A stretch of DNA of 64,000 nt from Chthonomonadaceae bacterium. Lineage in GTDB: Bacteria > Armatimonadota > Chthonomonadetes > Chthonomonadales > Chthonomonadaceae. The DNA lies in the NCBI GenBank assembly GCA_027459665.1, contig DAIDHN010000003.1, positions 1 to 64,000 of the forward strand, in the 5' to 3' direction. This document shows positions 1-64,000 of this stretch, piece after piece. Numbering within the stretch: the stretch's first letter is position 1; each line of letters opens with the position of its first letter. The position numbers and the translations under genes were made by a program. The notes beneath the pieces are model-generated. The model made no database searches. It had not been told where the DNA came from and saw only the letters and a program-made list of their open reading frames with translations.

Positions 1-167
1 CTACAACCCGCCGCCCAGGTTCAACCCGCAGCCGCAGCGAAGTGCACCGCACTACAACCCGCCGCCCAGGTTCAACCCGCAGCCGCAGCGAAGTGCACCG
101 CACTACAACCCGCCGCCTAGGTTCAACCCGCAGCCGCAGCGAAGTGCACCGCACTACAACCCGCCGC
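1..167 (+). repeat. 51-bp tandem repeat, three units plus a partial fourth
   Basis: Units start at 1, 52 and 103, with a 14-base partial at 154. The period is exactly 51 bp, so reading frame is kept. The only difference between full units is a silent C-to-T at 118 (CCC to CCT), which implies recent duplication or strong homogenisation. The array may extend left of the window. Confidence 0.95.
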
Positions 168-232
168 AGCAGCATCAGAGAGGCTCTCCCCGCGGAGTAC
201 CTAACGGGAATGGCAGAGGCAGAGGGCGCTAG
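2..232 (+). CDS. C-terminal end of a proline-rich repeat protein (5' partial)
   Basis: An open frame enters from the left edge and stops at TAG 230-232, giving 76 residues. The visible part has three identical 17-residue repeats beginning YNPPPRFNPQPQ and ending RSAPH, the start of a fourth (YNPP), then a basic Gly/Arg tail ending NGNGRGRGR. Proline, asparagine, glutamine and arginine dominate, with no acidic residue, so this end is disordered and positively charged. Such tails occur on envelope-associated or nucleic-acid-binding proteins; which applies here cannot be told. I chose this frame over the other plus-strand frame because it gives a coherent repeat and because its stop meets the dinG stop. 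The protein's function is unknown. Confidence 0.65.
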   Translation, partial: YNPPPRFNPQPQRSAPHYNPPPRFNPQPQRSAPHYNPPPRFNPQPQRSAPHYNPPQQHQRGSPRGVPNGNGRGRGR

Positions 233-2283
233 ACCTCTGGTTCAGTCTCAGGTTCAGATTCTGCTTGTGCAGACTGAACCTGAGACTGTTGATGTTTACG
301 CCAGAATTTTTCCACCCTGCTCCACTTGCTTGCGCGAGTAGCCGGCGGCAGGTAGGTTACAAATTCATTTCCATATCTTTTTGTCAGCATTCTGGTATCC
401 AGAATGCACACAATACCCAAATCATCCTGTGTTCGAATCAACCTTCCAAACCCCTGCTTCAGCCTGATTTGCGCCTGAGGCAGCGAGAATTCCTGAAACC
501 AGTCTCCTCCAGCCTCGGTAATCGCGCGAGTTCGTGCCTGTGTAACCGGCGAGTCGGGCACCGCAAATGGCAGGCGGTCGATTACCACAAGGCTCAGCGC
601 CTCACCCCGCACATCCACCCCTTCCCAAAAGGTCTGCAGTCCCATCAGGCAGCCATTTCCGCTTCTGCGAAACTCATCCAGCAGTTTTGCAGGCGGCATG
701 TCTCCCTGCTTAAACAGAGGATAAGGCACAGAGGTTTGCAGAATTTCATGCACTGCGTTCATTGTATTGCGCGCTGTAAACAGCAAAAATGCTCTGCCTT
801 CGGTAAGGTTGAGCAGACGCACTATTTCTGCCGACATCTCATCGATGTAGTGCGTCTGCATGGTTTTGGGTGGTTCTGGCAGATGAGCCGGCACATAGAG
901 CAAAGCATGTTCGCGAAACGGAAAAGGGCTGCCCACTATTCTTTCAACAGTTTCGCCAGATATACCCAGTCTGTTTTGCAAATACTCAAACCCTCCCGAA
1001 TTGGCCAGTGTTGCCGAAATCAGCGATACACTGTTGTTCCTGCCTGCCGTTTTCTCTCTTTCCCACAGGCCCTGGGTCAAAATATCTGCCACCGAAACAG
1101 GTGTTGCATGCAGAACCACGCGCAGTTCCGGGTTTCTCCGGTTCGCCTGCCCCCGTTCCCCCCATCGTACCATTCCCTCCTTAGCCTCACCAAACAAAAG
1201 CGGCAGCTCTTCCCTGGCGCGCACGCATGATCGTGCAAAACCTTCCAGTATCTCCTTGCGGCCTTCTTCCGTCTTGGCAAAATCCAGCAATTCGTTCGCC
1301 AGTTCTGCCAGGGAAGTGCAGATGAGCGTCACCACCGATGTATTGTTTACTTGCTCTTCTGCAGTGAGCACATCCTGCATCAAAAATTCCTGCCTGTTCA
1401 CCTGGGCAAAATTCCCAAACAACTGTGAGTTCATCAACTCCAGAGCATTCAGCCGTTCCTCATCCAGATCAATGTCCATTCGCCTCAGTCTCTCCACCAG
1501 GGCAGGAATGCGCGTGCTTCCAAACTCCAGCCCAAAAGTACGGGAGGCAGTCTCTTCCAGCTGATGCGCCTCATCCATCACCACATGTTCATAGGCGGGG
1601 AGAAAGCCTGCATTTGGCTCATTTCTCCGTATAGCCAGGTCACTTAAAAAAAGAGCGTGGTTCACCACAACCAGTTGGCTCTCCTGTGCCAGATTGCGTG
1701 CCTGATAGTAAAAGCACCTGTTGTAATAAGGGCAGTCGGCAGCAGGGCAGCTATCCTGCGTACTGGCAAGGTCTGACCACGAAGAATAGGCTATGGGCAG
1801 ATCAGCAACATCTCCGCTGCATGAATCCTGCATGCTCCAGCGTTCTATCTGCTTCAGGGCAGGATCGGTAGAGAGAAACAGATCGTTTTTCGCATTGTGC
1901 AGCGCCAAAAGGCAAAGGTAGTTGGCTCTGCCTTTAAGAAGGCTCACTTTCACCCGGTTTTTTGCATAGGGCACAACCTGCATTGCCAGGGGGATGTCTT
2001 TGCGAACCAGCTGCTCCTGCAAGCCCAGGGTGTAGGTACTTACCACGGTTACTTTGCCGGCCAGTGCTGCGCGCACAGCGGGTATCAGATAGGCAAGTGA
2101 TTTTCCAACCCCTGTACCTGCCTCGGCCAGACAGATTTTTCCTTCACGCATCGACTGTTCTATAGCGCAGGCAACATCCACCTGCTCTTGTCTTGGCTCA
2201 TATCCAGTCAAGCTGCGCGACAGCGCTCCATCCGGTCCAAACAGCTGCTCCAGTTCCTGCTGCCAGTTTTTACCGGTACTCAT
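229..2283 (-). CDS. dinG: DinG-family ATP-dependent DNA helicase (XPD-like, iron-sulfur)
   Basis: An SF2 5'-3' helicase of 684 residues, acting on forked, R-loop or recombination substrates in the cytoplasm. The Walker A motif AGTGVGKS is at about residues 55-62 and the DEAH box at 237-240. Between them lie four cysteines (C124, C179, C184, C190) spaced as the 4Fe-4S ligands of the DinG/XPD group. The C-terminal helicase domain has GLQTFWEGVDVRG and ends with the QGFGRLIRT motif VI. It has no N-terminal exonuclease domain, so it is a plain DinG rather than the Firmicutes fusion type. Its stop codon shares bases with the stop of the convergent repeat protein. Confidence 0.93.
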   Translation of the reverse strand: MSTGKNWQQELEQLFGPDGALSRSLTGYEPRQEQVDVACAIEQSMREGKICLAEAGTGVGKSLAYLIPAVRAALAGKVTVVSTYTLGLQEQLVRKDIPLAMQVVPYAKNRVKVSLLKGRANYLCLLALHNAKNDLFLSTDPALKQIERWSMQDSCSGDVADLPIAYSSWSDLASTQDSCPAADCPYYNRCFYYQARNLAQESQLVVVNHALFLSDLAIRRNEPNAGFLPAYEHVVMDEAHQLEETASRTFGLEFGSTRIPALVERLRRMDIDLDEERLNALELMNSQLFGNFAQVNRQEFLMQDVLTAEEQVNNTSVVTLICTSLAELANELLDFAKTEEGRKEILEGFARSCVRAREELPLLFGEAKEGMVRWGERGQANRRNPELRVVLHATPVSVADILTQGLWEREKTAGRNNSVSLISATLANSGGFEYLQNRLGISGETVERIVGSPFPFREHALLYVPAHLPEPPKTMQTHYIDEMSAEIVRLLNLTEGRAFLLFTARNTMNAVHEILQTSVPYPLFKQGDMPPAKLLDEFRRSGNGCLMGLQTFWEGVDVRGEALSLVVIDRLPFAVPDSPVTQARTRAITEAGGDWFQEFSLPQAQIRLKQGFGRLIRTQDDLGIVCILDTRMLTKRYGNEFVTYLPPATRASKWSRVEKFWRKHQQSQVQSAQAESEPETEPEV

Positions 2284-2363
2284 TTTTATCTCGCTTATTC
2301 ACTGCAGGATTTTTCTTTCTTTCTGGTGAAAATTTGGCCAACTTCCTTTTCAGGAGACCGTTT

Positions 2364-3869
2364 ATGCCTACACGTCAGCTTTTCTTTTGCTTCCTAATCA
2401 CATTACTGTGCAGCAAACACTGTTTTTCGCAAACGATTACAGGAAATCCTTTGCAGGGCCTTTCTCAGCTCAAACCCTATGAAACCGAACGAGTGGCCTC
2501 AACCGACCCAAACTGGCAGCATGGCAATGGCGACTCCCGTTTTATAGCACCAGGAGCAACTCTCACCCTGGCGCAGCTGAATGGCCCAGGAAAAATAGTT
2601 CACTTCTGGAACACAGTAGCAGACAACGAGACCTACTGGCCCGAGCTTCTGGTACTGCGCATTTACTGGGATGGCGAAAAAAATCCCTCGGTTCAATGCC
2701 CCCTGGGCGACTTTTTTGGCGTCGGCTTTGGCCGCTCGGTTCCTTTTACCTCTCTTCCCGTGCGTGTCACCTCAGATGGGCGCGGGCGCAACTGCTACTG
2801 GCCAATGCCTTTCCGCAAATCTGCACTGATCACCATTACCAATGAGGGCACTGAGCCGGTGAATGCATTTTATTATTACCTTGATTGGCAAAAATGGAGA
2901 CACCTCCCGCGAACAACCGCGTATTTTCATGCCGTTTACCGCCAGGAATTTCCCTGCACATCAGGCAAAAACTACCAGATTGCCAACATACAAGGCAGCG
3001 GCCACTATGTGGGCACAGTGCTCTCCTGCTGGCAGCGTTCTCCCGGATGGTGGGGAGAAGGCAACGACTGGTTCACCATAGATGGAGAAAGCGAACCCCG
3101 TCTGAAGGGCACCGGCACAGAAGACTATTTTTGCGACGGCTGGGGCCTGAGACAGCAGTCTGGCCCATTCTACGGCGCTCCGCTGGTACAGCCGGATGCA
3201 GCAGGCAGCATTACCTCGGCATATCGCTGGCACATACCCGACCCGGTAGTGTTTCACAAATCGCTTCGCGTGGAGATACAGCACATGGGAGTGGTATGGA
3301 ACGCAGACGGCAGCTTTAAGTCAGGTTTTGGCGAGCGTTCAGACGACTACTCTTCTGTGGCATTCTGGTATCAGCAAGGCCCGCACCGGCCTGACCCTGT
3401 TTTGCCTTATGGCTACGCCCGCCTTCCCCTGGACATTCGCAGCACGGCTGCAGGAAGTACGCTGCTGCCAGCTGCAAAGGCTAGCCAAGGCAGTGTAACA
3501 GCGCAAAATCTGGGCTTTACTGCAGGAGCGCAGCTCTGGTGGCAGCCCGGCAATGGCAATCAAAAACTCACCATGCCTGTGCAGATAACTAAATCTGGTT
3601 TATACGATCTTACCCTCTTCTGCACCTATGCTCACGACTACGGCATTTACGCCATTGCCCTGGATGGAAAACAGCTGGGCGCTCCCGCAGACTTCTATGC
3701 ACAGAGCATTGCTATTCATCGCGTTACCCGCATGAATCTTTCTCTCACAGCGGGCACTCACCAGCTGGAGTTCACAGGCAGGGGGCACAACCCGGTATCT
3801 ATTGGCTACATGTTTGGTCTGGATGGCATTTTATTCACTCCGGAAGAGAATCCAACTCCTCAGCCCTGA
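2364..3869 (+). CDS. Secreted DUF2961 (GH172-like) protein
   Basis: 501 residues from ATG 2364, chosen because AGGAG sits just upstream (2352-2356) and a clean signal peptide follows (MPTRQLFFCFLITLLCS, likely cut before QTITG). Hallmarks of DUF2961 are visible: FIAPGATLTLAQLNGPGKI near the mature start and the central GTGTEDYFCDGWG segment. Part of this family has been reclassified as GH172, with fructofuranosidase, difructose-anhydride and arabinofuranan-cleaving members, so a glycan-cleaving role outside the cytoplasm is likely but the substrate is unknown. A C-terminal beta-sandwich (about residues 395-490, ending GYMFGLDGILF) resembles the family's second domain. The 3' end overlaps convergent tdk by 35 bp. 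Confidence 0.85.
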   Translation: MPTRQLFFCFLITLLCSKHCFSQTITGNPLQGLSQLKPYETERVASTDPNWQHGNGDSRFIAPGATLTLAQLNGPGKIVHFWNTVADNETYWPELLVLRIYWDGEKNPSVQCPLGDFFGVGFGRSVPFTSLPVRVTSDGRGRNCYWPMPFRKSALITITNEGTEPVNAFYYYLDWQKWRHLPRTTAYFHAVYRQEFPCTSGKNYQIANIQGSGHYVGTVLSCWQRSPGWWGEGNDWFTIDGESEPRLKGTGTEDYFCDGWGLRQQSGPFYGAPLVQPDAAGSITSAYRWHIPDPVVFHKSLRVEIQHMGVVWNADGSFKSGFGERSDDYSSVAFWYQQGPHRPDPVLPYGYARLPLDIRSTAAGSTLLPAAKASQGSVTAQNLGFTAGAQLWWQPGNGNQKLTMPVQITKSGLYDLTLFCTYAHDYGIYAIALDGKQLGAPADFYAQSIAIHRVTRMNLSLTAGTHQLEFTGRGHNPVSIGYMFGLDGILFTPEENPTPQP

Positions 3870-4533
3870 CAGACGTCTCTCTGCCGAAAAACAGGGGCAG
3901 CTGTTCTCTAACCGGCTTCCCCTGTTGTGAGGGTCGCTTGCAGTAATTTCGTGATGCTTTGCCCGGTGCATTGCGCACCCTGTGGCAGCTGCGGCAGCGC
4001 GCTTCATAACTCTCTTCAGCCCCAATCAGAATGATTGGCTCATTCCATGAGGCAGGCCGCCCGTCTACCAGACGCTGGGTGCGGCTTGCCTCCCTGCCGC
4101 AGACCTTGCATATGGCATGCAGCTTAACCACATTGTCTGCAAGCGCAAGCAGCCTGGGCATAAAAGAAAAAGGCATTCCCCTAAAATCCTGGTCCAAACC
4201 GGCGGCAATCACCTCTTTTCCGGCATCCGCCATACTGCACAGCAGGTCTACAATCCCATCCTCAAAAAACTGTACCTCTTCAATTCCCACCACATCTATG
4301 TCTGGCAGCAGCGTATTCTGCAGCGTCTCTATGCCTGAAACGGCATAAGCCAGAAAACTTGCCCCATCATGTGTGCGTATCACCGTGGTATCGCAGCGGG
4401 TTTCCAGCGCGCTTTTGAATACCTGCACACTCTTGCGCGCGTGCATTGCCCGTCTCACCAGTCGAATTAGCTCTTCGGTTTTGCCAGAAAACATGCTGCC
4501 GCATATCACGGTAAGCGAGCCTGTTTTCTTCAT
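3835..4533 (-). CDS. tdk: Thymidine kinase (type II, TK1-like)
   Basis: Phosphorylates thymidine to dTMP in the salvage pathway. 232 residues. The P-loop GSMFSGKTEELIR is at about 12-24, the GIEEVQFF motif holds the Walker-B-like segment near residue 88, and a zinc-binding lasso is formed by CKVC and CRSCH. The C-terminus is about 35 residues longer than usual, and this basic, low-complexity tail overlaps the convergent DUF2961 gene. Its ATG overlaps the TGA of dedA (ATGA, 4530-4533), so the two are translationally coupled in the queA operon. Confidence 0.95.
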   Translation of the reverse strand: MKKTGSLTVICGSMFSGKTEELIRLVRRAMHARKSVQVFKSALETRCDTTVIRTHDGASFLAYAVSGIETLQNTLLPDIDVVGIEEVQFFEDGIVDLLCSMADAGKEVIAAGLDQDFRGMPFSFMPRLLALADNVVKLHAICKVCGREASRTQRLVDGRPASWNEPIILIGAEESYEARCRSCHRVRNAPGKASRNYCKRPSQQGKPVREQLPLFFGRETSVRAEELDSLPE

Positions 4534-5177
4534 GCGCTCTCTTCCTCATCTGGCTGCAAGTGATGTTTCAGCCAAAGTACAAACAGTACTGCCGCTGCAG
4601 CAGTGATGAGGGCATCTGCACCATGAAACCATACTTTCAGCTCGCGAATATGCCCCTGCACCAGCACACCAAGCCAGGCAAGTGCGTAGCACCAGGGAAG
4701 CGAACCTACAAAGGAGAGCAGTAGAAACCTGGGAAAATTCATGTTTGCTATCCCTGCCGGCAGCGAGATAAAAGTGCGTACTACGGGCAGCAGTCTGGCA
4801 AGAAAAACAGTGGCTTCTCCGCGGCGCTGAAACCAGATTTCCGACCGCTCTACATCTTTTTTGCGCAGCAGTATGTAGCGGCCATACTTGTAGATAAACT
4901 CTCTTCCCCCTTTTGCCCCCACCCACCAGGCCAGTGCAGAACCGAGCAGACACCCCAGTGCGCCCGACCAGGCCACCAGATGAAGATTGAGAGGCGCTGT
5001 GCCATGTGCAGAAGCAATAGATACAACAGTGATGGCTCCGGCAAATGGCATAATCACCTCGCTTGGCAGCGGGATGCAGGCACTTTCAAGCGTCATAAGC
5101 AGCACAATCCCCGGATATCCGCCAAACCTGATCACGTGTTCTATCCAGGCGCTTAATGCGGAAAGCAAATGGTTCAA
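4530..5177 (-). CDS. DedA-family inner-membrane protein
   Basis: 215 residues with several hydrophobic helices. DedA/SNARE-associated features are the early LESACIPLPSEVIMPFAG segment with conserved acidic and proline residues, and the long re-entrant region RRGEATVFLARLLPVVRTF followed by SLPAGIANM. Family members are polytopic membrane proteins linked to lipid-carrier (undecaprenyl phosphate, phosphatidylethanolamine) recycling and membrane potential. Which lipid this one handles cannot be read from sequence. It sits between a glycosyltransferase and tdk in one operon; the glycosyltransferase makes an envelope-lipid role reasonable. Confidence 0.9.
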   Translation of the reverse strand: MNHLLSALSAWIEHVIRFGGYPGIVLLMTLESACIPLPSEVIMPFAGAITVVSIASAHGTAPLNLHLVAWSGALGCLLGSALAWWVGAKGGREFIYKYGRYILLRKKDVERSEIWFQRRGEATVFLARLLPVVRTFISLPAGIANMNFPRFLLLSFVGSLPWCYALAWLGVLVQGHIRELKVWFHGADALITAAAAVLFVLWLKHHLQPDEEESA

Positions 5178-5196
5178 AAAAGTCTATTCCTTCCGT

Positions 5197-6519
5197 TCAG
5201 GTTTGCGAATCTGTAAAATCGCCTGCTTCCGAAACCGCATACAGCAAAGGGTCATCTGCAGCAGGCGCTTTGAAAGTATCTTGATGCGTAGGATGTGAAA
5301 GCGCGCAGGCATACACCTTCATCACTTTTTCAAGCATGGCGTCTGGAGTAAATTTTCGGGCATTTCGACGTGCATTCTGCCTCATCTGCACTGCAAGCTC
5401 AGGCTGCTGCAGTATGCGCAGCACGGCGGCGGAGTATTGTGGAATATCACCGCAGGGAACTCTGAAACCATCTTCGCCATGCTGCACGGTCTCCGGTGCT
5501 CCGCCGGCATCCATCACCACGCAGGGCGTACCTGCAGCACGTGCCTCCCCTATCACCAGCCCCTGGGTTTCTGAAGGCGAGGGAAAACAGAATACATCGG
5601 CAGAGGCGTACAGGCTGTCGAGTTCTGTACGCGGCTGTGCGCCCAGAAACAGAACAGACTCATTCAACCCAAGTGCATAGGCGCGCGCATGCAAGTCTTC
5701 TTCTTCTGCACCGCAGCCGGCCAGAGCCAGCCGAGCTTCTGGCATTGCATTTCTAACGCCTGCAAATGCCTCCAGCAGCCAGTCCACATGTTTTTCCCGC
5801 ACTAGCCTGCCAGCATAAAGCAGCAGCGGCGTATTATCCTCCAGTCCTATGCGGCGCCGTGCAAGGCTTCGTGCAGATGCGCTCACCGTTTCTCGCGACG
5901 GGGTTGGAATGCCTGAGGGAATCACTTCGATGGGCTGCTCTACCCCCAGCTTGCGAAGCTCGCGTGATGCAACAACAGATGGGCAGATAATCTGGCTGCA
6001 GCGGTTGTAGTACCAGGGCAGATATTTCTCAATGAGCAGCTGCGTAGCATTCTCAGGCAGCAAAGGCATGTAGTGACTGTAACGGCTGTAGAGGGTGTGA
6101 AAAGTGGTCACCAGGGGCAGACGGTGCTGTCCTGCCAGCCTGGCGCCCGTAAGTCCCAGCACAAACGGGGTATGGGTATGCACCACATTCAAACGCAAAT
6201 CTGCAAAGTGAGAGGCAAGAGCAATCCGTGGGAAAAATGGGTACGCCAGCGGGTAATCGCGATTAAACACACTCACAAATGAGGGGAACCTAAGTACATT
6301 GGCTTCGGACTGCTGTTGTTGCTGATGTGCCGGTGCAAACACGAACACATGATGTTTTCGCGCTCGCAATGCGCTTACCAGCGTGAGCAGCGAGGTAGTG
6401 ACGCCATTCTGCACGGGATGAAAGCTTTCGCTGAACATGCCAACGCGCAGGCAGTTTCTATAAACTGCCGAGTCTTCTGCTGCCGTTTCCCGGTTTGTTC
6501 TGGCTTTGCTGCTCCGCAT
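5197..6519 (-). CDS. GT4-family (GT-B fold) glycosyltransferase
   Basis: 440 residues. The N-terminal Rossmann half starts MFSESFHPVQNGVTTSLL at about residue 28, typical of diacylglycerol or phosphatidylinositol glycosyltransferases of the Cps/PimB/UgtP-like GT4 group. The donor-binding half has LLYAGRLVREKHVDWLLEAF and the EX7E motif in SETQGLVIGEA. It therefore likely transfers a hexose from a nucleotide sugar to a membrane lipid or glycan at the cytoplasmic face. It lies 3 bp after an HTH gene and upstream of dedA. The 27 residues before MFSES are polar and could be a non-conserved extension. Confidence 0.88.
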   Translation of the reverse strand: MRSSKARTNRETAAEDSAVYRNCLRVGMFSESFHPVQNGVTTSLLTLVSALRARKHHVFVFAPAHQQQQQSEANVLRFPSFVSVFNRDYPLAYPFFPRIALASHFADLRLNVVHTHTPFVLGLTGARLAGQHRLPLVTTFHTLYSRYSHYMPLLPENATQLLIEKYLPWYYNRCSQIICPSVVASRELRKLGVEQPIEVIPSGIPTPSRETVSASARSLARRRIGLEDNTPLLLYAGRLVREKHVDWLLEAFAGVRNAMPEARLALAGCGAEEEDLHARAYALGLNESVLFLGAQPRTELDSLYASADVFCFPSPSETQGLVIGEARAAGTPCVVMDAGGAPETVQHGEDGFRVPCGDIPQYSAAVLRILQQPELAVQMRQNARRNARKFTPDAMLEKVMKVYACALSHPTHQDTFKAPAADDPLLYAVSEAGDFTDSQT

Positions 6520-6522
6520 AAA

Positions 6523-7245
6523 CTATCCTTCATCCGCCTGCTGTTTTTCCAGAAACTCCATCACATCCGCCAGCCGAAAGCGCCGCTGGCGTGTTTCCCT
6601 TCCAGCTGCCTCTTCGTCGTTGGTGCGTACAGATCGCACAGGTTCTTTGCGATATGCTTTCAGAATGCCGCGGTTGTTGTAGCGGCGCACAGTAGCAGCG
6701 CACACATTCAGCAGGCGTGCTGTTTCTTCAAGGGTAAGCACAGGGTTAATGAGCCGATCTATGAGGGCAGCGCGGCTTTGCAGCGCCTCTGCAATCGCCG
6801 GCGAGCTGCTCGTTATGCCTTCTACCTCTGGCAGTGCAAGCAGCTGCATCATTCTGGCCGCCATCTCTGCATAGGCTGTGCCGGCGCCGGGCACATGCAC
6901 AGCTTTTTCCTCTTCCTGTCTCGGCTGCGTTTCTCTCAGATGAGAAGGAAGGTATGTGCCTATGTCTGGAATGGCGGTATTGAGTATAGGCACAGCAAAC
7001 ATGCTTGCCCGCTCTGGCCCCAGCCCGCCGGATGCAGCAGGAAAGATTGAGACAGACCCTTGCTTTTCTTCACCAGAAAGCATAGAGTCAGGCAAATGCA
7101 TAATGATTGTGCTGGAAGCCCCTACTATTCCATTTTGCACCTGTATGCTTTCTTCTGCAGCAAGAGGCAACTGCTCCCCTGCCTCAGTTTCCGGGGCTTC
7201 TACAAACTGCGATTCCAGGTATTTTTGCCAGTCTTCCAGTCGCAA
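6523..7245 (-). CDS. Helix-turn-helix (MerR/BldC/excisionase-like) DNA-binding protein
   Basis: 240 residues. The C-terminal third carries a winged-helix DNA-binding domain: LTLEETARLLNVCAATVRRY is the HTH, followed after an Arg-rich linker by RRFRLADVMEFLEKQ, the usual end of BldC/MerR-type domains. The first 150 residues are polar and low in complexity with no recognisable effector domain, so what it senses is unknown. The gene is embedded in the queA operon immediately before the glycosyltransferase. It may regulate that operon, but this is inferred only from position. Confidence 0.75.
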   Translation of the reverse strand: MRLEDWQKYLESQFVEAPETEAGEQLPLAAEESIQVQNGIVGASSTIIMHLPDSMLSGEEKQGSVSIFPAASGGLGPERASMFAVPILNTAIPDIGTYLPSHLRETQPRQEEEKAVHVPGAGTAYAEMAARMMQLLALPEVEGITSSSPAIAEALQSRAALIDRLINPVLTLEETARLLNVCAATVRRYNNRGILKAYRKEPVRSVRTNDEEAAGRETRQRRFRLADVMEFLEKQQADEG

Positions 7246-7272
7246 GTTAAATCCCTTTCCAATTCAAGCCTG

Positions 7273-8313
7273 TCAGAGTATCAGCATAGCATCGCCAAAA
7301 CTGAAAAAACGGTAGCCTTGCTTTACTGCATCATTGTAGGCATCCAGTATAAGTTCTCTTCCTGCCAGTGCGCTTACCAGCATGAGCAGCGTAGAACAGG
7401 GCAAATGAAAATTGGTAAGCAGGGCATCTACCGCTCGAAAAGCGTAACCTGGTGTAATAAACAAACGGGTTACGCCATAAAAGGGAGCGGTGCGCATACC
7501 TGCAGAGGCGGTTTGGGCTGCGCTTTCCAGGGTGCGTACGCTGGTAGTGCCCACTGCCACAACCCGCCCGGCAGCGCTATTGATTTTATCGGCGGTTTCA
7601 CTGCTCAGTTCTGCCCATTCGCCATGCATTTCATGCTCTGCCACCCTGCCAGCACGCACAGGGCGAAAGGTATCGGTAGAAACATGCAGGGTTACTTTCA
7701 CCTGCTCCACTCCCTCTTGTTCAAGCTGCTTCAGCATCGCCTCGGTAAAATGCAGCCCTGCAGTCGGGGCAGCTGCCGAACCTGGCCGGCACCCGTACAC
7801 AGTTTGGTAGCGCTCTTCTTCCTCGGCAGAGAGTGACTGATGAATATAGGGCGGCAGGGGGATTTCTCCCCAGTGTTCCACGCGCTGCAGCGCTTCAGGC
7901 GACTCGAATTCTATTTCCCTGCTGCCATCCTTCAGTACACCGCACACCGTCACTATTTCCTGCCTGTCTTCTGGCCCAAGCAGCGTCAGTCTGGTTCCCA
8001 GGCGCATCGGTCTGCCCGGCCGCACAATGCATTCCCTGCTGGCAGCCCCCGTGCACCGGGTAAGCAGTACCTCGGCAGGCAGTCCATTGGGCCGAAGCGC
8101 CTGCAGCCGCCGGGCAGACACGCGGGTATCATTGAGAACCAGCAAGTCTGAGCTGTGCAGATACGACGGCAGATCGGTGAAGCTGCCATGCTCCCAAGAC
8201 CCCTTTTCACGGTTCACCACCATCAATCGCGAGTTTCCCCTGGGAAGCGGAAATTGCGCTATGAGATGAGGTGGAAGGTGGTATTCAAAATCTGTGGTAA
8301 GCATGTCGGGCAC
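7273..8313 (-). CDS. queA: S-adenosylmethionine:tRNA ribosyltransferase-isomerase
   Basis: Transfers and isomerises the ribosyl moiety of SAM onto 7-aminomethyl-7-deazaguanine in tRNA, giving epoxyqueuosine at the wobble base. 346 residues, the standard length. Signature stretches are DFEYHLPPHLIAQFPL at the N-terminus, SDLLVLNDTRVSARRL, PTAGLHFTEAML, and NFHLPCSTLLMLVSALAG near the end. The start is a GTG at 8313, supported by AAGGAG eight bases upstream; an ATG three codons later is the alternative. It is the first gene of a five-gene operon (queA, HTH, glycosyltransferase, dedA, tdk). Confidence 0.96.
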   Translation of the reverse strand: MPDMLTTDFEYHLPPHLIAQFPLPRGNSRLMVVNREKGSWEHGSFTDLPSYLHSSDLLVLNDTRVSARRLQALRPNGLPAEVLLTRCTGAASRECIVRPGRPMRLGTRLTLLGPEDRQEIVTVCGVLKDGSREIEFESPEALQRVEHWGEIPLPPYIHQSLSAEEEERYQTVYGCRPGSAAAPTAGLHFTEAMLKQLEQEGVEQVKVTLHVSTDTFRPVRAGRVAEHEMHGEWAELSSETADKINSAAGRVVAVGTTSVRTLESAAQTASAGMRTAPFYGVTRLFITPGYAFRAVDALLTNFHLPCSTLLMLVSALAGRELILDAYNDAVKQGYRFFSFGDAMLIL

Positions 8314-8332
8314 TGCATATTCTCCTTATTGT

Positions 8333-8362
8333 ATTGTAACCAAGTATAGAGAAACATGTCAA
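8333..8362 (-). promoter_or_regulatory. Sigma-70-type promoter of the queA operon
   Basis: On the minus strand TTGACA (8362-8357) and TACAAT (8338-8333) are separated by 18 bases. This places the transcript start about 12 bases before the queA ribosome-binding site, leaving a very short leader. The two hexamers match the vegetative consensus at 6/6 and 5/6 positions. Confidence 0.7.
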
Positions 8363-8635
8363 TGCCAAAACGCGACGGGGATAGCTGTTTTGTACAGGAA
8401 TACTTGTATGCACTTTTCAAGCTTCTCTTGTCTGCCACTCAGCGGCGACTCTCATTGCCGCACAAAAGCAGGGGCCTCAAAACTTCTGACTTGTGAAAAT
8501 TCATCAAATCAAACGTGGTATCCTTTCATGCCAGTACAATTGATAGCAGTCGGCCTGACTGGCTGACAGCTGCAAGCCAGACAGCAGAAATAGCTGGCAT
8601 TTTTACGAAAGCACACAAGCTCTTGGGGGGCGCAT
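8363..8635. other. Intergenic region between queA and pabB-pabC, no gene seen
   Basis: This stretch separates divergent queA and pabBC. A 46-codon open frame (8356-8499, plus strand) has no ribosome-binding site and no recognisable product. The segment must contain the pabBC promoter, but no hexamer pair is convincing. No riboswitch-like fold was recognised. Confidence 0.5.
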
Positions 8636-10384
8636 TTGAACGAAATAAGGCTACAATTTGATTTTGCAGATACTGAAGGCATGCTCAGGACTACAGTGTT
8701 CACGAAACCCCTGAATGTAATAAAGACTCGCAGCGCCTGCGAGGTCAGGAATGCATTTATCGAGGCAGACTGCGCCGTTGCTGCAGGGTACTACGTAGCA
8801 GGATATGTAGCATATGAAGCTGCTGCCGAGCTTGATGATGCGCTTGCCGCGAACAATGAAACTGAAACAGATTTGGTATGGCTGGGTATCTTCAGACACT
8901 CGGATAGCGTGCATGGCGCCAGTCATGTTCAAGAAATTTCACTCTCACCGTGGAAACCCGACACGCTCGCCAACGACTACTGTGAGATGGTCCGCGCTAT
9001 TCGCGAAGCAATTGCCCGCGGAGAAACCTACCAGGTAAACCTCACAACACGGTTACGTTCACAATACACCGGCAGCCCGGCAGCATTTTACAAGCGAATT
9101 GCAGAGGCATGCGAAGCACGGTACTGCGCTCTATTGGAAAAAGGTGATCTTGTGATCACATCATTTTCTCCAGAGTTGTTCTTCCAAATCAACCAGGATC
9201 GAATAGTGGTGAGGCCAATGAAAGGCACCGCCGCACGCGGCCGAACATCCAGCGAAGATGAATTGTCAGCAAATGCCCTGCACGCGTCGGTCAAGGATCG
9301 TGCAGAAAACGTCATGATTGTTGACCTCATGCGCAATGACCTCGGCCGCATATGCCTCCCCGGAACAATAAGCGTCCCAAAGCTTTTTACCGTAGAGCCA
9401 TACCCCACCATTTGGCAGTTAACAAGCGAAATCAGGGCGCAGCTTAAACCATTGGTGAAATTGAAAGATGTTTTCGAGGCGCTGTTCCCCTGTGGCTCAA
9501 TCACTGGGGCGCCAAAAATTGCTGCAATGCGCAAAATTGCTCAGTTGGAGAAATCTCCGAGAGGCATATACTGTGGTGCCATAGGCTTCGCCACGCCAAA
9601 TGGTGAAGCAACGTTCAATGTAGCCATAAGGACTGCCGTATTTAACCAGCAGAAAGGCACTGCGGTTTTCGGGTCGGGTGGAGGAATCACTTGGGACTCA
9701 GCGCCACACGCTGAATACGCCGAGATGCTTGCCAAAGCGCTGGTGATACAAACTCATTCCTGGGAAATGGCGCTGCTGGAGTCGATGCTGCTGATAGATG
9801 GAGAAATTCCGCTTGTTGCTCAGCACATCAACCGAGTATTCCGATCGGCAGCGTTTTTCGGTGTGAAACCAGACCGCACATCCCTCATTGATAAGCTTGC
9901 CTGCCTTGCGGTTCAACACTCTGCGGGCAAATGGAAGGTGCGAGCAACAGTGAGTCTTACAGGCGCGATCTCAGCAGAGGCTGTCCCGGTGCTGCCCTAT
10001 CCACGGGTACCGCTGAGAGCCGTTCTATCCAGCCAGAAAGTTAGCTCTACAGATTTCAGGCTGTACCATAAAACAACAGACAGAAGCATCTACACATCAC
10101 AAAGCCGGCTTTACCCAGGCTACGATGAAATTCTGATGCAAAATGAGCGCGATGAACTCACCGAGTTTTTGAATGGCAATCTTGTGCTGGAGAGTAAAGG
10201 CAAACTGTTTACCCCGCCTGTACAATGCGGACTGCTGCCAGGCATCCAGCGCGAGCAGTTGATCACATCGGGTGATGTAGCCGAACGCTTTCTCTACTCA
10301 CACCACCTGCGTACTGCCACACGGCTGTGGTTTGTTAACAGCGTACGCGGAATGGTTCCAGTTGAGGTTGACATTATCTGCTAA
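8636..10384 (+). CDS. pabB: Aminodeoxychorismate synthase component I fused to aminodeoxychorismate lyase
   Basis: A 582-residue fusion that makes p-aminobenzoate for folate. The first ~365 residues are the PabB chorismate-binding domain: GETYQVNLTTRLRS, SPELFF, RPMKGTAARG (catalytic Lys), CGSITGAPKIAAM and GIYCGAIGF are in canonical order. The C-terminal ~215 residues are a PLP class-IV aminotransferase-fold domain (PabC), with YHKTTDRSIY supplying the likely PLP lysine and DELTEFLNGNLVLE the conserved acidic/Asn segment. Start is a TTG at 8636 behind a G6 run (8625-8630). The glutaminase partner PabA is not in the window. The cas operon follows 389 bp later with no sign of linkage. Confidence 0.93.
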   Translation: MNEIRLQFDFADTEGMLRTTVFTKPLNVIKTRSACEVRNAFIEADCAVAAGYYVAGYVAYEAAAELDDALAANNETETDLVWLGIFRHSDSVHGASHVQEISLSPWKPDTLANDYCEMVRAIREAIARGETYQVNLTTRLRSQYTGSPAAFYKRIAEACEARYCALLEKGDLVITSFSPELFFQINQDRIVVRPMKGTAARGRTSSEDELSANALHASVKDRAENVMIVDLMRNDLGRICLPGTISVPKLFTVEPYPTIWQLTSEIRAQLKPLVKLKDVFEALFPCGSITGAPKIAAMRKIAQLEKSPRGIYCGAIGFATPNGEATFNVAIRTAVFNQQKGTAVFGSGGGITWDSAPHAEYAEMLAKALVIQTHSWEMALLESMLLIDGEIPLVAQHINRVFRSAAFFGVKPDRTSLIDKLACLAVQHSAGKWKVRATVSLTGAISAEAVPVLPYPRVPLRAVLSSQKVSSTDFRLYHKTTDRSIYTSQSRLYPGYDEILMQNERDELTEFLNGNLVLESKGKLFTPPVQCGLLPGIQREQLITSGDVAERFLYSHHLRTATRLWFVNSVRGMVPVEVDIIC

Positions 10385-10773
10385 CCGCTCATTCCAACGC
10401 ACTGCAAGCTGACAGGCAGGGGGAAGTACACAATACCACGTAGTATATTGCCAATTGACTGCCATTTGTATTTATTTCAAAATGTATTGCACTTTTGAAG
10501 GATTTTAAATTGTTTTGCACAAATTAGTTAACAGTGCTAGCCGACAGTTTCGGGAATTATGTCAATGGCCGCTGATGAGAATTACAGTAGAACTCGGCTA
10601 TCTTTGCACCAGAACAGACAATGCTGTATCGAAGTAGGAACTACGCAACTATCTGATACGCAGATACTGTTGAATTGTTATAACACTGCAGTGTGGGAGA
10701 AAAATTTGTTTGGATTGTGTGGTGGATGCAATGAAGATTACCAAATACAAACCTTAAGCGAAAGGAGGATGTA
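10385..10773 (+). promoter_or_regulatory. AT-rich leader of the cas operon with a candidate promoter/operator
   Basis: No gene is seen in these 389 bases, which are AT-rich compared with their flanks. A -10-like TATAAC (10679-10684) overlaps a perfect 12-base palindrome ACACTGCAGTGT (10683-10694), and a second inverted repeat (ATCTG...CAGAT, 10651-10665) lies just before it; together these could form a promoter under repressor control. No good -35 hexamer is evident. No direct repeats of CRISPR size were found. cas8 has a strong AAAGGAGG at 10761-10768. Confidence 0.35.
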
Positions 10774-12378
10774 GTGGAGATTGAATGGCATGTGACAGGC
10801 AATCCATGGCATGACTGGGGCCTAGTTGAGCTGTACAATATCATGAGTGAACCTGAAGTGCGCGACATTGCAACACTCACCTTGCCTTCGCCTATGGGTT
10901 TTACCATGAGAAGCAATGCCGGGGTTGAAGAACTTTCTCGGGTTTTGACACGCGTACTTACCAGTGCCAGAAGGTGGAACGACCTGCACCCACGCTTTCC
11001 TGAAGGGCGTGTGATATCCCGCTGTCAGCCGCAAGTAGTAGACGGCCGCAGAAAGCCAGGGGAGGAATACGAGGAAAAGGTGAGCCTGCAGGAGTGGCAG
11101 AGTGCAGGATTGAATGGAAAGCCGCCATCTGCTGTTCGAAACCGATGCCAGCGGCTAGTCAATGTGCCCATTACCACGCGTGATGTCGAAAACCTCCTCA
11201 ATCCAGATGGCAGTAATTCAATCTACACAGTGGTAAAAGCTGCTCTGTCTCAAGGTGAAATGCTCAAGATGACACAAAGGTACAACCCTATGGTGGCAAA
11301 ACACCATAGCAACATTACAGTGCGCGGGCCAGGTGGATCCAATGGTGCGATTGAATCACCTGCTGGTCAGGTGCTGGCATCTCTTTGTGCAAGCCTCAGC
11401 CCGGATAAACCGTTTGCAAAAAATAATGATGCTACGGTCATTTTACTGCCAGTCAGTCTGCCCTTTGATTTGGCGGTGAGATTCCGCGATTTTCTCCGCA
11501 GTACGCTGGTTCATCCAGATGACGTGAATGGTGAAATGTATCGAAATATTCCCCTCCGTGTAGATGGGGACGCAGCGGAACTGCTGGCGTTGCTGCATGC
11601 CATGGTGACATCGATGGCAGAACACAGCACAGACCTTATAACGATGGATGAGGTTCGCACCATTCGACGATGGATAGCGATTCATATTACCATTAGCGAA
11701 AATGTAATTGTTGGTGCGATTCATGCCATGCAAACTGGCCAGGTATTGCTTGAGTTACTGGAGCCGATTAGATTTGAAAACATACAAACTTCCAAAGAAG
11801 AAACCGAACAGCCTCTAGTCTCGTTTATGCAGGATGTATTCTGCCAGATAAGACTGGAAAACCACCCCTGGCAAGAGCGTGTTGCAAGTGCAATGCTGAT
11901 TGCAGATTCGAATTTGCAGGAGGCATGGCGAGGGCTAACCAATTGTGCATTTGAACTTGGCAAATCTGTTTCACAGGCTGGCAAAACAAATAGAAGAGCA
12001 GCCAGACTGCTTTCATTGTTCTATTTCCATTTCGCAGGGAGGTTAACTACCATGACACCAGAGCAGCTGTTGAGCTGCAAGAAGATTGGAGAATTAGTAG
12101 GCAGCGCTTTTCACCGGGATGTAACACTGCTCTCACGACTTCACAATGCCACCAGCCCTACCGAGCTGCGTTCCATACTTGAGCTTGTAGCATTCCGCCT
12201 GTTTAAAGCCAGCAACGGACCGGATAGAACTCAACTTTGGCACCTAAGCGCTGGTGAGTATGAGGAACTGTTACAAATTACCCATACCCCCAACTGGCAG
12301 GCTGCAGCGCAAACAATAAGTGCATTTGCAAGCCTGAAAGCATTCAACATCAACCTGGGTGAGGAGAATAAAAACTGA
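10774..12378 (+). CDS. cas8: Divergent type I Cas8-like large subunit
   Basis: 534 residues from GTG 10774, with AAAGGAGG five bases upstream. Position directly before cas7-cas5-cas3 and size are those of a Cascade large subunit, which recognises the PAM and recruits Cas3. The N-terminus WHVTGNPWHDWGLVEL (residues 5-20) resembles the TGNPFxDxG start of Cst1/Cmx1-type Cas8 proteins (from memory). Little else is recognisable. The zinc-finger CxxC pairs found in many Cst1 proteins are absent. The rest is mostly helical, with a long C-terminal half rich in Leu and Ala. The assignment rests on context plus that one motif. The stop overlaps the cas7 ATG (TGATG). Confidence 0.7.
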   Translation: MEIEWHVTGNPWHDWGLVELYNIMSEPEVRDIATLTLPSPMGFTMRSNAGVEELSRVLTRVLTSARRWNDLHPRFPEGRVISRCQPQVVDGRRKPGEEYEEKVSLQEWQSAGLNGKPPSAVRNRCQRLVNVPITTRDVENLLNPDGSNSIYTVVKAALSQGEMLKMTQRYNPMVAKHHSNITVRGPGGSNGAIESPAGQVLASLCASLSPDKPFAKNNDATVILLPVSLPFDLAVRFRDFLRSTLVHPDDVNGEMYRNIPLRVDGDAAELLALLHAMVTSMAEHSTDLITMDEVRTIRRWIAIHITISENVIVGAIHAMQTGQVLLELLEPIRFENIQTSKEETEQPLVSFMQDVFCQIRLENHPWQERVASAMLIADSNLQEAWRGLTNCAFELGKSVSQAGKTNRRAARLLSLFYFHFAGRLTTMTPEQLLSCKKIGELVGSAFHRDVTLLSRLHNATSPTELRSILELVAFRLFKASNGPDRTQLWHLSAGEYEELLQITHTPNWQAAAQTISAFASLKAFNINLGEENKN

Positions 12379-13295
12379 TGGAAGCACTCTGCGTCTCAAT
12401 TGTCTGGCTGAGCAAAACAGACCTTAGCAACATGAACAGCGGTGAAGGCGGCGGGGGAAATGTTGTAGAACTAAAAACATACCGCGCGGGCAGGCGGCCC
12501 TATATGAGCGGTCAATCGGTACGACACGCACTGCGGGAGGCCATAGAGCGAGCCAACCCAGGCTGTTTTACTTCCACACCCGAAGCGCCTTCCTGCGATA
12601 TTGCCAACGACTGGCTGTGCGATCTTTTCGGGTTTCTTAGCCCCAAAAAGGGGGAGGGAAGCAACCGGCGCTGGTCGCCCATAAAGTGCACCCCCGCGCT
12701 GGGACAGCGGGACTGTGAGATAGTAAGCGACCTACTGCTGCGAATGAGCGACCTGGAGAAAAGCGATGACAATGCTGCACGCGATCAACGCCTCGCATAT
12801 GTACAGCTTACTGAAAACATATATCGCATTGGCCTAAGCATAGATGTATTCAACATAGGCCGACGGCTGGTGGTGGAAGGCGACAGCAAAACAAAGACAA
12901 TTACTCGCAGAGCATTCGAGGAACTCATCGACGCAAATGAGCGCACTAGGCGTGTTAAAGCTGTCATTGAGGCAGTAGGTAGAATGGGTGATTTTGCAAA
13001 GCAGGCGCGTAATGCAACCAGTATGGCTCCAGATATTTTTCTGGGTGCAGTGTCTCCTGTTTATACTCAGCGAGGACTGCGTGCGCTGGAACTGGATGAT
13101 AACGGCGATGTAGACGTGAACGCACTGGCAGCTATCGTTGCAGATTTGCAGGAGGTGGGTGCATATGTCATTTTGGGTCACACTCCCGGTGTAGTTGGCA
13201 ACGATGCTGCCCTGCTGGAGGTCTGCAGCAACACCGGCGTTGAGGTGGGTTATCCTGCCGCTATGCTCAGGAAGCTTGCAGAGAAGGTACAGTAA
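12378..13295 (+). CDS. cas7: Cas7 (DevR/Cst2-like) Cascade backbone protein
   Basis: 305 residues. It polymerises along the crRNA to form the Cascade backbone. The N-terminus SIVWLSKTDLSNMNSGEGGG is the usual first strand and Gly-rich loop of the DevR/Csa2/Cst2 family, and ELKTYRAGRRPYMSGQSVRHALREAI is the highly conserved RRM segment with the GQSxRxAxR motif. FLGAVSPVYTQRG is a later family-like segment. It overlaps cas8 by one base and is followed one base after its stop by cas5. A Gly-rich stretch GEGGGG lies at about residues 22-27. Confidence 0.88.
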   Translation: MEALCVSIVWLSKTDLSNMNSGEGGGGNVVELKTYRAGRRPYMSGQSVRHALREAIERANPGCFTSTPEAPSCDIANDWLCDLFGFLSPKKGEGSNRRWSPIKCTPALGQRDCEIVSDLLLRMSDLEKSDDNAARDQRLAYVQLTENIYRIGLSIDVFNIGRRLVVEGDSKTKTITRRAFEELIDANERTRRVKAVIEAVGRMGDFAKQARNATSMAPDIFLGAVSPVYTQRGLRALELDDNGDVDVNALAAIVADLQEVGAYVILGHTPGVVGNDAALLEVCSNTGVEVGYPAAMLRKLAEKVQ

Positions 13296-13296
13296 G

Positions 13297-14031
13297 ATGG
13301 GCCAAGAAGTCTGCCTCGGCCTGCGGTTAATACCACCTTTCTGGTGCAGCTTTCGCGACCCTGTTGGTAGCAACGTTCACAGAACTTTCCCTTTGCCGCC
13401 TCCTGCCACCTTATTTGGGTTGGTGGGCGCGGCTCTCGGGCTTACCCAGCATGACTACTCGCGCAGAGATGAAATGCGTTTTACTGCCGCCATAGAGTCG
13501 TCGGGCGAAATGGTGGAGAGCTACAGTAAATGGATGAAATTTGCGGAGAAGGCGAAAAATAGCAATCAGACTGCCGCCTGGCTGGCCATGCGCGAGCGTG
13601 GTCTTCTTACTGCCGATGTTAGCCAGTGGATATCCACCACTCTCATAAGACAGAAGCTGGTGCAGCCTGTATTCATTGTTGGCATTCTGTGCAATGAGTC
13701 GGTGGCAGTGGAAATTCAGCAAGCGTTTGCCCGGCCGTTTTTCCCGTTGTGCCTGGGTGAAAGCGATGACCCTGTGGATGTGGAGGTAATCGGCATGGAA
13801 GTACCAGTCAGCGCAAATGGCCCTGCTACCGGACTGGTAGACGGTGTTAGTGCAGGTGGTGTATTGGCCAATATGCCAACACGCTTTTCACAGGGCAGGC
13901 GAGGCAAGTGGGAGGCAACCCGCTGGCTGGTCACCGTACCAGATACCACCTCTGGCATAGAGATTCGCGTGCCAAACATGGTCACCTGTCATGGCCATAC
14001 ATGGCATTTTGAACCCCCGCCTGCAATCTGA
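13297..14031 (+). CDS. cas5: Cas5 Cascade subunit
   Basis: 244 residues from ATG 13297, one base after the cas7 stop. Cas5 caps the crRNA 5' handle. The N-terminus is typical: LRLIPPFWCSFRDPVGSNVH then RTFPLPPPATLFGLVGAALG, with the Phe/Pro-rich loop and the small-residue helix of the RAMP fold. The C-terminus has the Gly-rich RFSQGRRGKWEAT. No cas6 exists in this operon, so this protein might also process pre-crRNA, as Cas5 does in subtype I-C. That idea is inference; the sequence looks more like Cas5 of I-A/I-B-type systems than of I-C. Confidence 0.85.
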   Translation: MGQEVCLGLRLIPPFWCSFRDPVGSNVHRTFPLPPPATLFGLVGAALGLTQHDYSRRDEMRFTAAIESSGEMVESYSKWMKFAEKAKNSNQTAAWLAMRERGLLTADVSQWISTTLIRQKLVQPVFIVGILCNESVAVEIQQAFARPFFPLCLGESDDPVDVEVIGMEVPVSANGPATGLVDGVSAGGVLANMPTRFSQGRRGKWEATRWLVTVPDTTSGIEIRVPNMVTCHGHTWHFEPPPAI

Positions 14032-14057
14032 ACAAATGGTTTGCCCAATCGCAAAAT

Positions 14058-16454
14058 ATGTCGACGCATCGGTATGCCAAACAATTTTTCTGTTGGCAGC
14101 AATCAGGAGTGCGAATATTGACAAGCATTCTCGCAAAGACAAACCCGCCACAGCAGTTGGAGGATCACCTGTTGGCTGTTAAGTCGGAAATTACCGCTTT
14201 GCTGACGCCCGCCAGACTGGGCGCTTTCTTAAGGCTGGGTATACCTTCAGATGAAGTAATCGAGCTGTGCCAAAGTGCTGCATGGCTGCATGACTATGGC
14301 AAGGCGACAAAGGAATGGCAAAATGCTGCCTGCAGCGGCCGCCGTCTTCCACAACATTCCATGACGGGGTTTTATGCGGCGCTCCTGCATTACGGCGAAA
14401 TAGATTCATTACCGTGGCAGCACGCTGCGGTATGTGCTGCGGTTCTGGCCCACCACCACCAGTTGCACGACCATTCATTTGCGCGTGATAATCACAGCCA
14501 GAAAGTAACCCCGTTGTTTACAGAATGGAAGAGACTCAATGATATATGCGGCTGGAGTATTCGTGCCGAAATAAAGCCTGGAAGTTCACTCTCAGAAAGC
14601 CGCCTAAGTGGGCTTGTGAACGAATTCAAGGTGTATGTACGGAATCGGACGAGAGAGAAAGACAACAGCCGATTCCATGCTCTATACTGCCTCATTCTTT
14701 CTCTACTTGTAACTGCCGATCACCAAGCATCTGCAAAGCACAGCGGTAAAGCTGTGTTGGATTTCGGTTTACTCACGCCACCAACCAACCATTATGAGGC
14801 AACCGAATTTCAATTGGAAGTATGCAAGCATCCTGCCAGGCATCTTTGTGCTATAGCCGCTTGTGGGGCCGGCAAGACATCTGCTGCGCTCAACCGTGCC
14901 GCAGAATATGCTGAACAACAGCAGATAGACAGATTGATATTCTGTTTACCATCACGTTTTACATCCAATTCAATACTGCGTGATCTTACCGATCCACATC
15001 AATACGGATACGACCAGTCCAATGTCGCACTCATTCACGGCGAAGCGCTCACTGTCCTGAGGCAGAGGGCAGATGACAATCAAGACAGCGTAGAGCAGTT
15101 TTCCATTACAGAAGAAGATGCTCTTGCAAGATGGGGGATAAGATATGAGCACCCGATAACCGTTAGTACAATAGATCACCTGCTGATGAGTTTGTATCAT
15201 GGTTACAAATTTAGCGACAGGGCTTACGGTAATATTCTCTCATCGCTTGTTGTTTTGGATGAACTGCATTCTTACGAAACCACCACCATGAATGCCATTT
15301 TGGATGGGCTGGCCATTTTGAAACAGGTTGGCGTGCCTACCTTGATCATGTCTGCAACCCTGCCTGCCAGCAGAAGAAACTTCTTCAAAATAAGTGAAGA
15401 CCATATTGTAAAAGAACAGAAGATTATTTTTCAGCCTTGTATTTTCAAAATGTTCAAAACGCCGCTTACTCTGGGTAAGAGCCATAATATCCAGGTCGCT
15501 GACGAGGTGAATGAATTCCTCACAGCATTAGGCAAACGCAAAATTGCAGTTTATGTGAATCAGGTAGAACGAGCCAAAGCACTTGCAAACGCAGCACAAA
15601 AAGTGCTGCCACATCTCAGAATTTTTTGTTACCACAGCGAACTTGCAGGCGTAGATCGTGCAAAACTGGAAATAGAGGTGGTAAATGCGTTTCGAACCAA
15701 CCAGCCAGTTGTTCTAGTGGCAACCCAGGCCGCAGAACTGAGCCTGGATATCTCCGCAGACTATATGATTACCGAACTGGCGCCGGCAGACGTGCTTGTA
15801 CAGCGCGCAGGACGCCTTAATCGACGTGCCACTACCCCCGCACTTTCAACTGGTGAAGATGCAGTCTGCTGGGTGGCCCCAACAGGCGATCTTTTTTCTG
15901 AAGACACTGCACACACTCTGCCATATACCGATTTATCAGTTCTGAGGCGCACGTGGCAGTCAGCACCATGGGACAGGGTATTTAATTTCAAACTTGCAGA
16001 AGAGTGGTGTGAAACTGCACTGAGTGAGGGCATAGAACCCAAGCAATCGGGCATTCGAGCAGCACATGATGAAGATACTGTTTTCGGCAACCAGCCCATC
16101 GATAACTATAACGGCGAAGAGAGCAGCGGCAATGTTGTTATACGCGATAATGCTGATTACATCTATCCAGTACTGCCTCTTTGTTATTACTCCTGCATAA
16201 GGCTACACCCTGAAAAATACACTGTGAAAGACCTCGCACAATTTACAATTGGTCTGAGAAGATGGCGGTACTACTGGCTTCATAAAAATGGGTTCATTGA
16301 AGAGAATGTTGTACGCCTTAAAAACGTTGAGGCTTTTCACGTGAGATGCGTAATGGGAGTTACCTATAACGCTGAAAAAACCGGATTTGATTTTAGTGCG
16401 GTAAATGTTGATACTGAACTGGAGCAGCATGGTGGGGACGGTATGTTTGCCTAG
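14058..16454 (+). CDS. cas3: Cas3 HD nuclease-helicase
   Basis: 798 residues; unwinds and degrades the DNA target after Cascade recruitment. The N-terminal HD nuclease domain has AAWLHDYGKATKEWQ with H78-D79, then QHSMTGFYAALL and the AHHHQLHDH cluster as further metal ligands. The helicase has Walker A AACGAGKTS with K273, LDELHSYE with D401 (a DExH box), MSATLP as motif III, and VLVQRAGRLNRR (Q582) as motif VI. Nuclease and helicase are one chain, and all key residues are present, so the effector should be active. It starts 26 bases after cas5. Confidence 0.95.
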   Translation: MSTHRYAKQFFCWQQSGVRILTSILAKTNPPQQLEDHLLAVKSEITALLTPARLGAFLRLGIPSDEVIELCQSAAWLHDYGKATKEWQNAACSGRRLPQHSMTGFYAALLHYGEIDSLPWQHAAVCAAVLAHHHQLHDHSFARDNHSQKVTPLFTEWKRLNDICGWSIRAEIKPGSSLSESRLSGLVNEFKVYVRNRTREKDNSRFHALYCLILSLLVTADHQASAKHSGKAVLDFGLLTPPTNHYEATEFQLEVCKHPARHLCAIAACGAGKTSAALNRAAEYAEQQQIDRLIFCLPSRFTSNSILRDLTDPHQYGYDQSNVALIHGEALTVLRQRADDNQDSVEQFSITEEDALARWGIRYEHPITVSTIDHLLMSLYHGYKFSDRAYGNILSSLVVLDELHSYETTTMNAILDGLAILKQVGVPTLIMSATLPASRRNFFKISEDHIVKEQKIIFQPCIFKMFKTPLTLGKSHNIQVADEVNEFLTALGKRKIAVYVNQVERAKALANAAQKVLPHLRIFCYHSELAGVDRAKLEIEVVNAFRTNQPVVLVATQAAELSLDISADYMITELAPADVLVQRAGRLNRRATTPALSTGEDAVCWVAPTGDLFSEDTAHTLPYTDLSVLRRTWQSAPWDRVFNFKLAEEWCETALSEGIEPKQSGIRAAHDEDTVFGNQPIDNYNGEESSGNVVIRDNADYIYPVLPLCYYSCIRLHPEKYTVKDLAQFTIGLRRWRYYWLHKNGFIEENVVRLKNVEAFHVRCVMGVTYNAEKTGFDFSAVNVDTELEQHGGDGMFA

Positions 16455-16531
16455 TAATTAAACAGGCTGATGTTAGGTAGGTTATGGTGATTGAAAACTG
16501 CAGGAAACAGCAGTTTCAGGAGGCTCAAATT

Positions 16532-17062
16532 ATGCTGGCAAATCAGTTGCGAGAATTGGGTATAGGCGGACTGGATGTGAACTACTATGTATTATGCCAA
16601 CGCAAACTATGGTGGTATAGCCATGGACTGAACCAGGAGCATGGCGAAGGTGCAGTTGGCCAGGAAAACATTGCCATTGGTCGTCTAGTTCAGGATGAGA
16701 GTTACACAGGCGAAGAGTACAAGGATATTATGATCGATGGGGTTATTCGCATTGATTTTAAAAATGATGGTATTGTGCATGAAGTAAAGAAGAGCAAAGG
16801 GGGCGCAAATGCCAGCCGATATCAGCTGCTTTACTATCTCTATTACCTGAAACAGGTCAAGGGCATCACGACAACGGGGATTATAGATTATCCATTGTTG
16901 CGAAAGCGCGAGGAAATCGTACTGGATGAACAAAAAGAACGTGATATTGTAGATATTCTTGAGGGTATCGTAGCAGTTCGCAGCAGTGATGTTCCTCCAG
17001 TTGTTGAGCAGCCCATGGGGTTATGCGCAAAGTGTGCCTACCAGGAACTCTGCTGGGGGTAG
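16532..17062 (+). CDS. cas4: Cas4 exonuclease
   Basis: 176 residues from ATG 16532, chosen because AGGAGG (16518-16523) lies eight bases upstream; an upstream ATG at 16484 has no such site. Cas4 trims and orients prespacers for Cas1-Cas2. The four iron-sulfur cysteines are C22 in YVLCQRKLWW and C165, C168 and C174 in GLCAKCAYQELCWG. The RecB-type nuclease core has IRIDFKNDGIVHEVKKSKG (Asp and the ExK pair) and RYQLLYYLYYLK (QxxxY). It is a stand-alone protein, not the Cas4-Cas1 fusion of some related systems. Confidence 0.93.
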   Translation: MLANQLRELGIGGLDVNYYVLCQRKLWWYSHGLNQEHGEGAVGQENIAIGRLVQDESYTGEEYKDIMIDGVIRIDFKNDGIVHEVKKSKGGANASRYQLLYYLYYLKQVKGITTTGIIDYPLLRKREEIVLDEQKERDIVDILEGIVAVRSSDVPPVVEQPMGLCAKCAYQELCWG

Positions 17063-17264
17063 TTTTCTTACTTCTTTTCAGCTGAGGCACATCAATGGGT
17101 CTGTGCCAGGGTACTAAGTATTGAAAGATTATCTTGCCCACTGCACACTCATTGCACAAGAGGCAGGATATTAAACTACAGTATGCACGGCAAATTTGAC
17201 CAGGCGAAGTGATAAGTATGCTCTAAAATTTATCATTTTCGTTCTCATGCGGAGGTTCATACTC

Positions 17265-18452
17265 GTGAAAAATTATTATGTTCTTTCCAATGGGCGTGTA
17301 AAAAGAGAGAATAACTCGCTGGTTGTTGAGAATAGTGACGGCGGAAAAAAGCCCATACCTGTAGAAGATGTGGATAGCCTGTACGTGTACGGCGAGGTTG
17401 ATCTCAACACTCGGCTTCTCAATTTTCTCACCACCAGGCAAATACCCCTGCATATCTTCAACTATTATGGGTACTACGCCGGAAGCTACTATCCTAGAGA
17501 GTACCTTCATTCAGGCTACATGCTGGTGCAGCAGGTAGAGCATTATAGCAACAGCAACCTGCGAATGATACTCGCAAAGGAACTCGTTCGCGCTGCTGCA
17601 CACTCAATGCAGCGCAACCTCGCCTATTACGCAAACCGCAAGGAAGGCTCAATTGAAATGGACGATAATGACGCCGAACCTGGCGGTGAGATTAGCCAGG
17701 ATGCTCCTGTCACCGCCCTGCCGCCGACGGATGAGTATGAGGAAGAAGTAATAGACGCAGCCATGACTGCACCAGCAGACACTGCGAATGAGGCTGAACA
17801 GGACTTCTTTCTGAGCTATGTAAAATTTGATGATCAGCCGCAGAGCCTGCGACTGCTTCAGTCTTCAATCAGCTGGCTGGCAGCCGATATTGATGGCAAA
17901 TCAAATATATATGACCTCATGGGCATCGAGGGTAAAATGCGTGAGCAGTATTATCAGGCGTGGCGCCACATATTGCGAGAAGGCTGGGCGTTTGAGCGCC
18001 GGGTACGGCGTCCGCCAGATAACGAGGTGAACGCCCTCATCTCATTTGGCAACTCAGTAATCTACACATCATGCTTAAGTGAAATCTACCGTACTCAGCT
18101 GGCACCGACTATATCGTACCTGCATGAACCGGGTGTCAGAAGGTTTTCCCTGGCGCTGGATCTTTCAGAGATATTTAAGCCGTTGCTTGTAGACCGGGCT
18201 ATATTCAGGTTGATCAACACAGGGCAGTTAACTGCAAAACACTTCGACAGCTCTATGGAAGGCTGTTTTCTTACCGATGCCGGCAAACGTATCTACCTGC
18301 AGGCGCTTGAAGAGCGTCTGTCGGCCACCATCAGACATCGGCGCCTTGGGAGACACGTTTCCTATCGTCACCTCATCAGGCTGGAATGCTACAAACTGAT
18401 ACGTCATTTCACGCGGGTAGAGGAATACAGGGCATTCAGAGCATGGTGGTAG
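17265..18452 (+). CDS. cas1: Cas1 integrase with an acidic insertion
   Basis: 395 residues from GTG 17265, chosen for GGAGG at 17251-17255; ATG 17247 is possible but lies before that site. Cas1 integrates prespacers into CRISPR arrays. The N-terminal beta domain (NYYVLSNGRVKRENN, IFNYYGYYAGSYYPREYLH) and the catalytic domain are canonical: E222 in LMGIEGKMREQYY, H287 in SYLHEPGVRRFS, D299 in LALDLSEIFKP. Between RNLAYYANRK and the catalytic Glu there are about 90 residues where about 30 is usual; the extra ~58 residues (about 127-185) are acidic and rich in Ala, Pro, Thr. The frame is intact through it. Confidence 0.95.
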   Translation: MKNYYVLSNGRVKRENNSLVVENSDGGKKPIPVEDVDSLYVYGEVDLNTRLLNFLTTRQIPLHIFNYYGYYAGSYYPREYLHSGYMLVQQVEHYSNSNLRMILAKELVRAAAHSMQRNLAYYANRKEGSIEMDDNDAEPGGEISQDAPVTALPPTDEYEEEVIDAAMTAPADTANEAEQDFFLSYVKFDDQPQSLRLLQSSISWLAADIDGKSNIYDLMGIEGKMREQYYQAWRHILREGWAFERRVRRPPDNEVNALISFGNSVIYTSCLSEIYRTQLAPTISYLHEPGVRRFSLALDLSEIFKPLLVDRAIFRLINTGQLTAKHFDSSMEGCFLTDAGKRIYLQALEERLSATIRHRRLGRHVSYRHLIRLECYKLIRHFTRVEEYRAFRAWW

Positions 18453-18495
18453 CCTGGAACTACATGTATAGTGTGCCGCACTCAAGGAGAATGGC

Positions 18496-18759
18496 ATGTA
18501 TGTTATTCTTGTATATGATGTAAATGAAAAGCGCGTTGGCAAAATATGCAAATACCTCAAGCGCTATTTGCCCAGAGTGCAAAACTCTGTGTTTGAAGGT
18601 GATTTGTCAGATTCGAAACTGGCAGCTATGAAAAAGGGATTGGGCAAGTTCATTGATACTGAAGAAGACTGCGTGCTGCTATGGGTTATGCGTGACGCAG
18701 CATTGGTAGACCGGCAAATAGTGGGCAGTGAGAAATTGCCTGTCAGCAATTTTATCTAG
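18496..18759 (+). CDS. cas2: Cas2 adaptation protein
   Basis: 87 residues, the standard length. Cas2 forms the dimer bridging two Cas1 dimers in the integration complex. The first strand MYVILVYDVNEKRVGKICKY carries the conserved Asp (D8), followed by YLPRVQNSVFEGDLS, the usual second half of the ferredoxin fold. It starts 43 bases after cas1, with AAGGAGA about eight bases upstream. It is the last gene of the operon; the convergent tkt terminator lies beyond it. Confidence 0.96.
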   Translation: MYVILVYDVNEKRVGKICKYLKRYLPRVQNSVFEGDLSDSKLAAMKKGLGKFIDTEEDCVLLWVMRDAALVDRQIVGSEKLPVSNFI

Positions 18760-18812
18760 AAACCACTTGCCGTTTACCTCAGTCCGGTACACACAATATA
18801 TACAGTTCTATC

Positions 18813-18865
18813 AAAAAAAGGCAGCCTGCCCGTGAATGCAAAAAATGCACTGCGAACAGGCTGCC
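18813..18865 (-). terminator. Rho-independent terminator of tkt
   Basis: On the minus strand a stem GGCAGCCTG...CAGGCTGCC (18865 to 18820, nine pairs, long loop with its own short TGCATT/AATGCA pairing) is followed by seven T (18819-18813). It lies 14 bases after the tkt stop and also faces the end of the cas operon. Confidence 0.85.
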
Positions 18866-18878
18866 CCATGCTATACAG

Positions 18879-20714
18879 CTACAGCGTGCGCACTGCCTGC
18901 ACAATATGCTCTGCATCCAGCCCGGCGCTGGCGAGCATCTCTTCCGGTTTGCCAGAGCCTGGAATATGGCGGACAGCCAGGCGGGTGAGAGCCGGCGCCG
19001 GTCGCCCGGCAAACACCTCAAGCACTGCATCTGCCAGCCCGCCTTCCGGCCAGTGGTCTTCCACAGTGATCAGATGCCCGCACTCATTCGCAGCCTTTTC
19101 AACCGTAGCCGCATCCACCGGCTTTACAGAGTAGAGGTCAATCACTCGCACATGAATACCCTCTGCTGCCAGTGTATCTGCCGCCTTGAGTGCCTCATGC
19201 AGGGTAATGCCTGCAGCAAAAATCGCAGCCTTGTCTGAAGCGGAAGAGCGAAGCGTCTTGCTGCCGCCAATCGGAAAACTCTCATTCTCATCGTACAGCA
19301 CAGGAGTTTTTTCGCGGGTGGTGCGCAGGTAGTTGATGCCTTTTCGGGTTGCCATCTGAGCCACCAAATGCACCGTGGTGGTTGCGCAGGAGGGGTACAG
19401 CACCACGCTGCCATGCACGGCACGCATCATTGCCAGGTCTTCCAGCGCCATTTGCGAAGGGCCGTCTTCTCCAATAGAAACGCCTGCATGCGAGCCTGCA
19501 AGGTTCAGGTTGGCGCGTGATATGGCCGCCATGCGAATCTGGTCGTAAGCGCGTGAGAAAAAGGCGGCGAAAGTAGAAGCGAAAGGCACCTTGCCGCGCA
19601 CCTGCATTCCCACTGCAGTGCTTACCAGCTGCTGCTCTGCTATGTACACCTCAGTGAAGCGGTCTGGGTAGACTTTCTTGAATTTCTCGGCAAAAGTAGA
19701 GTTGCTCACCTCGCCGTCCATCACAACCACCTCAGGCTTGGCGGCACCCAGGCTAACCAGCGCATCGCCGTACGCCTCGCGGGTAGATGCCTTGCTCCCC
19801 CTGGCGTACTGAGGCGGCTGGAAGGTAGAATGCCCGGAGACGCCTGCAGCAGCGCTGCGTGCCTTCAGAGTGTTTACTTTTATGTTGCAGGCAGGGTTGC
19901 CCAATTCTGCCAGCGCGCGTTCTGCATCTGCAGCAGGCAGCGCCTTGCCGTGCCATCCGTCATGGTTGGCCAGAAACGAAACCCCAGCCCCCTTCTCGGT
20001 TTTGGCAACAATCATCACCGGTTTGTCAGATGCCTCCGCCTCTTTGTAGGCAGCGGCCACAGCCTCTACGTCCAGCCCATTTATCTCAATGGCATGCCAT
20101 CCAAAAGCACGTGCGCGAGCCGCGTAAATCTCTCCATGCCACTCAAGCATTGTTGGCCCGCGCTGTCCCAGGCGGTTCATGTCTATAATGGCAACCAGGT
20201 TATTCAGCTCATAGTGGCCGCCAAGCTCCATCGCCTCATAATTGCTGCCCTCGGCCATTTCGCTGTCGCCCAGCAGCACCCAAACCTTCAGCGGCAGTTT
20301 ATCCAGTTTGGCGCTCAGCGCTATACCTACGCCGGCAGGAAGCCCCTGGCCCAGAGAGCCGGTTGCCAGGTCTACATAAGGCAGGCCATTGGGCAGCGGC
20401 ACCGGATGCCCTTCAATGGGACTGCCCATTTTGCGAAGACTAAGCAGCTGCTCATCTGTTAGCACCCCCGCTGCCTTGAACATCGAGTAGAGCAGTGGTG
20501 CTGCATGCCCTTTGCTGAAAATCAGCCTGTCGTTTGCATTGTTGTGAGGGTCTGCAAAGTCATAGTGCAGATACTCGGCAAGCAGCACTGCCATCAGGTC
20601 TGCTGCCGACATACTGGAAGTTGGGTGGCCAGAACCTGCTGCAGTAGTGCACCGTATACTGTCTGCCCGAAGCTGAGTAGCCAGCTCTTTCCAGACCTGA
20701 GTGTTAGATGTCAT
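18879..20714 (-). CDS. tkt: Transketolase
   Basis: Moves two-carbon units in the pentose phosphate pathway using thiamine diphosphate. 611 residues from ATG 20714, which fits the upstream GAAGGAG better than the ATG three codons earlier. The N-terminal domain has GSGHPTSSMSAADLMAVL, SKGHAAPLLYSM and the ThDP-binding GDSEMAEGSNYEAM...NNLVAIIDMN. The pyrimidine-binding domain has HAGVSIGEDGPSQMALEDLA, and the C-terminal domain ends GRPAPALTRLAV...IPGSGKPEE. It is about 50 residues shorter than E. coli Tkt and closer to the short, animal-like or split transketolases joined into one chain. Confidence 0.93.
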   Translation of the reverse strand: MTSNTQVWKELATQLRADSIRCTTAAGSGHPTSSMSAADLMAVLLAEYLHYDFADPHNNANDRLIFSKGHAAPLLYSMFKAAGVLTDEQLLSLRKMGSPIEGHPVPLPNGLPYVDLATGSLGQGLPAGVGIALSAKLDKLPLKVWVLLGDSEMAEGSNYEAMELGGHYELNNLVAIIDMNRLGQRGPTMLEWHGEIYAARARAFGWHAIEINGLDVEAVAAAYKEAEASDKPVMIVAKTEKGAGVSFLANHDGWHGKALPAADAERALAELGNPACNIKVNTLKARSAAAGVSGHSTFQPPQYARGSKASTREAYGDALVSLGAAKPEVVVMDGEVSNSTFAEKFKKVYPDRFTEVYIAEQQLVSTAVGMQVRGKVPFASTFAAFFSRAYDQIRMAAISRANLNLAGSHAGVSIGEDGPSQMALEDLAMMRAVHGSVVLYPSCATTTVHLVAQMATRKGINYLRTTREKTPVLYDENESFPIGGSKTLRSSASDKAAIFAAGITLHEALKAADTLAAEGIHVRVIDLYSVKPVDAATVEKAANECGHLITVEDHWPEGGLADAVLEVFAGRPAPALTRLAVRHIPGSGKPEEMLASAGLDAEHIVQAVRTL

Positions 20715-20789
20715 TGGTAACATACTCCTTCATGTATTGACCGGCAGGCTCAGCCATGCCGTTTCTCTGCTGTCGTAAACTCACACCAG

Positions 20790-23042
20790 TTATTTTACCG
20801 GTTCCAGGCGGGCAATCGAAAGCAGCAGCTTTTTAATGCCTACATTGGGAAAAGCAATCTCTGCCGCAGCACTGTCTCCTTCACCCGACACTTTCACCAC
20901 CACCCCCACGCCAAACTGACTGTGCCGCACCTTCTGACCAATGCGCAAATCTGAACCGCCCTCACGCCGATGCCGCTCAGCAGGCGAAACAGGCGCTTCT
21001 TCCCACAACCGCTTTGGCGGAGAAGAGGAGGCAAACAGTGCGTCGTCAGAACGGGAACGACTTGCGCGAGGCGCCGGGCGATTGTGAAACAGGTGCAGCG
21101 GTATGTCTTCCAAAAATCGGGAGGGAGGGTTGAAAGAAACGCCGTAGAAAGAAGAGCGCCGAAGTGCATGGCTCAAAAGCACCTCACGCTGTGCGCGGGT
21201 AATGCCAACATAGCAAAGCCTGCGTTCCTCTTCCAGCTCTTTGTCACTGGTAAGCGACCGGGCATGCGGAAATACCTGCTCTTCCATTCCTACCAGAAAC
21301 ACCACCCCAAACTCCAGTCCCTTTGCCGAATGCAAAGTCATCAAGGTTACTGCGTTGGCCCCCGCTTCCAGACTGTCTATGTCTGAAACCAGCGAAACGC
21401 GTTCGAGAAAACCTGTTACAGACGGGTTTTCATCTTCATTCCAGTATTCTTCTGCTGCTATCAGCAATTCTTTCAGGTTCTCCAGCCTTCCTTGCGCTTC
21501 CAGTGTGTTTTCAGCCTGCAGAGCAGCCAGGTACCCGCTCTTCTCCAGAATAAGCAGCAATAGTACCGACACAGGCAGCTTTTCGCGTTCCTGCTGCAAT
21601 GCCTGCAAAAGCTCTGCAAACATCTGCAGTTTCTTACGCGTGCGTGAAGCAATAGAATGCATTTCGCCGCACTGCAGCAAAATATCCCACAAACTCGCTT
21701 CCGATACCACCATCTCTTCATCCAGAGCCTTCAGGCTGGTAGCGCCAATGCCGCGCGCCGGCACATTCAGAATGCGTTTCATGCTTACACTATCGCGAGG
21801 GTTTTGTATCACTCGCAGATAGGCAATTGCATCTTTTATCTCTTTGCGGTCATAAAAACGCGTGCCGCCTGCAATGCGGTGAGGAATGTTCCACGCGCGC
21901 AGCATATCTTCCAGCACGCGAGACTGGGCATTGGTACGGTAGAGAATGGCAAAATCATGCCAGCTGTATCCGCCGCCTCGCACTCGCTCCAGCACAGTGC
22001 GCGCCACCCACTCGGCCTCGGTTTTTTCGTTCTCTGCTTCGTATAGCTGCAAGGGGATGCCGACACCGTTTTCCGTCCAGAGATGCTTCTCCTTGCGCCC
22101 ACGGTTTTGGCTCACTACCGCGTGCGCCGCATCCAGTATGGTTTGGGTAGACCGGTAATTCTGCTCCAGCTTCAGCACCAGTGCTTCAGGGTAGTCTGTT
22201 TCAAAACGCAGAATAATCCCCACATCTGCTCCGCGCCAGCCGTACACCGACTGGTCGTCATCTCCCACAACAAAAAGGTTTCTGTGCTTTTGCGCAAGCA
22301 GGCTGACAATCTGGTACTGAGCCATATTCACATCCTGATATTCATCAACCAGAATGTAGCGAAACCGCTGCTGCAGCGTTTCTCTCACCTGCTCATTCTT
22401 CTGCAAAAGCAGAACTGTTTCAGACAGTAAATCGTCAAAATCGAGGGCATTGCTGTTGCGCAGCATCTGCTGGTACAGCGGGTATACCTTTCCGCACATA
22501 TCTTCAAAAAAGCCGTGAAAATATTCATGCCACATATTGGGCAGTATCATTTTCTCTTTTGCACGGCTAATGTGAGACAGAATAGAGCGAGGGGTAAACT
22601 TGCTTTCGTCCAGTTCGAGCCGTTTCAGGCATTCACGCACCAGCAGAATCTGGTCTGTATCATCGTACACCACAAAATTGCGGTCCAAGCCATGTTCCAG
22701 CGCAAACTCACGCAGCAGCCGGGCACAAATAGAGTGAAAGGTACCGAGGCGAACCCTGCGCGCTGTAGATTCTCCCGTCAGCTTTTCAAGCCTCTCGCGC
22801 ATTTCACTGGCCGCCTTGTTGGTAAAAGTAACTGCCAGAATTTGATAGGGCGGTACCTGGCAGGCTTCTATCAGATACGCAGCACGATAGGTAAGCACCC
22901 TGGTTTTGCCGCTTCCCGCGCCTGCAAAAAGCAGAAGAGGTCCTTCTGTAGCACGTACTGCCTCGCGCTGCACCGAATTCAGACTCTCCAGCAGAGGCTG
23001 CAATGTCTGCGGCATTTCCAACGGGCGCTCACCTTGATTCAT
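20790..23042 (-). CDS. pcrA: UvrD/PcrA-type DNA helicase
   Basis: An SF1A 3'-5' helicase for nucleotide-excision and replication repair. 750 residues. Motifs: QREAVRATEGPLLLFAGAGSGKTRVL (Q-motif and Walker A, residues ~24-49), TFTNKAASEMRERL (Ia), LVDEYQDVN (II), VGDDDQSVYGWRGAD (III), LEQNYRSTQTILDAA (IV), VTLMTLHSAKGLEFGVVFL (V) and VGITRAQREV (VI). The C-terminus (after about 690) ends with the DLRIGQKVRHSQFGVGVVVKV Tudor-like element found in PcrA, which binds RNA polymerase. That tail favours PcrA over UvrD or Rep. Confidence 0.95.
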   Translation of the reverse strand: MNQGERPLEMPQTLQPLLESLNSVQREAVRATEGPLLLFAGAGSGKTRVLTYRAAYLIEACQVPPYQILAVTFTNKAASEMRERLEKLTGESTARRVRLGTFHSICARLLREFALEHGLDRNFVVYDDTDQILLVRECLKRLELDESKFTPRSILSHISRAKEKMILPNMWHEYFHGFFEDMCGKVYPLYQQMLRNSNALDFDDLLSETVLLLQKNEQVRETLQQRFRYILVDEYQDVNMAQYQIVSLLAQKHRNLFVVGDDDQSVYGWRGADVGIILRFETDYPEALVLKLEQNYRSTQTILDAAHAVVSQNRGRKEKHLWTENGVGIPLQLYEAENEKTEAEWVARTVLERVRGGGYSWHDFAILYRTNAQSRVLEDMLRAWNIPHRIAGGTRFYDRKEIKDAIAYLRVIQNPRDSVSMKRILNVPARGIGATSLKALDEEMVVSEASLWDILLQCGEMHSIASRTRKKLQMFAELLQALQQEREKLPVSVLLLLILEKSGYLAALQAENTLEAQGRLENLKELLIAAEEYWNEDENPSVTGFLERVSLVSDIDSLEAGANAVTLMTLHSAKGLEFGVVFLVGMEEQVFPHARSLTSDKELEEERRLCYVGITRAQREVLLSHALRRSSFYGVSFNPPSRFLEDIPLHLFHNRPAPRASRSRSDDALFASSSPPKRLWEEAPVSPAERHRREGGSDLRIGQKVRHSQFGVGVVVKVSGEGDSAAAEIAFPNVGIKKLLLSIARLEPVK

Positions 23043-23128
23043 GCTCCATTTCTCCAGAGAAAATCAGGATACCCAATTATACCGCTTCTTTCTGTGCAGA
23101 GCCTCTCTGCCTCACCCAAAACAAATTC

Positions 23129-23157
23129 TTGACATTCTCATCGGGTTTCTGTAGAAT
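23129..23157 (+). promoter_or_regulatory. Sigma-70 promoter of the mscL-kynU-kynB operon
   Basis: TTGACA (23129-23134) and TAGAAT (23152-23157) with exactly 17 bases between them. The predicted start leaves a leader of about 107 bases before mscL, in which no known riboswitch was recognised. Confidence 0.8.
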
Positions 23158-23271
23158 ATCCATGCAGCATATGCAAAATAACCGACTGCCAGCAAACAGC
23201 AAAACGCCTGCAGTACACTAAAATACCACTCTGCAACACTTACTGCACCGCACGCAAAAAAGGAGTATGAA

Positions 23272-23712
23272 ATGTCTTTCGCATCCGATTTCAAAGCGTT
23301 TATCAACAAGGGGAATGTTGTCGATCTTGCAGTAGCGGTAGTGATCGGCGGCGCTTTCGGCAAAATTGTTACCTCTTTTGTAAACGACATCATTATGCCG
23401 CCCATAGGGCTGCTGCTGGGCAAGGTAGACTTCAGCCAGCTTTACATCGCTCTCAACGGCACACACTACGACACTCTGGATGCTGCAAAAAAGGCAGGTG
23501 CCCCCATACTAAGTTACGGCGTGTTCATCAACACCATCATCAATTTCATCATCGTGGCTCTGGCAGTCTTTATGGTGGTGCGTGCGGTATCAAAACTGCA
23601 GAAAGCACCCGCCCCTGCCGATCCAACTACCAAAGAGTGCCCGTTCTGCATCAGCAGCATTCCGCTTGCTGCAACCCGCTGCCCCAGCTGCACATCACAG
23701 CTCAACGCCTAA
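23272..23712 (+). CDS. mscL: Large-conductance mechanosensitive channel with C-terminal zinc ribbon
   Basis: A pentameric emergency valve of the inner membrane that opens under hypo-osmotic stress. 146 residues. TM1 is [20 protein letters not shown] with the conserved Asn and Gly hinge residues, followed by [18 protein letters not shown]2 is [21 protein letters not shown]. The cytoplasmic end, instead of a plain helix bundle, carries a four-cysteine zinc ribbon (CPFC at residues 123-126 and CPSC at 139-142), an addition seen in some bacterial MscL proteins. AAGGAG precedes the ATG. kynU starts six bases after its stop. Confidence 0.95.
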
Positions 23713-23718
23713 CAGGGC

Positions 23719-25005
23719 ATGGAAGCAGAACACGGCTCTCTGAAGGCTTTTGAAGAAGAAGCAAAACAGCTGGATGCAGACACTTTGTCTGCATCCAGCA
23801 GAAGCCATTTCTACCTGCCTGAAAACCGCGTCTACCTGGATGGCAACTCACTCGGTCTGCTCTCACGCGAGGCCGAGGCTTCGCTGATTGAGGCATTGCA
23901 GGCATGGAAGCAGCATCAGGTGCTGGGCTGGACAGAGGGCAAAGCGCCCTGGTTTTTTCTGGCCGAAAACCTGGGCACCGCCCTAGCGCGGATAATGGGG
24001 GCACAACCGGAAGAAGTGGTGGCAGCAAACTCTACTACAGTAAACCTGCACCAGCTGCTTGCAACCCTGTATAACCCAAAGCTGCCGGCAAAAAACATTC
24101 TCTGCGATGCATCTGCCTTCCCTTCAGACATCTACGCTCTGCAAAGCAGCCTGCATTTGCGGGGAGCAAATGCACAGCATCTGCAAATGATCCATCCGGG
24201 TGCAGATGGTTTGCTGCATGAAGAGGAGATTGCCGCCAGAATGGATTCCTCTGTGCAGCTTGTGCTGCTGCCCTCTGTTGTGTACACCACCGGCCAGCTG
24301 CTCGATATGAAACGGCTTGCACAGCATGCCGCCCGGCATTCTATACTCATTGGCTTCGACTGCTCGCACTCCGCGGGAGTAGTGGAACATCAGCTGCATG
24401 ACTGGGGAGTAGATTTCGCTTTCTGGTGTACCTACAAATACCTCAACGGCGGACCAGGGGCATCTGCAGCACTCTTCCTGCACAACAAACACCACGGGGT
24501 TTTGCCCGGCATGGCAGGCTGGTTCAGCTCAGAAAAAACACGCCAGTTTGATATGGCTCACACACTCGCCCCTGCTGCCGGGGCCGGCGCTCTGCAGATC
24601 GGCACCCCCAACATTCTCAGCATGGCCCCGCTCTCTGGGGCGCTTTCGCTTATAGAGCAGGCAGGCATAGGGGCAATACGCGCCAGGTCGCTGGCTCTCA
24701 CAGATTATCTTATCCGCATGGCGCATACTGTTTTGGCGCCTTACGATGTGGCTGTAGCAACCCCGCTGCAGCAGGAACGAAGGGGCGGGCATGTGGCCCT
24801 GCGGCATCCGCAGGCACGGCAGCTTTGCCTGCTGCTGCGCGAACAGGGCATTCTGCCCGACCACCGCCCGCCCGACATCATACGCCTCGCTCCTGCGCCT
24901 CTGTACAACTCTTTTCACGACTGCTTTACCGCTCTGCAGAAACTGCACGCTCTGTTGGCAAGCGGCGCCATAACCGGCTGCACCTCTGCAGCGCTGATAC
25001 CATGA
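23719..25005 (+). CDS. kynU: Kynureninase
   Basis: A PLP enzyme cleaving kynurenine to anthranilate and alanine. 428 residues, usual length. Family marks: FYLPENRVYLDGNSLGLLSR at the N-terminus, GWTEGKAPWFFLAE, ANSTTVNLHQLL, then IGFDCSHSAGVVEHQLHDW and the PLP lysine in WCTYKYLNGGPGASAALFL; RGGHVALRHPQA is near the C-terminus. Placed six bases after mscL and ten before a formamidase-like gene, so the three form one operon. No tryptophan 2,3-dioxygenase gene is in the window. Confidence 0.94.
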   Translation: MEAEHGSLKAFEEEAKQLDADTLSASSRSHFYLPENRVYLDGNSLGLLSREAEASLIEALQAWKQHQVLGWTEGKAPWFFLAENLGTALARIMGAQPEEVVAANSTTVNLHQLLATLYNPKLPAKNILCDASAFPSDIYALQSSLHLRGANAQHLQMIHPGADGLLHEEEIAARMDSSVQLVLLPSVVYTTGQLLDMKRLAQHAARHSILIGFDCSHSAGVVEHQLHDWGVDFAFWCTYKYLNGGPGASAALFLHNKHHGVLPGMAGWFSSEKTRQFDMAHTLAPAAGAGALQIGTPNILSMAPLSGALSLIEQAGIGAIRARSLALTDYLIRMAHTVLAPYDVAVATPLQQERRGGHVALRHPQARQLCLLLREQGILPDHRPPDIIRLAPAPLYNSFHDCFTALQKLHALLASGAITGCTSAALIP

Positions 25006-25015
25006 GCCAACTGTA

Positions 25016-25633
25016 ATGCCCATTTACGATATCACACAGCCCATAGAGGCAAGCCTCGCAGAGTGGCCCGGAGACACGCCTTTTCTGCTGAACCGCATGC
25101 TCAAAATAGAGGAGGGAAGCAGCGTCAACCTCGGCTCTGTTTCCATGAGCCTGCACACAGGCACGCACGCAGATGCCCCCCGCCACTTCACGCAAACGGG
25201 CGCTGCCATTGAGCAGGTGCCCCTGGAAGTTTACTGCGGGCAAGCCCTGGTGGTAGAAGTGACAGGGGTAGAAACCATTTCGATACCACACCTGCAGGAG
25301 CAAATAGACCACTGGGCGCCCAGGCTGATCATAAAAACATCGGCATGGCTCAACCGCACCGTTTTTCCAGCCGGCATCCCAGTGCTGCAGCAAGATGTGC
25401 CACAGTATCTCAAGCAAAAGGGAGTCTGCCTGCTTGGGGTGGACGTGCCTTCGGTTGATTCATTGGAAAGCAGAGAGCTGCCGATACACCATGCCCTGCA
25501 TCAAAACGGCATTGCCATACTTGAATCGCTGCAGCTGCAGGGCATAGAGCCGGGCAGATACGAACTGATTGCCCTGCCGCTTCCCTTTGCAGGGGCAGAT
25601 GCCTCGCCGGTTCGGGCTATTCTGCGCCGCTGA
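25016..25633 (+). CDS. kynB: Kynurenine formamidase (cyclase-family metal hydrolase)
   Basis: 205 residues. Hydrolyses N-formylkynurenine to kynurenine and formate. The metal-binding signature [12 protein letters not shown] of the cyclase/KynB family is at residues 43-54, preceded by [40 protein letters not shown] is the second conserved block, with the HH pair. Adjacency to kynU makes KynB the natural reading rather than another cyclase-family hydrolase. The 3' end overlaps convergent uvrA by 17 bases. Confidence 0.9.
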
Positions 25634-28583
25634 GTGCAAGCAGCGGCCTCAGGTAGCGGCCAGTACAGCTTTCCGGCACTGCCGCAATATGCTCGGGGGT
25701 ACCCTCCGCCACCACCTGTCCGCCGCCATATCCGCCCTCCGGCCCCATATCTACAATCCAGTCGGCTGTTTTTATCACGTCCAGATTGTGTTCTATCACC
25801 AGCACAGTATTTCCGCTCTGCACAAGCCGGTTCAGTACGCCGATCAGCTTCTCTACATCTGCAAAATGCAGGCCGGTAGTAGGCTCATCCAGAATATAAA
25901 GCGTGCGCCCCGTCGCTCTTTTAGATAGCTCAGCCGCCAGCTTGATGCGCTGCGCCTCTCCCCCCGAAAGAGTGGTGGCTGCCTGGCCCATGCGCACATA
26001 TCCCAGCCCCACATCATGCAGCGTCTGAAGCCTTCGGGCTATCTGCGGCATGGCCCCAAAAAACTCCAGCGCCTCCGAAACAGTCATCTCCAGCACATCT
26101 GCAATGTTCTTGCCCTTGAAGCGTATCTCCAGAGTTTCCCTGTTGTACCGCTTCCCGTGGCATACCTCGCAGGGTACGTACACATCGGGCAAAAACTGCA
26201 TTTCTATCTTCAAAATGCCATCACCCTGGCAGTTTTCGCACCGCCCTCCCTTTACGTTGAAAGAAAAGCGTCCGGGCATATACCCCCTGGCACGGGCATC
26301 CTGTGTTTTTGAAAACAGGTCGCGTATCATGTCAAACGTACCGGTATAGGTAGCCGGATTGGAACGGGGCGTACGGCCTATTGGCGACTGGTCTATGTCA
26401 ATCACCTTGTCTATGTGCTCCATTCCTCTGATCTGGCTGTGTTTTCCCCAGGGAGCATGCGACCCGTGCAGGTGATTGAGCAGGCGCGGATACAGCGTTT
26501 CCTGAATGAGTGTAGATTTGCCCGACCCCGAAACCCCAGTCACCGCGATGAACAGCCCCAGCGGAAAGGCAACGGTTACATTCTGCAAATTGTGTTCCGA
26601 AGCGCCCTCCAGCACCAGCATTCTCTCGCCCGGTGTACGGCGCACCGGGGGCACGGCAATCTTTTGCCGGCCGCTCAGGTAGCTGCCGGTGATGCTCTCC
26701 AGGTTTTGCGCCACCTCAGCGGGCATTCCTTCCGCCACTACATAGCCGCCATGCTCCCCTGCCCCCGGCCCTATGTCTATCAGCCAGTCGGCGGCTTCCA
26801 TAGTTTCCTGGTCATGTTCCACCACCAGGATGGTATTTCCCAGATCGCGCAGATGCAGCAGGGTTTGTATCAGCCGGCTGTTGTCGCGCTGATGCAGGCC
26901 AATAGAAGGTTCGTCAAGTATGTACAACACCCCCATCAGCCCCGAACCAATCTGGGTAGCCAGGCGAATGCGCTGCGCCTCTCCACCAGCCAGGGTGCGT
27001 GCAGAACGGTTGAGGGTAAGGTATCCCAGCCCTACATCCACCAGAAACCCCACCCTTGCCCGAATCTCTTTCACAATCTGCCTTGCAATCAGCATCTGCC
27101 TCTCGTTCAATTTGATCTGTGCAAAAAACAGAGCCAGGTCGGCCAGCGGCATTTCGCATACATCAGATATATTCATGCCATCAATCAGCACGCAAAGCGC
27201 TTCTGTTTTCAGGCGCTTGCCCTTGCACGCGGGGCATGGCTTTTCGCTCTGATACTGCTCCATCTCTTCGCGCATAACTTCCGAAGAGGTTTCGGTAAGC
27301 CGGCGTGCCAGTATGTGAACCACCCCCTGAAACTCAGAGTCGAAGCGGCGAACGCGCCCCCACTTGTTATGAAATTCTACCGTGACATTCCCCTTCACGC
27401 CAAAAAACAGGGCATCCCACTGAGTTTTTGTCAATTCCTGCAGCGGAGTCTGCAAGGTAAACTCCATGCGCTTTGCCAGCGCCTCCAGCAGGCTGCGCAG
27501 ATGGTCATACAGCCTGGGCGCGCCCGAGGTCTTTGGCACAAAAGGCCGCAGCGCCCCCTCTTCAATGCTCAAACTCTTGTCGGGGGCAATGAGGTTCGGG
27601 TCAAACTCTTTCATACTGCCCAGGCCGTGGCATTCGGGGCATGCCCCATAGGGAGAGTTGAACGAAAAAAGGCGAGGTTCTATCTCGTCAAACGAAAAGC
27701 CGGTTTCCTGAGATGCAAAGTTTTCGGTAAACAAAATGTCTTCCGTCTGCTCGTTGCCCGCCATTTGCACGCTCGCTACAGCGCTTCCCCTGCCTCGTTT
27801 CAACGCCTGTTCAAGCGAATCCGCAACGCGCGATCTTATGCCCTCGCGCATAATCAGCCTGTCTATTACGATCTCAATAGTGTGCTGCTTGTAGCGCTCA
27901 AGAACAGGAATCTCTTCGCTCAGGTCGTACATTGAGCCATCTATCCGGGCGCGTACAAACCCCTCTTTCAAAATTTCATCCAATTCCTTGCGGTACTCAC
28001 CCTTGCGTCCCTTCACCAGCGGGGCAAGTATCTGTACTCTCGCACCTTCAGGCAGGGTAAGCACACGGTCTACCATTTCGTCCACAGTCTGTTTTGTCAG
28101 CGGCTCTCCCGTAACAGGGTCATGCGGCACGCCGGCACGGGCAAACAGCAGGCGCAGATAATCGTACACCTCGGTTACAGTGCCCACAGTAGACCTGGGG
28201 TTTTTGCTGGTAGATTTCTGATCTATCGAAACGGCAGGGCTGAGGCCGTCAATCTGATCTACATCAGGTTTATCGTGCAGGCCAAGAAACTGACGTGCGT
28301 ACGAAGAAAGACTCTCTACATACCGCCGCTGACCTTCTGCATAAAGCGTATCAAAAGCAAGAGAAGATTTGCCCGAACCGCTCAGCCCCGTGATCACCAC
28401 TAGCCGGTCACGCGGGATATCCAGAGAGATATTCTTCAGATTGTTCTGCCGCGCACCTCGTATGCGAATCAGGTTCCTGGCATCTGTTTCCCTGGTCATT
28501 ATCACTGCCTCTGAAGTACTCTGTTCATTCCTGGCGCCGCCTCTCTCTGCAGCACCGACGACTGTTCCCTCTGGTTGAATCAT
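25617..28583 (-). CDS. uvrA: Excinuclease ABC subunit A with a degenerate first zinc module
   Basis: Damage-recognition ATPase of nucleotide-excision repair, 988 residues. Two ABC modules are complete: Walker [10 protein letters not shown] (66-74) and [10 protein letters not shown], signatures LAGGEAQRI and LSGGEAQRI, and Walker B followed by [11 protein letters not shown] and [11 protein letters not shown]. The last zinc finger is intact (CENCQG and CEVCHG). The first is not: where E. coli has FACPICGYS this protein has FASQETGFS (SQET, 291-294), while its partner CPEC (315-318) remains, and PHDPVTG (153-159) replaces the usual Cys-containing CPxH/CG. ATG 28499 (residue 29) is an alternative start that would remove a polar leader. 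Confidence 0.95.
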
Positions 28584-28618
28584 GTTGTTTTTCCCATGAC
28601 AAGATTTATATAGACATC

Positions 28619-28646
28619 ATTCTATCACATTTTTATGCATAAACAA
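28619..28646 (-). promoter_or_regulatory. Possible uvrA promoter
   Basis: On the minus strand TTGTTT (28646-28641) and TAGAAT (28624-28619) with a 16-base spacer, about 36 bases before the uvrA start. The region between uvrA and the divergent sulfotransferase-like gene is AT-rich. No LexA box of a known type was recognised. Confidence 0.4.
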
Positions 28647-28750
28647 CAAATATCTAAAACTAAAGAACTTTTCGAAATGATGTGCGTCTTTCAGGTATGC
28701 TTACGCTTGTATTATTGCACTTACACACATTTTAAACTCTGGAGTTTGTT

Positions 28751-29422
28751 ATGCTCATCATTTCCGGGCCGGGCAGAAGCGGTACCAGCGTACTGGCCGT
28801 ATTCTGCAAGGAAATGGGGTTCGATCCGGGAGGTACCTGGTACGACCCTACCGATGCTGGAATGGAATATCCTCTGGTAGCCCGCATCAACGATTCTATC
28901 ATCAACACTATTCGGCGCACGGGTTCTTATGCAGAAGCATTGGAAATGCACGGAGAGGTAATGCGCACACTGCCGCTCAAAGTAGTAAAAGACCCCCGCT
29001 TCACCTACCATACCGGCGTGCTGCGCGCATGGGCTGAGACCAGAACCGATCTTTCCTATCTGCTTACCTACCGTCACCCTGAACACAGCGTTGCCTCAAG
29101 GCGGCGCCACTTCAAGGCGCTGGGCGGTGAGATGGAAAAAAACCGGGACGGCAACAAGGTGCGTCAGGAATTTGCCGACACTCTCGAAACCCTGATGGAA
29201 TTGGATGTCCCCCACCGCCTGCTGCTTTTTCCCCACTTTCTCAGCCGGTACCCGCAGGTCTGGGAGGCATTCACCACCCTCGGGCTGCCCATCGACCGTG
29301 AGCAGGGCGCAGCCAAATGGGCGCAGCTGGTAAACCCCGACAAGGTGCACTTTCAGCCTCCTCAGGGACTGGCGCAGGAACCCGAAAAGACGAAAAAGTT
29401 TCGCATATGGCCCATTGCCTAG
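28751..29422 (+). CDS. Sulfotransferase-like P-loop protein
   Basis: 223 residues. It begins at once with LIISGPGRSGTSVLAVF, the 5'-phosphosulfate-binding loop of PAPS-dependent sulfotransferases, with KVVKDPRFTYH as the likely 3'-phosphate-binding segment and YRHPEHSVASRRRHF as the region that usually holds Arg and Ser for the same purpose. This argues for transfer of a sulfuryl group to a carbohydrate or lipid acceptor, although some relatives with this fold are not proven sulfotransferases. It stands alone between uvrA and radA. A CTGGAG sits before the ATG. The stop shares bases with the radA stop. Confidence 0.75.
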   Translation: MLIISGPGRSGTSVLAVFCKEMGFDPGGTWYDPTDAGMEYPLVARINDSIINTIRRTGSYAEALEMHGEVMRTLPLKVVKDPRFTYHTGVLRAWAETRTDLSYLLTYRHPEHSVASRRRHFKALGGEMEKNRDGNKVRQEFADTLETLMELDVPHRLLLFPHFLSRYPQVWEAFTTLGLPIDREQGAAKWAQLVNPDKVHFQPPQGLAQEPEKTKKFRIWPIA

Positions 29423-30837
29423 CTCCCAGATATGCGGGCGGCAGGCAAAAGCGATGCGCGCATGGCATCCAGCAGGGTTTCTGCTTCCACTATTTTCAGC
29501 CCGGTCACCCGCTCCGGTTTTTTGCCGGAGCGCCGGGGTATTACTGCCTGTGTAAAGCCCATGCGCACTGCCTCGTTCAAACGTTTTTCCAAATGCCCCA
29601 CGGCGCGCAGTTCACCAGACAAACCCACTTCCCCAGTGAGCAGGGTAGACGGCTCTATTGCCTGCTCGCGAAAACTTGAAACCACGCTCAGCGCAACCCC
29701 CAAATCGGCCGCCGGTTCTGCTATGCGCATTCCGCCCACTACATTCACAAACACATCCTGCTCTGCAAGCTTCAGCCCAAGCCTTTTCTCCAGCACAGCA
29801 AGCAGCATGTTCACGCGGTTGGGGTCCATGCCATTCACCACCCGTCTGGGGCTGGCGAGATGCGAGCGTGACGAAAGCCCCTGCACTTCCACCAGCAGAG
29901 CGCGCGAGCCTTCCATCAGCGCGGTGACGGCAGAGCCGTTTCCCTCTCGCGGCCTACCTGCCAGCAGCGCAGCCGAGGGGTTTTCCACCACAGTCAGGCC
30001 ATGCTCCCCCATTTCAAAAATGGCCAGTTCATCGGTAGAGCCAAACCGGTTTTTTACTGCTCGCAAAATACGGTAGGAATGCTGCCTGTCTCCCTCAAAA
30101 GTCAGCACAGCATCTACCAAATGCTCCAGCACCCTCGGCCCGGCCAGGCTGCCTTCTTTGGTAACATGCCCAATCAGGGCAACCGGCACACCGCTTTCTT
30201 TGGCAAACCTTGCCAGCTGTGCTGCACAGCCCCTCACCTGGCTCACAGAGCCTGGGGCCGATTCGAGTTCAGGGTCATACAGGGTTTGAATGCTGTCTAT
30301 AATCACCAGCGAGGGCTGCATGTGCTGCATGTGCTGCAATGCTGCGCTTACATCGGTTTCCGCCCCTACCAGAAACCGGCTCGCCCCTGCCCCCAGCCGG
30401 TTGGCACGCAGTGCAACCTGATGCGCGCTTTCCTCACCCGAAAGGTAAAGCACAGTAGCTGGTTCTTCCTGCTGCACTGCAATGCTGTATGCCGCCTGTG
30501 TAAGCAGGGTAGATTTTCCTATGCCGGGGTCGCCGCCTATCAGCAGTATAGAGCCGCTCACAATGCCCCCGCCAAGCACTCTGTCAAATTCGACTATGCC
30601 TGTGCTTCTGCGAGGCATTTCCTCGCCCGCCACTTCAGTAATGGCCCGCGGAACGGCCGAGGCAGCAACAATTGACTTGCCAGCCGGCGAGTTTCTGCGA
30701 GCGGAGGGGGGTTTTTCCCGTGCAGTCACTTCTTCCTGCAAAGTGTCCCATGCCTCGCATTCGGGGCATTTTCCCATCCACTGCGGAGATTCGTGCCCAC
30801 ACTCAGAGCAGATATACCGACGCTGCAGGCGCGCCAT
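29419..30837 (-). CDS. radA: DNA repair protein RadA (Sms)
   Basis: A branch-migration ATPase in recombination, 472 residues. The N-terminal zinc finger is CSECGHESPQWMGKCPECEAW (C10, C13, C24, C27). The RecA-like core has Walker A GGDPGIGKSTLL, and the RadA-specific KNRFGSTDE motif is present. The C-terminal Lon-protease-like domain runs from about residue 290 (LASPRRVVNGMDPNRVNMLLAVLEKR) and lacks protease catalytic residues, as usual. der follows upstream with two bases between them, so the pair are co-transcribed. Confidence 0.96.
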   Translation of the reverse strand: MARLQRRYICSECGHESPQWMGKCPECEAWDTLQEEVTAREKPPSARRNSPAGKSIVAASAVPRAITEVAGEEMPRRSTGIVEFDRVLGGGIVSGSILLIGGDPGIGKSTLLTQAAYSIAVQQEEPATVLYLSGEESAHQVALRANRLGAGASRFLVGAETDVSAALQHMQHMQPSLVIIDSIQTLYDPELESAPGSVSQVRGCAAQLARFAKESGVPVALIGHVTKEGSLAGPRVLEHLVDAVLTFEGDRQHSYRILRAVKNRFGSTDELAIFEMGEHGLTVVENPSAALLAGRPREGNGSAVTALMEGSRALLVEVQGLSSRSHLASPRRVVNGMDPNRVNMLLAVLEKRLGLKLAEQDVFVNVVGGMRIAEPAADLGVALSVVSSFREQAIEPSTLLTGEVGLSGELRAVGHLEKRLNEAVRMGFTQAVIPRRSGKKPERVTGLKIVEAETLLDAMRASLLPAARISGS

Positions 30838-30839
30838 GC

Positions 30840-32207
30840 TCAGTTTTCTTCCTTGTCTTTGTTCACAATCTTGCGCGCCTCTATCCGTACAGGAGTGCCC
30901 TCCAAAGGGTAGGATTCGCGCAGCTGGTTTTCAAGATACCTTTTGTAGGAAAAGTGCAGCATGTTGTTGTCGTTGCAGAAAAGCAGAATGGTGGGCGGCT
31001 GCACGCTGGGCATCACCGCGTAGTACACCTTGAAGGTGCGCCCGTGGTCATTCAGCGGTCTTCTTTCTACCGCCTCGCGCATAATGCGGTTCAGTTCGCC
31101 GGTAGGAATGCGGTGCGAGTGATTCTGGGTGGCATGTATTGCCGTTTCCAGGGTGTAGGCCACCCCGTACCGTTCATGTGCAGAGACAAAGACCAGCGGT
31201 GCATAATGCAAAAACGGGCATTCGTTTCTAAAATGCTCGGTAAACTTTTCAATTTTTGCCCGGTCTGGTCTTCTTCTGCCATTTGCAGGCAGAATGCCAG
31301 GGTCTACCAGGTCCCATTTATTCACGACAATGATGCATGCCCTGCCTGCATCATGTGCAAAACCTGCCACTCTCTTGTCGCCGTCGCACACCCCTGCACT
31401 GGCATCCAGCACCACCACCCCCACATTGCTCCGTTCCAGCGCGGCGCGGGCGCGCATCGCCATATAGTACTCCACCGTGCCCTGTATCTTTATATTGCGG
31501 CGTATACCGGCGGTATCCAGCAGCACCAGCTTCTCGTTTTCATACTCAAACAGAGTATCAATGGTATCTCTGGTGGTGCCCGGCAGCGGGCTTACTATCA
31601 CGCGTTCCTCACCCAGTATGGCGTTCAGCAGAGAAGATTTGCCCACATTGGGCCTCCCCACAATCGCCAGGCGAATAGCTCCCTCCTCTTCCTCCTCTTC
31701 CTGGGTCCATTCCGGCAGGTGATCAATCACATCATCCAGCAGGTCGGCTACCCCATGCCCGTGCGCGGCAGATATAGTGTGCAGGTTATTCAGCCCCATT
31801 GCATAAAACTCCGAGGCATTCAGCTGCAGCTTAGGGTTGTCTGTTTTATTCACCGCCAGCAGCACCGGACGTTCGGAGGTACGCAGTATGTCTGCCAGTT
31901 CCAGGTCGGTAGAGGTCATGCCGTCTGCTGCATCCGCAACAAAAACAATCACATCGGCTTCGCTCATGGCCAGTTCCGCCTGCGCTTTCACCTGCAGCGT
32001 AAGCGGGTCGGTTTCATTAAGAATCAGCCCCCCCGTGTCGATGGCCACAAATTCGCGCCCTCGCCATTCAACGGGGTGATACAGCCTGTCGCGGGTAATG
32101 CCAGGCAAATCTTCCACAATGGCTACCCGCCGTCCGATGATTCGATTGAACAGGGTGGATTTTCCAACATTTGGCCTGCCCACCACGGCCACAATAGGTC
32201 GAGACAT
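30840..32207 (-). CDS. der: Ribosome-assembly GTPase Der (EngA)
   Basis: 455 residues with two GTPase domains in tandem and a KH-like C-terminal domain; it assists 50S subunit maturation. Domain 1: [20 protein letters not shown]. Domain 2: [30 protein letters not shown]. The KH-like end contains [20 protein letters not shown] followed by [13 protein letters not shown]. The acidic linker EEEEEEG lies between the GTPase domains. Upstream of it 145 bases separate it from cinA and hold no gene. Confidence 0.97.
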
Positions 32208-32352
32208 GATACCTTCTCCCGGTCTGCATTTCTACAATCACAGTTTTCGGGCACATTATACCACTCCCGGCCTTTTTCCCTTTCTGTTCCGCCCTCTGCA
32301 GCAGGCGGCGCTGTAGGCACAGCATCTCCTGCGCCTGCACGGCGCCAACGGC

Positions 32353-33588
32353 TCAGGAAAGCAGGCTCTGCCTGATCATGTTGAGAGCCGTCAGCACAGA
32401 CCGGGTTCTTACCACGCTGCGCGAACCTGTAAACAGTCCTTTTTCCACTCTGCAGCTGCTGCTGTCGGCCAGCGCTATATAGACCAGACCCACTGGCTTC
32501 TCTGCTGTGCCGCCGTCCGGCCCGGCAATGCCTGTAATGCCTATGCCGTAATCGGCGCTGAAGCGCAGTCGTGCGCCCTGAGCCATGGCCGCTGCCGTTT
32601 CCCTGCTCACCGCCCCATGTTCCTGCAGCAGTGCAGCAGGCACATCTGCAAAGTCTGTCTTTGCCTGGTTGCTGTAGGCCACAATCCCTCCAAGAAACAG
32701 GGCAGAGCTGCCTGGCACATCGGTGATACGCTGGGCCAGCATTCCGCCGGTGCAGCTTTCCACCACTGCAACCGTTCGCTGTTTCTGTTTCAGCAGGGCC
32801 GCTACCGCCTGTTCCAGCGTAACATCATCGTGTGCATACACCGCGTTTCCAAGCCGTTCGCACACCAGTGCAGCGCGCTCTTCCACCATTTTCTCGGCCT
32901 CTTCAGGGGTTTCTGCGCGAGCAGTTACCCGCAAATGCACTTCGCCTACTTTGGCGTAGGGCGCTACAGTGGGGTTGGCAGAAAGCATCAAGTCACGCAC
33001 ACGCTCTTCCGCCATGCTTTCCCCTATGCCAATCACCCTCAGCACACGTGAACGAATTGTGCCCGAGTTGCCTGTTTTTTCTCGCAGGTACGGGGCCACG
33101 CAGTTGTCTGTCATCGGAATGAATTCATTGGGCGGGCCGGGCAGGGCAATGCCGATTTTGCCATCTTTTTCAAACAGCAGACCCGGTGCAGTGCCGTTTG
33201 GGTTGGGCAGCGCCCTGCCGTGCGTTGGCACAAGCGCCTGCCGCAGGTTGCTCTGAGTCATCACCGCCCCGCGTTCAGCAAAAAAACGGCGCAGGTTCTC
33301 TGCTATCTCCTCATCCTGCACCAGGGTGTCATGAAAAGCAGCTGCAAGCCCGTCGCGGGTAATATCATCCATGGTTGGCCCCAGCCCGCCAATGGTGATC
33401 ACCAGGTCGTTTTGCTGCAGCGCCGCCGATAGCGCATCCACCAGCCGCTCCATATTGTCGCCCACTGTGGTGCGCCGGTACACGGCAATGCCCATGTATG
33501 AAAGCATTTTTGCCATATATGCAGCATTGGTATCTACAATCTGCCCCAGCAGCAGTTCTGTTCCCACCGACACAATTTCCGCTCTCAA
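32353..33588 (-). CDS. cinA: CinA-family protein (competence/damage-inducible; NMN deamidase type)
   Basis: 411 residues with both usual domains. The N-terminal MoaB/MogA-like domain has VSVGTELLLGQIVDTNAAYM, TIGGLGPTMDDITRDGLA and GIALPGPPNEF. The C-terminal amidase domain has VVESCTGGMLAQRITDVPGS and GIGITGIAGPDGGTAEKPVG. Members hydrolyse ADP-ribose and/or deamidate nicotinamide mononucleotide, in NAD recycling. Full length, all blocks present. Confidence 0.95.
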   Translation of the reverse strand: MRAEIVSVGTELLLGQIVDTNAAYMAKMLSYMGIAVYRRTTVGDNMERLVDALSAALQQNDLVITIGGLGPTMDDITRDGLAAAFHDTLVQDEEIAENLRRFFAERGAVMTQSNLRQALVPTHGRALPNPNGTAPGLLFEKDGKIGIALPGPPNEFIPMTDNCVAPYLREKTGNSGTIRSRVLRVIGIGESMAEERVRDLMLSANPTVAPYAKVGEVHLRVTARAETPEEAEKMVEERAALVCERLGNAVYAHDDVTLEQAVAALLKQKQRTVAVVESCTGGMLAQRITDVPGSSALFLGGIVAYSNQAKTDFADVPAALLQEHGAVSRETAAAMAQGARLRFSADYGIGITGIAGPDGGTAEKPVGLVYIALADSSSCRVEKGLFTGSRSVVRTRSVLTALNMIRQSLLS

Positions 33589-33604
33589 AGGTTTCCTCCC
33601 GCCC

Positions 33605-34531
33605 TCATCTGTTTTTAAAAAAATGCAGTCTCCAGTGCGTAATCATCACTGCCCTGCCCCCCGGCTGCAAGGTGATCATCGGCCCCATCAGTTCCATCTC
33701 CATGTAGTTCAGCGGGTCGGGGCTTGAGTACACTTCCAGCGTACAGCCGCCATCCGGGTATCTCCCTGCTCCATTCACGCTGTGCCAGAGAGAGAGCGTA
33801 GTTTCGTGCCTGCCTGCGTACTTCACCTGCAAAAGCGAATGGGCAGCATAGATGCCTATCTTCCAGTTGCTTTTTGTATTACGACGCAGCATCAGTTTTG
33901 CATGCCGAACAGTTGCCAGCGGCGGGTTTTTTGCATAGAAACTGAAATAGCCCCGTGCAAACTTGGCAGGCGGCGACAGCGGTGCAATTACCAGCAGGGG
34001 GCTATTTGCCTGAAACACCTCCCATATGCCCCAGTGTACAGGGGCGCCTGAAATATTGGTCATGGTGTTGCGCAGTGTTACTGCGCCTGTAACGGGGTTC
34101 ATGCTGATCAGGCGTTCAAAGCGTATGCCGCTTTTCGGGCTGGGCTGCCCTGTAGCCAGCAGTTCATGCTGCGCAGTGACCTTCACCTTCAGCGGTGCGC
34201 TGTCGAGCAAGGGGTCTGGCGGCCAGTTCCATACCGACTGCGGCGACGGCCACAGTTTGTCGCCGCCAAAGTTGGGCCAGTTCGCTGCAGCATCTACGGG
34301 CGCGGGTCTGCCCAGCATGGCCGGATTGTTCCAGAGAGTATTGGGGCCGTTCGCCTCGCCGTAATACATAATGCGCCCTATGCTGGGAACCAGCACCAGG
34401 TTCACAGTACCATTGGTGAGCAAATATGAGTTTGGCCAGCCCTTGTAGGTCACTTCTTTCACGGTTACGTTGGCATAGCAGCTGTGAGTGAACAAGAACA
34501 GGCTGCACATCGTCAAAAAAAGAGAACGCAT
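33605..34531 (-). CDS. Secreted DUF4380-type (mutarotase-like) protein
   Basis: 308 residues from the ATG at 34531, chosen for GGAG nine bases upstream and for the signal peptide that follows (MRSLFLTMCSLFLFTHSCYA). The mature protein is beta-rich: NSYLLTNGTVNLVLVPSIGR, then FGGDKLWPSPQSVWNWPPDP and GAVTLRNTMTNISGAPVHWGIWEV. These match my memory of DUF4380, a galactose-mutarotase-like fold common in Armatimonadota, Planctomycetes and Verrucomicrobia; it is thought to bind sugars, with no established reaction. It begins 197 bases from the divergent sigma-like/TPR gene. Confidence 0.72.
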   Translation of the reverse strand: MRSLFLTMCSLFLFTHSCYANVTVKEVTYKGWPNSYLLTNGTVNLVLVPSIGRIMYYGEANGPNTLWNNPAMLGRPAPVDAAANWPNFGGDKLWPSPQSVWNWPPDPLLDSAPLKVKVTAQHELLATGQPSPKSGIRFERLISMNPVTGAVTLRNTMTNISGAPVHWGIWEVFQANSPLLVIAPLSPPAKFARGYFSFYAKNPPLATVRHAKLMLRRNTKSNWKIGIYAAHSLLQVKYAGRHETTLSLWHSVNGAGRYPDGGCTLEVYSSPDPLNYMEMELMGPMITLQPGGRAVMITHWRLHFFKNR

Positions 34532-34727
34532 TTGGTATGCTCCAGCAAAGTGTTGAACATGCTTTCCACAATGGGAAGAATTTCTCCTGCAAGGCGTTTT
34601 TATCGGTACGAGAACAAGGCTGAACAAGAGTTTTTTAAGCAGATGGTTTTTGGCAGTCACATTCTCTTTCTCGTTACGTATCGCTAATCAGTACACAGCA
34701 TACTCCATGAAATGGAGGAGAATCGCA

Positions 34728-36245
34728 GTGACATTGCAGAACAGATTGCAGAGTATCTCTGCAGAAAAAACTGATATAAGCGCTGAGTCGCCCGATCGAT
34801 CGGAGATTGCAGGTTTTCTGTTGCAGCAGTTCGGCGCACGCGCCGTTGCATTTCTCTGCCGCCCGCGCACTCTGCCTGATGGAAAAGTGGTTCCCTCACG
34901 CATCTCCAGCAGCGATGCCTATGCTGCTCTTGAGGAGGCGTGTTTCAAAATGGCGCGAGTTGCGCTGCGTTCCCTGCAAAACAATTCGGCCTTGCAAATG
35001 GTTCCTCTTCACACTGCCGTTACGCACATTTTTCCAGACCCGGCCGCCTACCTTGCCCGGGCAGTGCGATCGGTAATCAGCGACGCAGGCAGAACAGAAA
35101 GACGCGAGCCGGCCGCAGTCTCGCTCGACCAGATGATTGGCGCCGAGCGTTCGCTCTCTCTCAAGGATATGCTCACCGACCCGGAAGAAGAGCGCAGACC
35201 CGAAGAGGCTCTGGTGCTGAAAACCGAGAAACAGCGCTTTAGAAATGCTCTTGCCCAGGCGTTTGAACGGCTCAGCCCAAACTACCGCGACGCACTGCTG
35301 AGCGATATGGAGCGCGAAACCGCCAGGGAAGAGGGCGGCGCCGTTGCTGCTGAAACCGACCGTGAAAGACAAACGGTATGCAGGGCGCGAACCTCGCTGG
35401 CAAAGCTGCTGGCAGAAGAGTGCGGCCCCGACAATTCGTATGTGCTGATGCTGCAGAAAAAACAGGCCCCCAGGCCAGCAAAACACGCAACGCCAGACTG
35501 GAATGCAGAACGGCAGAATGCGCTTTTTGAGCGCCTGAAACACATGCCCGCCGCAATCTCTGCAGATGATGCGCCCGAAGCCGCTGTAAACGAACTCAAT
35601 ACTGCTCTGGCAGCGCCTGCTCCCTCGCCTGCCATGAGAAGCGCAGTGCGCGTACTCGATACCTACACCCTGCATGACCGCCCTCGTTCTGAAAACCCCG
35701 AGGCAGACATGCTGTACGAACAGGCGCGCAGCCAGAGAGCAGCCTCCAGGCTGGAAAAAGCCATCGAACTTTACTCTGCAGCATTTGCCGCAGACAACTC
35801 GTTCTGGGCGGCGCGCAACGAGGCAGGGGTGCTGCTGATACAAACGGGGCATCTGCGGGAGGCTCTTCTTACCCTCATGCCTATTGTACAAAGCACAAAT
35901 TCTGGAGAAGAACGCTATATTGCTGCAACAAATATCGCTGATATTTATCTAACATGGTATGATTCAGGCAGAAACCGCGAACACAACATAGAGCGAGCTG
36001 CGCACTTCGCGAAACTGGCAATGCAGCGCCCCACCCCCATGCGGGCAGTCAACCTGATTCTTGCTTATGTGAAAGACCGCTACTATGTAGAAGCAGAAGA
36101 GCTTTTGCTTCAGCTCATCGCTCACAATGCGCCCGCATGCAGCGCAGACAAGCTCATGCAGACGCTTGCCCGAATACGTGATGCAGAACTTATATCCTGG
36201 TGGAACTGGCTGGACAGTGAAACCAAAAAGGACGACGAATCGTGA
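34728..36245 (+). CDS. Sigma-like N-terminus joined to a TPR region
   Basis: 505 residues from GTG 34728, chosen for GGAGGAG seven bases upstream. The first ~230 residues echo an ECF sigma factor: AYLARAVRSVISDAGRTERR resembles region 2 near the -10-reading helix, and ALAQAFERLSPNYRDALL followed by an Arg-rich helix resembles region 4. An HTH of region 4 is not clear, so DNA binding is doubtful. Residues ~340-480 hold TPR-like repeats (AIELYSAAFAADNSFWAARNEAGVLLIQTG). The domain order is the same as in the larger protein at 59083. It is translationally coupled (GTGA) to a small secreted peptide. No function assigned. Confidence 0.6.
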   Translation: MTLQNRLQSISAEKTDISAESPDRSEIAGFLLQQFGARAVAFLCRPRTLPDGKVVPSRISSSDAYAALEEACFKMARVALRSLQNNSALQMVPLHTAVTHIFPDPAAYLARAVRSVISDAGRTERREPAAVSLDQMIGAERSLSLKDMLTDPEEERRPEEALVLKTEKQRFRNALAQAFERLSPNYRDALLSDMERETAREEGGAVAAETDRERQTVCRARTSLAKLLAEECGPDNSYVLMLQKKQAPRPAKHATPDWNAERQNALFERLKHMPAAISADDAPEAAVNELNTALAAPAPSPAMRSAVRVLDTYTLHDRPRSENPEADMLYEQARSQRAASRLEKAIELYSAAFAADNSFWAARNEAGVLLIQTGHLREALLTLMPIVQSTNSGEERYIAATNIADIYLTWYDSGRNREHNIERAAHFAKLAMQRPTPMRAVNLILAYVKDRYYVEAEELLLQLIAHNAPACSADKLMQTLARIRDAELISWWNWLDSETKKDDES

Positions 36246-36412
36246 AACTTTACTCCCTGATTAAATTTGCCGCTCTTACCCTTATCCTTTCTGCAATGGC
36301 CTATGCAGGATGGAAACCTGTTTCGCACAGCGCGCAGACGAGTATTGCACACCATACGCGCCTTGCAGACGGGGTGGAAACACACGGCAAGAAACCGGCG
36401 AAACCAGCCTAG
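36242..36412 (+). CDS. Small secreted peptide coupled to the TPR gene
   Basis: 56 residues from GTG 36242, which overlaps the upstream TGA as GTGA. The first 22 residues form a typical signal peptide (MKLYSLIKFAALTLILSAMA then YA), leaving a mature peptide of about 34 residues that is rich in His, Lys and Ala and ends KKPAKPA. Coupling to the sigma-like/TPR gene suggests they work together. I do not recognise a family. Too short to be certain, but signal peptide plus overlap argue for a real gene. Confidence 0.6.
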   Translation: MKLYSLIKFAALTLILSAMAYAGWKPVSHSAQTSIAHHTRLADGVETHGKKPAKPA

Positions 36413-36476
36413 GGCGCATCTGGCATTTTCTGCCGCAATGCATGCGCTGTAAGCGGCTTATTTCTTCTCTTCTTTA

Positions 36477-36505
36477 GCAGACCAGAGATTGCTGCTCTGG
36501 TCTGC
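36477..36505. terminator. Hairpin between convergent genes, probable bidirectional terminator
   Basis: A perfect 11-bp stem GCAGACCAGAG / CTCTGGTCTGC with a seven-base loop lies between the small peptide gene and dppA. On the plus strand it is followed by a T-rich stretch (GGTTATTTTCT) rather than a clean T run, so efficiency is uncertain. Confidence 0.6.
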
Positions 36506-36524
36506 CTCTGGTTATTTTCTCCTG

Positions 36525-37337
36525 TTACTTCGGCCAGAACTGGTCCCATGCTTCCCAAAAGGTATCTGCCACCGAATGCACCAGCCGCGGGCCTTTTACC
36601 TCTACGCCTTTTTTACCATACACTTCATTGGCCCTGTCTGGGGTTGCCAGCTCTACTTCAAAGGTAACAGGCCCGGCGAATCTGAGCGGGGCAGGATAGT
36701 TTTTGCTGGTTAGTGCCGCATACGCCCTGCCTTCTATCAAGGCGCAGGCATCGCTGGAGGGCATATGACGCGCACTGTACCGGCCCAAACCTTCCTTGAC
36801 GGCTGCCCCTACGCACTCTTTACCAATCAGCGCCTGTACTTCCCGCACGGTAGCGGCATCACCCGATACAAACACGCACGGTACCGAAAAATCTCCTGCA
36901 ATGGCGGCAATAATTCCAGATTCGCCCACCAGTGTTCCGTTGATGCGAGCGTTGTACCATGCCTGGTTGGAGACGGTGTGGCACAGAATGCCGTCCGGCG
37001 TGCCGGCCATGGCATGCGCGCCAACAAACAGAATGGCGTCGCACCCCCTGCGCAACGGCTCGACATACCGCGCCCAGGGGTAACCCAGCACATATTCCGC
37101 CCCGCTCTCCAGCAATTCGGGAATCAGGCTCTTGAACTGCCACGCCCCGCCCGCGCCGTGGCCGTCCACCACTACGATTTCCTCTGCGCCAGCGCGTTTG
37201 CATCCTCGCACCGCTGCGTTGATCTCGCGCGTGTACAGCCTTCTGCCCTCTTCATACAGCGGCGCGCCGCCATTCACCTGTTCCCACACCGATATGCCAG
37301 CAACGCCTTCCATATCGCACCAGATCATTACACGCAT
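36525..37337 (-). CDS. dppA: D-aminopeptidase, M55 family
   Basis: A zinc peptidase cleaving N-terminal D-residues such as D-Ala from short peptides, 270 residues. The M55 zinc-site residues are visible: CDMEGVAG (Asp8, Glu10), VVDGHGAGG (His60), FVGAHAMAG (His104) and NGTLVGESGIIAA (the catalytic-site Glu). DppA forms a decameric barrel in the cytoplasm of B. subtilis, where it belongs to a dipeptide permease operon. Here it stands alone with no transporter genes, so cell-wall peptide recycling is a guess. Confidence 0.93.
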   Translation of the reverse strand: MRVMIWCDMEGVAGISVWEQVNGGAPLYEEGRRLYTREINAAVRGCKRAGAEEIVVVDGHGAGGAWQFKSLIPELLESGAEYVLGYPWARYVEPLRRGCDAILFVGAHAMAGTPDGILCHTVSNQAWYNARINGTLVGESGIIAAIAGDFSVPCVFVSGDAATVREVQALIGKECVGAAVKEGLGRYSARHMPSSDACALIEGRAYAALTSKNYPAPLRFAGPVTFEVELATPDRANEVYGKKGVEVKGPRLVHSVADTFWEAWDQFWPK

Positions 37338-37527
37338 CGCTTTTTCCTCGTTTCCTGTAGCATAAGTACAGTGTACCCACTGGTGCGTTTTCCAGGCACC
37401 ACTCCCCTGCAGGGGACTGGTGATAACATTGCAGATTTACATTTTATCCAAATTCTAGCATCATTATCTTCTTTGTAATAGACAAACTCAGCGGCTTCCA
37501 TAGAGCATAGAAACAATGGTGCTTTGA

Positions 37528-37692
37528 TTAGATATGCCTATGGTACCTATTTTTCTTAAGCTCATTCAATGAATCTACATTTCCCTGCTCTGCCGCCTTG
37601 AGGTACCAATTCACAGCCATTGCATCGTATGAAGCAATACCCGTTCCCATATGGCAGATCATTCCCATAAAGCACTGCGCACCGGCATCTCA
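37528..37692 (-). pseudogene. Sel1-repeat (TPR-like) gene relic
   Basis: On the minus strand 54 codons before TAA (37530-37528) read DAGAQCFMGMICHMGTGIAS then YDAMAVNWYLKAAEQGNVDS and LNELKK, which is one clear Sel1 repeat and the start of another. Directly upstream, in the same frame, is a TGA (37692-37690) preceded by more compatible residues (GLASE), so a longer Sel1 protein has lost its 5' part. No start codon with a ribosome-binding site is seen. The surrounding 37338-37527 holds nothing recognisable. Confidence 0.65.
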
Positions 37693-37760
37693 CTCACTGG
37701 CAAGCCCCCGCACATATTTAATAGAAATTATCTCCCTGCTCCATGAATTTAATCCGCCGC

Positions 37761-38087
37761 TCAATTGCCGCCACGCTTCCCTGTCCCGCTGCTCCAGCCA
37801 GGGCATGCGTATACAAGCCCGGTATCTGGGTGCTGCCGTAAATCTGCCAGGTCGCGGGCCATGCCTGCAGCCAGAATAACAGATGCAATGAGAAGCACAG
37901 GAAGCGTCATACAGCCCACAGAGGTGCGATTGTAGAGGCGGTTGTATGCAGCCCTGCGAGGGTTGGTGAGCCAGCCCAGGCCCCGTGGAGCTTTTAGACC
38001 CAGGTTATTACGCGCATACCGCTTCAGCGAGGTGCGTGCTGCAAGACGCTTTTTCAGGGAAGGTTTGCGAAAAACTGATCTGGACAT
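37761..38087 (-). CDS. Small basic protein with one membrane segment
   Basis: 108 residues, with AGGAGG five to six bases before the ATG at 38087. The first half is strongly basic (KPSLKKRLAARTSLKRYARN, then GLGWLTNPRRAAYNRLYNRT); this Arg/Tyr-rich block resembles a short conserved protein found in many bacteria and some phages, but I cannot name it with confidence. A hydrophobic segment TLPVLLIASVILAAGMA at about residues 61-77 could be a membrane helix or, in a longer form, an anchor. Neighbours give no clue. Confidence 0.65.
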   Translation of the reverse strand: MSRSVFRKPSLKKRLAARTSLKRYARNNLGLKAPRGLGWLTNPRRAAYNRLYNRTSVGCMTLPVLLIASVILAAGMARDLADLRQHPDTGLVYACPGWSSGTGKRGGN

Positions 38088-38274
38088 GAAAGCCTCCTAA
38101 TTACTACACGTTTTGAATAACAGGAAAGAACGCCTGCATGCCCGTTCAAACAAAGTGCATGCCAATACATTCAGTTTGTGCAATTAAAAGAGTCGGAAGC
38201 GCCAGTACCGGCGACCAGATGAAAGCAGTCCGTGCGTGTTAAAACCGGGCAGTAAATGATGCCCTCGGGCAGAA

Positions 38275-38347
38275 TGGAGCTGAGGGGATTCGAACCCCTG
38301 ACCTCTTCGATGCGAACGAAGCGCTCTCCCAACTGAGCCACAGCCCC
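38275..38347 (-). tRNA. tRNA-Ala (CGC)
   Basis: Folds fully: acceptor GGGGCTG/CAGCTCC with one G-U pair, D arm GCTC...GAGC, anticodon stem CTTCG/CGAAG with loop TTCGCAT (anticodon CGC), T arm AGGGG TTCGAAT CCCCT, discriminator A. The CCA end is not encoded. Confidence 0.95.
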
Positions 38348-38699
38348 ATGTTCAGGGTAGTATACTGCCGACCAGCGGTAGTTGTCAAGAGAAAATTTGG
38401 CAGGAATGCAGCTTCACGCCAGCGGTATTATTATAAATATGCCGGCTAAACCATATTCATATCTCTGCCCAGCAGCAGCATTCATAAACTGAGAGATACA
38501 TCAAAACTGCTGATTCCCCGCCACTTTTTCCTGCCCTGCCATCACTGAATCAGCATTCCAGTACCCAGACCGCTTTTATTCACTGGCATTCCATTCTTCA
38601 GAATCTGCCAGATAGCAATGCCTCTCCAATTGTTGCCTGACAAATGTGCATCATCAAACGGTGGGTAATTTGGTACGCTTTACAAAGCATCAAAACTTT
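38348..38699. other. Non-coding stretch, no gene recognised
   Basis: These 352 bases follow tRNA-Ala upstream and end at the amber-interrupted gene. Several short open stretches occur, the longest about 45 codons on the minus strand (residues include PPFDDAHLSGNNWRGIAIW), but none has a start site or known family. It may be decayed coding sequence. Confidence 0.4.
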
Positions 38700-39212
38700 T
38701 TATTCTCTAATAGTTCCAGCTGTATGCGTACCGTTTGCGTATACCCATGACGAACTCTGAACATCATAATAGTAGATATCTATGCTGTAGTGATAAGAGA
38801 AGCTTGTGATAGCCGCCCCATCTGAATCTTGTGGCAGACTTATTGTATCAGGAATATCTACAACATAATTCCAGCTTCCTGTTCCATCGCCAAGCACATC
38901 CGTCGTGATATATCCTGGAGAACCAGCATCTTCAGTCATTGGCCCGTTATATTCAGTACCATCTGAGTATTTAACCCAATCAATCACAATAGACAATTCT
39001 GCCATATATTTAGTACCAGCCTGCTAGTGGTAGCACTCAAAAGAAATTGGGGTGAATTCATCTAACCCAATCTTCGGTTTTTCATAAGATAGATTATAGG
39101 TTATTTGGATAAACGGTTGCTGAGCTTTCGCTGTGAGACAACTGCAGTTTAGACAACAGTACACAAACAGCATAAAAGAAATCCTAAACCATATTCTGGT
39201 ATTTTCAGTCAT
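38700..39212 (-). pseudogene. Secreted protein gene interrupted by an in-frame TAG
   Basis: From ATG 39212 the frame encodes a signal peptide (ISFMLFVYCCLNCSCLTAKA) and the start of a mature domain (QQPFIQITYNLSYEKPKIGL), then hits TAG at 39026-39024 after FECYH. The same frame is open for another 107 codons to TAA 38700 with sensible composition (MAELSIVIDWVKYSDGTEYN, later YHYSIDIYYYDVQSSSWVY). So this looks like one gene of 170 codons broken by one base change, or two separate short genes, the second starting at 39005 without a clear ribosome-binding site. Both parts are rich in Tyr, Ser and Asp, as in secreted beta proteins. No family recognised. Confidence 0.6.
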
Positions 39213-39414
39213 AATGGATACACCTTTTAGAATATCGCTTTGAGAGCCTCTCTGGGAGTATTGATGTCAGATTTGTTTTTGCTCAAAGTAAATGGTTTAA
39301 TTGAGTGATGTAGTAAATCATTTGATATGTAACACTATTTTCCTGAATAAAAAGTTGCAATAAACTCCAGCGCCGCCCATACAGGGTTGCAGGGTATAAT
39401 GTAATCACTCGCAG

Positions 39415-39502
39415 GGAGAGGTGGCCGAGTGGTTGAAGGCACCTGTCTTGAAAACAGGCTGTCCGCAAGGGCACGCAGGTTCGAATCCTGTCCTCTCCGC
39501 CA
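39415..39502 (+). tRNA. tRNA-Ser (TGA)
   Basis: Acceptor GGAGAGG/CCTCTCC, anticodon stem CCTGT/ACAGG with loop CTTGAAA (anticodon TGA), a long variable arm typical of serine tRNAs (CTGTCCGCAAGGGCACG), T arm CAGG TTCGAAT CCTG, discriminator G, and an encoded CCA (39500-39502). Confidence 0.97.
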
Positions 39503-39511
39503 GTTTCAACT

Positions 39512-40102
39512 ATGTCTTCTTCATCGCAAGAGAACCAGGGCATTGTAGAGAAGGTGCAGCAGCTGTACGCACAGGGAGAGCTGGAAGAAGCGCTCGCACT
39601 GGCAGATGCAGAGTTGCAGCAAAACCCCGATTCTCATGCCGCATTGTTTGCTCGCAGTCTTGCGCTCACCTTTCTGCAGCGATACACAGCAGCGCTCATC
39701 ACACTGCAAACCCTGCAGCAAACCGCCCCGGGTTACCCGCAGTCAGCATGGATGAGGGCCGGGCTTGTGCGCCTGCTCGAAGGAGAACTGCACCCCTCCC
39801 TGCCGGAAAACTACCGTGAGGCGCTGCAGCAGGAACCAGACAACCCCTGGATACGGCTAGAGTATGCAGACATTCTGAAAGCCGCGGGCAGTAGCGAACA
39901 GGCGCTGCAAGAATACCAGAAAGCCGCCCTGCTGCTTCCGCCGCCAGACCCTCTTGGCCTGGAAGCTCTCTTCAAGGCGGGCTGCACTGCCTTTGCACTT
40001 GGCAACACCGAAGCCGCAATAGAAGCGCTGAGGCAGCTTCTGGCACACAGCCCCGACTATCCTGATGCACAGGAAATGTACGCGATGCTCACTACCTGCT
40101 GA
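39512..40102 (+). CDS. TPR protein
   Basis: 196 residues, cytoplasmic, no signal peptide. At least three TPR units are visible: VQQLYAQGELEEALALADAE, then IRLEYADILKAAGSSEQALQ and LFKAGCTAFALGNTEAAIEA, each with the usual small/large residue pattern. TPR proteins act as docking surfaces; the partner is unknown. It starts ten bases after the tRNA-Ser CCA with no evident separate promoter, so it may be transcribed through the tRNA. It ends 21 bases from the convergent DUF58 gene. Confidence 0.75.
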   Translation: MSSSSQENQGIVEKVQQLYAQGELEEALALADAELQQNPDSHAALFARSLALTFLQRYTAALITLQTLQQTAPGYPQSAWMRAGLVRLLEGELHPSLPENYREALQQEPDNPWIRLEYADILKAAGSSEQALQEYQKAALLLPPPDPLGLEALFKAGCTAFALGNTEAAIEALRQLLAHSPDYPDAQEMYAMLTTC

Positions 40103-40123
40103 AACAGCCGCTTCGCTGCGCCT

Positions 40124-41437
40124 CTACAACAGCATCTGCTCCTTGATTTGCAGATACCGGTTCACCAGCGCCACCGACACTTTGTCCGCCGGGGCATCCA
40201 CCACGGCAACGCGCCGATCTGCCAGCGCTTCTACCGCCAGCTGCCGTTCGTGCAGCGCCTGCAGCGCCACCGCCCTGCGATAGGCATCATTCACATTCTC
40301 CACAGGGCATGCCGTTTCCCGCAGCACATTGGTGTCAAGCAGGGTCACTGCCACTGCCAGATGCCTCGGCCGCAGCAGCGCCAGTTCCTGAATGGTAGAC
40401 CGTGCAGAAACAGGGTCCCACAAATCGGTGAAGCATACCACCAGCGAACGCTTGCGGTAATGTGCCTGCAAAAACCCCAGGGCATTGCGATAGTCCGACT
40501 CGGTCAGGCTGGCCTGGATTGGGTAAAGCGTGTGCAGCAGCCGGTGAAGATGCGCTCTCCCTCTGTCGGGAGGCACGTACGCTTGCACCTGATCTGAAAA
40601 AACAAGCGCCCCTACCCTGTCTTCTGATTCCAGGGCAACCTGCGCCAGTAGCAGCGCCGCATTCAGCGAGTAGTCCAGCTTGCTTACGCCATCTATTTCA
40701 GCCAGCATGGTGCGCCCCACATCCATCAATAGCAGTATGGTTTGCGAGCGTTCCACCTCATACTGCCGCGAAATCAGTTTTCCGCGGCGTGCGGTAGCCT
40801 TCCAGTCCACCCTGCGCATTTCATCATCCGGCAGGTAATCGCGAAGGCTTTCAAACTCACGTCCAACCCCCTGCAGCCTGGCATGCCTGATTCCTGCCTG
40901 GTTCAGCCGGTTTCGCCGCGCCAGCAGGGTGAATTTTTCAGCCTCTTTTCGGGCAGGGTACACCCTCACTGCCGCCTGCGCCGAAATGCGCGCATCTCTA
41001 CCTGCCAGTTTCAGCGGCCCATATATCCGCAGATGCACGTCACCTACCGTAAAATCGCCCCTGGTTTCAGGGTGCAGGGTATAGTGCAGTGTCTGCCTGG
41101 TGCGAGGTTTGAGGCTAAGTTCAAAACTGTAGGGCAGGTCGGCATGCAGGGCCGGATCGGGGGTATCGCGAAGCTCAAGCAAAACGTTTTTCCTGGCCCT
41201 GCACGAAACTGCAAGGCTCACAGCATATTCGTGCGCCTGCAGCATCTGCTCCGGCAGAGTGCGCTCCACTTCCAGCAGTTCTGGCGGCACAACGGCCAAC
41301 CGGTCTGCTGCAAGCAGCGCCAGCAGCAGGGCATACCAGAGAACTGTAAGAGCAGAGAACCAGAGGGAGAACACGCTCAGAAGAGCGGGCGCCAGGCCAA
41401 ACCAGCAGAGATTCAGCCATCGGCGGGAAGGAATCAT
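40124..41437 (-). CDS. DUF58-domain (VWA-like) membrane protein
   Basis: 437 residues. Two hydrophobic segments at the N-terminus (WFGLAPALLSVFSLWFSALT and VLWYALLLALLAADRLAVV) anchor the protein. The DUF58 signature FESLRDYLPDDEMRRVDWKATARRGKL is split across about residues 193-220 and is followed by the VWA-like fold with LLLMDVGRTML. DUF58 proteins usually sit next to a MoxR ATPase and a transglutaminase; neither is adjacent here. The ATG overlaps the stop of the S4 gene (ATGA). Confidence 0.88.
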   Translation of the reverse strand: MIPSRRWLNLCWFGLAPALLSVFSLWFSALTVLWYALLLALLAADRLAVVPPELLEVERTLPEQMLQAHEYAVSLAVSCRARKNVLLELRDTPDPALHADLPYSFELSLKPRTRQTLHYTLHPETRGDFTVGDVHLRIYGPLKLAGRDARISAQAAVRVYPARKEAEKFTLLARRNRLNQAGIRHARLQGVGREFESLRDYLPDDEMRRVDWKATARRGKLISRQYEVERSQTILLLMDVGRTMLAEIDGVSKLDYSLNAALLLAQVALESEDRVGALVFSDQVQAYVPPDRGRAHLHRLLHTLYPIQASLTESDYRNALGFLQAHYRKRSLVVCFTDLWDPVSARSTIQELALLRPRHLAVAVTLLDTNVLRETACPVENVNDAYRRAVALQALHERQLAVEALADRRVAVVDAPADKVSVALVNRYLQIKEQMLL

Positions 41438-41670
41438 GGGCGGTTTCGAGGGACTACCGTGAGGCGTACTGCATTTCTGCCGGGCAGGGCAACGCAGTCT
41501 CCGTGATACAGTTTTCGGCCTCTGCGCTGTTCGGGTGCGCCGTTCACCTCAACAGGCGTCTGCTCAAGGTAAGAACGCGCCTCGCCGCCGGTTCCCAGCA
41601 CGCCCATCCATTTCAGCAGCTGCCCCAGAGTAATGCACTCGGTGTGTATATCAAGCGTTTCTTCTGCCAC
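41434..41670 (-). CDS. Small S4-domain RNA-binding protein
   Basis: 78 residues from a GTG at 41670 with GAGG six bases upstream; the longer open frame would run into tRNA-Gln and is rejected. ITLGQLLKWMGVLGTGGEAR followed by TPVEVNGAPEQRRGRKLYHG is the S4 fold of the YaaA/RlbA-type family, in which the short protein binds rRNA or stalled ribosomal complexes. Its stop overlaps the DUF58 start, so the two are coupled. Confidence 0.85.
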   Translation of the reverse strand: MAEETLDIHTECITLGQLLKWMGVLGTGGEARSYLEQTPVEVNGAPEQRRGRKLYHGDCVALPGRNAVRLTVVPRNRP

Positions 41671-41687
41671 AGGTTTCCTCGCAATAC

Positions 41688-41761
41688 TGGCTGGAGGACG
41701 TGGATTCGAACCACGATTCACGGCTCCAAAGGCCGGGGTCCTACCGTTGAACGATCCTCCA
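41688..41761 (-). tRNA. tRNA-Gln (TTG)
   Basis: Acceptor TGGAGGA/TCCTCCA, D arm GTTC...GGAC, anticodon loop CTTTGGA (anticodon TTG), T arm GTGG TTCGAAT CCAC, and an encoded CCA (41690-41688 in genome order). The outer pair of the anticodon stem (C-T) is mismatched. Confidence 0.9.
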
Positions 41762-41898
41762 GTATACGCATAAAAGTATACTGGCGCGCCGAAGGTTATG
41801 TCAAGCAGAGATCAAACCTTGTTGACAGAATAAGTGATTACCGGGGTTAAATGCAGGCTCAATTTACTCATAAAGATGCAAAACACATGCATAATACT

Positions 41899-41985
41899 AA
41901 AAAAGCCAACTCCCGGCCCCTCAAAAACACTACGCAAAGTAGGAGAATCTTCTACTATACGCATGGTTTCAAGGCTAGCCGGGAG
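41899..41985 (-). ncRNA. Structured 3' end with terminator-like U tract
   Basis: On the minus strand, 24 bases after the small lipoprotein stop, CTCCCGGC (41985-41978) can pair with GCCGGGAG (41917-41910), and GGCTTTTTTAG follows. The 60-base interior has its own hairpin (AGTAG...CTACT). The end looks like an intrinsic terminator, but the long, foldable loop is unusual, so this may be a stable 3' RNA or a small RNA processed from the pilin-lipoprotein transcript. Confidence 0.45.
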
Positions 41986-42009
41986 AGGTACTGTAGCTGT
42001 AAACAGTGA

Positions 42010-42186
42010 CTACGGTTTGGCAGGGGGAGTTGCCATGGCACCTCCCCCTCCTGCTGACTGAGGCTTCATCTTGAACTGAGCCACCGCCCCAGGAGCTGGT
42101 TTGCTTCCCAAATCAGGATGAGAACATCCCGCCATCATAGTCATACCAGCGACACAAAGCAGGAACCACATGGTATTGAGCTTCAC
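42010..42186 (-). CDS. Small lipoprotein
   Basis: 58 residues from GTG 42186 with AAAGGAG six bases upstream. A short lipoprotein signal peptide ends in the lipobox MMAGC (residues 11-15), so the mature protein of about 44 residues is attached by its cysteine. It is rich in Pro, Gly, Ala and Lys. It follows the pilin-like gene by 22 bases, so it may be an accessory to that protein. No family recognised. Confidence 0.72.
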   Translation of the reverse strand: MKLNTMWFLLCVAGMTMMAGCSHPDLGSKPAPGAVAQFKMKPQSAGGGGAMATPPAKP

Positions 42187-42208
42187 TAAATACTCCTTTT
42201 GCATATAG

Positions 42209-43036
42209 TTACGGCCACTGATCGTTATTGCCTATAGACCAGTACTGGCCCGAGGTATCCAAGGCCGAAGAATGCATGCCTTTTACGTGACCATCACAGA
42301 AAATGGTGTTGTTGATGGCAAGCGGATCGGGAGCCTGTGAGTACTGTGTTTTCTGATAGCTAGCGCTGTGTCGGCCAGCCAGGTCTGCATCTGCACCATT
42401 GAATTTCGGATAGGCAATACTGGCATATGGATCATCAAAGAAACTGAGACAGAGAGCAGCGCCGGGCATCTGTCCGTTGCAAAGCCAGTCATAGGTTTCT
42501 GTTGCAAGAATCGCATCTGCAGGTGCCACCACTGCCGACAAGGTAGTTGGAACATAGGTGGTCGGTACATTGTCTGGTTCCCACCAATTCACAATGTCAT
42601 CGCTCAAACCATACGAAGTGATGTTACCGTATCCGCCGCCACAGGCTGATTTCTGCTGCTGAATGGTAGGTGCTGTGGTGTCAGGGCAAATAAATACTCC
42701 CGATAAGTCTCCTACAAGCGACTGTCCGCCGTTTCCGCTTCCATTCGCTTTTTGAATATACGGCGATACTAGTTGCGGCCAGTAGAATGAGGGCGGATAG
42801 TACTGACCGTTGGCAGGATCATACCCACTGAAGTACGGACAGTACATTTCATCATAGTCCTGTACATACATCATAATTCCCAAACCGATCTGCCGGCAAT
42901 TGCTCAGGCACGAAATGGTTCGTGCTTTTTCACGAGCCTGTGCAAAAACAGGGAAGAGAATAGCTGCCAGAATTGCAATGATAGCTATGACTACTAAAAG
43001 TTCGATGAGTGTAAAAACCAATTGTCGTTTGTACAT
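42209..43036 (-). CDS. Type IV pilin-like protein (H-X9-DG type) with Val before the cleavage site
   Basis: 275 residues from ATG 43036 with GGAGGAG upstream. It has a basic N-terminus (MYKRQL), the [20 protein letters not shown] membrane helix and [11 protein letters not shown], followed by the DUF1559-type domain whose C-terminus holds the [12 protein letters not shown] motif. Such proteins are abundant in Armatimonadota and Planctomycetes and are thought to be minor pilins or pseudopilins. The residue before the prepilin cut is Val (codon GTT) rather than the normally required Gly, a one-base difference from GGT. It is followed by a small lipoprotein gene. Confidence 0.85.
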
Positions 43037-43344
43037 GAAACTCCTCCGATTAGATGTAAGTGCAAGTTGCTGAAATAGCAACTTCTGCCGAAAGAGACAT
43101 CGATGTCAGGACAACACTTCCTGGTGGGCAACACAGGGAAAACCATTCTCTTGGTATCCGGGTGAAAACTCGGTACTATTTGTCAATACTGAGTTATAAG
43201 CATTATATTTTTTTAGTATACTATAATATTTGAAACTTGGCATAATTTTTTGAAAAGATGTTGCTTTTTTGGCAGTATCTATGCGGTAAGCCACTGCTGT
43301 TACAATACAGGTAAAAAACGTGTCTCCTTCATTGTCCTGTTTAT
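43037..43344 (-). other. Gap between CAAX-protease-like gene and pilin gene
   Basis: 308 bases with no gene. On the minus strand it contains a TTGACA (43186-43181) and an AT-rich TATTATAGTATACT stretch nearer 43215, but they are in the wrong order and spacing for one promoter. It probably holds the pilin promoter and a 5' leader. Confidence 0.35.
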
Positions 43345-44007
43345 CTACCAATACTTCCAGTTTCCGGTAGAGAGAATAAAAATACCCAGCGCCAGGTTGG
43401 TTGCCATATGCGCAGTAAGCGAAGAGAGCAGGCTGCCGGTTTTGCGCACAATGAGGCTGTATACAATCGCACACAGCAGTGCGGAGAGCCATTCGGGATG
43501 CGCCAGCGCAAACCCTGCCGCAGACACAAGCATGCCCATATTACTGAACTGCCCTGTCGGCAGGGCAGAGACGTCGCCGTCAGGGGCGCTGATGAATCTG
43601 GGCAGAAAAGAGCGCCACAACAGTTCTTCTGTTACCGGCACAAGCACTACCAGCCCGTAAAACCGCATGGCCAGAAAAAGCAAACGCAGGGCTGGCAGGG
43701 CAATTGCATGAAACGGATTGTATTCCGCACGGCTGCCGCCAAAATGAAAAGGAGTAACTCTGTCCAGCGGAATCCAGAAAGCGAATACCAGTATGCCTGC
43801 TGCAATGCCCCACGCTGCTGCGGGCAAAAGCGCGCTACGGTCGGTTTTATAATCCTTCAGCGTGCCCCTGCAAAAGTAAAGGGTAAGCGTAACCAGCGCC
43901 ATTTTCAGGGTATACAGATCGGGGTACCAGCGCTGCGAAAAATGCGGCTCCAGCATGGTCAGCAGCAGAAACACCACACCCGGTGCAAAATAATGCAATG
44001 CTCCCAA
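43345..44007 (-). CDS. CPBP-family (CAAX protease-like) membrane protease
   Basis: 220 residues with about seven hydrophobic segments. The CPBP/Abi motif EELLWRSFLPRF (two glutamates and Arg) is at about residues 127-138, followed by GFALAHPEW (His) and TAHMATNLALG as the remaining metal-site motifs. Wording of the first motif resembles the CAAX-protease-related proteins found near exosortases; no exosortase is in the window. The start is uncertain: TTG 44007 is used here, no ATG precedes it, and the frame is open up to the preceding gene's stop. Confidence 0.8.
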   Translation of the reverse strand: MGALHYFAPGVVFLLLTMLEPHFSQRWYPDLYTLKMALVTLTLYFCRGTLKDYKTDRSALLPAAAWGIAAGILVFAFWIPLDRVTPFHFGGSRAEYNPFHAIALPALRLLFLAMRFYGLVVLVPVTEELLWRSFLPRFISAPDGDVSALPTGQFSNMGMLVSAAGFALAHPEWLSALLCAIVYSLIVRKTGSLLSSLTAHMATNLALGIFILSTGNWKYW

Positions 44008-44053
44008 TTCTTTTTTTGCAGCGGTAGTATCTATCTCTGCCTCCCCTGCAGTT

Positions 44054-45577
44054 TCACTGCTCCTGGCGCTGCAGCGCAGAGCCGTACTGAGGGTTTGGGT
44101 ATATTTGCCAGCGCGGTTTTCCCTGTCGGCTCAGAACAATCATGCCTGCAACTCCCAAATCGGTCACTCTGTCGAGCACCGATGCCATAATTTTTCTATC
44201 CTGCATATTTTCGGGCCAGTCTATGTCAAACGCCAGCCCTGTGTTGTACACATTGTCATGCGCGCCAGGCGCATTAGGGTCTGGCTGCGCAGGCAGGGTC
44301 ATTACCCCCGGTACCAGAGGAGTTTTGCCCCCCGCTCTGCTGTAAAGCTGATACAGCAGGCTCAGCATGCCCAGAGCAGGAGAGCGCAGGGCTTTTACAT
44401 TGCCCGAGGGCAGCACACTGCCTGCCGGACTTGCACACACCGCCTTCGGGCAGGAGGCAGGCTGAATCACCCCCTGCTGCAGCGCCTGCTTCACCGCAGG
44501 TTCGTAGCCAAATTCAAGATGCTTCAGGGGTCCGTACCAGAAAGCAAGCAGAGGCTGCCCCGGAAGCATGGCCTGCCATGCGCTGGCAAACGCAGTGCTG
44601 TTTTGCAGATAGAGATGAACTGCCTGCCGCGCAGCGCATATTTTCCACCAGTAATGCCGGTCGTCGTCTCCCCTGCTGTACAGATAGCGAAACGCCGCCG
44701 CATGCTGGTGCGGGGTGCAGTGAAGGTATACATATTCAAAACTGAGCGGCATGCCGTGGTTGCCATGCAGAATCAGCGACCTTGCCGAAGTTCTGCCGCC
44801 CGAATAGAGCCGCAGCAGCGTAAGCACCCCCCCCTCGCCTCCGTGATACGCCTGAAACAGCCAGTCGAGAGCAGGAAACCGCACTGCCAGCCGCAAAAGA
44901 TAGCGCGTTTGTGCTGCTATGGCATCTGCAGCATTGTAACGCTCATCGCACTGCGCTCTTTTTGTCTGCAGGCCGGCTATTTTCTGCTGCAAAGCCTTCT
45001 GGCCGGCCGGGGGTGCATCTGCTGCACTTTTGAGCAGAGTGGCAATCTGCGCGGTAAGCTGGTTCGAACGCAAAACATTCACTTTCAGCCCTGCCCGCTG
45101 CGCAGTTTCGGGCAGCCACTGCGCTACTCCGGCAGCGCCTGCCGAGGAAAGCGAATTGCTGTCGCCGCCGGATTCAAGCAGCAGGTCTGCCGTTTGCAGA
45201 GCAACCCATTTGTGGTGCAGAGCAGGCACGCTCATGTGCAGCAAAACGGCAAGTTTGACCAGATAAGGCTGAACCTCAGGCATTCCTGCTGCTGCTTCTA
45301 CCAAAGGACGCACCTGCAGCGCCGCCGCGCTCACCTGCGCCATCCCATCCGAACGCCCCATCACTGGCCGCAGCCAGCGTGCAATGGCCTGCTGCCGGCT
45401 GGGCGGCTGAGCAAAATTCGGAAGAGGAGTGTTTCCAAACACCAGGGAGGCTGTCAGCCCCCCAAAAGGCGGAGGGGCTGGAGGAACAGGTTTTTTGCCG
45501 CACCCCAAACTAATAACGCAAAGGAAAACAGCCAAAGAACAAACGGTATTCCGTATAGTTCTCTGGCTGTTGTGCAT
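44054..45577 (-). CDS. Lipoprotein with a transglycosylase-like and a peptidase-like domain
   Basis: 507 residues from ATG 45577 (no strong ribosome-binding site; upstream starts would run into the preceding gene). Signal peptide with lipobox ISLGC. Residues ~110-290 resemble a lytic transglycosylase: LLESGGDSNSLSSAGAAGVA followed by QWLPETAQRAG matches the catalytic ES and the GAxGxxQ motifs, with FQAYHGGEGGVL as the later block. The last 90 residues hold AHDNVYNTGLAFDIDWP, like the SxHxxGxAxD site of M15 D,D-peptidases with wider spacing. A two-activity wall hydrolase is plausible, but neither domain is certain. Confidence 0.6.
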   Translation of the reverse strand: MHNSQRTIRNTVCSLAVFLCVISLGCGKKPVPPAPPPFGGLTASLVFGNTPLPNFAQPPSRQQAIARWLRPVMGRSDGMAQVSAAALQVRPLVEAAAGMPEVQPYLVKLAVLLHMSVPALHHKWVALQTADLLLESGGDSNSLSSAGAAGVAQWLPETAQRAGLKVNVLRSNQLTAQIATLLKSAADAPPAGQKALQQKIAGLQTKRAQCDERYNAADAIAAQTRYLLRLAVRFPALDWLFQAYHGGEGGVLTLLRLYSGGRTSARSLILHGNHGMPLSFEYVYLHCTPHQHAAAFRYLYSRGDDDRHYWWKICAARQAVHLYLQNSTAFASAWQAMLPGQPLLAFWYGPLKHLEFGYEPAVKQALQQGVIQPASCPKAVCASPAGSVLPSGNVKALRSPALGMLSLLYQLYSRAGGKTPLVPGVMTLPAQPDPNAPGAHDNVYNTGLAFDIDWPENMQDRKIMASVLDRVTDLGVAGMIVLSRQGKPRWQIYPNPQYGSALQRQEQ

Positions 45578-45602
45578 CAAGCTGAAAGTACCTGCCTGTT
45601 TT

Positions 45603-47111
45603 CTAGAACTGTAGCTGGGAAGGCAGCCCGTTGGGATAGAGACCGCCAAAAGTCGGATCGGGATACACTGCCTGGGATATAATGGGATACCCGTTTGAAT
45701 CGAGTGGATAGGTGGGGGCAAATACCTTCAGATCGGCAGGCGGGTTGGCAAACCATGCCGCGATGTCTATGGTCACACTCACCAGAGAAGGCGCAGTCGA
45801 GGTGGTGGTAGTGCCTGTAGCGTAGGCGGTAGAACCCCCTCCATTGTCAAAAGGCATCAGGCCGATGTCCTCGCCTGTACTGCTATCTCTCGATACATAC
45901 ACAGTGCTGCGAGCCTCGGGGCGGAAGAAGGAAGGCTCTGAAGCATACAGCGGAATCTGCAGCGTCACCGGCCCGGTGGCAGCCTGCTGAATGAGAGGCA
46001 GGGTGTTGTTCTGCGCATTGGTAAGCGCCTGGTTGATTGCTGTGGTATTGGGCACCAGATAGCCTCCGCTGCCATCCGCTGGGCGGGCCAGCACACCGGC
46101 AATGCCTGCCTTCTCTTCTGAAGCCACCCCTTCCAGCGCCTGCTGGGCGGTGGTGAAATAGGTGGCGCTGCGCAGGGTAAGGTAGGGGCTGGGCGGCAGG
46201 TATTCGTTTGGCTCCAGCTTGCCGTCGCCATTCAGGTCTTTGGGAGGCGTGGGCAGATACACTGCAGGAACAACGGTGCTGCCTGAGGTTACATTTGCGG
46301 TGCGAATGTAGGCAAGAGAAAGCGATAGCTCTACCCGCATCGAGTCCACGTAGGCATGAAACAGCTCAACTTCCGGCAGGCCAACGGTTGCAGTTGTGCC
46401 ATTGTCCAGGGTAAGTGTCCAGGTAAAAGTCGGGTCTGCTTCCACAGTGGTCAGCTGCTGATCAACCTGGTTCAGCTGTGCAAGCATCTGTATGCGGCCG
46501 GCAGGGTTATCGGTTTGATAGCCAAAAAAGGGCATCAGCCCAAAGCGCAAATCTGCAACAGGCGCCAGCATGTTCAGCAGTGCATAGGGGCTGTTTACCG
46601 TGCCCACAAGGTTCCAGAGCAGGCCCGACACATGATGATCGGGCACAGGCTGATCTACCCCCTGCACATTGGGCGGCAGCGGCGGATAGATGCTGGAAGA
46701 TGTGTTGGTCACAGTGGTAGCAGTGCCGCTGCCCGCTACAGGGGGCGCTGGCGGGGTGATTGTGCTGGAGCCGCTCGATGAACCGCCTCCAGAGCCGCTG
46801 CTCGAGCCGCCCGCCGAACCGGATGTGCCGTTGAGACCGTCCATTTCCTGTGAAACCAGACCGCCCAAACAGATGGCAGAACCAAAGTTTGCATTCGGGT
46901 CTGAAGAGTTCTGCTGCAGGGCCTGCTGAAAGAGAGTCACTGCGCTTTGCAGGGTGGAAGTAGTGGCAGGCTGAGTACCGCTGGAAAGGCTGTTGAGTGC
47001 AGCGCGCCCCAGCGCTATCGAGTTGCCGGAGCCGGCAGCGCCGCCCCCTCCCCCGCACCCAGCCAGAGCAAAAGCCAGCGCTGCAGGTGCAAGCCACAAA
47101 TACTTTTTCAT
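45603..47111 (-). CDS. Large lipoprotein with a Ser/Gly linker
   Basis: 502 residues, with AGGAGG before the ATG. Lipobox ALAGC at about residue 19 is followed by a Gly run. Residues ~35-90 look like a helical repeat (ALNSLSSG...LFQQALQQNSSDPNANFGSA), then comes a Ser/Gly-rich linker (GGSSSGSGGGSSSGSS). The rest has no known family; DLNGDGKLEPNEY is an EF-hand/dockerin-like calcium loop. It heads a minus-strand cluster with the transglycosylase-like lipoprotein and the CPBP protein, so it may be part of the same envelope unit. Confidence 0.7.
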   Translation of the reverse strand: MKKYLWLAPAALAFALAGCGGGGGAAGSGNSIALGRAALNSLSSGTQPATTSTLQSAVTLFQQALQQNSSDPNANFGSAICLGGLVSQEMDGLNGTSGSAGGSSSGSGGGSSSGSSTITPPAPPVAGSGTATTVTNTSSSIYPPLPPNVQGVDQPVPDHHVSGLLWNLVGTVNSPYALLNMLAPVADLRFGLMPFFGYQTDNPAGRIQMLAQLNQVDQQLTTVEADPTFTWTLTLDNGTTATVGLPEVELFHAYVDSMRVELSLSLAYIRTANVTSGSTVVPAVYLPTPPKDLNGDGKLEPNEYLPPSPYLTLRSATYFTTAQQALEGVASEEKAGIAGVLARPADGSGGYLVPNTTAINQALTNAQNNTLPLIQQAATGPVTLQIPLYASEPSFFRPEARSTVYVSRDSSTGEDIGLMPFDNGGGSTAYATGTTTTSTAPSLVSVTIDIAAWFANPPADLKVFAPTYPLDSNGYPIISQAVYPDPTFGGLYPNGLPSQLQF

Positions 47112-47298
47112 ATCACAATCCTCCTGATAGACTAAAAGTCAGGGAGACACGCCATGGGGGGCGAACCAACAGTTGACGCAGGCAGCAGATGCCTCTGGTG
47201 AATATGCTGCAAGTATAACACATTCACACTCTTCGTGCAAGAGAGGCAAAGGCATATTCCTCTGAATAGACAAGGTATACTTGCACAGGGAGAACAAT

Positions 47299-48081
47299 AT
47301 GCTGCTTGCAATAGACATAGGCAACACCAACATTGTGCTGGGAGTATACCGGGGCAAAGGTGCAAACGCAGAACTCGCAGCGCACTGGCGCATACGTACA
47401 GACCGCGAACGCACCGCAGACGAGCATGGCATACTCATCAAACACCTCCTTCAGCACAGCGGCATTCAGCTCGCAGATATTGCCGGCGCAGCTGTCTCCA
47501 GCGTGGTGCCTACCATGAATGCAGCACTGTGCGAAACCTGCAGAAACTACCTGGGCATCCACCCCTTTCTGGTCGGACCAGATACCAATTCAGGCATAAC
47601 CATCCACTACCAGCCTGCCAGCGATGTGGGGGCAGACCGCATATGCAATGCAGTGGGCGCATATGCGAGCTATGGCGGCCCATGCATTGTGGTAGATTTT
47701 GGCACGGCAACCACTTTCGATGCCATTGCAGAAAACGGCGACTACCTGGGGGGCGCCATTCTGCCGGGTATAGGCATTTCTATAGAGGCACTTTTTCGGC
47801 AGGCAGCACGGCTGTTCAGGGTGGAACTGGCCGAACCCCCGGCCGCCATTGGCCGCAATACTGTTCACTCTATGCAGAGCGGCATGCTGTACGGGTTTGC
47901 AGGGCAAACCGACGCCATGGTGGAACGGTTCAAAAACGAACTCGGTTCTCACGCCCGTGTCATCGCTACAGGCGGACTTGCCTCCCGCATACAGATAGCA
48001 AGCAAAACCATAGAACTCATCGATCCGTTTGTTACCCTCAACGGCCTGCGTCTGCTTTTTGAGCGGCAAAACCAGCAGTAA
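47299..48081 (+). CDS. coaX: Type III pantothenate kinase
   Basis: First step of coenzyme A synthesis. 260 residues from ATG 47299 with GGGAGA upstream. The ASKHA-fold nucleotide-binding motifs are intact: LLAIDIGNTNIVLGVY (phosphate 1), SDVGADRICNAVGAY, VVDFGTATTFDAI (phosphate 2), GGAILPGIGISIEAL and VIATGGLAS (adenosine). It is followed 13 bases later by the galactanase gene, which suggests co-transcription without a functional link. Confidence 0.96.
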   Translation: MLLAIDIGNTNIVLGVYRGKGANAELAAHWRIRTDRERTADEHGILIKHLLQHSGIQLADIAGAAVSSVVPTMNAALCETCRNYLGIHPFLVGPDTNSGITIHYQPASDVGADRICNAVGAYASYGGPCIVVDFGTATTFDAIAENGDYLGGAILPGIGISIEALFRQAARLFRVELAEPPAAIGRNTVHSMQSGMLYGFAGQTDAMVERFKNELGSHARVIATGGLASRIQIASKTIELIDPFVTLNGLRLLFERQNQQ

Positions 48082-48094
48082 AGGAGACCCCCGC

Positions 48095-49177
48095 ATGCGC
48101 GCCCTGTTACCCATTTGTCTTGTCTGCCTCGCAGCGCTGCCCAAAACTCTGCAGGCATCCCCGGCCGCCAGCCTCCCTTTTCTCAGAGGGGCGGATGTTT
48201 CTACCCTTGCACGGGAAGAAACCGATGGTGTTACCTATTCAGACGGAACGAACACTGCCTCACTGCTTACTATTCTCAAAAAACATGGCTACAATCTGAT
48301 ACGCCTGCGGCTTTTTCACCAGCCAAATGGCAAAAGGTGGGTGTTCAACGACCTCGCATACACTACCGCGCTGGCGCAAAGGGTGAAAAAAGACGGCTTT
48401 CTCTTTTTGCTCGATATTCATTATTCAGATACCTGGGCAGACCCGGCACACCAGCATCCCCCTGCTGCCTGGGCGAATTTACCAATTGATGCATTTGCTG
48501 CACGGCTTCAAAAATACACCGCCAATGTGATTACCGCATTGCGCAGGGCCAATGCCATGCCAGACATGGTGCAGATTGGAAATGAGATCACCAATGGCAT
48601 GGACAGGCCGCTGGGTGCAAACACCACCCCGCAGGGATGGAACAATCTGGGAAAAATGCTGCGCGCCGGGGTAAGAGGCGTGAAGCAGGGAGCAGGCAGC
48701 GCCCCCATGCCGCTTATTATGATACACAGCGCTACCGGTGGAGACTGGCATGCCTCGCACTGGTTTTACAGCAATATTAAAAAGCAGAAAGTGCCTTTCG
48801 ATGTCATTGGCCTCAGCTACTATCCTTTCTGGCATGGCACGCTGGCGCAGCTCAAAACAAATCTGGCACACCTGTCAGCGCATTACCGCAAACCAATCGT
48901 TGTGGTAGAAACCGGGTACCCCCGCACCACCCTGCGAGGCAAAATCACCCGGCCGGATGCCCTGCAGTGGCCCCAAACCCCCGACGGCCAAAAACAGTTT
49001 CTGCTGGCGCTGCTCCACACTGTGCAAACTGCGCCAGACCAGTTAGGCAGGGGGGTGGTGTACTGGGAGCCGGCATGGATTACCGACCCGAAACACTTTG
49101 GCAGCTGGAATGCCTATGCACTGTTCAACCGCAGGGGCAAAGCCCTGCCGGGCATGGCTGCACTGGGCGGTAAGTAG
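48095..49177 (+). CDS. Secreted GH53 arabinogalactan endo-beta-1,4-galactanase
   Basis: 360 residues from ATG 48095 with AAGGAG (48081-48086) upstream and a signal peptide (LLPICLVCLAALPKTLQA). It cleaves beta-1,4-galactan side chains of plant pectin outside the cell. The (beta/alpha)8 barrel begins FLRGADVSTLAREE; LLDIHYSDTWADPAHQHPP is a GH53 hallmark, the acid/base Glu is in MVQIGNEITNGM and the nucleophile Glu in VVVETGYP. Only the catalytic domain is present. It ends three bases from the convergent tRNA-Sec gene. Confidence 0.92.
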   Translation: MRALLPICLVCLAALPKTLQASPAASLPFLRGADVSTLAREETDGVTYSDGTNTASLLTILKKHGYNLIRLRLFHQPNGKRWVFNDLAYTTALAQRVKKDGFLFLLDIHYSDTWADPAHQHPPAAWANLPIDAFAARLQKYTANVITALRRANAMPDMVQIGNEITNGMDRPLGANTTPQGWNNLGKMLRAGVRGVKQGAGSAPMPLIMIHSATGGDWHASHWFYSNIKKQKVPFDVIGLSYYPFWHGTLAQLKTNLAHLSAHYRKPIVVVETGYPRTTLRGKITRPDALQWPQTPDGQKQFLLALLHTVQTAPDQLGRGVVYWEPAWITDPKHFGSWNAYALFNRRGKALPGMAALGGK

Positions 49178-49180
49178 AAC

Positions 49181-49279
49181 TGGCGGGAGCGTGTAGGAAT
49201 CGAACCCACCGGGAACGATTGAGACCGCCCCCCCAACGGTTTTGAAGACCGCGCAGGCCACCAGGCCCGATGCGCCCCC
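49181..49279 (-). tRNA. selC: tRNA-Sec (TCA), selenocysteine tRNA
   Basis: About 99 nt on the minus strand. The anticodon arm GCGGT CTTCAAA ACCGT gives anticodon TCA, which reads UGA. It has an extended acceptor stem (GGGGGCG/CGCTCCC), the long D arm with GGGCCTGGTGGCC typical of bacterial tRNA-Sec, a very long variable arm (with a run of seven G) and T arm GGTGGG TTCGATT CCTACA, followed by G and an encoded CCA (49183-49181). The size and anticodon distinguish it from any serine tRNA. Together with selD nearby this shows a selenocysteine-decoding trait. Confidence 0.95.
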
Positions 49280-49286
49280 ATGAAAA

Positions 49287-49691
49287 CTATTTTTCGCGCA
49301 GACGGTACCGCCATACAATGCCTCGCTGCACGCCGCTCCAGGTTTGGGCAGCAAGCGCCAGGGCAATCAAAAGCGCATACACAACCCCCACCGGCCAGCC
49401 CTGAATGAATATTGCTGCCTGCACAATGCCACGCAAAAAGTAGATGGGATAAAAAATCAGCAGCAAACTGCTCCAGAGCAGCGGTCGGCGCGTGCGCGAA
49501 GGCCCAATCATCATTCCAACCGTGAATCCCCAGGTAAACTGCACGCCCAGCACCGACCAGAGAATGCCGTGTACCATCCAGGGCAGAATGGCGCCTTTGC
49601 TGAAGCCATATCGAAAAATGATTAGCCAGATACAGCAGAGCACCAGGTGCAGCCCCAACAGCAGCTTGGTATACAGTGTTGCTTTCGACAC
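49287..49691 (-). CDS. Small membrane protein between selD and selC
   Basis: 134 residues with about four hydrophobic segments (LLLGLHLVLCCIWLIIF, WMVHGILWSVLGVQFTWGFT, LLWSSLLLIFYPIYFLRGIV, VVYALLIALALAAQ). No known family is recognised and no in-frame UGA is seen. It begins 15 bases after selD and ends seven bases before the tRNA-Sec gene on the same strand, so all three are likely one transcript. A role in selenium uptake is possible but rests only on position. Confidence 0.7.
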   Translation of the reverse strand: MSKATLYTKLLLGLHLVLCCIWLIIFRYGFSKGAILPWMVHGILWSVLGVQFTWGFTVGMMIGPSRTRRPLLWSSLLLIFYPIYFLRGIVQAAIFIQGWPVGVVYALLIALALAAQTWSGVQRGIVWRYRLREK

Positions 49692-49706
49692 TTCAGCTTC
49701 CTTTCC

Positions 49707-50780
49707 TCAATCTATCACGAGGCCGGTCTCGTTTGCTTCTTCCACCTCGCCAATCACCGCAGCGCACATCGCCCCGGCTTCCATCAGCCTCTCCACTGCC
49801 TCCTTCACCCTATGGCGCGCCACGCACATTGCAATGCCGCCAGAAGTCTGCGGGTCGGTAAGCACAGGCATCCAGGTTCGCGCAGCAGGGGTTTCCAGCT
49901 TCATATGCGCCTCTGCATAGGCCAGGTTGCGCAGAGCGCCGCCTGTTGTATGCCCTGCTGCAGCCAGCGCCAGCGCTTCGGGCAGAAGCGGCATGTTGCC
50001 GCAATGCAGGCGCACCCGCACCCGGCTGGCACGTGCCAGCTGCCACAAATGCCCCAGCACGCCAAAACCGGTAATGTCTGTGGCAGCACGAACAGGCTCG
50101 CCGCGCCCTGCTCCAAGCGCCTGAATTACCTCCGAGGCGGGCCGGTTCAGGGCTTTCATGCAGTCGGCAGCTGCAGTAAATGCATCGGCAGGACATGCAT
50201 CCGCCCGCGCCGCTGTGGTTAGAATACCCGATCCCAGCGGTTTGGTGAGCAGCAGAATGTCGCCTGGCTGTGCGCCGGCATTGGTAGCAAACCTTTCAGG
50301 ATGCACCAGGCCAGTCACTGCCATGCCATACTTAGGTTCTGCATCCTCCACGCTGTGTCCGCCTGCCAGCACTGCCCCTGCCAGGGCGATGCGCTCGGCC
50401 CCTCCCTGCAAAATAGCCGCTGCCTCAGCAGGTTCGCGGGTATCCAGCGGAAAGCAGAGTATGTTCAGGGCAGTCAGCGGTCTTCCCCCCATGGCATATA
50501 CATCAGAAAGGGCATTGGCCGCTGCAATCTGGCCATACAGGTAAGGGTCGTCTACCACCGGGGTGAAAAAATCCACCGTCTGCACCAGAGCAGTGCAGTC
50601 GTTCAGGCGAAATATTCCCGCATCATCAGCGGTATTCAGTCCAACCAGAAGGTCGGGATGCGATGGCAGTTTCAGCCCGCTCAGTACCTGAGCGAGTCGG
50701 TCGGGACCGATTTTGCCCGCTCAACCAGAGCAGTGCGCCAGATGCGTCAAACGCGTACGCATATCCACGGGTTCAGACAC
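49707..50780 (-). CDS. selD: Selenide water dikinase (SelD), itself a predicted selenoprotein
   Basis: Makes selenophosphate, the selenium donor for Sec-tRNA, from selenide and ATP. 357 residues from GTG 50780 with AGGGAGG ten bases upstream; ordinary gene finding begins at 50585 because an in-frame TGA (50723-50721) stops the frame. Reading TGA as Sec (U20) restores the N-terminus: RLTHLAHCSGUAGKIGPDRL, which lines up with E. coli LTQYSHGAGCGCKI, U falling exactly on catalytic Cys17 and K23 on the essential Lys20. The rest is canonical (GLNTADDAGIFRL, VQTVDFFTPVVDDP, ANALSDVYAMGG, AGGHSVEDAEPKYG). A SECIS-like hairpin follows the UGA. Confidence 0.93.
50689..50723 (-). promoter_or_regulatory. 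Bacterial SECIS-like hairpin at the selD UGA
   Basis: Minus-strand RNA from the UGA itself: outer stem UGAGCG (50723-50718) with CGCUCA (50694-50689), an asymmetric internal loop (7 and 2 nt), inner stem UCGGU (50710-50706) with ACCGA (50701-50697) and a CCCG loop. The distance of 13 to 18 bases from UGA to the apex is near the range for SelB-recognised elements. Visible complementarity only; no folding was run. Confidence 0.65.
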
Positions 50781-50820
50781 TTCTGCCTCACCTCCCTTCT
50801 ATAATCAGATGCAGAAATAC

Positions 50821-51573
50821 TCACGGTGTTTGCAAATTGATGCCAGGCGGAGACCATGTCTGGCTGAAACGCATCCAGGCAGCATGCCCGTCGGCAAACA
50901 CGTACTCGCTTCCTCCCGAATGCCTCTGGGTAGCTATTGCCCCGGTGCGAGGGTCCATTTCATTGGTTCCCGCAGGCGTAAGAGGGTTCACTGCCGGGTC
51001 GAACCAGGGGTGGTAAATATCGTCGCAGTAGGGCGGGGCATTGTTCACTACTGTGCTGCGGCGCTCGGCGTACTCTATAGTAGACGCAGGTTCCCCGATG
51101 GCTGCAAGATGCAGCCCCCATACAAAGTAGCCGTTCACCAGGTAGGAAGTTACATTTGGCCCGCCCGGATTGTACACAGCAGGGCATTGGGGGTCAAACG
51201 GATTGGGGTCGGATGGGCAGGAGTACAGCTGCTGCTTGAACTGTGCAGATGCCTGCTTGCTTCCCTGCCCCGTGTACGGAAAAATCAGATCGAATACAGA
51301 ACCAATGTCCGGGTTTTCCAGGCTGCCGTCTGCATCATCTATCTGAGGTTGAGAGGTGGTATGCCCCTTGGTCTGCGGAAAAGCCTCATCGTAGTCCTGC
51401 AGGTACATCTGTGTGGCCATGCCTATCTGACGCATGTTGGATAAGCAGGCGGCCTGGCGTGCTTTTTCTCGTGCTGCAGCAAAAACAGGGAACAAAATGG
51501 CTGCCAGCACCGCTATAATGGCAATCACAACCAGCAGTTCTATCAGCGTGAAGCCGGCAGCAACGCTTCTCAT
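50821..51573 (-). CDS. Type IV pilin-like protein (H-X9-DG type)
   Basis: 250 residues from ATG 51573 with GGAGAAGG upstream. Prepilin leader MRSVAAG, then [20 protein letters not shown] with Gly correctly at the cut position, then [20 protein letters not shown]. The C-terminal domain ends [15 protein letters not shown] (the H-X9-DG-type motif). Same family as the protein at 42209-43036 but only distantly alike outside the N-terminus. It probably forms minor pilins or pseudopilins at the cell surface. It begins 40 bases from selD and is not obviously linked to it. Confidence 0.88.
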
Positions 51574-51734
51574 AAACCTTCTCCGTTCAAACATATTGGC
51601 GGTACATTCTACAAAAAGGCGGCCGGTTCCTGCTTCAATGCACTTCAGCCTCCCCCACTCGCAGCAATTGCAGATTGCTATGCCTCCCATGAGCGCACAG
51701 CAATCTGCATGTATTTCACTCAGCCCCAATCGGC

Positions 51735-52286
51735 TCAGTTTTCAGAACGGGTGAACTGCAGGTCAAGCAGAATCTCTACTTCATCGCTCAAAACAACTCC
51801 GCCAGTCTCAAGCACGGCATTGTAGGTAATGCCAAAATCCGATCGCTTTATTGTTCCGGCGGCATGCACGCCAAACCGAAGATTTCCCCAGGGGTCTTTT
51901 ACATCCTCAGAACGCTCTTTCACATGCAAATCTACTGGTTTGCCTACCCCGTGCAAAGTCATCTCGCCTTTCAGCAGCAGAGTGCCGTCTGGCTGCACTT
52001 CCGCTTTATCAGAGTGGTAGGTAATCTGCGAAAACTGTGCCGCATCAAGAAAATCTGCCGACTTCACATGCTCATCGCGGGCCGGATTGCCGGTACTTAA
52101 ACTCGCGGCTTCTATTACGGCATTCACCTGCAGCGAGCCGATGTCTGCCGGATCATACTGCACTGCGCCGCTGACCTGTGTAAACTGGCCGTGTACCTGT
52201 GAAATCATGAAATGTCGAATTGAAAAACGCACTCCGCAGTGCGCCGAATCAAGCACATACGAACGGATGCCCTCTGAAGCAGTCAT
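51735..52286 (-). CDS. YceI-family lipid-binding protein
   Basis: 183 residues without a clear signal peptide. The YceI beta-barrel signature is visible: [20 protein letters not shown] at the start, [20 protein letters not shown], then [20 protein letters not shown], and [13 protein letters not shown]. Family members bind isoprenoid-like lipids such as ubiquinone precursors. The lack of a signal peptide suggests a cytoplasmic form. It is divergent from mntP, with about 65 bases between them for both promoters. Confidence 0.9.
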
Positions 52287-52351
52287 TGTTCACTCCCTTG
52301 AATCAGTATTTATGCTGCACACATTGTGTTATACTGAAAACACGTACAATA

Positions 52352-52906
52352 ATGTTGCTGGTGTGGCATATGTTCCCATTACTTATTTTCTCTCTTTCTC
52401 TCGATACTTTCGCAGTTTCCCTGGGTCTTGGCTCTATGGGCCTTCCCAGAGACAAATGGCTGCGCATAGGCATGGTATTCGCTCTCTGCGAGGGCGCTAT
52501 GCCTGCCATTGGCCTGCTTGCCGGCCATGCACTGGTGGTGCGTTTCGGCGCATGGGCCGTGCGTGCAGCAGGTGCGCTGCTCGTACTTGCCGCACTCTGG
52601 ATGCTGAAGGAAGCAGCTGAAGAGGAGGAGGAGGAGGCTGTTTCGCGCGCGCTCATGGGTGGAATGGCGCTCTGGATGACCGGTCTTTCGGTGAGCATGG
52701 ATGAATTGGCTGCCGGTTTTGGGCTGGGAGTAATGAAGGTATCGCTCCCGCTCGCCCTTTCCGCCATTGCTCTGCAGGCTTTTCTGGTCACTTTTATCGG
52801 CCTGCAGGCAGGCAGCATGATCAGAAAAAGCCTGGGCACGAGAGCAGAGGCTGCGGCGGCTCTGCTTTTGCTTCTACTGGGCTGTATTCTGATCTGGCAC
52901 GGATGA
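52352..52906 (+). CDS. mntP: MntP-like manganese efflux protein
   Basis: 184 residues from ATG 52352 (ATG 52370 also fits the family start; no strong ribosome-binding site for either). Six hydrophobic segments in two related halves, each with the acidic MntP motif: LSLDTFAVSLGLG in the first and LSVSMDELAAGFGLG in the second. Between them lies an acidic loop (KEAAEEEEEEA). MntP exports excess Mn(II). In other bacteria the gene often sits behind a yybP-ykoY manganese riboswitch; the short upstream region here cannot hold one. Confidence 0.85.
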   Translation: MLLVWHMFPLLIFSLSLDTFAVSLGLGSMGLPRDKWLRIGMVFALCEGAMPAIGLLAGHALVVRFGAWAVRAAGALLVLAALWMLKEAAEEEEEEAVSRALMGGMALWMTGLSVSMDELAAGFGLGVMKVSLPLALSAIALQAFLVTFIGLQAGSMIRKSLGTRAEAAAALLLLLLGCILIWHG

Positions 52907-53044
52907 CTCAGTTTCAACACGATTGCATGCCGTTATTTAGAATATTATCAGGAACTGATATATCTTCCTGCACGTAAATTTGCTTGATGAACATGTAACA
53001 CCGTGCTTGACTTCAGAACATATTTTCTTCAAGGAGATAGTAAA

Positions 53045-53596
53045 TTGAAACGTTTTTCTGCACTGCTGGCAGCGCCGGCATTGATGATTGTGGGCATTAC
53101 CGCCCAGGCACAGACGCCCAAAAACATTGTGCAGACAGCAGCTTCGCTGCCACAATTCAGCACCCTGGTGAAAGCGGTGAAAGCAGCAGGTCTGGTGGAG
53201 ACCCTGCAAAGCCCTGGTCCTTTCACGGTTTTTGCACCTACCAACAAGGCATTTGAAGCACTGGAAAAGAAAATCGGCGAAAAGAAGCTCAATTTTATTC
53301 TTGCCCACAAAAAACTCCTGGTTGCTATTCTCACCTATCATGTGCTGCCCGGCAAAGTGATGGCCGCCGATGTGCTGAAGCTGAAAAACGGGGCGAAGGT
53401 AAAAACGGTAGAGGGTTCTGCCATTGTAGTGCATCACAGTTCCAAGGGTGTTTTTGTAGATAGAGCAAAGGTAATCAAAACCGATGTGATGTGCAGCAAC
53501 GGGGTAATTCATGTTATCAATGCCGTTATTCTCCCTCCCGATTTGAAAAAGAAAGCCATGGAGTTCATTAAAATGAGCCATACCAAAGTTCATTAA
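53045..53596 (+). CDS. Secreted fasciclin-domain protein
   Basis: 183 residues from TTG 53045, chosen for AAGGAG (53031-53036) and the signal peptide that follows (MKRFSALLAAPALMIVGITAQA). One FAS1 domain fills the rest: FSTLVKAVKAAGLVETLQSP, PFTVFAPTNKAFEAL (H1 motif), LTYHVLPGKVMAADV and NGVIHVINAVILPPD (H2 motif). FAS1 domains mediate adhesion. It is followed by a clear terminator, so it is a single-gene unit. Confidence 0.93.
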   Translation: MKRFSALLAAPALMIVGITAQAQTPKNIVQTAASLPQFSTLVKAVKAAGLVETLQSPGPFTVFAPTNKAFEALEKKIGEKKLNFILAHKKLLVAILTYHVLPGKVMAADVLKLKNGAKVKTVEGSAIVVHHSSKGVFVDRAKVIKTDVMCSNGVIHVINAVILPPDLKKKAMEFIKMSHTKVH

Positions 53597-53625
53597 CTGT
53601 GCCGGCATAGCAGCGTATTCATCGG

Positions 53626-53653
53626 CGGGCAGACTGCAGAGTCTGCCCGTTTT
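53626..53653 (+). terminator. Rho-independent terminator of the fasciclin gene
   Basis: A perfect 10-bp stem CGGGCAGACT / AGTCTGCCCG with loop GCAG, followed by TTTT. It lies 30 bases after the fasciclin stop and separates it from the ECF sigma operon. Confidence 0.88.
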
Positions 53654-53695
53654 ACCATCTGTGGTAGAGTGTATATGATTTTTCTGCATTATTTT

Positions 53696-53722
53696 TGAAA
53701 CCTGTCTGCTATACATTGCGTA
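53696..53722 (+). promoter_or_regulatory. ECF-type (sigmaW-like) promoter of the sigma operon
   Basis: TGAAAC (53696-53701) and CGTA (53719-53722) with 17 bases between match the TGAAAC-N16/17-CGTA consensus of sigmaW-class ECF factors. It lies directly before an ECF sigma gene, so autoregulation is likely. It also implies that the sigma protein cannot start at ATG 53722. Confidence 0.65.
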
Positions 53723-53760
53723 TGCAGTTCAGTAAGTGCGGTCACAGTGCAGGGAGAATG

Positions 53761-54360
53761 ATGAGGACACTCACGCCACTCATGAAGGAAGATGCAGAAC
53801 TGGTAAGGCAGACGCTCACAAAAAGCGATCTGAACTCTTACGATTGTCTGGTGAAACGCTACCAGAAACAGGTTTACAATCTTGCGCTGCATACGCTGGG
53901 CAATTCAGAAGATGCCGGTGATGTGGTTCAGGAAACCTTTCTGCGCGCCTACAATAAACTACATACATTCCGACAGGATGCCAGTTTTCTTACATGGCTC
54001 TACAAAATCGCATCCAATCTCTGCATCGACCAGATTAGGGCGCGCAATTCCAGAAGCGCACTCTCTTTGGATGTGGAAACAGGAGAGGGAAGAGAGCCTG
54101 TTGCAGAGAGCCGCACATCCAACCCTGAAAACATTGTGGTGCGCAATAATCTGCAGGAAATAATACAGCGTGAAGTTCTGCAGCTTCCAGAACGGTACCG
54201 AATGGTAATTGTTATGCGCCACTTGCAGGATATGAGCGTGGAAGAGATAGCAAGAATACTGGAAATACCAGATGGTACGGTTAAAACTCACCTGTTTCGA
54301 GGCAGAGAAATGCTCCGTGAACGCCTCGGTTCCTTACTGGATGTGAATGATGGAAAATAA
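53761..54360 (+). CDS. ECF RNA polymerase sigma factor (SigW-like)
   Basis: 199 residues from ATG 53761 with GGGAG upstream; the preceding ATG at 53758 is equally possible. Region 2 has YDCLVKRYQKQVYNLALHTL, SEDAGDVVQETFLRAYNKL and FLTWLYKIASNLCIDQIRA. Region 4 has LPERYRMVIVMRHLQDMSVE and IARILEIPDGTVKTHLFRG, the HTH reading the -35 element. Its 3' end overlaps the anti-sigma gene by 14 bases, and an ECF-type promoter precedes it. The trio probably responds to envelope stress. Confidence 0.93.
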   Translation: MRTLTPLMKEDAELVRQTLTKSDLNSYDCLVKRYQKQVYNLALHTLGNSEDAGDVVQETFLRAYNKLHTFRQDASFLTWLYKIASNLCIDQIRARNSRSALSLDVETGEGREPVAESRTSNPENIVVRNNLQEIIQREVLQLPERYRMVIVMRHLQDMSVEEIARILEIPDGTVKTHLFRGREMLRERLGSLLDVNDGK

Positions 54361-55054
54361 ATTTGAACCACTTAAGCCCAAACAGCAGGGCTTTGCTGGA
54401 TACCAGCCTTTTGCCCAGACATCTGAAAGCGCTGCAGTGTGCGAGGGAGTACGCAGCAGAATGCAGGAGTTGCTGGAAAATGACGGAAGCGTGTCTGAGA
54501 CGCAAACCGTTGCGCTGCACGGCCACCTGGCGGCGTGCGATGCCTGCCGCATGGAGTACCGGCGTCTGCAGATACTGGTGCAGCACCTGAATGCCCTCTC
54601 AAATGGAACTTCTGTACCCGATTTTTCCTTGCAGATACGTCAGCAGCTTCTGCAGCAGCCTTACCTGCGACAATCTGCCGAGCCGACGCTTCAGCCTGCC
54701 TCCCCTGTGATGCAGACGTTGAGCGCGGTACAGCAAAACACCAACACACACACACACGTATCCGACAGGCCGCTATCGCGCGCACCATTGGCTCTGCTCG
54801 CCCTCACAGCCCTGCTGCTTACCCTGTTTCTTCCCGCTTCTCAAACTCTGATTGCAAATAACCTCGAAACACTGCACAATATGTTTCATGCTTCAGCCTC
54901 GTTCTGGGTAGTGCGGCAGATTGCAGCCGGCCCAGAACTGGCGCTCAGGGCAGCGGGATCATTACTCTGGGGGTATGCATTTTATACCCTCCTGCTGCTT
55001 TCAGCTGCACTCTACCTACAAAACAGGCAGCATACTGAAAGCTTTCGGAAATAG
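54347..55054 (+). CDS. Anti-sigma factor with a zinc-finger (zf-HC2) domain
   Basis: 235 residues. The N-terminal anti-sigma zinc domain has AVCEGVRSRMQELLEN and later LHGHLAACDACRMEYRRL, giving the Hx3CxxC site (residues about 59-66) with a preceding Cys/His. A hydrophobic segment LALLALTALLLTLFLPAS at about residues 147-164 anchors the protein in the membrane, and a second near the C-terminus (LLWGYAFYTLLLLSAALYL) may follow. It holds the ECF sigma factor until a signal arrives. The start lies within the sigma gene. Confidence 0.88.
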   Translation: MMENKFEPLKPKQQGFAGYQPFAQTSESAAVCEGVRSRMQELLENDGSVSETQTVALHGHLAACDACRMEYRRLQILVQHLNALSNGTSVPDFSLQIRQQLLQQPYLRQSAEPTLQPASPVMQTLSAVQQNTNTHTHVSDRPLSRAPLALLALTALLLTLFLPASQTLIANNLETLHNMFHASASFWVVRQIAAGPELALRAAGSLLWGYAFYTLLLLSAALYLQNRQHTESFRK

Positions 55055-55056
55055 CC

Positions 55057-55788
55057 ATGAAACGTGTCATCCTGCCCATACTGCTGATCCTGATCATTGT
55101 TCCAGGCAAAACTCTTATGGCAGCACCAGAACAAGGCAGGCATCTGGCCGGCGGGCAGACGAGCGGAAGCTTCTCCAGTGAAGGAGGCGCGCTCATCTAC
55201 TCTCCTTTAGGCAGCGGCCAGAATGCTATGACTGCCCCCGCTCCAACTATCCATCAGACTGCAGGCAGGCAGGCAGCAAACACTTTTGCTTCCAGCCTGT
55301 TTTCGCAGGCTCTGCTCACTCTCTGCGGAGTGCTGTACGCCTTTTTTCTCTCTGCCATTTCTGCACGCGCCATGCGCAATTCCACCAGCCTTCTGCGGCG
55401 TAAGCCGCTGCCCATGTTTTTCAGGGGAGGAGTAGTTATTCTGCTGCTTCGATTTGCGCTTGGCATCGGGCTTCACATGCTTCACACTCCGCTGCGTTTG
55501 CTGATGCTGCCGCTGGTGGCTGCCAATGGACTGGCGCTGCTTGCCCTGCTAGGTTACGGCTGGGTCTGCTCTATGGCTATGCTGGGAGGCAAAAACCGAT
55601 CAGGCGCAAATGCTCCTGAAAAATGGTTCAGCGCTGCACTAAAAGGGCTGGCAGGGTTTTTCGTGCTCAATCTGTTTCTCTCTCTCATCGGGCTTGCCTG
55701 GTTTGGAACTGCTCTGGAGTTGTTCTTTGCGCTTGCAGGAACAGGAGCCGCGCTTGCCGGGCGCTTCGGCATGCGCATGCCCGCCTGA
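55057..55788 (+). CDS. Membrane protein of the ECF sigma operon
   Basis: 243 residues, starting two bases after the anti-sigma stop. A signal peptide or first helix (ILPILLILIIVPGKTLMA) is followed by a polar outside segment of about 70 residues and four hydrophobic stretches (LFSQALLTLCGVLYAFFLSA, VVILLLRFALGIGLHML, LLMLPLVAANGLALLALLGYG, FFVLNLFLSLIGLAWFGT). This resembles bactofilin-free polytopic proteins often encoded after ECF/anti-sigma pairs, but no family is recognised. It may be a second regulator or a target of the sigma factor. Confidence 0.75.
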   Translation: MKRVILPILLILIIVPGKTLMAAPEQGRHLAGGQTSGSFSSEGGALIYSPLGSGQNAMTAPAPTIHQTAGRQAANTFASSLFSQALLTLCGVLYAFFLSAISARAMRNSTSLLRRKPLPMFFRGGVVILLLRFALGIGLHMLHTPLRLLMLPLVAANGLALLALLGYGWVCSMAMLGGKNRSGANAPEKWFSAALKGLAGFFVLNLFLSLIGLAWFGTALELFFALAGTGAALAGRFGMRMPA

Positions 55789-55790
55789 GC

Positions 55791-55823
55791 AAAAAAAACG
55801 CCGAAGTATTTGTCACTTCGGCG
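55791..55823. terminator. Terminator hairpin after the ECF operon
   Basis: Stem CGCCGAAGT (55799-55807) with ACTTCGGCG (55815-55823), nine pairs, loop of seven. On the minus strand eight T follow it (55798-55791), giving a perfect intrinsic terminator; on the plus strand the tail is ATAATAAAAGG. It is likely to act both ways, ending the ECF operon and blocking antisense transcription. Confidence 0.75.
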
Positions 55824-56075
55824 ATAATAAAAGGAAGCTGCATTCTACTTGATATGGCACTTTTTTTGTTGTGTTAATCGCGAAAAAAGTTCAATTCACA
55901 TCTTTTCCCGCTGGCGCGCCACTCATAAACTACCCGCTCTCTTCCCCTTCCCATGCATCTGTATGTGCTATACTGTAAAGCATAATCTGGAATACTCATT
56001 TCACTGCGGCACAAAATTTACGCTGCCGCAATACGGCAGAAATGGGCGCTCAGCCCGAAGCCACAGGAGCATGGA

Positions 56076-57545
56076 ATGGCCTCAACAGCATTCGACGCAG
56101 ATATTCTCATCATTGGTTCTGGACCGGGCGGCTATGTAGCCGCCATACGCGCCGCACAGCTGGGCGCACGCACTGTTTGTGTAGAAAAGCATGCTGCAGA
56201 ATGGGGGGGTACCTGCCTCAACTGGGGCTGTATTCCCACTAAAACACTCATCTCAAGCGTAGAACGCCTGCACCAGGTTCGTCATGCCGATGCAATGGGT
56301 ATTCTTGTACAGGGTGAAGTAGGCTACGATTTTGGCAAAATAATGGAACGCAAGCAGAAAGTGGTTACTACCCTGCGAGGGGGAGTGCAGGCGCTGCTCA
56401 AATCTAACCACGTAAAGCAGGTAGTGGGAACAGCCCGCTTTATTGATGCGCATACTATGGAAGTGCTGAAAGAAGACGGTTCAAGCGAGCAGATAAGCGC
56501 CGACAAAATCATTATTGCCACCGGTTCCACCCCCATCATTCCCCCGATCCCCGGCCTGGAAAGAATGCCCGCCGATGAGAGGGGCAAAAGCTCTAACGGC
56601 ATCTGGACTTCAGATGAGGCGGTGTACGCGACAGAATGCCCCGGCAGAATGCTCATTATGGGGGCAGGCGCGGTGGGCCTCGAATTTGGCTTCACCTTCC
56701 GCGGTATGGGAGCCGAAGTAACGGTGGTGGAAATCGCTCCCGAAATACTGCCAGCCTGCGACAGCGAAGTGGCGGCAGAACTGCGTAAATCGCTTAAAAA
56801 GCAGGGTATTCAGATACTCACCTCCGCCAAAGTGACTCGGGTAGAACAAACACCGCAGTGCAGAATTGTGCATGTTGAACAGGCGGATGGCAAAACGCTC
56901 ACGATCGAAGTGGATGTGGTGCTGTGCGGCGCGGGACGCAAGCCATTCTTCGACGGCCTGAACATAGAAGCAGCAGGGGTGACCGCTGAAACAGAAGGCC
57001 CGCTCTCGCGAAGAGGCATCAGGGTAGATGACTATCTGCGTACCAGCTGCGAAAACATTTATGCCATTGGCGATGTAACCGGAAAAATGCTGCTGGCGCA
57101 TCTCAGCTCTCATATGGGCATTGTGGCGGCGGAAAATGCAATGGGCCACACCGTGAAAATGGATTACCGCGCTGTACCCGCCCCCATCTACACAAACCCG
57201 GAAGTAGCCTCGGCAGGCATCACCGAAGAAGAGGCGCGCACTCGCGGCTATGATGTAATTACCGGCCGCTTCCCCTTCCGCCCGCTGGGCCGCGCTATGG
57301 CGCTCAATGAGCAGGAAGGTCTGGTAAAAGTGGTGGCCGAACGCAAATACGGCGAAATACTGGGGGTTCACATTGTTGGCCCCTGGGCAACAGAAATGAT
57401 ACACGAGGCAGTAATCGCCATCAAGCTGGAAGCAACTGTTGAAGAACTGATGACCGCAATACATGCCCACCCAACACTCTCTGAAGCCATGGGCGAGGCG
57501 GCACTGGATGTATACGGCAACGCCATTCATAAAATGCGCAAATAA
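56076..57545 (+). CDS. lpdA: Dihydrolipoyl dehydrogenase
   Basis: The E3 flavoenzyme of 2-oxo-acid dehydrogenase or glycine-cleavage complexes, 489 residues. FAD-binding DILIIGSGPGGYVAAIRAAQ (residues 9-28), redox disulfide in GGTCLNWGCIPTK (C48 and C53), NAD-binding MLIMGAGAVGLEFGFTFRGM, FAD-binding IYAIGDVTGKMLLAHLSS, and the catalytic His-Glu in AIHAHPTLSEAMGEA near the C-terminus. All are present. No E1/E2 genes are adjacent. A BMP-type lipoprotein gene follows 18 bases later. Confidence 0.97.
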   Translation: MASTAFDADILIIGSGPGGYVAAIRAAQLGARTVCVEKHAAEWGGTCLNWGCIPTKTLISSVERLHQVRHADAMGILVQGEVGYDFGKIMERKQKVVTTLRGGVQALLKSNHVKQVVGTARFIDAHTMEVLKEDGSSEQISADKIIIATGSTPIIPPIPGLERMPADERGKSSNGIWTSDEAVYATECPGRMLIMGAGAVGLEFGFTFRGMGAEVTVVEIAPEILPACDSEVAAELRKSLKKQGIQILTSAKVTRVEQTPQCRIVHVEQADGKTLTIEVDVVLCGAGRKPFFDGLNIEAAGVTAETEGPLSRRGIRVDDYLRTSCENIYAIGDVTGKMLLAHLSSHMGIVAAENAMGHTVKMDYRAVPAPIYTNPEVASAGITEEEARTRGYDVITGRFPFRPLGRAMALNEQEGLVKVVAERKYGEILGVHIVGPWATEMIHEAVIAIKLEATVEELMTAIHAHPTLSEAMGEAALDVYGNAIHKMRK

Positions 57546-57563
57546 GCGCTGGAGGAAAACCTC

Positions 57564-58613
57564 TTGCAAACATTTCCCCCGCTGAGTCGACGGCGCATTC
57601 TGGCATACGGAGCCGCAAGCCTGCTTGCACTGGCAGGCTGCGGCGTGAAGCACGCTGGCGGTTTTGCAGCGCTCGTACTCGACATGGGCGGCCCCGACGA
57701 CCATTCGTTCAACGAAGGGGCAGTGCATGGGCTGAGAATGGGCCGCCAGAAACTGAACCTGCCCAAAAGCCAAACAAAATGGGTGGAATCGAACAGCCCT
57801 TCCGATTACCAGCCAAACCTTACTGCTCTGGCATCCGCCCCCTACCAGGTGGTGTTTGCCATTGGGTACGCCATGTTCAGTGCGCTCAAGGAGGTAGCTC
57901 CCCGCTACCCAAAAGTGAAATTCGCTATTGTAGATGACGATGCCCCTCCTTTTCCTAACTGCGAGGGCCTCACATTCAAAGAGCAGGAAGGCTCTTTTCT
58001 GGCGGGCTATCTGGCCGCCTCGGTAAGCAAAACCAAAAAAATTGGCTTCGTAGGCGGCCAGCAAATCCCGCTCATAGAGAAATTTCAGGCCGGTTATACC
58101 GCTGGTGCAAAAACCGCCGACCCCGCTGTGGTGGTTACTGCAACCTACACCGGCGACTGGAATGACGAAACCAAAGGGAGAAGCCAGGCTGCTCAGCAGT
58201 TCAACGCTGGCGACGATATTATCTACCAGGCGGCTGGCAAAGCAGGGCTTGGGGTGATTGAAGAAGCGAAAGCGAGAGGCAAAGGCTTCTATGCTATTGG
58301 TGTTGATATGGATCAGGATGCACTGGCTCCGGGAAGCGTGCTTACCAGCATGGTAAAACATGTCGACGTAGCTGTAATGGACACCATGGTGCGCCTGAAA
58401 AACGGACAGTTTGATGCAGGCACGCATATCTATGGCCTGAAAGACGGCGGCATTGGCCTTTCTCCTATGCGCTACACCAAACAGGATGTGCCGCCAGGCG
58501 TGCTGGCTCGCCTGCAAACACTCACTCAGATGATGGAAAACGGAACCCTCAAAGCGCCAGTCACCATGCAGGAGGCAGCTGCATTTCATCCCCCTGCCCT
58601 CCCCTCCTCCTGA
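57564..58613 (+). CDS. BMP-family (PnrA-like) substrate-binding lipoprotein
   Basis: 349 residues from TTG 57564 with GGAGG (57551-57555) eight bases upstream. The N-terminus PPLSRRRILAYGAASLLALA ending in lipobox ALAGC is a lipoprotein signal with a twin-arginine-like SRRRIL. The BMP/PnrA fold follows: ALVLDMGGPDDHSFNEGAVH, VGGQQIPLIEKFQAGYTAG, then DDIIYQAAGKAGLGVIEEAK. These bind purine nucleosides or similar ligands for ABC uptake, but no permease or ATPase gene is adjacent. Co-transcription with lpdA looks likely from the spacing. Confidence 0.9.
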   Translation: MQTFPPLSRRRILAYGAASLLALAGCGVKHAGGFAALVLDMGGPDDHSFNEGAVHGLRMGRQKLNLPKSQTKWVESNSPSDYQPNLTALASAPYQVVFAIGYAMFSALKEVAPRYPKVKFAIVDDDAPPFPNCEGLTFKEQEGSFLAGYLAASVSKTKKIGFVGGQQIPLIEKFQAGYTAGAKTADPAVVVTATYTGDWNDETKGRSQAAQQFNAGDDIIYQAAGKAGLGVIEEAKARGKGFYAIGVDMDQDALAPGSVLTSMVKHVDVAVMDTMVRLKNGQFDAGTHIYGLKDGGIGLSPMRYTKQDVPPGVLARLQTLTQMMENGTLKAPVTMQEAAAFHPPALPSS

Positions 58614-59082
58614 ATTTTGCGCCTGCCTTCTGCTGTGCCTCAAGCACGCAGGGCAGGCATGTGTGCAGACTGCACTCAAGTGCAGATGCACACTTCACCC
58701 CTCTGCAGCATCACCTGCCCGCACACCACCGCATTTTTCACGACAAAATAAAAGCATCTTTCAAGTACATTAAGAACTATTCATAAAGTATAGTTTTACA
58801 AGACATTTTCCCGTTTGCAAGATACAAAATAGCAGTAAAAGTCAAAAATAATGTGAGAAAAGCAGTATTTTAGCTTCATTATATAGGTGTGTTGTGTGCT
58901 TTGTCGTTACAGACCTGTATCTCTGACCTGTCAGGCGCCGCCTAATAATCAGCCATCTCTGCGCAAAGTGCCCTGGTAATGCACACTGTGCAGTACTGCA
59001 GCAGGCAGTAAAACCACCTGGCAGTGTGAGGGGGCGGCAGCATTATTTTTAGGAACATGTAAACATTGAAGGACATTGAGCC
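58614..59082. other. Intergenic region before the sigma-TPR gene
   Basis: 469 bases without a gene. The first 40 can form a hairpin (GCCTGCC...GGCAGGC) that may end the lpdA transcript. The middle is AT-rich, as expected for a promoter region, and the last part carries the ribosome-binding site of the next gene. No repeats or known RNA elements were recognised. Confidence 0.45.
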
Positions 59083-61227
59083 ATGAACCTGAAACAGTTG
59101 AGCAATGTAAGGTTGCTGCAGGCTGCACAAAATGGTCATCAGCCAGCCTATTGGGAACTTTGGCAAAGGCTGGCGCCGCAGGTGCAAAGGCAGGTATCGT
59201 GTACTGTTCAAAACCGCGATGACATAGAAGACATTGTACAGGAAGTGCAGAACAAGGTACGAGATTCTATACTGGTTAGGCGTCACACAATACGAACCCT
59301 GCAAAGCTGGCTGCACACGGTTGTCAAAAATGTATGCAATGACTACTTCAAAGATAAGAACCGTGAAATTGTATTGCCACTGTACCAGTTGGAAGCCTGC
59401 ATTGCCGAGCTGAAACAGTATGAACAGGCGCAGCTTCTTGAAAAAAGCCAGAACCTTGATGAAATAATGCAGTATGTGCATTCGCTGCCAGGCCGCTTTC
59501 GTTCTTTTTTTATCATGCGAAAAATTGAAAAACTCTCGTATGATGAAATTGCCCGGATTACCTCAATGTCTACACATGCAGTAGAACAGCGCGTCTATCT
59601 GGCAGAATGCAGACTGCGCAGACTGATCAAAGGAGAATGCAGGCTATGGGTTGAAGACAGTTTGAACAGGCAGATAACCCATGTCAGATTTGCCCCCGTA
59701 CTTATCAAAAATCAGGGCATTCACAGTCTGCGTGTACACATGGCAGACAGGGTGCCACTCCGATCGGTGCGTGTAAGCACCATACAGTCTCAAATGGAGA
59801 AACATCCTGGAGGATGGAGACCACTCCTCGAACTTGCCGACATACATTTTGCCACTGGCCAGTGGGAATCTGCTGCAGGCGAATATAAGCAGGTCTTATC
59901 TATACAGCCAAACCAGATGACTGTCTGGCTTCGACTCGGTAGGATATACCGTGAAACCGGCAACACAGAGGCTGCTGTTGAAACCTACCGTCAGGCTCGT
60001 GTTATAGCGCCAACAACAGCTTGCAGACTGCATTGTGAGGCATGGATTGCAGTATGTAACGATCGTATTGCCTGCGCTGTCGAACTCTTCAAACGAGCTG
60101 CTCAACACGACAAAAACAATCCGGCGTACTGGCATGACCTTGGGTTTATTGCACGTGACCAGCAACTAGACATGCTTTCGGTAGAAGCATTTGACCATGC
60201 ACTGGAGATTGACCGAAATGATATGGTTGCTCTGGCAGGCAGCCATGACGCACTGCATAACCTAGATCGCAATGCTGAACTGATTTCACGGCTGTACCGA
60301 GCCGTCAGCCTCAATGAAAATGACCCGACGGCATTGAAACTGCTGGCAGTGCATCGATGCGAGAACGGGTTTGTATGGAATACAGAAGGCAAAAAAACCT
60401 TGCAGCTTGCCAGAAGAGCGGTGCAGAATGCCCCTCACTCTACAGAAGCCTACGAATCGCTGTGCAATTACTACTACTCCCGCGGCAGATATTACAAGGA
60501 AGTCGGTTTATGGGAGTCATTTCTGAATGATCACCCTGCAGATTCTCGTGCCTGGCGAAAGTATGCACGTGCCCTGCTTAAAACAGCACGCGTGGTTGAT
60601 GCAAACCAGGCAATGCAGCGTTCTTTGGATATTGCAGGCGATAATTTCTTTGTACTGCTGGATGCCTGTGATTTTGCAGCAGAGCAGGGTGATGCAGTTA
60701 CAACACAAACATGCATTCAGAATCTGCTGCACAGGTACCCCGATTTCTGGCAAACGTATACTATTTCAGGGTATGCACTGGCAGTCTGCCTGCATCAGCC
60801 TGCACAAGGTTGCAATGTTGCCCGTCGTGCAGTAGAGATGCATCCTGAAGTACCAAGAACATGGCGCCAGTATGCAGAAGTGCTGTGGGCTGCAGAGAGA
60901 AAAACTGAGGCAGTAGCTGCACAGGAAAAAGCCTTCCATGTTACCCAGGGTCTGCGTCATCCCAGGTATACGCTGGATATTGCAAAAAGATGTCTGCTCA
61001 CCAATCAACAGAATGAAGGCAGAAACTGGCTGCATGCTGTGCTGGAAGACGCTGACCAGTGGAGGTGCGTAAGCCCCACAATGGCTCTGTTTTTCAAGGC
61101 GCAAGCGCTGGAACTGCTTGGCTGCACATCTGCACTGCAGACTTATGAAGAGGCTCTGCAGCTGGGATTACTGCAGCACGATGAGCTGATCTGCCTGCGT
61201 AAAAAAATACAGGCAATGCGCAAATAG
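59083..61227 (+). CDS. ECF sigma factor fused to a long TPR array
   Basis: 714 residues. Region 2 of a sigma factor spans about residues 12-90, with NRDDIEDIVQEVQNKVRDS and TLQSWLHTVVKNVCNDYFK. Region 4 spans about 125-185, with LPGRFRSFFIMRKIEKLSYD and EIARITSMSTHAVEQRVYLA as its HTH. Residues ~240-714 are TPR-like repeats (LLELADIHFATGQWESAAGE, WLRLGRIYRETGNTEAAVET, YWHDLGFIARDQQLDMLSVE and others). Sigma factors with C-terminal TPRs are known (for example group ECF42), where the TPR region senses or scaffolds; this array is much longer. There is no adjacent anti-sigma gene, so the TPR part may replace one. Confidence 0.82.
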   Translation: MNLKQLSNVRLLQAAQNGHQPAYWELWQRLAPQVQRQVSCTVQNRDDIEDIVQEVQNKVRDSILVRRHTIRTLQSWLHTVVKNVCNDYFKDKNREIVLPLYQLEACIAELKQYEQAQLLEKSQNLDEIMQYVHSLPGRFRSFFIMRKIEKLSYDEIARITSMSTHAVEQRVYLAECRLRRLIKGECRLWVEDSLNRQITHVRFAPVLIKNQGIHSLRVHMADRVPLRSVRVSTIQSQMEKHPGGWRPLLELADIHFATGQWESAAGEYKQVLSIQPNQMTVWLRLGRIYRETGNTEAAVETYRQARVIAPTTACRLHCEAWIAVCNDRIACAVELFKRAAQHDKNNPAYWHDLGFIARDQQLDMLSVEAFDHALEIDRNDMVALAGSHDALHNLDRNAELISRLYRAVSLNENDPTALKLLAVHRCENGFVWNTEGKKTLQLARRAVQNAPHSTEAYESLCNYYYSRGRYYKEVGLWESFLNDHPADSRAWRKYARALLKTARVVDANQAMQRSLDIAGDNFFVLLDACDFAAEQGDAVTTQTCIQNLLHRYPDFWQTYTISGYALAVCLHQPAQGCNVARRAVEMHPEVPRTWRQYAEVLWAAERKTEAVAAQEKAFHVTQGLRHPRYTLDIAKRCLLTNQQNEGRNWLHAVLEDADQWRCVSPTMALFFKAQALELLGCTSALQTYEEALQLGLLQHDELICLRKKIQAMRK

Positions 61228-61439
61228 ACCCATAGCGCAATAACATACAATTTGCTTGCCCTTGATGATTAAAAGTGTATTTACTCAGCCCAAAAGTCAT
61301 TATTACCGTGAAAACAACCATCTCCTGCGGGTCTTATAATCGAGACATTCCAGATTAGCATAGTTTGTTGCACGGCGCTTTTACCATGCATGAACAATCT
61401 GGTTACCCACAATTTCTGACTGCAAAGGAGATCACAAAA

Positions 61440-62309
61440 ATGACTGCTGTGTGCCTCAACTGCAAATACAACTTTTTAAAAAGAACGGTTCATATGCTTC
61501 GCTGCACTATATTCCTATTCGTTGTTGTACTCGGTGTCGTCATGCCTGCATCATTTGCACACGCTGTTCCCTCCAGCCCGAATAACTGGAAGAGAGGGTG
61601 TGCTCCTCATGGCACCTGGGTGCTGGATATGCTGAACTACGAACCAATAGACACATCGATTAACACGGCCAAGCCAATAGTATTTAATCTGAATGGTTAT
61701 CAATTTATCTCCAAATTACATTTTACTAATTCTCAGAAGAGTGAAATGGCAGCCATACTTGAAGCACGAAACAATGACCTGACATCAATAGGAACAAAAG
61801 CTGTCCAACAAGGATTACACTGGAGCAGCCATACATTCCAGGCAGCCCTGGTGCAGGTTCAGCGTACATACAGCGCTAAATTTATTGATATGCTCACATC
61901 TGCACAGATGGCCGCGCTTCCACAGATACTGAATAAAATGGAAGCAGTGTACTGGGCACAACTACCTGTAGAAGAAGTTTCTGAAGACATAAAATTGAGC
62001 AGTCTACAGGTAAAACGCCTTTTGCAACTTGGCAGAAGCTATAAAAGGCAGTGGTTCAAATTCGACGAGGCCGCTGAAACAGGTGTCATTCCTGGCAGCA
62101 ACCTTCTTCGTGTCGTTACAAAACCAACTGGAATATCTGCTATGGCCACAACAAGTAAGCCGCTGATGAATCGTCTGGCCCAAAAACGAGCAGTTTTCTA
62201 TAAAGCTCTTAAGATATTGACTCCAACACAGGCCAACATCGTACTCGGCTGGATTCAACAGGATGGTTTTACCACCCAGAACGCCTGGCTGCATAAACCA
62301 ATCCCTTAA
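61440..62309 (+). CDS. Secreted protein of unknown family
   Basis: 289 residues from ATG 61440, chosen for AAGGAG nine bases upstream. An N-terminal extension of about 20 residues precedes a signal peptide (LRCTIFLFVVVLGVVMPASF then AHA). The mature part is helical, with LHFTNSQKSEMAAILEARNN and LTPTQANIVLGWIQQDGF as two related segments; such 'LTxxQ' segments resemble the LTXXQ/Spy-like periplasmic family of metal or chaperone proteins, but I cannot assign it. It lies between a sigma-TPR gene and a Big2 lipoprotein, on the same strand. Confidence 0.7.
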   Translation: MTAVCLNCKYNFLKRTVHMLRCTIFLFVVVLGVVMPASFAHAVPSSPNNWKRGCAPHGTWVLDMLNYEPIDTSINTAKPIVFNLNGYQFISKLHFTNSQKSEMAAILEARNNDLTSIGTKAVQQGLHWSSHTFQAALVQVQRTYSAKFIDMLTSAQMAALPQILNKMEAVYWAQLPVEEVSEDIKLSSLQVKRLLQLGRSYKRQWFKFDEAAETGVIPGSNLLRVVTKPTGISAMATTSKPLMNRLAQKRAVFYKALKILTPTQANIVLGWIQQDGFTTQNAWLHKPIP

Positions 62310-62453
62310 ATTATTGCCATAACAATATAACCCCCTTCCATTACATGACCGCAGAACATAGGGATTATCTATGCCTTTGCAGCAAGGGGCAGGTTTCAAA
62401 CTCTCATATACCTACACAAGCCAACGAAACAAAATCGACGACAGGAGGAAAAA

Positions 62454-64000
62454 ATGCCGAATCAACACCCTTCACCTAAACGACATACAACAGCATTACT
62501 ACATTCTGTCATAAAATGGCGGATACCACAACTTTTAGTTCTTTGTATTGTCTCTGTAGGCATTTACAGTTGTGGAGGCGGTAGCAACGGTGTTGGCTTG
62601 TCTCCAAACTCTATAGTAATTACTTCCGATCGATCTGTAATCCTGCCTGCTGCAGGTGCTACTTACCAGTTCCAGGCTAGCCTGGGGAGCAGTGGCGCCA
62701 GTGGCAGCAATACAAATAATCAGGTTACATGGACATCCAGTAACCCACAAATAGTTTCAGTAAACTCTACCGGGCTGGCAACTGCCATAGCAGCCACTGG
62801 TTCTGCGGTAATTACCATAACTGCGCCTGGCATGTCTCCTGCGGAAGCAACTGTCATTATCGCCCAGCCTGCCAGCAACACCGTGATGGTTGATAGTTCT
62901 CTCATTCTCTCAAAATCAGCTTCTCAGGCGGTTCTGGCAAACACACCTGCCACTGCGCAAATAAAAACTGGTGATATCATAGCCAGTGGTAATAAGGCAG
63001 GGTTGCTTGTCAAGGTGAATTCAGTACAAAATAGCGGTAATACACTGCTTGTCAATACAACTCCCGTCTCACTGCCAGAGGCATTTAAGAATCTTAACAT
63101 CAACATCAGCAGCCTGCCGGTAACACTCACATTAGTTGTTTCGAATGGTCGTGCCAGTCTAGTGAGTCCAACAGGACAAGTGATGCCTCTAAATCGCGCC
63201 GCGCTCGGCGGCTTTACATGTGTAGATGATAAGAGTGGGAGTGCGGTACAGGCAAACTACACCGGACCAACAGTTACCCTCCCTGTACCCACAAACCTGC
63301 ATCTCGAGCTATCTACGACGGGAAGTACGCTGCCACCATTCTACTCGTTACAAAGCTTTTCGCTTTTAGTCCACATGCAGATACCTGCCAAACTGACATT
63401 TGGATCCATCAACTTTAGTGCAGCTAATAATGTTGGATTCACCTGTACGATGCCTATTGGTTCAATTGACATACCAGCCCTGGATATTGGACCTTTTACC
63501 ATAGGTGGACATCTTGCCGCAGAACTTGGTGTTAAGGTTGATGCCACAGCAAACGGGCAGTATACCATCACCCTGCCGACAATAGCTGATACACTCACTG
63601 CCGATGATGGTGTTGAATGGAATTCTACAAGCGGTTGGCAGGCAATTACGAACAACTCTTCAAGTGGACAAACCGTTACTACTCCCGGTTCTGAATTTTC
63701 TTCCAGCATAGAAGGTTCTGTAGGAGCTTATCTAGACTGTAAAGCTGGGATTGATCTTTCAACTTTGCTAGGAGGAGACTTGGGAGGCGTAGATCTGGCC
63801 TATGCTGAAATAGCAGGAACAATGAATCTTGGTATTCAGGCACCATTTAATGTAACTTCCAACGGTTATACCGGTCCCAAATGGGCTGCGAAGTTAGAGG
63901 TAACAGCAGGGCCAACATTACAAATCAGTGGCAGTATTACTCAACTGTTCAATTATTTGGGTCTGTCTACAAACCTTGGATCGTGGAACTTGTACGACCA
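62454..64000 (+). CDS. Big2-domain lipoprotein, 3' end outside the window
   Basis: At least 515 codons from ATG 62454 with AGGAGG upstream, open to the right edge. A 40-residue N-terminus includes a hydrophobic stretch and lipobox GIYSC, so it is a lipoprotein despite a long basic leader (MPNQHPSPKRHTTALLHSVI). Residues ~50-140 are a bacterial Ig-like Big2 domain (VTWTSSNPQIVSVNSTGLAT). The rest is beta-rich, low in charge and without a recognised family (VGFTCTMPIGSIDIPALDIG, LGIQAPFNVTSNGYTG). It is probably a surface or adhesion protein. The open minus-strand frames here are ignored as chance. Confidence 0.8.
   Translation, partial: MPNQHPSPKRHTTALLHSVIKWRIPQLLVLCIVSVGIYSCGGGSNGVGLSPNSIVITSDRSVILPAAGATYQFQASLGSSGASGSNTNNQVTWTSSNPQIVSVNSTGLATAIAATGSAVITITAPGMSPAEATVIIAQPASNTVMVDSSLILSKSASQAVLANTPATAQIKTGDIIASGNKAGLLVKVNSVQNSGNTLLVNTTPVSLPEAFKNLNINISSLPVTLTLVVSNGRASLVSPTGQVMPLNRAALGGFTCVDDKSGSAVQANYTGPTVTLPVPTNLHLELSTTGSTLPPFYSLQSFSLLVHMQIPAKLTFGSINFSAANNVGFTCTMPIGSIDIPALDIGPFTIGGHLAAELGVKVDATANGQYTITLPTIADTLTADDGVEWNSTSGWQAITNNSSSGQTVTTPGSEFSSSIEGSVGAYLDCKAGIDLSTLLGGDLGGVDLAYAEIAGTMNLGIQAPFNVTSNGYTGPKWAAKLEVTAGPTLQISGSITQLFNYLGLSTNLGSWNLYD

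What the first reader, a model, noticed from the sequence alone, without database searches (positions are those of the whole stretch)
17643..17830. Acidic insertion of about 58 residues in Cas1
Between the conserved RNLAYYANRK and the catalytic MGIEG the chain has about 90 residues where about 30 are normal. The extra segment contains roughly a third Asp/Glu plus Ala/Pro/Thr and is likely disordered. It lies close to where Cas1 binds Cas2 or DNA, so it could be a DNA-mimic or partner-binding arm. The reading frame is intact, so it is not a frameshift.
Basis: seen in the sequence. Interest (0 to 1): 0.6.

Follow-up and report, generated by a model that had tools for sequence, protein, structure and literature searches.

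The report
Acidic disordered arm in Cas1 integrase
The spacer-integrating enzyme of this CRISPR system carries an extra, strongly negative, floppy arm of about 63 residues that is found only in one small branch of Armatimonadota Cas1 proteins and hides two short conserved motifs, so it is a genuine and probably functional variant whose role is still untested.

Summary
In a type I-B Cas1 (17265-18452, 395 aa, active-site E222/H287/D299 intact) the stretch from RNL to MG is 104 residues; most Cas1b have 38 and the sister lineage 41. Residues 127-189 hold 19 D/E and 1 K/R, the most acidic 63-residue stretch in the proteins of the window, and AlphaFold2 leaves them disordered. It is not an assembly error or private oddity: eight Armatimonadota genomes carry such an insert, the seven full-length ones form one clade (95/86 support), and arrays beside several hold many unique spacers. 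Seven of the eight inserts also contain two short motifs, PxGE[IV] and ExxVDxA[LM]: strict in the five adjacent to a Cas4 that itself has a unique 5-residue insertion, degenerate in two. Insert-bearing Cas1 serves different I-B and III effectors, so the arm belongs to the adaptation module. Best explanation: a tethered electrostatic arm beside the 3'-overhang path that screens the DNA-binding surface until a true prespacer displaces it, with the motif helix as docking point (Cas1 body or Cas4). The arm, its origin and motifs are shown; the mechanism is inferred (about 0.4). New variant of a known protein.

The parts
17265..18452 (+). cas1, type I-B Cas1b, 395 aa, GTG start with GGAGG at 17252-17256
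   Evidence: TIGR03641 438.8 bits against cut-off 304.1; relatives start at the same MKNYY; sequence
17643..17831 (+). acidic disordered insert, residues 127-189, net charge -18
17676..17693 (+). insert motif 1, EPGGEI (residues 138-143), consensus [ET]PxGE[IV]
   Evidence: ungapped block score 232 in five relatives, 0 of 300 shuffles as high
17724..17765 (+). insert motif 2, PTDEYEEEVIDAAM (residues 154-167), coincides with a low-confidence helix 157-167
   Evidence: block score 353 at width 16 against shuffle maximum 206; helix in the model
17928..17930 (+). catalytic Glu222 (MGIEG)
   Evidence: invariant in 35 Cas1b
18123..18125 (+). catalytic His287 (YLHEPG)
   Evidence: invariant in 35 Cas1b
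18159..18161 (+). catalytic Asp299 (LALDLSE)
   Evidence: invariant in 35 Cas1b
16484..17062 (+). cas4, 192 aa, Cas4b-like
   Evidence: PF01930 E=2.7e-43; PADLOC Cas4b
16643..16666 (+). region of Cas4 (GEGAVGQE) holding the 5-residue insertion found only in the five Cas4 beside motif-bearing Cas1
   Evidence: alignment
18496..18759 (+). cas2, 87 aa, no unusual extension
   Evidence: PF09827 E=2.2e-21; comparison
14058..16454 (+). cas3
   Evidence: TIGR01587; PADLOC Cas3b
13195..14031 (+). cas5 (true start likely downstream of the listed TTG)
   Evidence: PF09704
12378..13295 (+). cas7
   Evidence: PF01905, TIGR01875
10774..12378 (+). protein in the cas8 position, no family match
   Evidence: position only

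Best explanation
The insert is a clade-specific regulatory arm of the Cas1 integrase. It is a disordered, strongly acidic linker between the first two helices of the Cas1 C-terminal domain, beside the channel through which the prespacer 3' overhang reaches the active site. In free Cas1-Cas2 (or Cas4-Cas1-Cas2) the arm lies on the basic DNA-binding surface as a tethered electrostatic DNA substitute, lowering non-productive binding to chromosomal DNA. A true prespacer displaces it. The conserved pair PxGE[IV] ... ExxVDxA[LM], the second part a short inducible helix, anchors or repositions the arm by docking on the Cas1 body or on Cas4. Shown: the arm, its acidity, predicted disorder, single origin, retention in systems with spacer-rich arrays, and the motifs. 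Inferred: location relative to DNA (from E. coli Cas1), charge screening, displacement, and the docking partner.
For: All seven full-length inserts are net negative (-13 to -37) while the rest of each Cas1 is net positive (+11 to +20); acidity persists although the sequence outside the motifs does not align. Single origin, 95/86, sisters without the insert. Disorder predicted in the window protein (pLDDT 31-49 over residues 131-190) and again in the longest version, L033 (142-214 below 50), with a confident core. Motifs beyond shuffles. Insert-bearing Cas1 sit in loci with arrays of 7 to 51 distinct spacers, and the window's own genome has arrays in trans. The same arm occurs with PGING-type, Csh2-type and another Cas8b-type I-B effector and with type III effectors, so its partner is in the adaptation module or is DNA. 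Charged disordered arms are known to autoinhibit and can speed target search in eukaryotic DNA-binding proteins (PMC10250230).
Against: No complex with DNA, Cas2 or Cas4 could be modelled here. Cas1b without the insert are also basic (mean +11), so the arm is not needed to balance charge. One origin means that all association evidence is one evolutionary event. The arm has no long runs of D/E like the known autoinhibitory tails (longest run 3 in the window protein).
Confidence: 0.4

Rival explanations
1. The arm is primarily a Cas4-docking element: the motif helix binds the Cas4 of the same operon, holding it at the PAM end of the prespacer, and acidity is a by-product of a soluble linker.
For: The five proteins with strict motifs all sit beside a Cas4 with a unique 5-residue insertion absent from 15 other aligned Cas4. 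Cas4 contacts Cas1 rather than Cas2 in the type I-C complex (PMC6519985).
Against: The link rests on one clade. The three other insert-bearing loci lack a Cas4 beside cas1: G027 has none detected in the genome, G020 only one elsewhere (beside another Cas1), and G017 has one about 5 kb away on the same contig without the 5-residue insertion; yet they keep an acidic arm.
Confidence: 0.25
2. The insert is a tolerated loop expansion with no specific role beyond solubility; it persisted because it sits in a permissive linker.
For: Length (78-117 residues in the measured segment) and most of the sequence vary freely; the Ignavibacteriales lineage has a shorter unrelated expansion at the same site (L035).
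Against: Charge sign conserved in all members and motifs conserved far beyond shuffles in proteins whose inserts otherwise do not align; never lost among the eight members found.
Confidence: 0.25
3. The arm contacts Cas2 or the leader/repeat side and tunes target choice or spacer length.
For: Insert-bearing systems include arrays with somewhat longer, more variable spacers (35-43 in G017).
Against: Spacer lengths in G055, G006 and G020 (33-40) overlap those of the insert-free sisters (33-40); Cas2 shows no matching change.
Confidence: 0.08
4. Assembly error, frameshift or mobile insertion in this one genome.
For: None found.
Against: Eight genomes in several families share it; frame open in all full-length copies; no DNA match in the plasmid collection and no Pfam domain in the insert.
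Confidence: 0.02

Closest known systems
Type I-B Cas1 (Cas1b, TIGR03641; Thermotoga maritima TM1797 4XTK, Pyrococcus furiosus Cas1-Cas2 7EI1)
   Same: Core sequence, fold (TM-score to target up to 0.94) and catalytic E/H/D.
   Different: These have a short linker (about 24-27 residues in most Cas1b) where this clade has 78-117 residues in the measured segment.
Autoinhibitory negatively charged disordered tails of eukaryotic DNA-binding proteins (HMGB1, RFX1, Sox11, UBF1; PMC10250230)
   Same: Net-negative predicted disorder tethered to a basic DNA-binding protein.
   Different: Internal rather than terminal in Cas1; no long D/E runs; carries conserved motifs; bacterial; autoinhibition not shown.
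Cas4-Cas1-Cas2 complex of type I-C (PMC6519985)
   Same: Cas4 encoded beside cas1 in five of the eight loci.
   Different: The I-C Cas1 that matched (8d3l, 8d3p) is a distant relative; whether the arm meets Cas4 is unknown.

Membership tests
Cas1b (type I-B Cas1) | Score above the curated cut-off of the subtype model | tested here: met
   438.8 bits, cut-off 304.1
Cas1b (type I-B Cas1) | Catalytic Glu, His, Asp | tested here: met
   E222, H287, D299 invariant
Cas1b (type I-B Cas1) | Cas1 fold | tested here: met
   AlphaFold2 pLDDT at least 90 for 274 residues; Foldseek hits 4xtk, 4wj0, 7ei1
Cas1b (type I-B Cas1) | Usual (not defining) short linker between first and second helix of the C-terminal domain | tested here: not met
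   104 against 38 residues from RNL to MG; this is a difference of form, not a defining feature of the family
Autoinhibitory D/E-repeat tail (HMGB1 type) | Intrinsic disorder and net negative charge | tested here: met
   pLDDT 31-49; net -18 in 63 residues
Autoinhibitory D/E-repeat tail (HMGB1 type) | Consecutive run of D/E residues | tested here: not met
   longest run is EEE in the window insert (sequence)
Autoinhibitory D/E-repeat tail (HMGB1 type) | Autoinhibition of DNA binding | not testable with these tools
   needs binding assays
Type I-B CRISPR-Cas operon | cas7, cas5, cas3, cas4, cas1, cas2 of I-B type in one operon | tested here: met
Type I-B CRISPR-Cas operon | Recognisable Cas8b large subunit | tested here: inconclusive
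   the 534-aa protein in the cas8 position matches no Pfam, NCBIfam or PADLOC model

The most novel reading that the evidence does not exclude
A CRISPR integrase with a built-in, motif-bearing acidic arm that mimics prespacer DNA and gates access to the integration site, handing over to Cas4 through a conserved docking helix; no such arm in Cas1 turned up in the papers searched.
Probability: 0.15. Interest if true: 0.75.

Novelty: new variant of a known kind. Interest (0 to 1): 0.42.

Why it matters
How Cas1-Cas2 avoids sitting on or integrating into host DNA is an open question. A removable electrostatic arm found in one clade, with insert-free sisters as natural controls, would make that question testable by deletion and transfer experiments. 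If the motifs bind Cas4, they give a handle on how Cas4 is recruited in type I-B systems.

Tried and rejected
Sequencing error or frameshift: rejected, eight genomes share the insert and the frame is open. Known domain in the insert: no acceptable Pfam match in five inserts and no PDB sequence match. Mobile origin: no DNA match in plasmids. Relatives on viral contigs: none; phage records gave only partial, distant matches. Coupling to a particular effector: rejected as the general explanation because effectors differ. Compensating extension in Cas2: none seen. New basic patch on the Cas1 body specific to the clade: only weak hints, residues 224 and 389. The first repeat pattern had one base too many and missed the arrays, a second was too strict; a corrected pattern found them. 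A survey of other phyla with the genome search was not possible because a centre must be a genome handle.

Full report
What is there. The window is from an Armatimonadota genome: one near relative returned in the same order (G027) is the record titled Chthonomonadales. A type I operon runs from 10774 to 18759: a protein in the cas8 position without family match, cas7, cas5, cas3, cas4, cas1, cas2. Cas1 scores 438.8 bits against the I-B Cas1 model (cut-off 304.1). The listed ORF opens upstream at TTG 17196, but relatives start at the equivalent of GTG 17265, which has a GGAGG eight bases upstream, so Cas1 is taken as 395 residues. The active-site residues E222, H287 and D299 are invariant in 35 aligned Cas1b.

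The insert. From RNL to the MG of MGIEG the window protein has 104 residues. Most of the Cas1b collected have 38, and the nearest insert-free relatives, from the same phylum, have about 41 (segment lengths again). Residues 127-189 (17643-17831) hold 19 acidic and 1 basic residue; no other 63-residue stretch in the 41 long ORFs of the window is as acidic. AlphaFold2 with 35 sequences gives a confident Cas1 core and pLDDT 31-49 across residues 131-190, between helix 97-123 and helix 191-207. The model's fold matches solved Cas1, best 4xtk, 4wj0 and 7ei1. A second prediction, for L033 with the longest insert, also leaves residues 142-214 below 50. Low pLDDT is evidence for disorder, not proof.

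Distribution and origin. A search of 291 genomes of the phylum with the long-form alignment found seven full-length insert-bearing Cas1b and one partial (G009, whose frame is lost near a contig end), while other Cas1b of the phylum are short. A scan of one genome per species in GTDB release 220 returned long acidic inserts only in two records, both of them the same genomes of this phylum; the 8-residue pattern filter of that scan means distant cases may be missed. In a tree built without the insert columns the seven full-length long forms are one clade, support 95/86, next to the insert-free G082, G098 and G240. So the arm was most simply gained once.

Constraint on the insert. Across the seven, the measured segment runs from 78 to 117 residues and its net charge from -13 to -37, while the rest of each protein is +11 to +20. 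Most of the insert does not align, but five members (window, G006, G055, G087, G009) share [ET]PxGE[IV] and, within about 22 residues after it, ExxVDxA[LM] or a close variant. Block scores were far above 300 shuffles, and the strict pair never appeared in 20,000 shuffles of any of the five. G027 and G017 keep a degenerate pair, defined after looking at them (shuffle frequency 0.0001 and 0.0019); G020 has none. The second motif coincides with the first of two low-confidence helices in the low-pLDDT segment of the window model, residues 157-167.

Partners. The five strict-motif loci have a Cas4 beside cas1 with a 5-residue insertion that is absent from 15 other aligned Cas4. The G027, G017 and G020 loci carry type III genes and no adjacent Cas4; G017 has a Cas4 about 5 kb away on the same contig, without that insertion. 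This correlation is one clade against the rest, so it is suggestive only. Effectors differ: Csh2-type I-B in G055, PGING-type in G087, another Cas8b type in G006, type III in the other three. The arm therefore goes with the adaptation module, not with an effector. Cas2 shows no unusual extension.

Activity. Arrays with 7-51 distinct spacers lie in the insert-bearing loci of G017, G020, G055, G087 and G006, so Cas1 with the arm is compatible with spacer acquisition. The window has no array beside cas2, but 25 copies of a matching repeat core occur on contigs C19, C26, C72 and C78 of its genome, three of these clusters starting within 55 bases of a contig end.

Mechanism. The insert is one helix away from MGIEG. 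In E. coli Cas1 the residue just before the first Gly of that motif, Arg138 (position from the E. coli sequence, own knowledge), contacts the 3' overhang (PMC6395717), and the overhang threads through the C-terminal domain of Cas1 to the catalytic site (PMC10011333). A flexible negative arm there could cover the positive channel until DNA displaces it. This is how negatively charged tails of eukaryotic proteins such as HMGB1 autoinhibit and can speed target search amid decoys (PMC10250230). The Cas1 arm differs from those tails in being internal, in lacking long D/E runs and in carrying motifs. Charge screening is favoured because the charge is shared by all members, including those without adjacent Cas4 or without motifs; docking by the motif helix is proposed as an addition. 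None of the binding steps was tested.

Verdict. A real, single-origin, clade-specific elaboration of a known enzyme with signs of functional constraint and an untested mechanism. Searches of the held library for acidic or disordered insertions in Cas1, and for Armatimonadetes Cas1, returned no paper that appeared from title and abstract to describe it; the library is not complete.

Noticed in passing
window 10774-12378: The 534-aa protein in the cas8 position matches no Pfam, NCBIfam or PADLOC model at E 0.01; possibly a divergent large subunit.
   Followed up: partly
own genome C19:38401-39090, C26:53-343, C72:39-197, C78:49-418: CRISPR arrays lie in trans, not beside cas2; repeat core TTTCCATTCCACAATGGTGCGGTTAAA.
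   Followed up: partly
own genome: No match to Pfam Cas6 (PF10040) and no cas6 in the operon, although arrays exist; other Cas6 models were not tried.
   Followed up: partly
window 16643-16666: Cas4 carries a 5-residue insertion found only in the five Cas4 beside motif-bearing Cas1.
   Followed up: yes
window 1-167: Nearly perfect 51-bp tandem repeat at the contig start.
   Followed up: no
window 49181-49279: tRNA-SeC gene predicted by ARAGORN, suggesting selenocysteine use.
   Followed up: no
L035 4197-5360: An Ignavibacteriales Cas1 has a shorter Gln/Gly/Ser-rich expansion at the same site, not acidic: an independent, milder expansion.
   Followed up: partly
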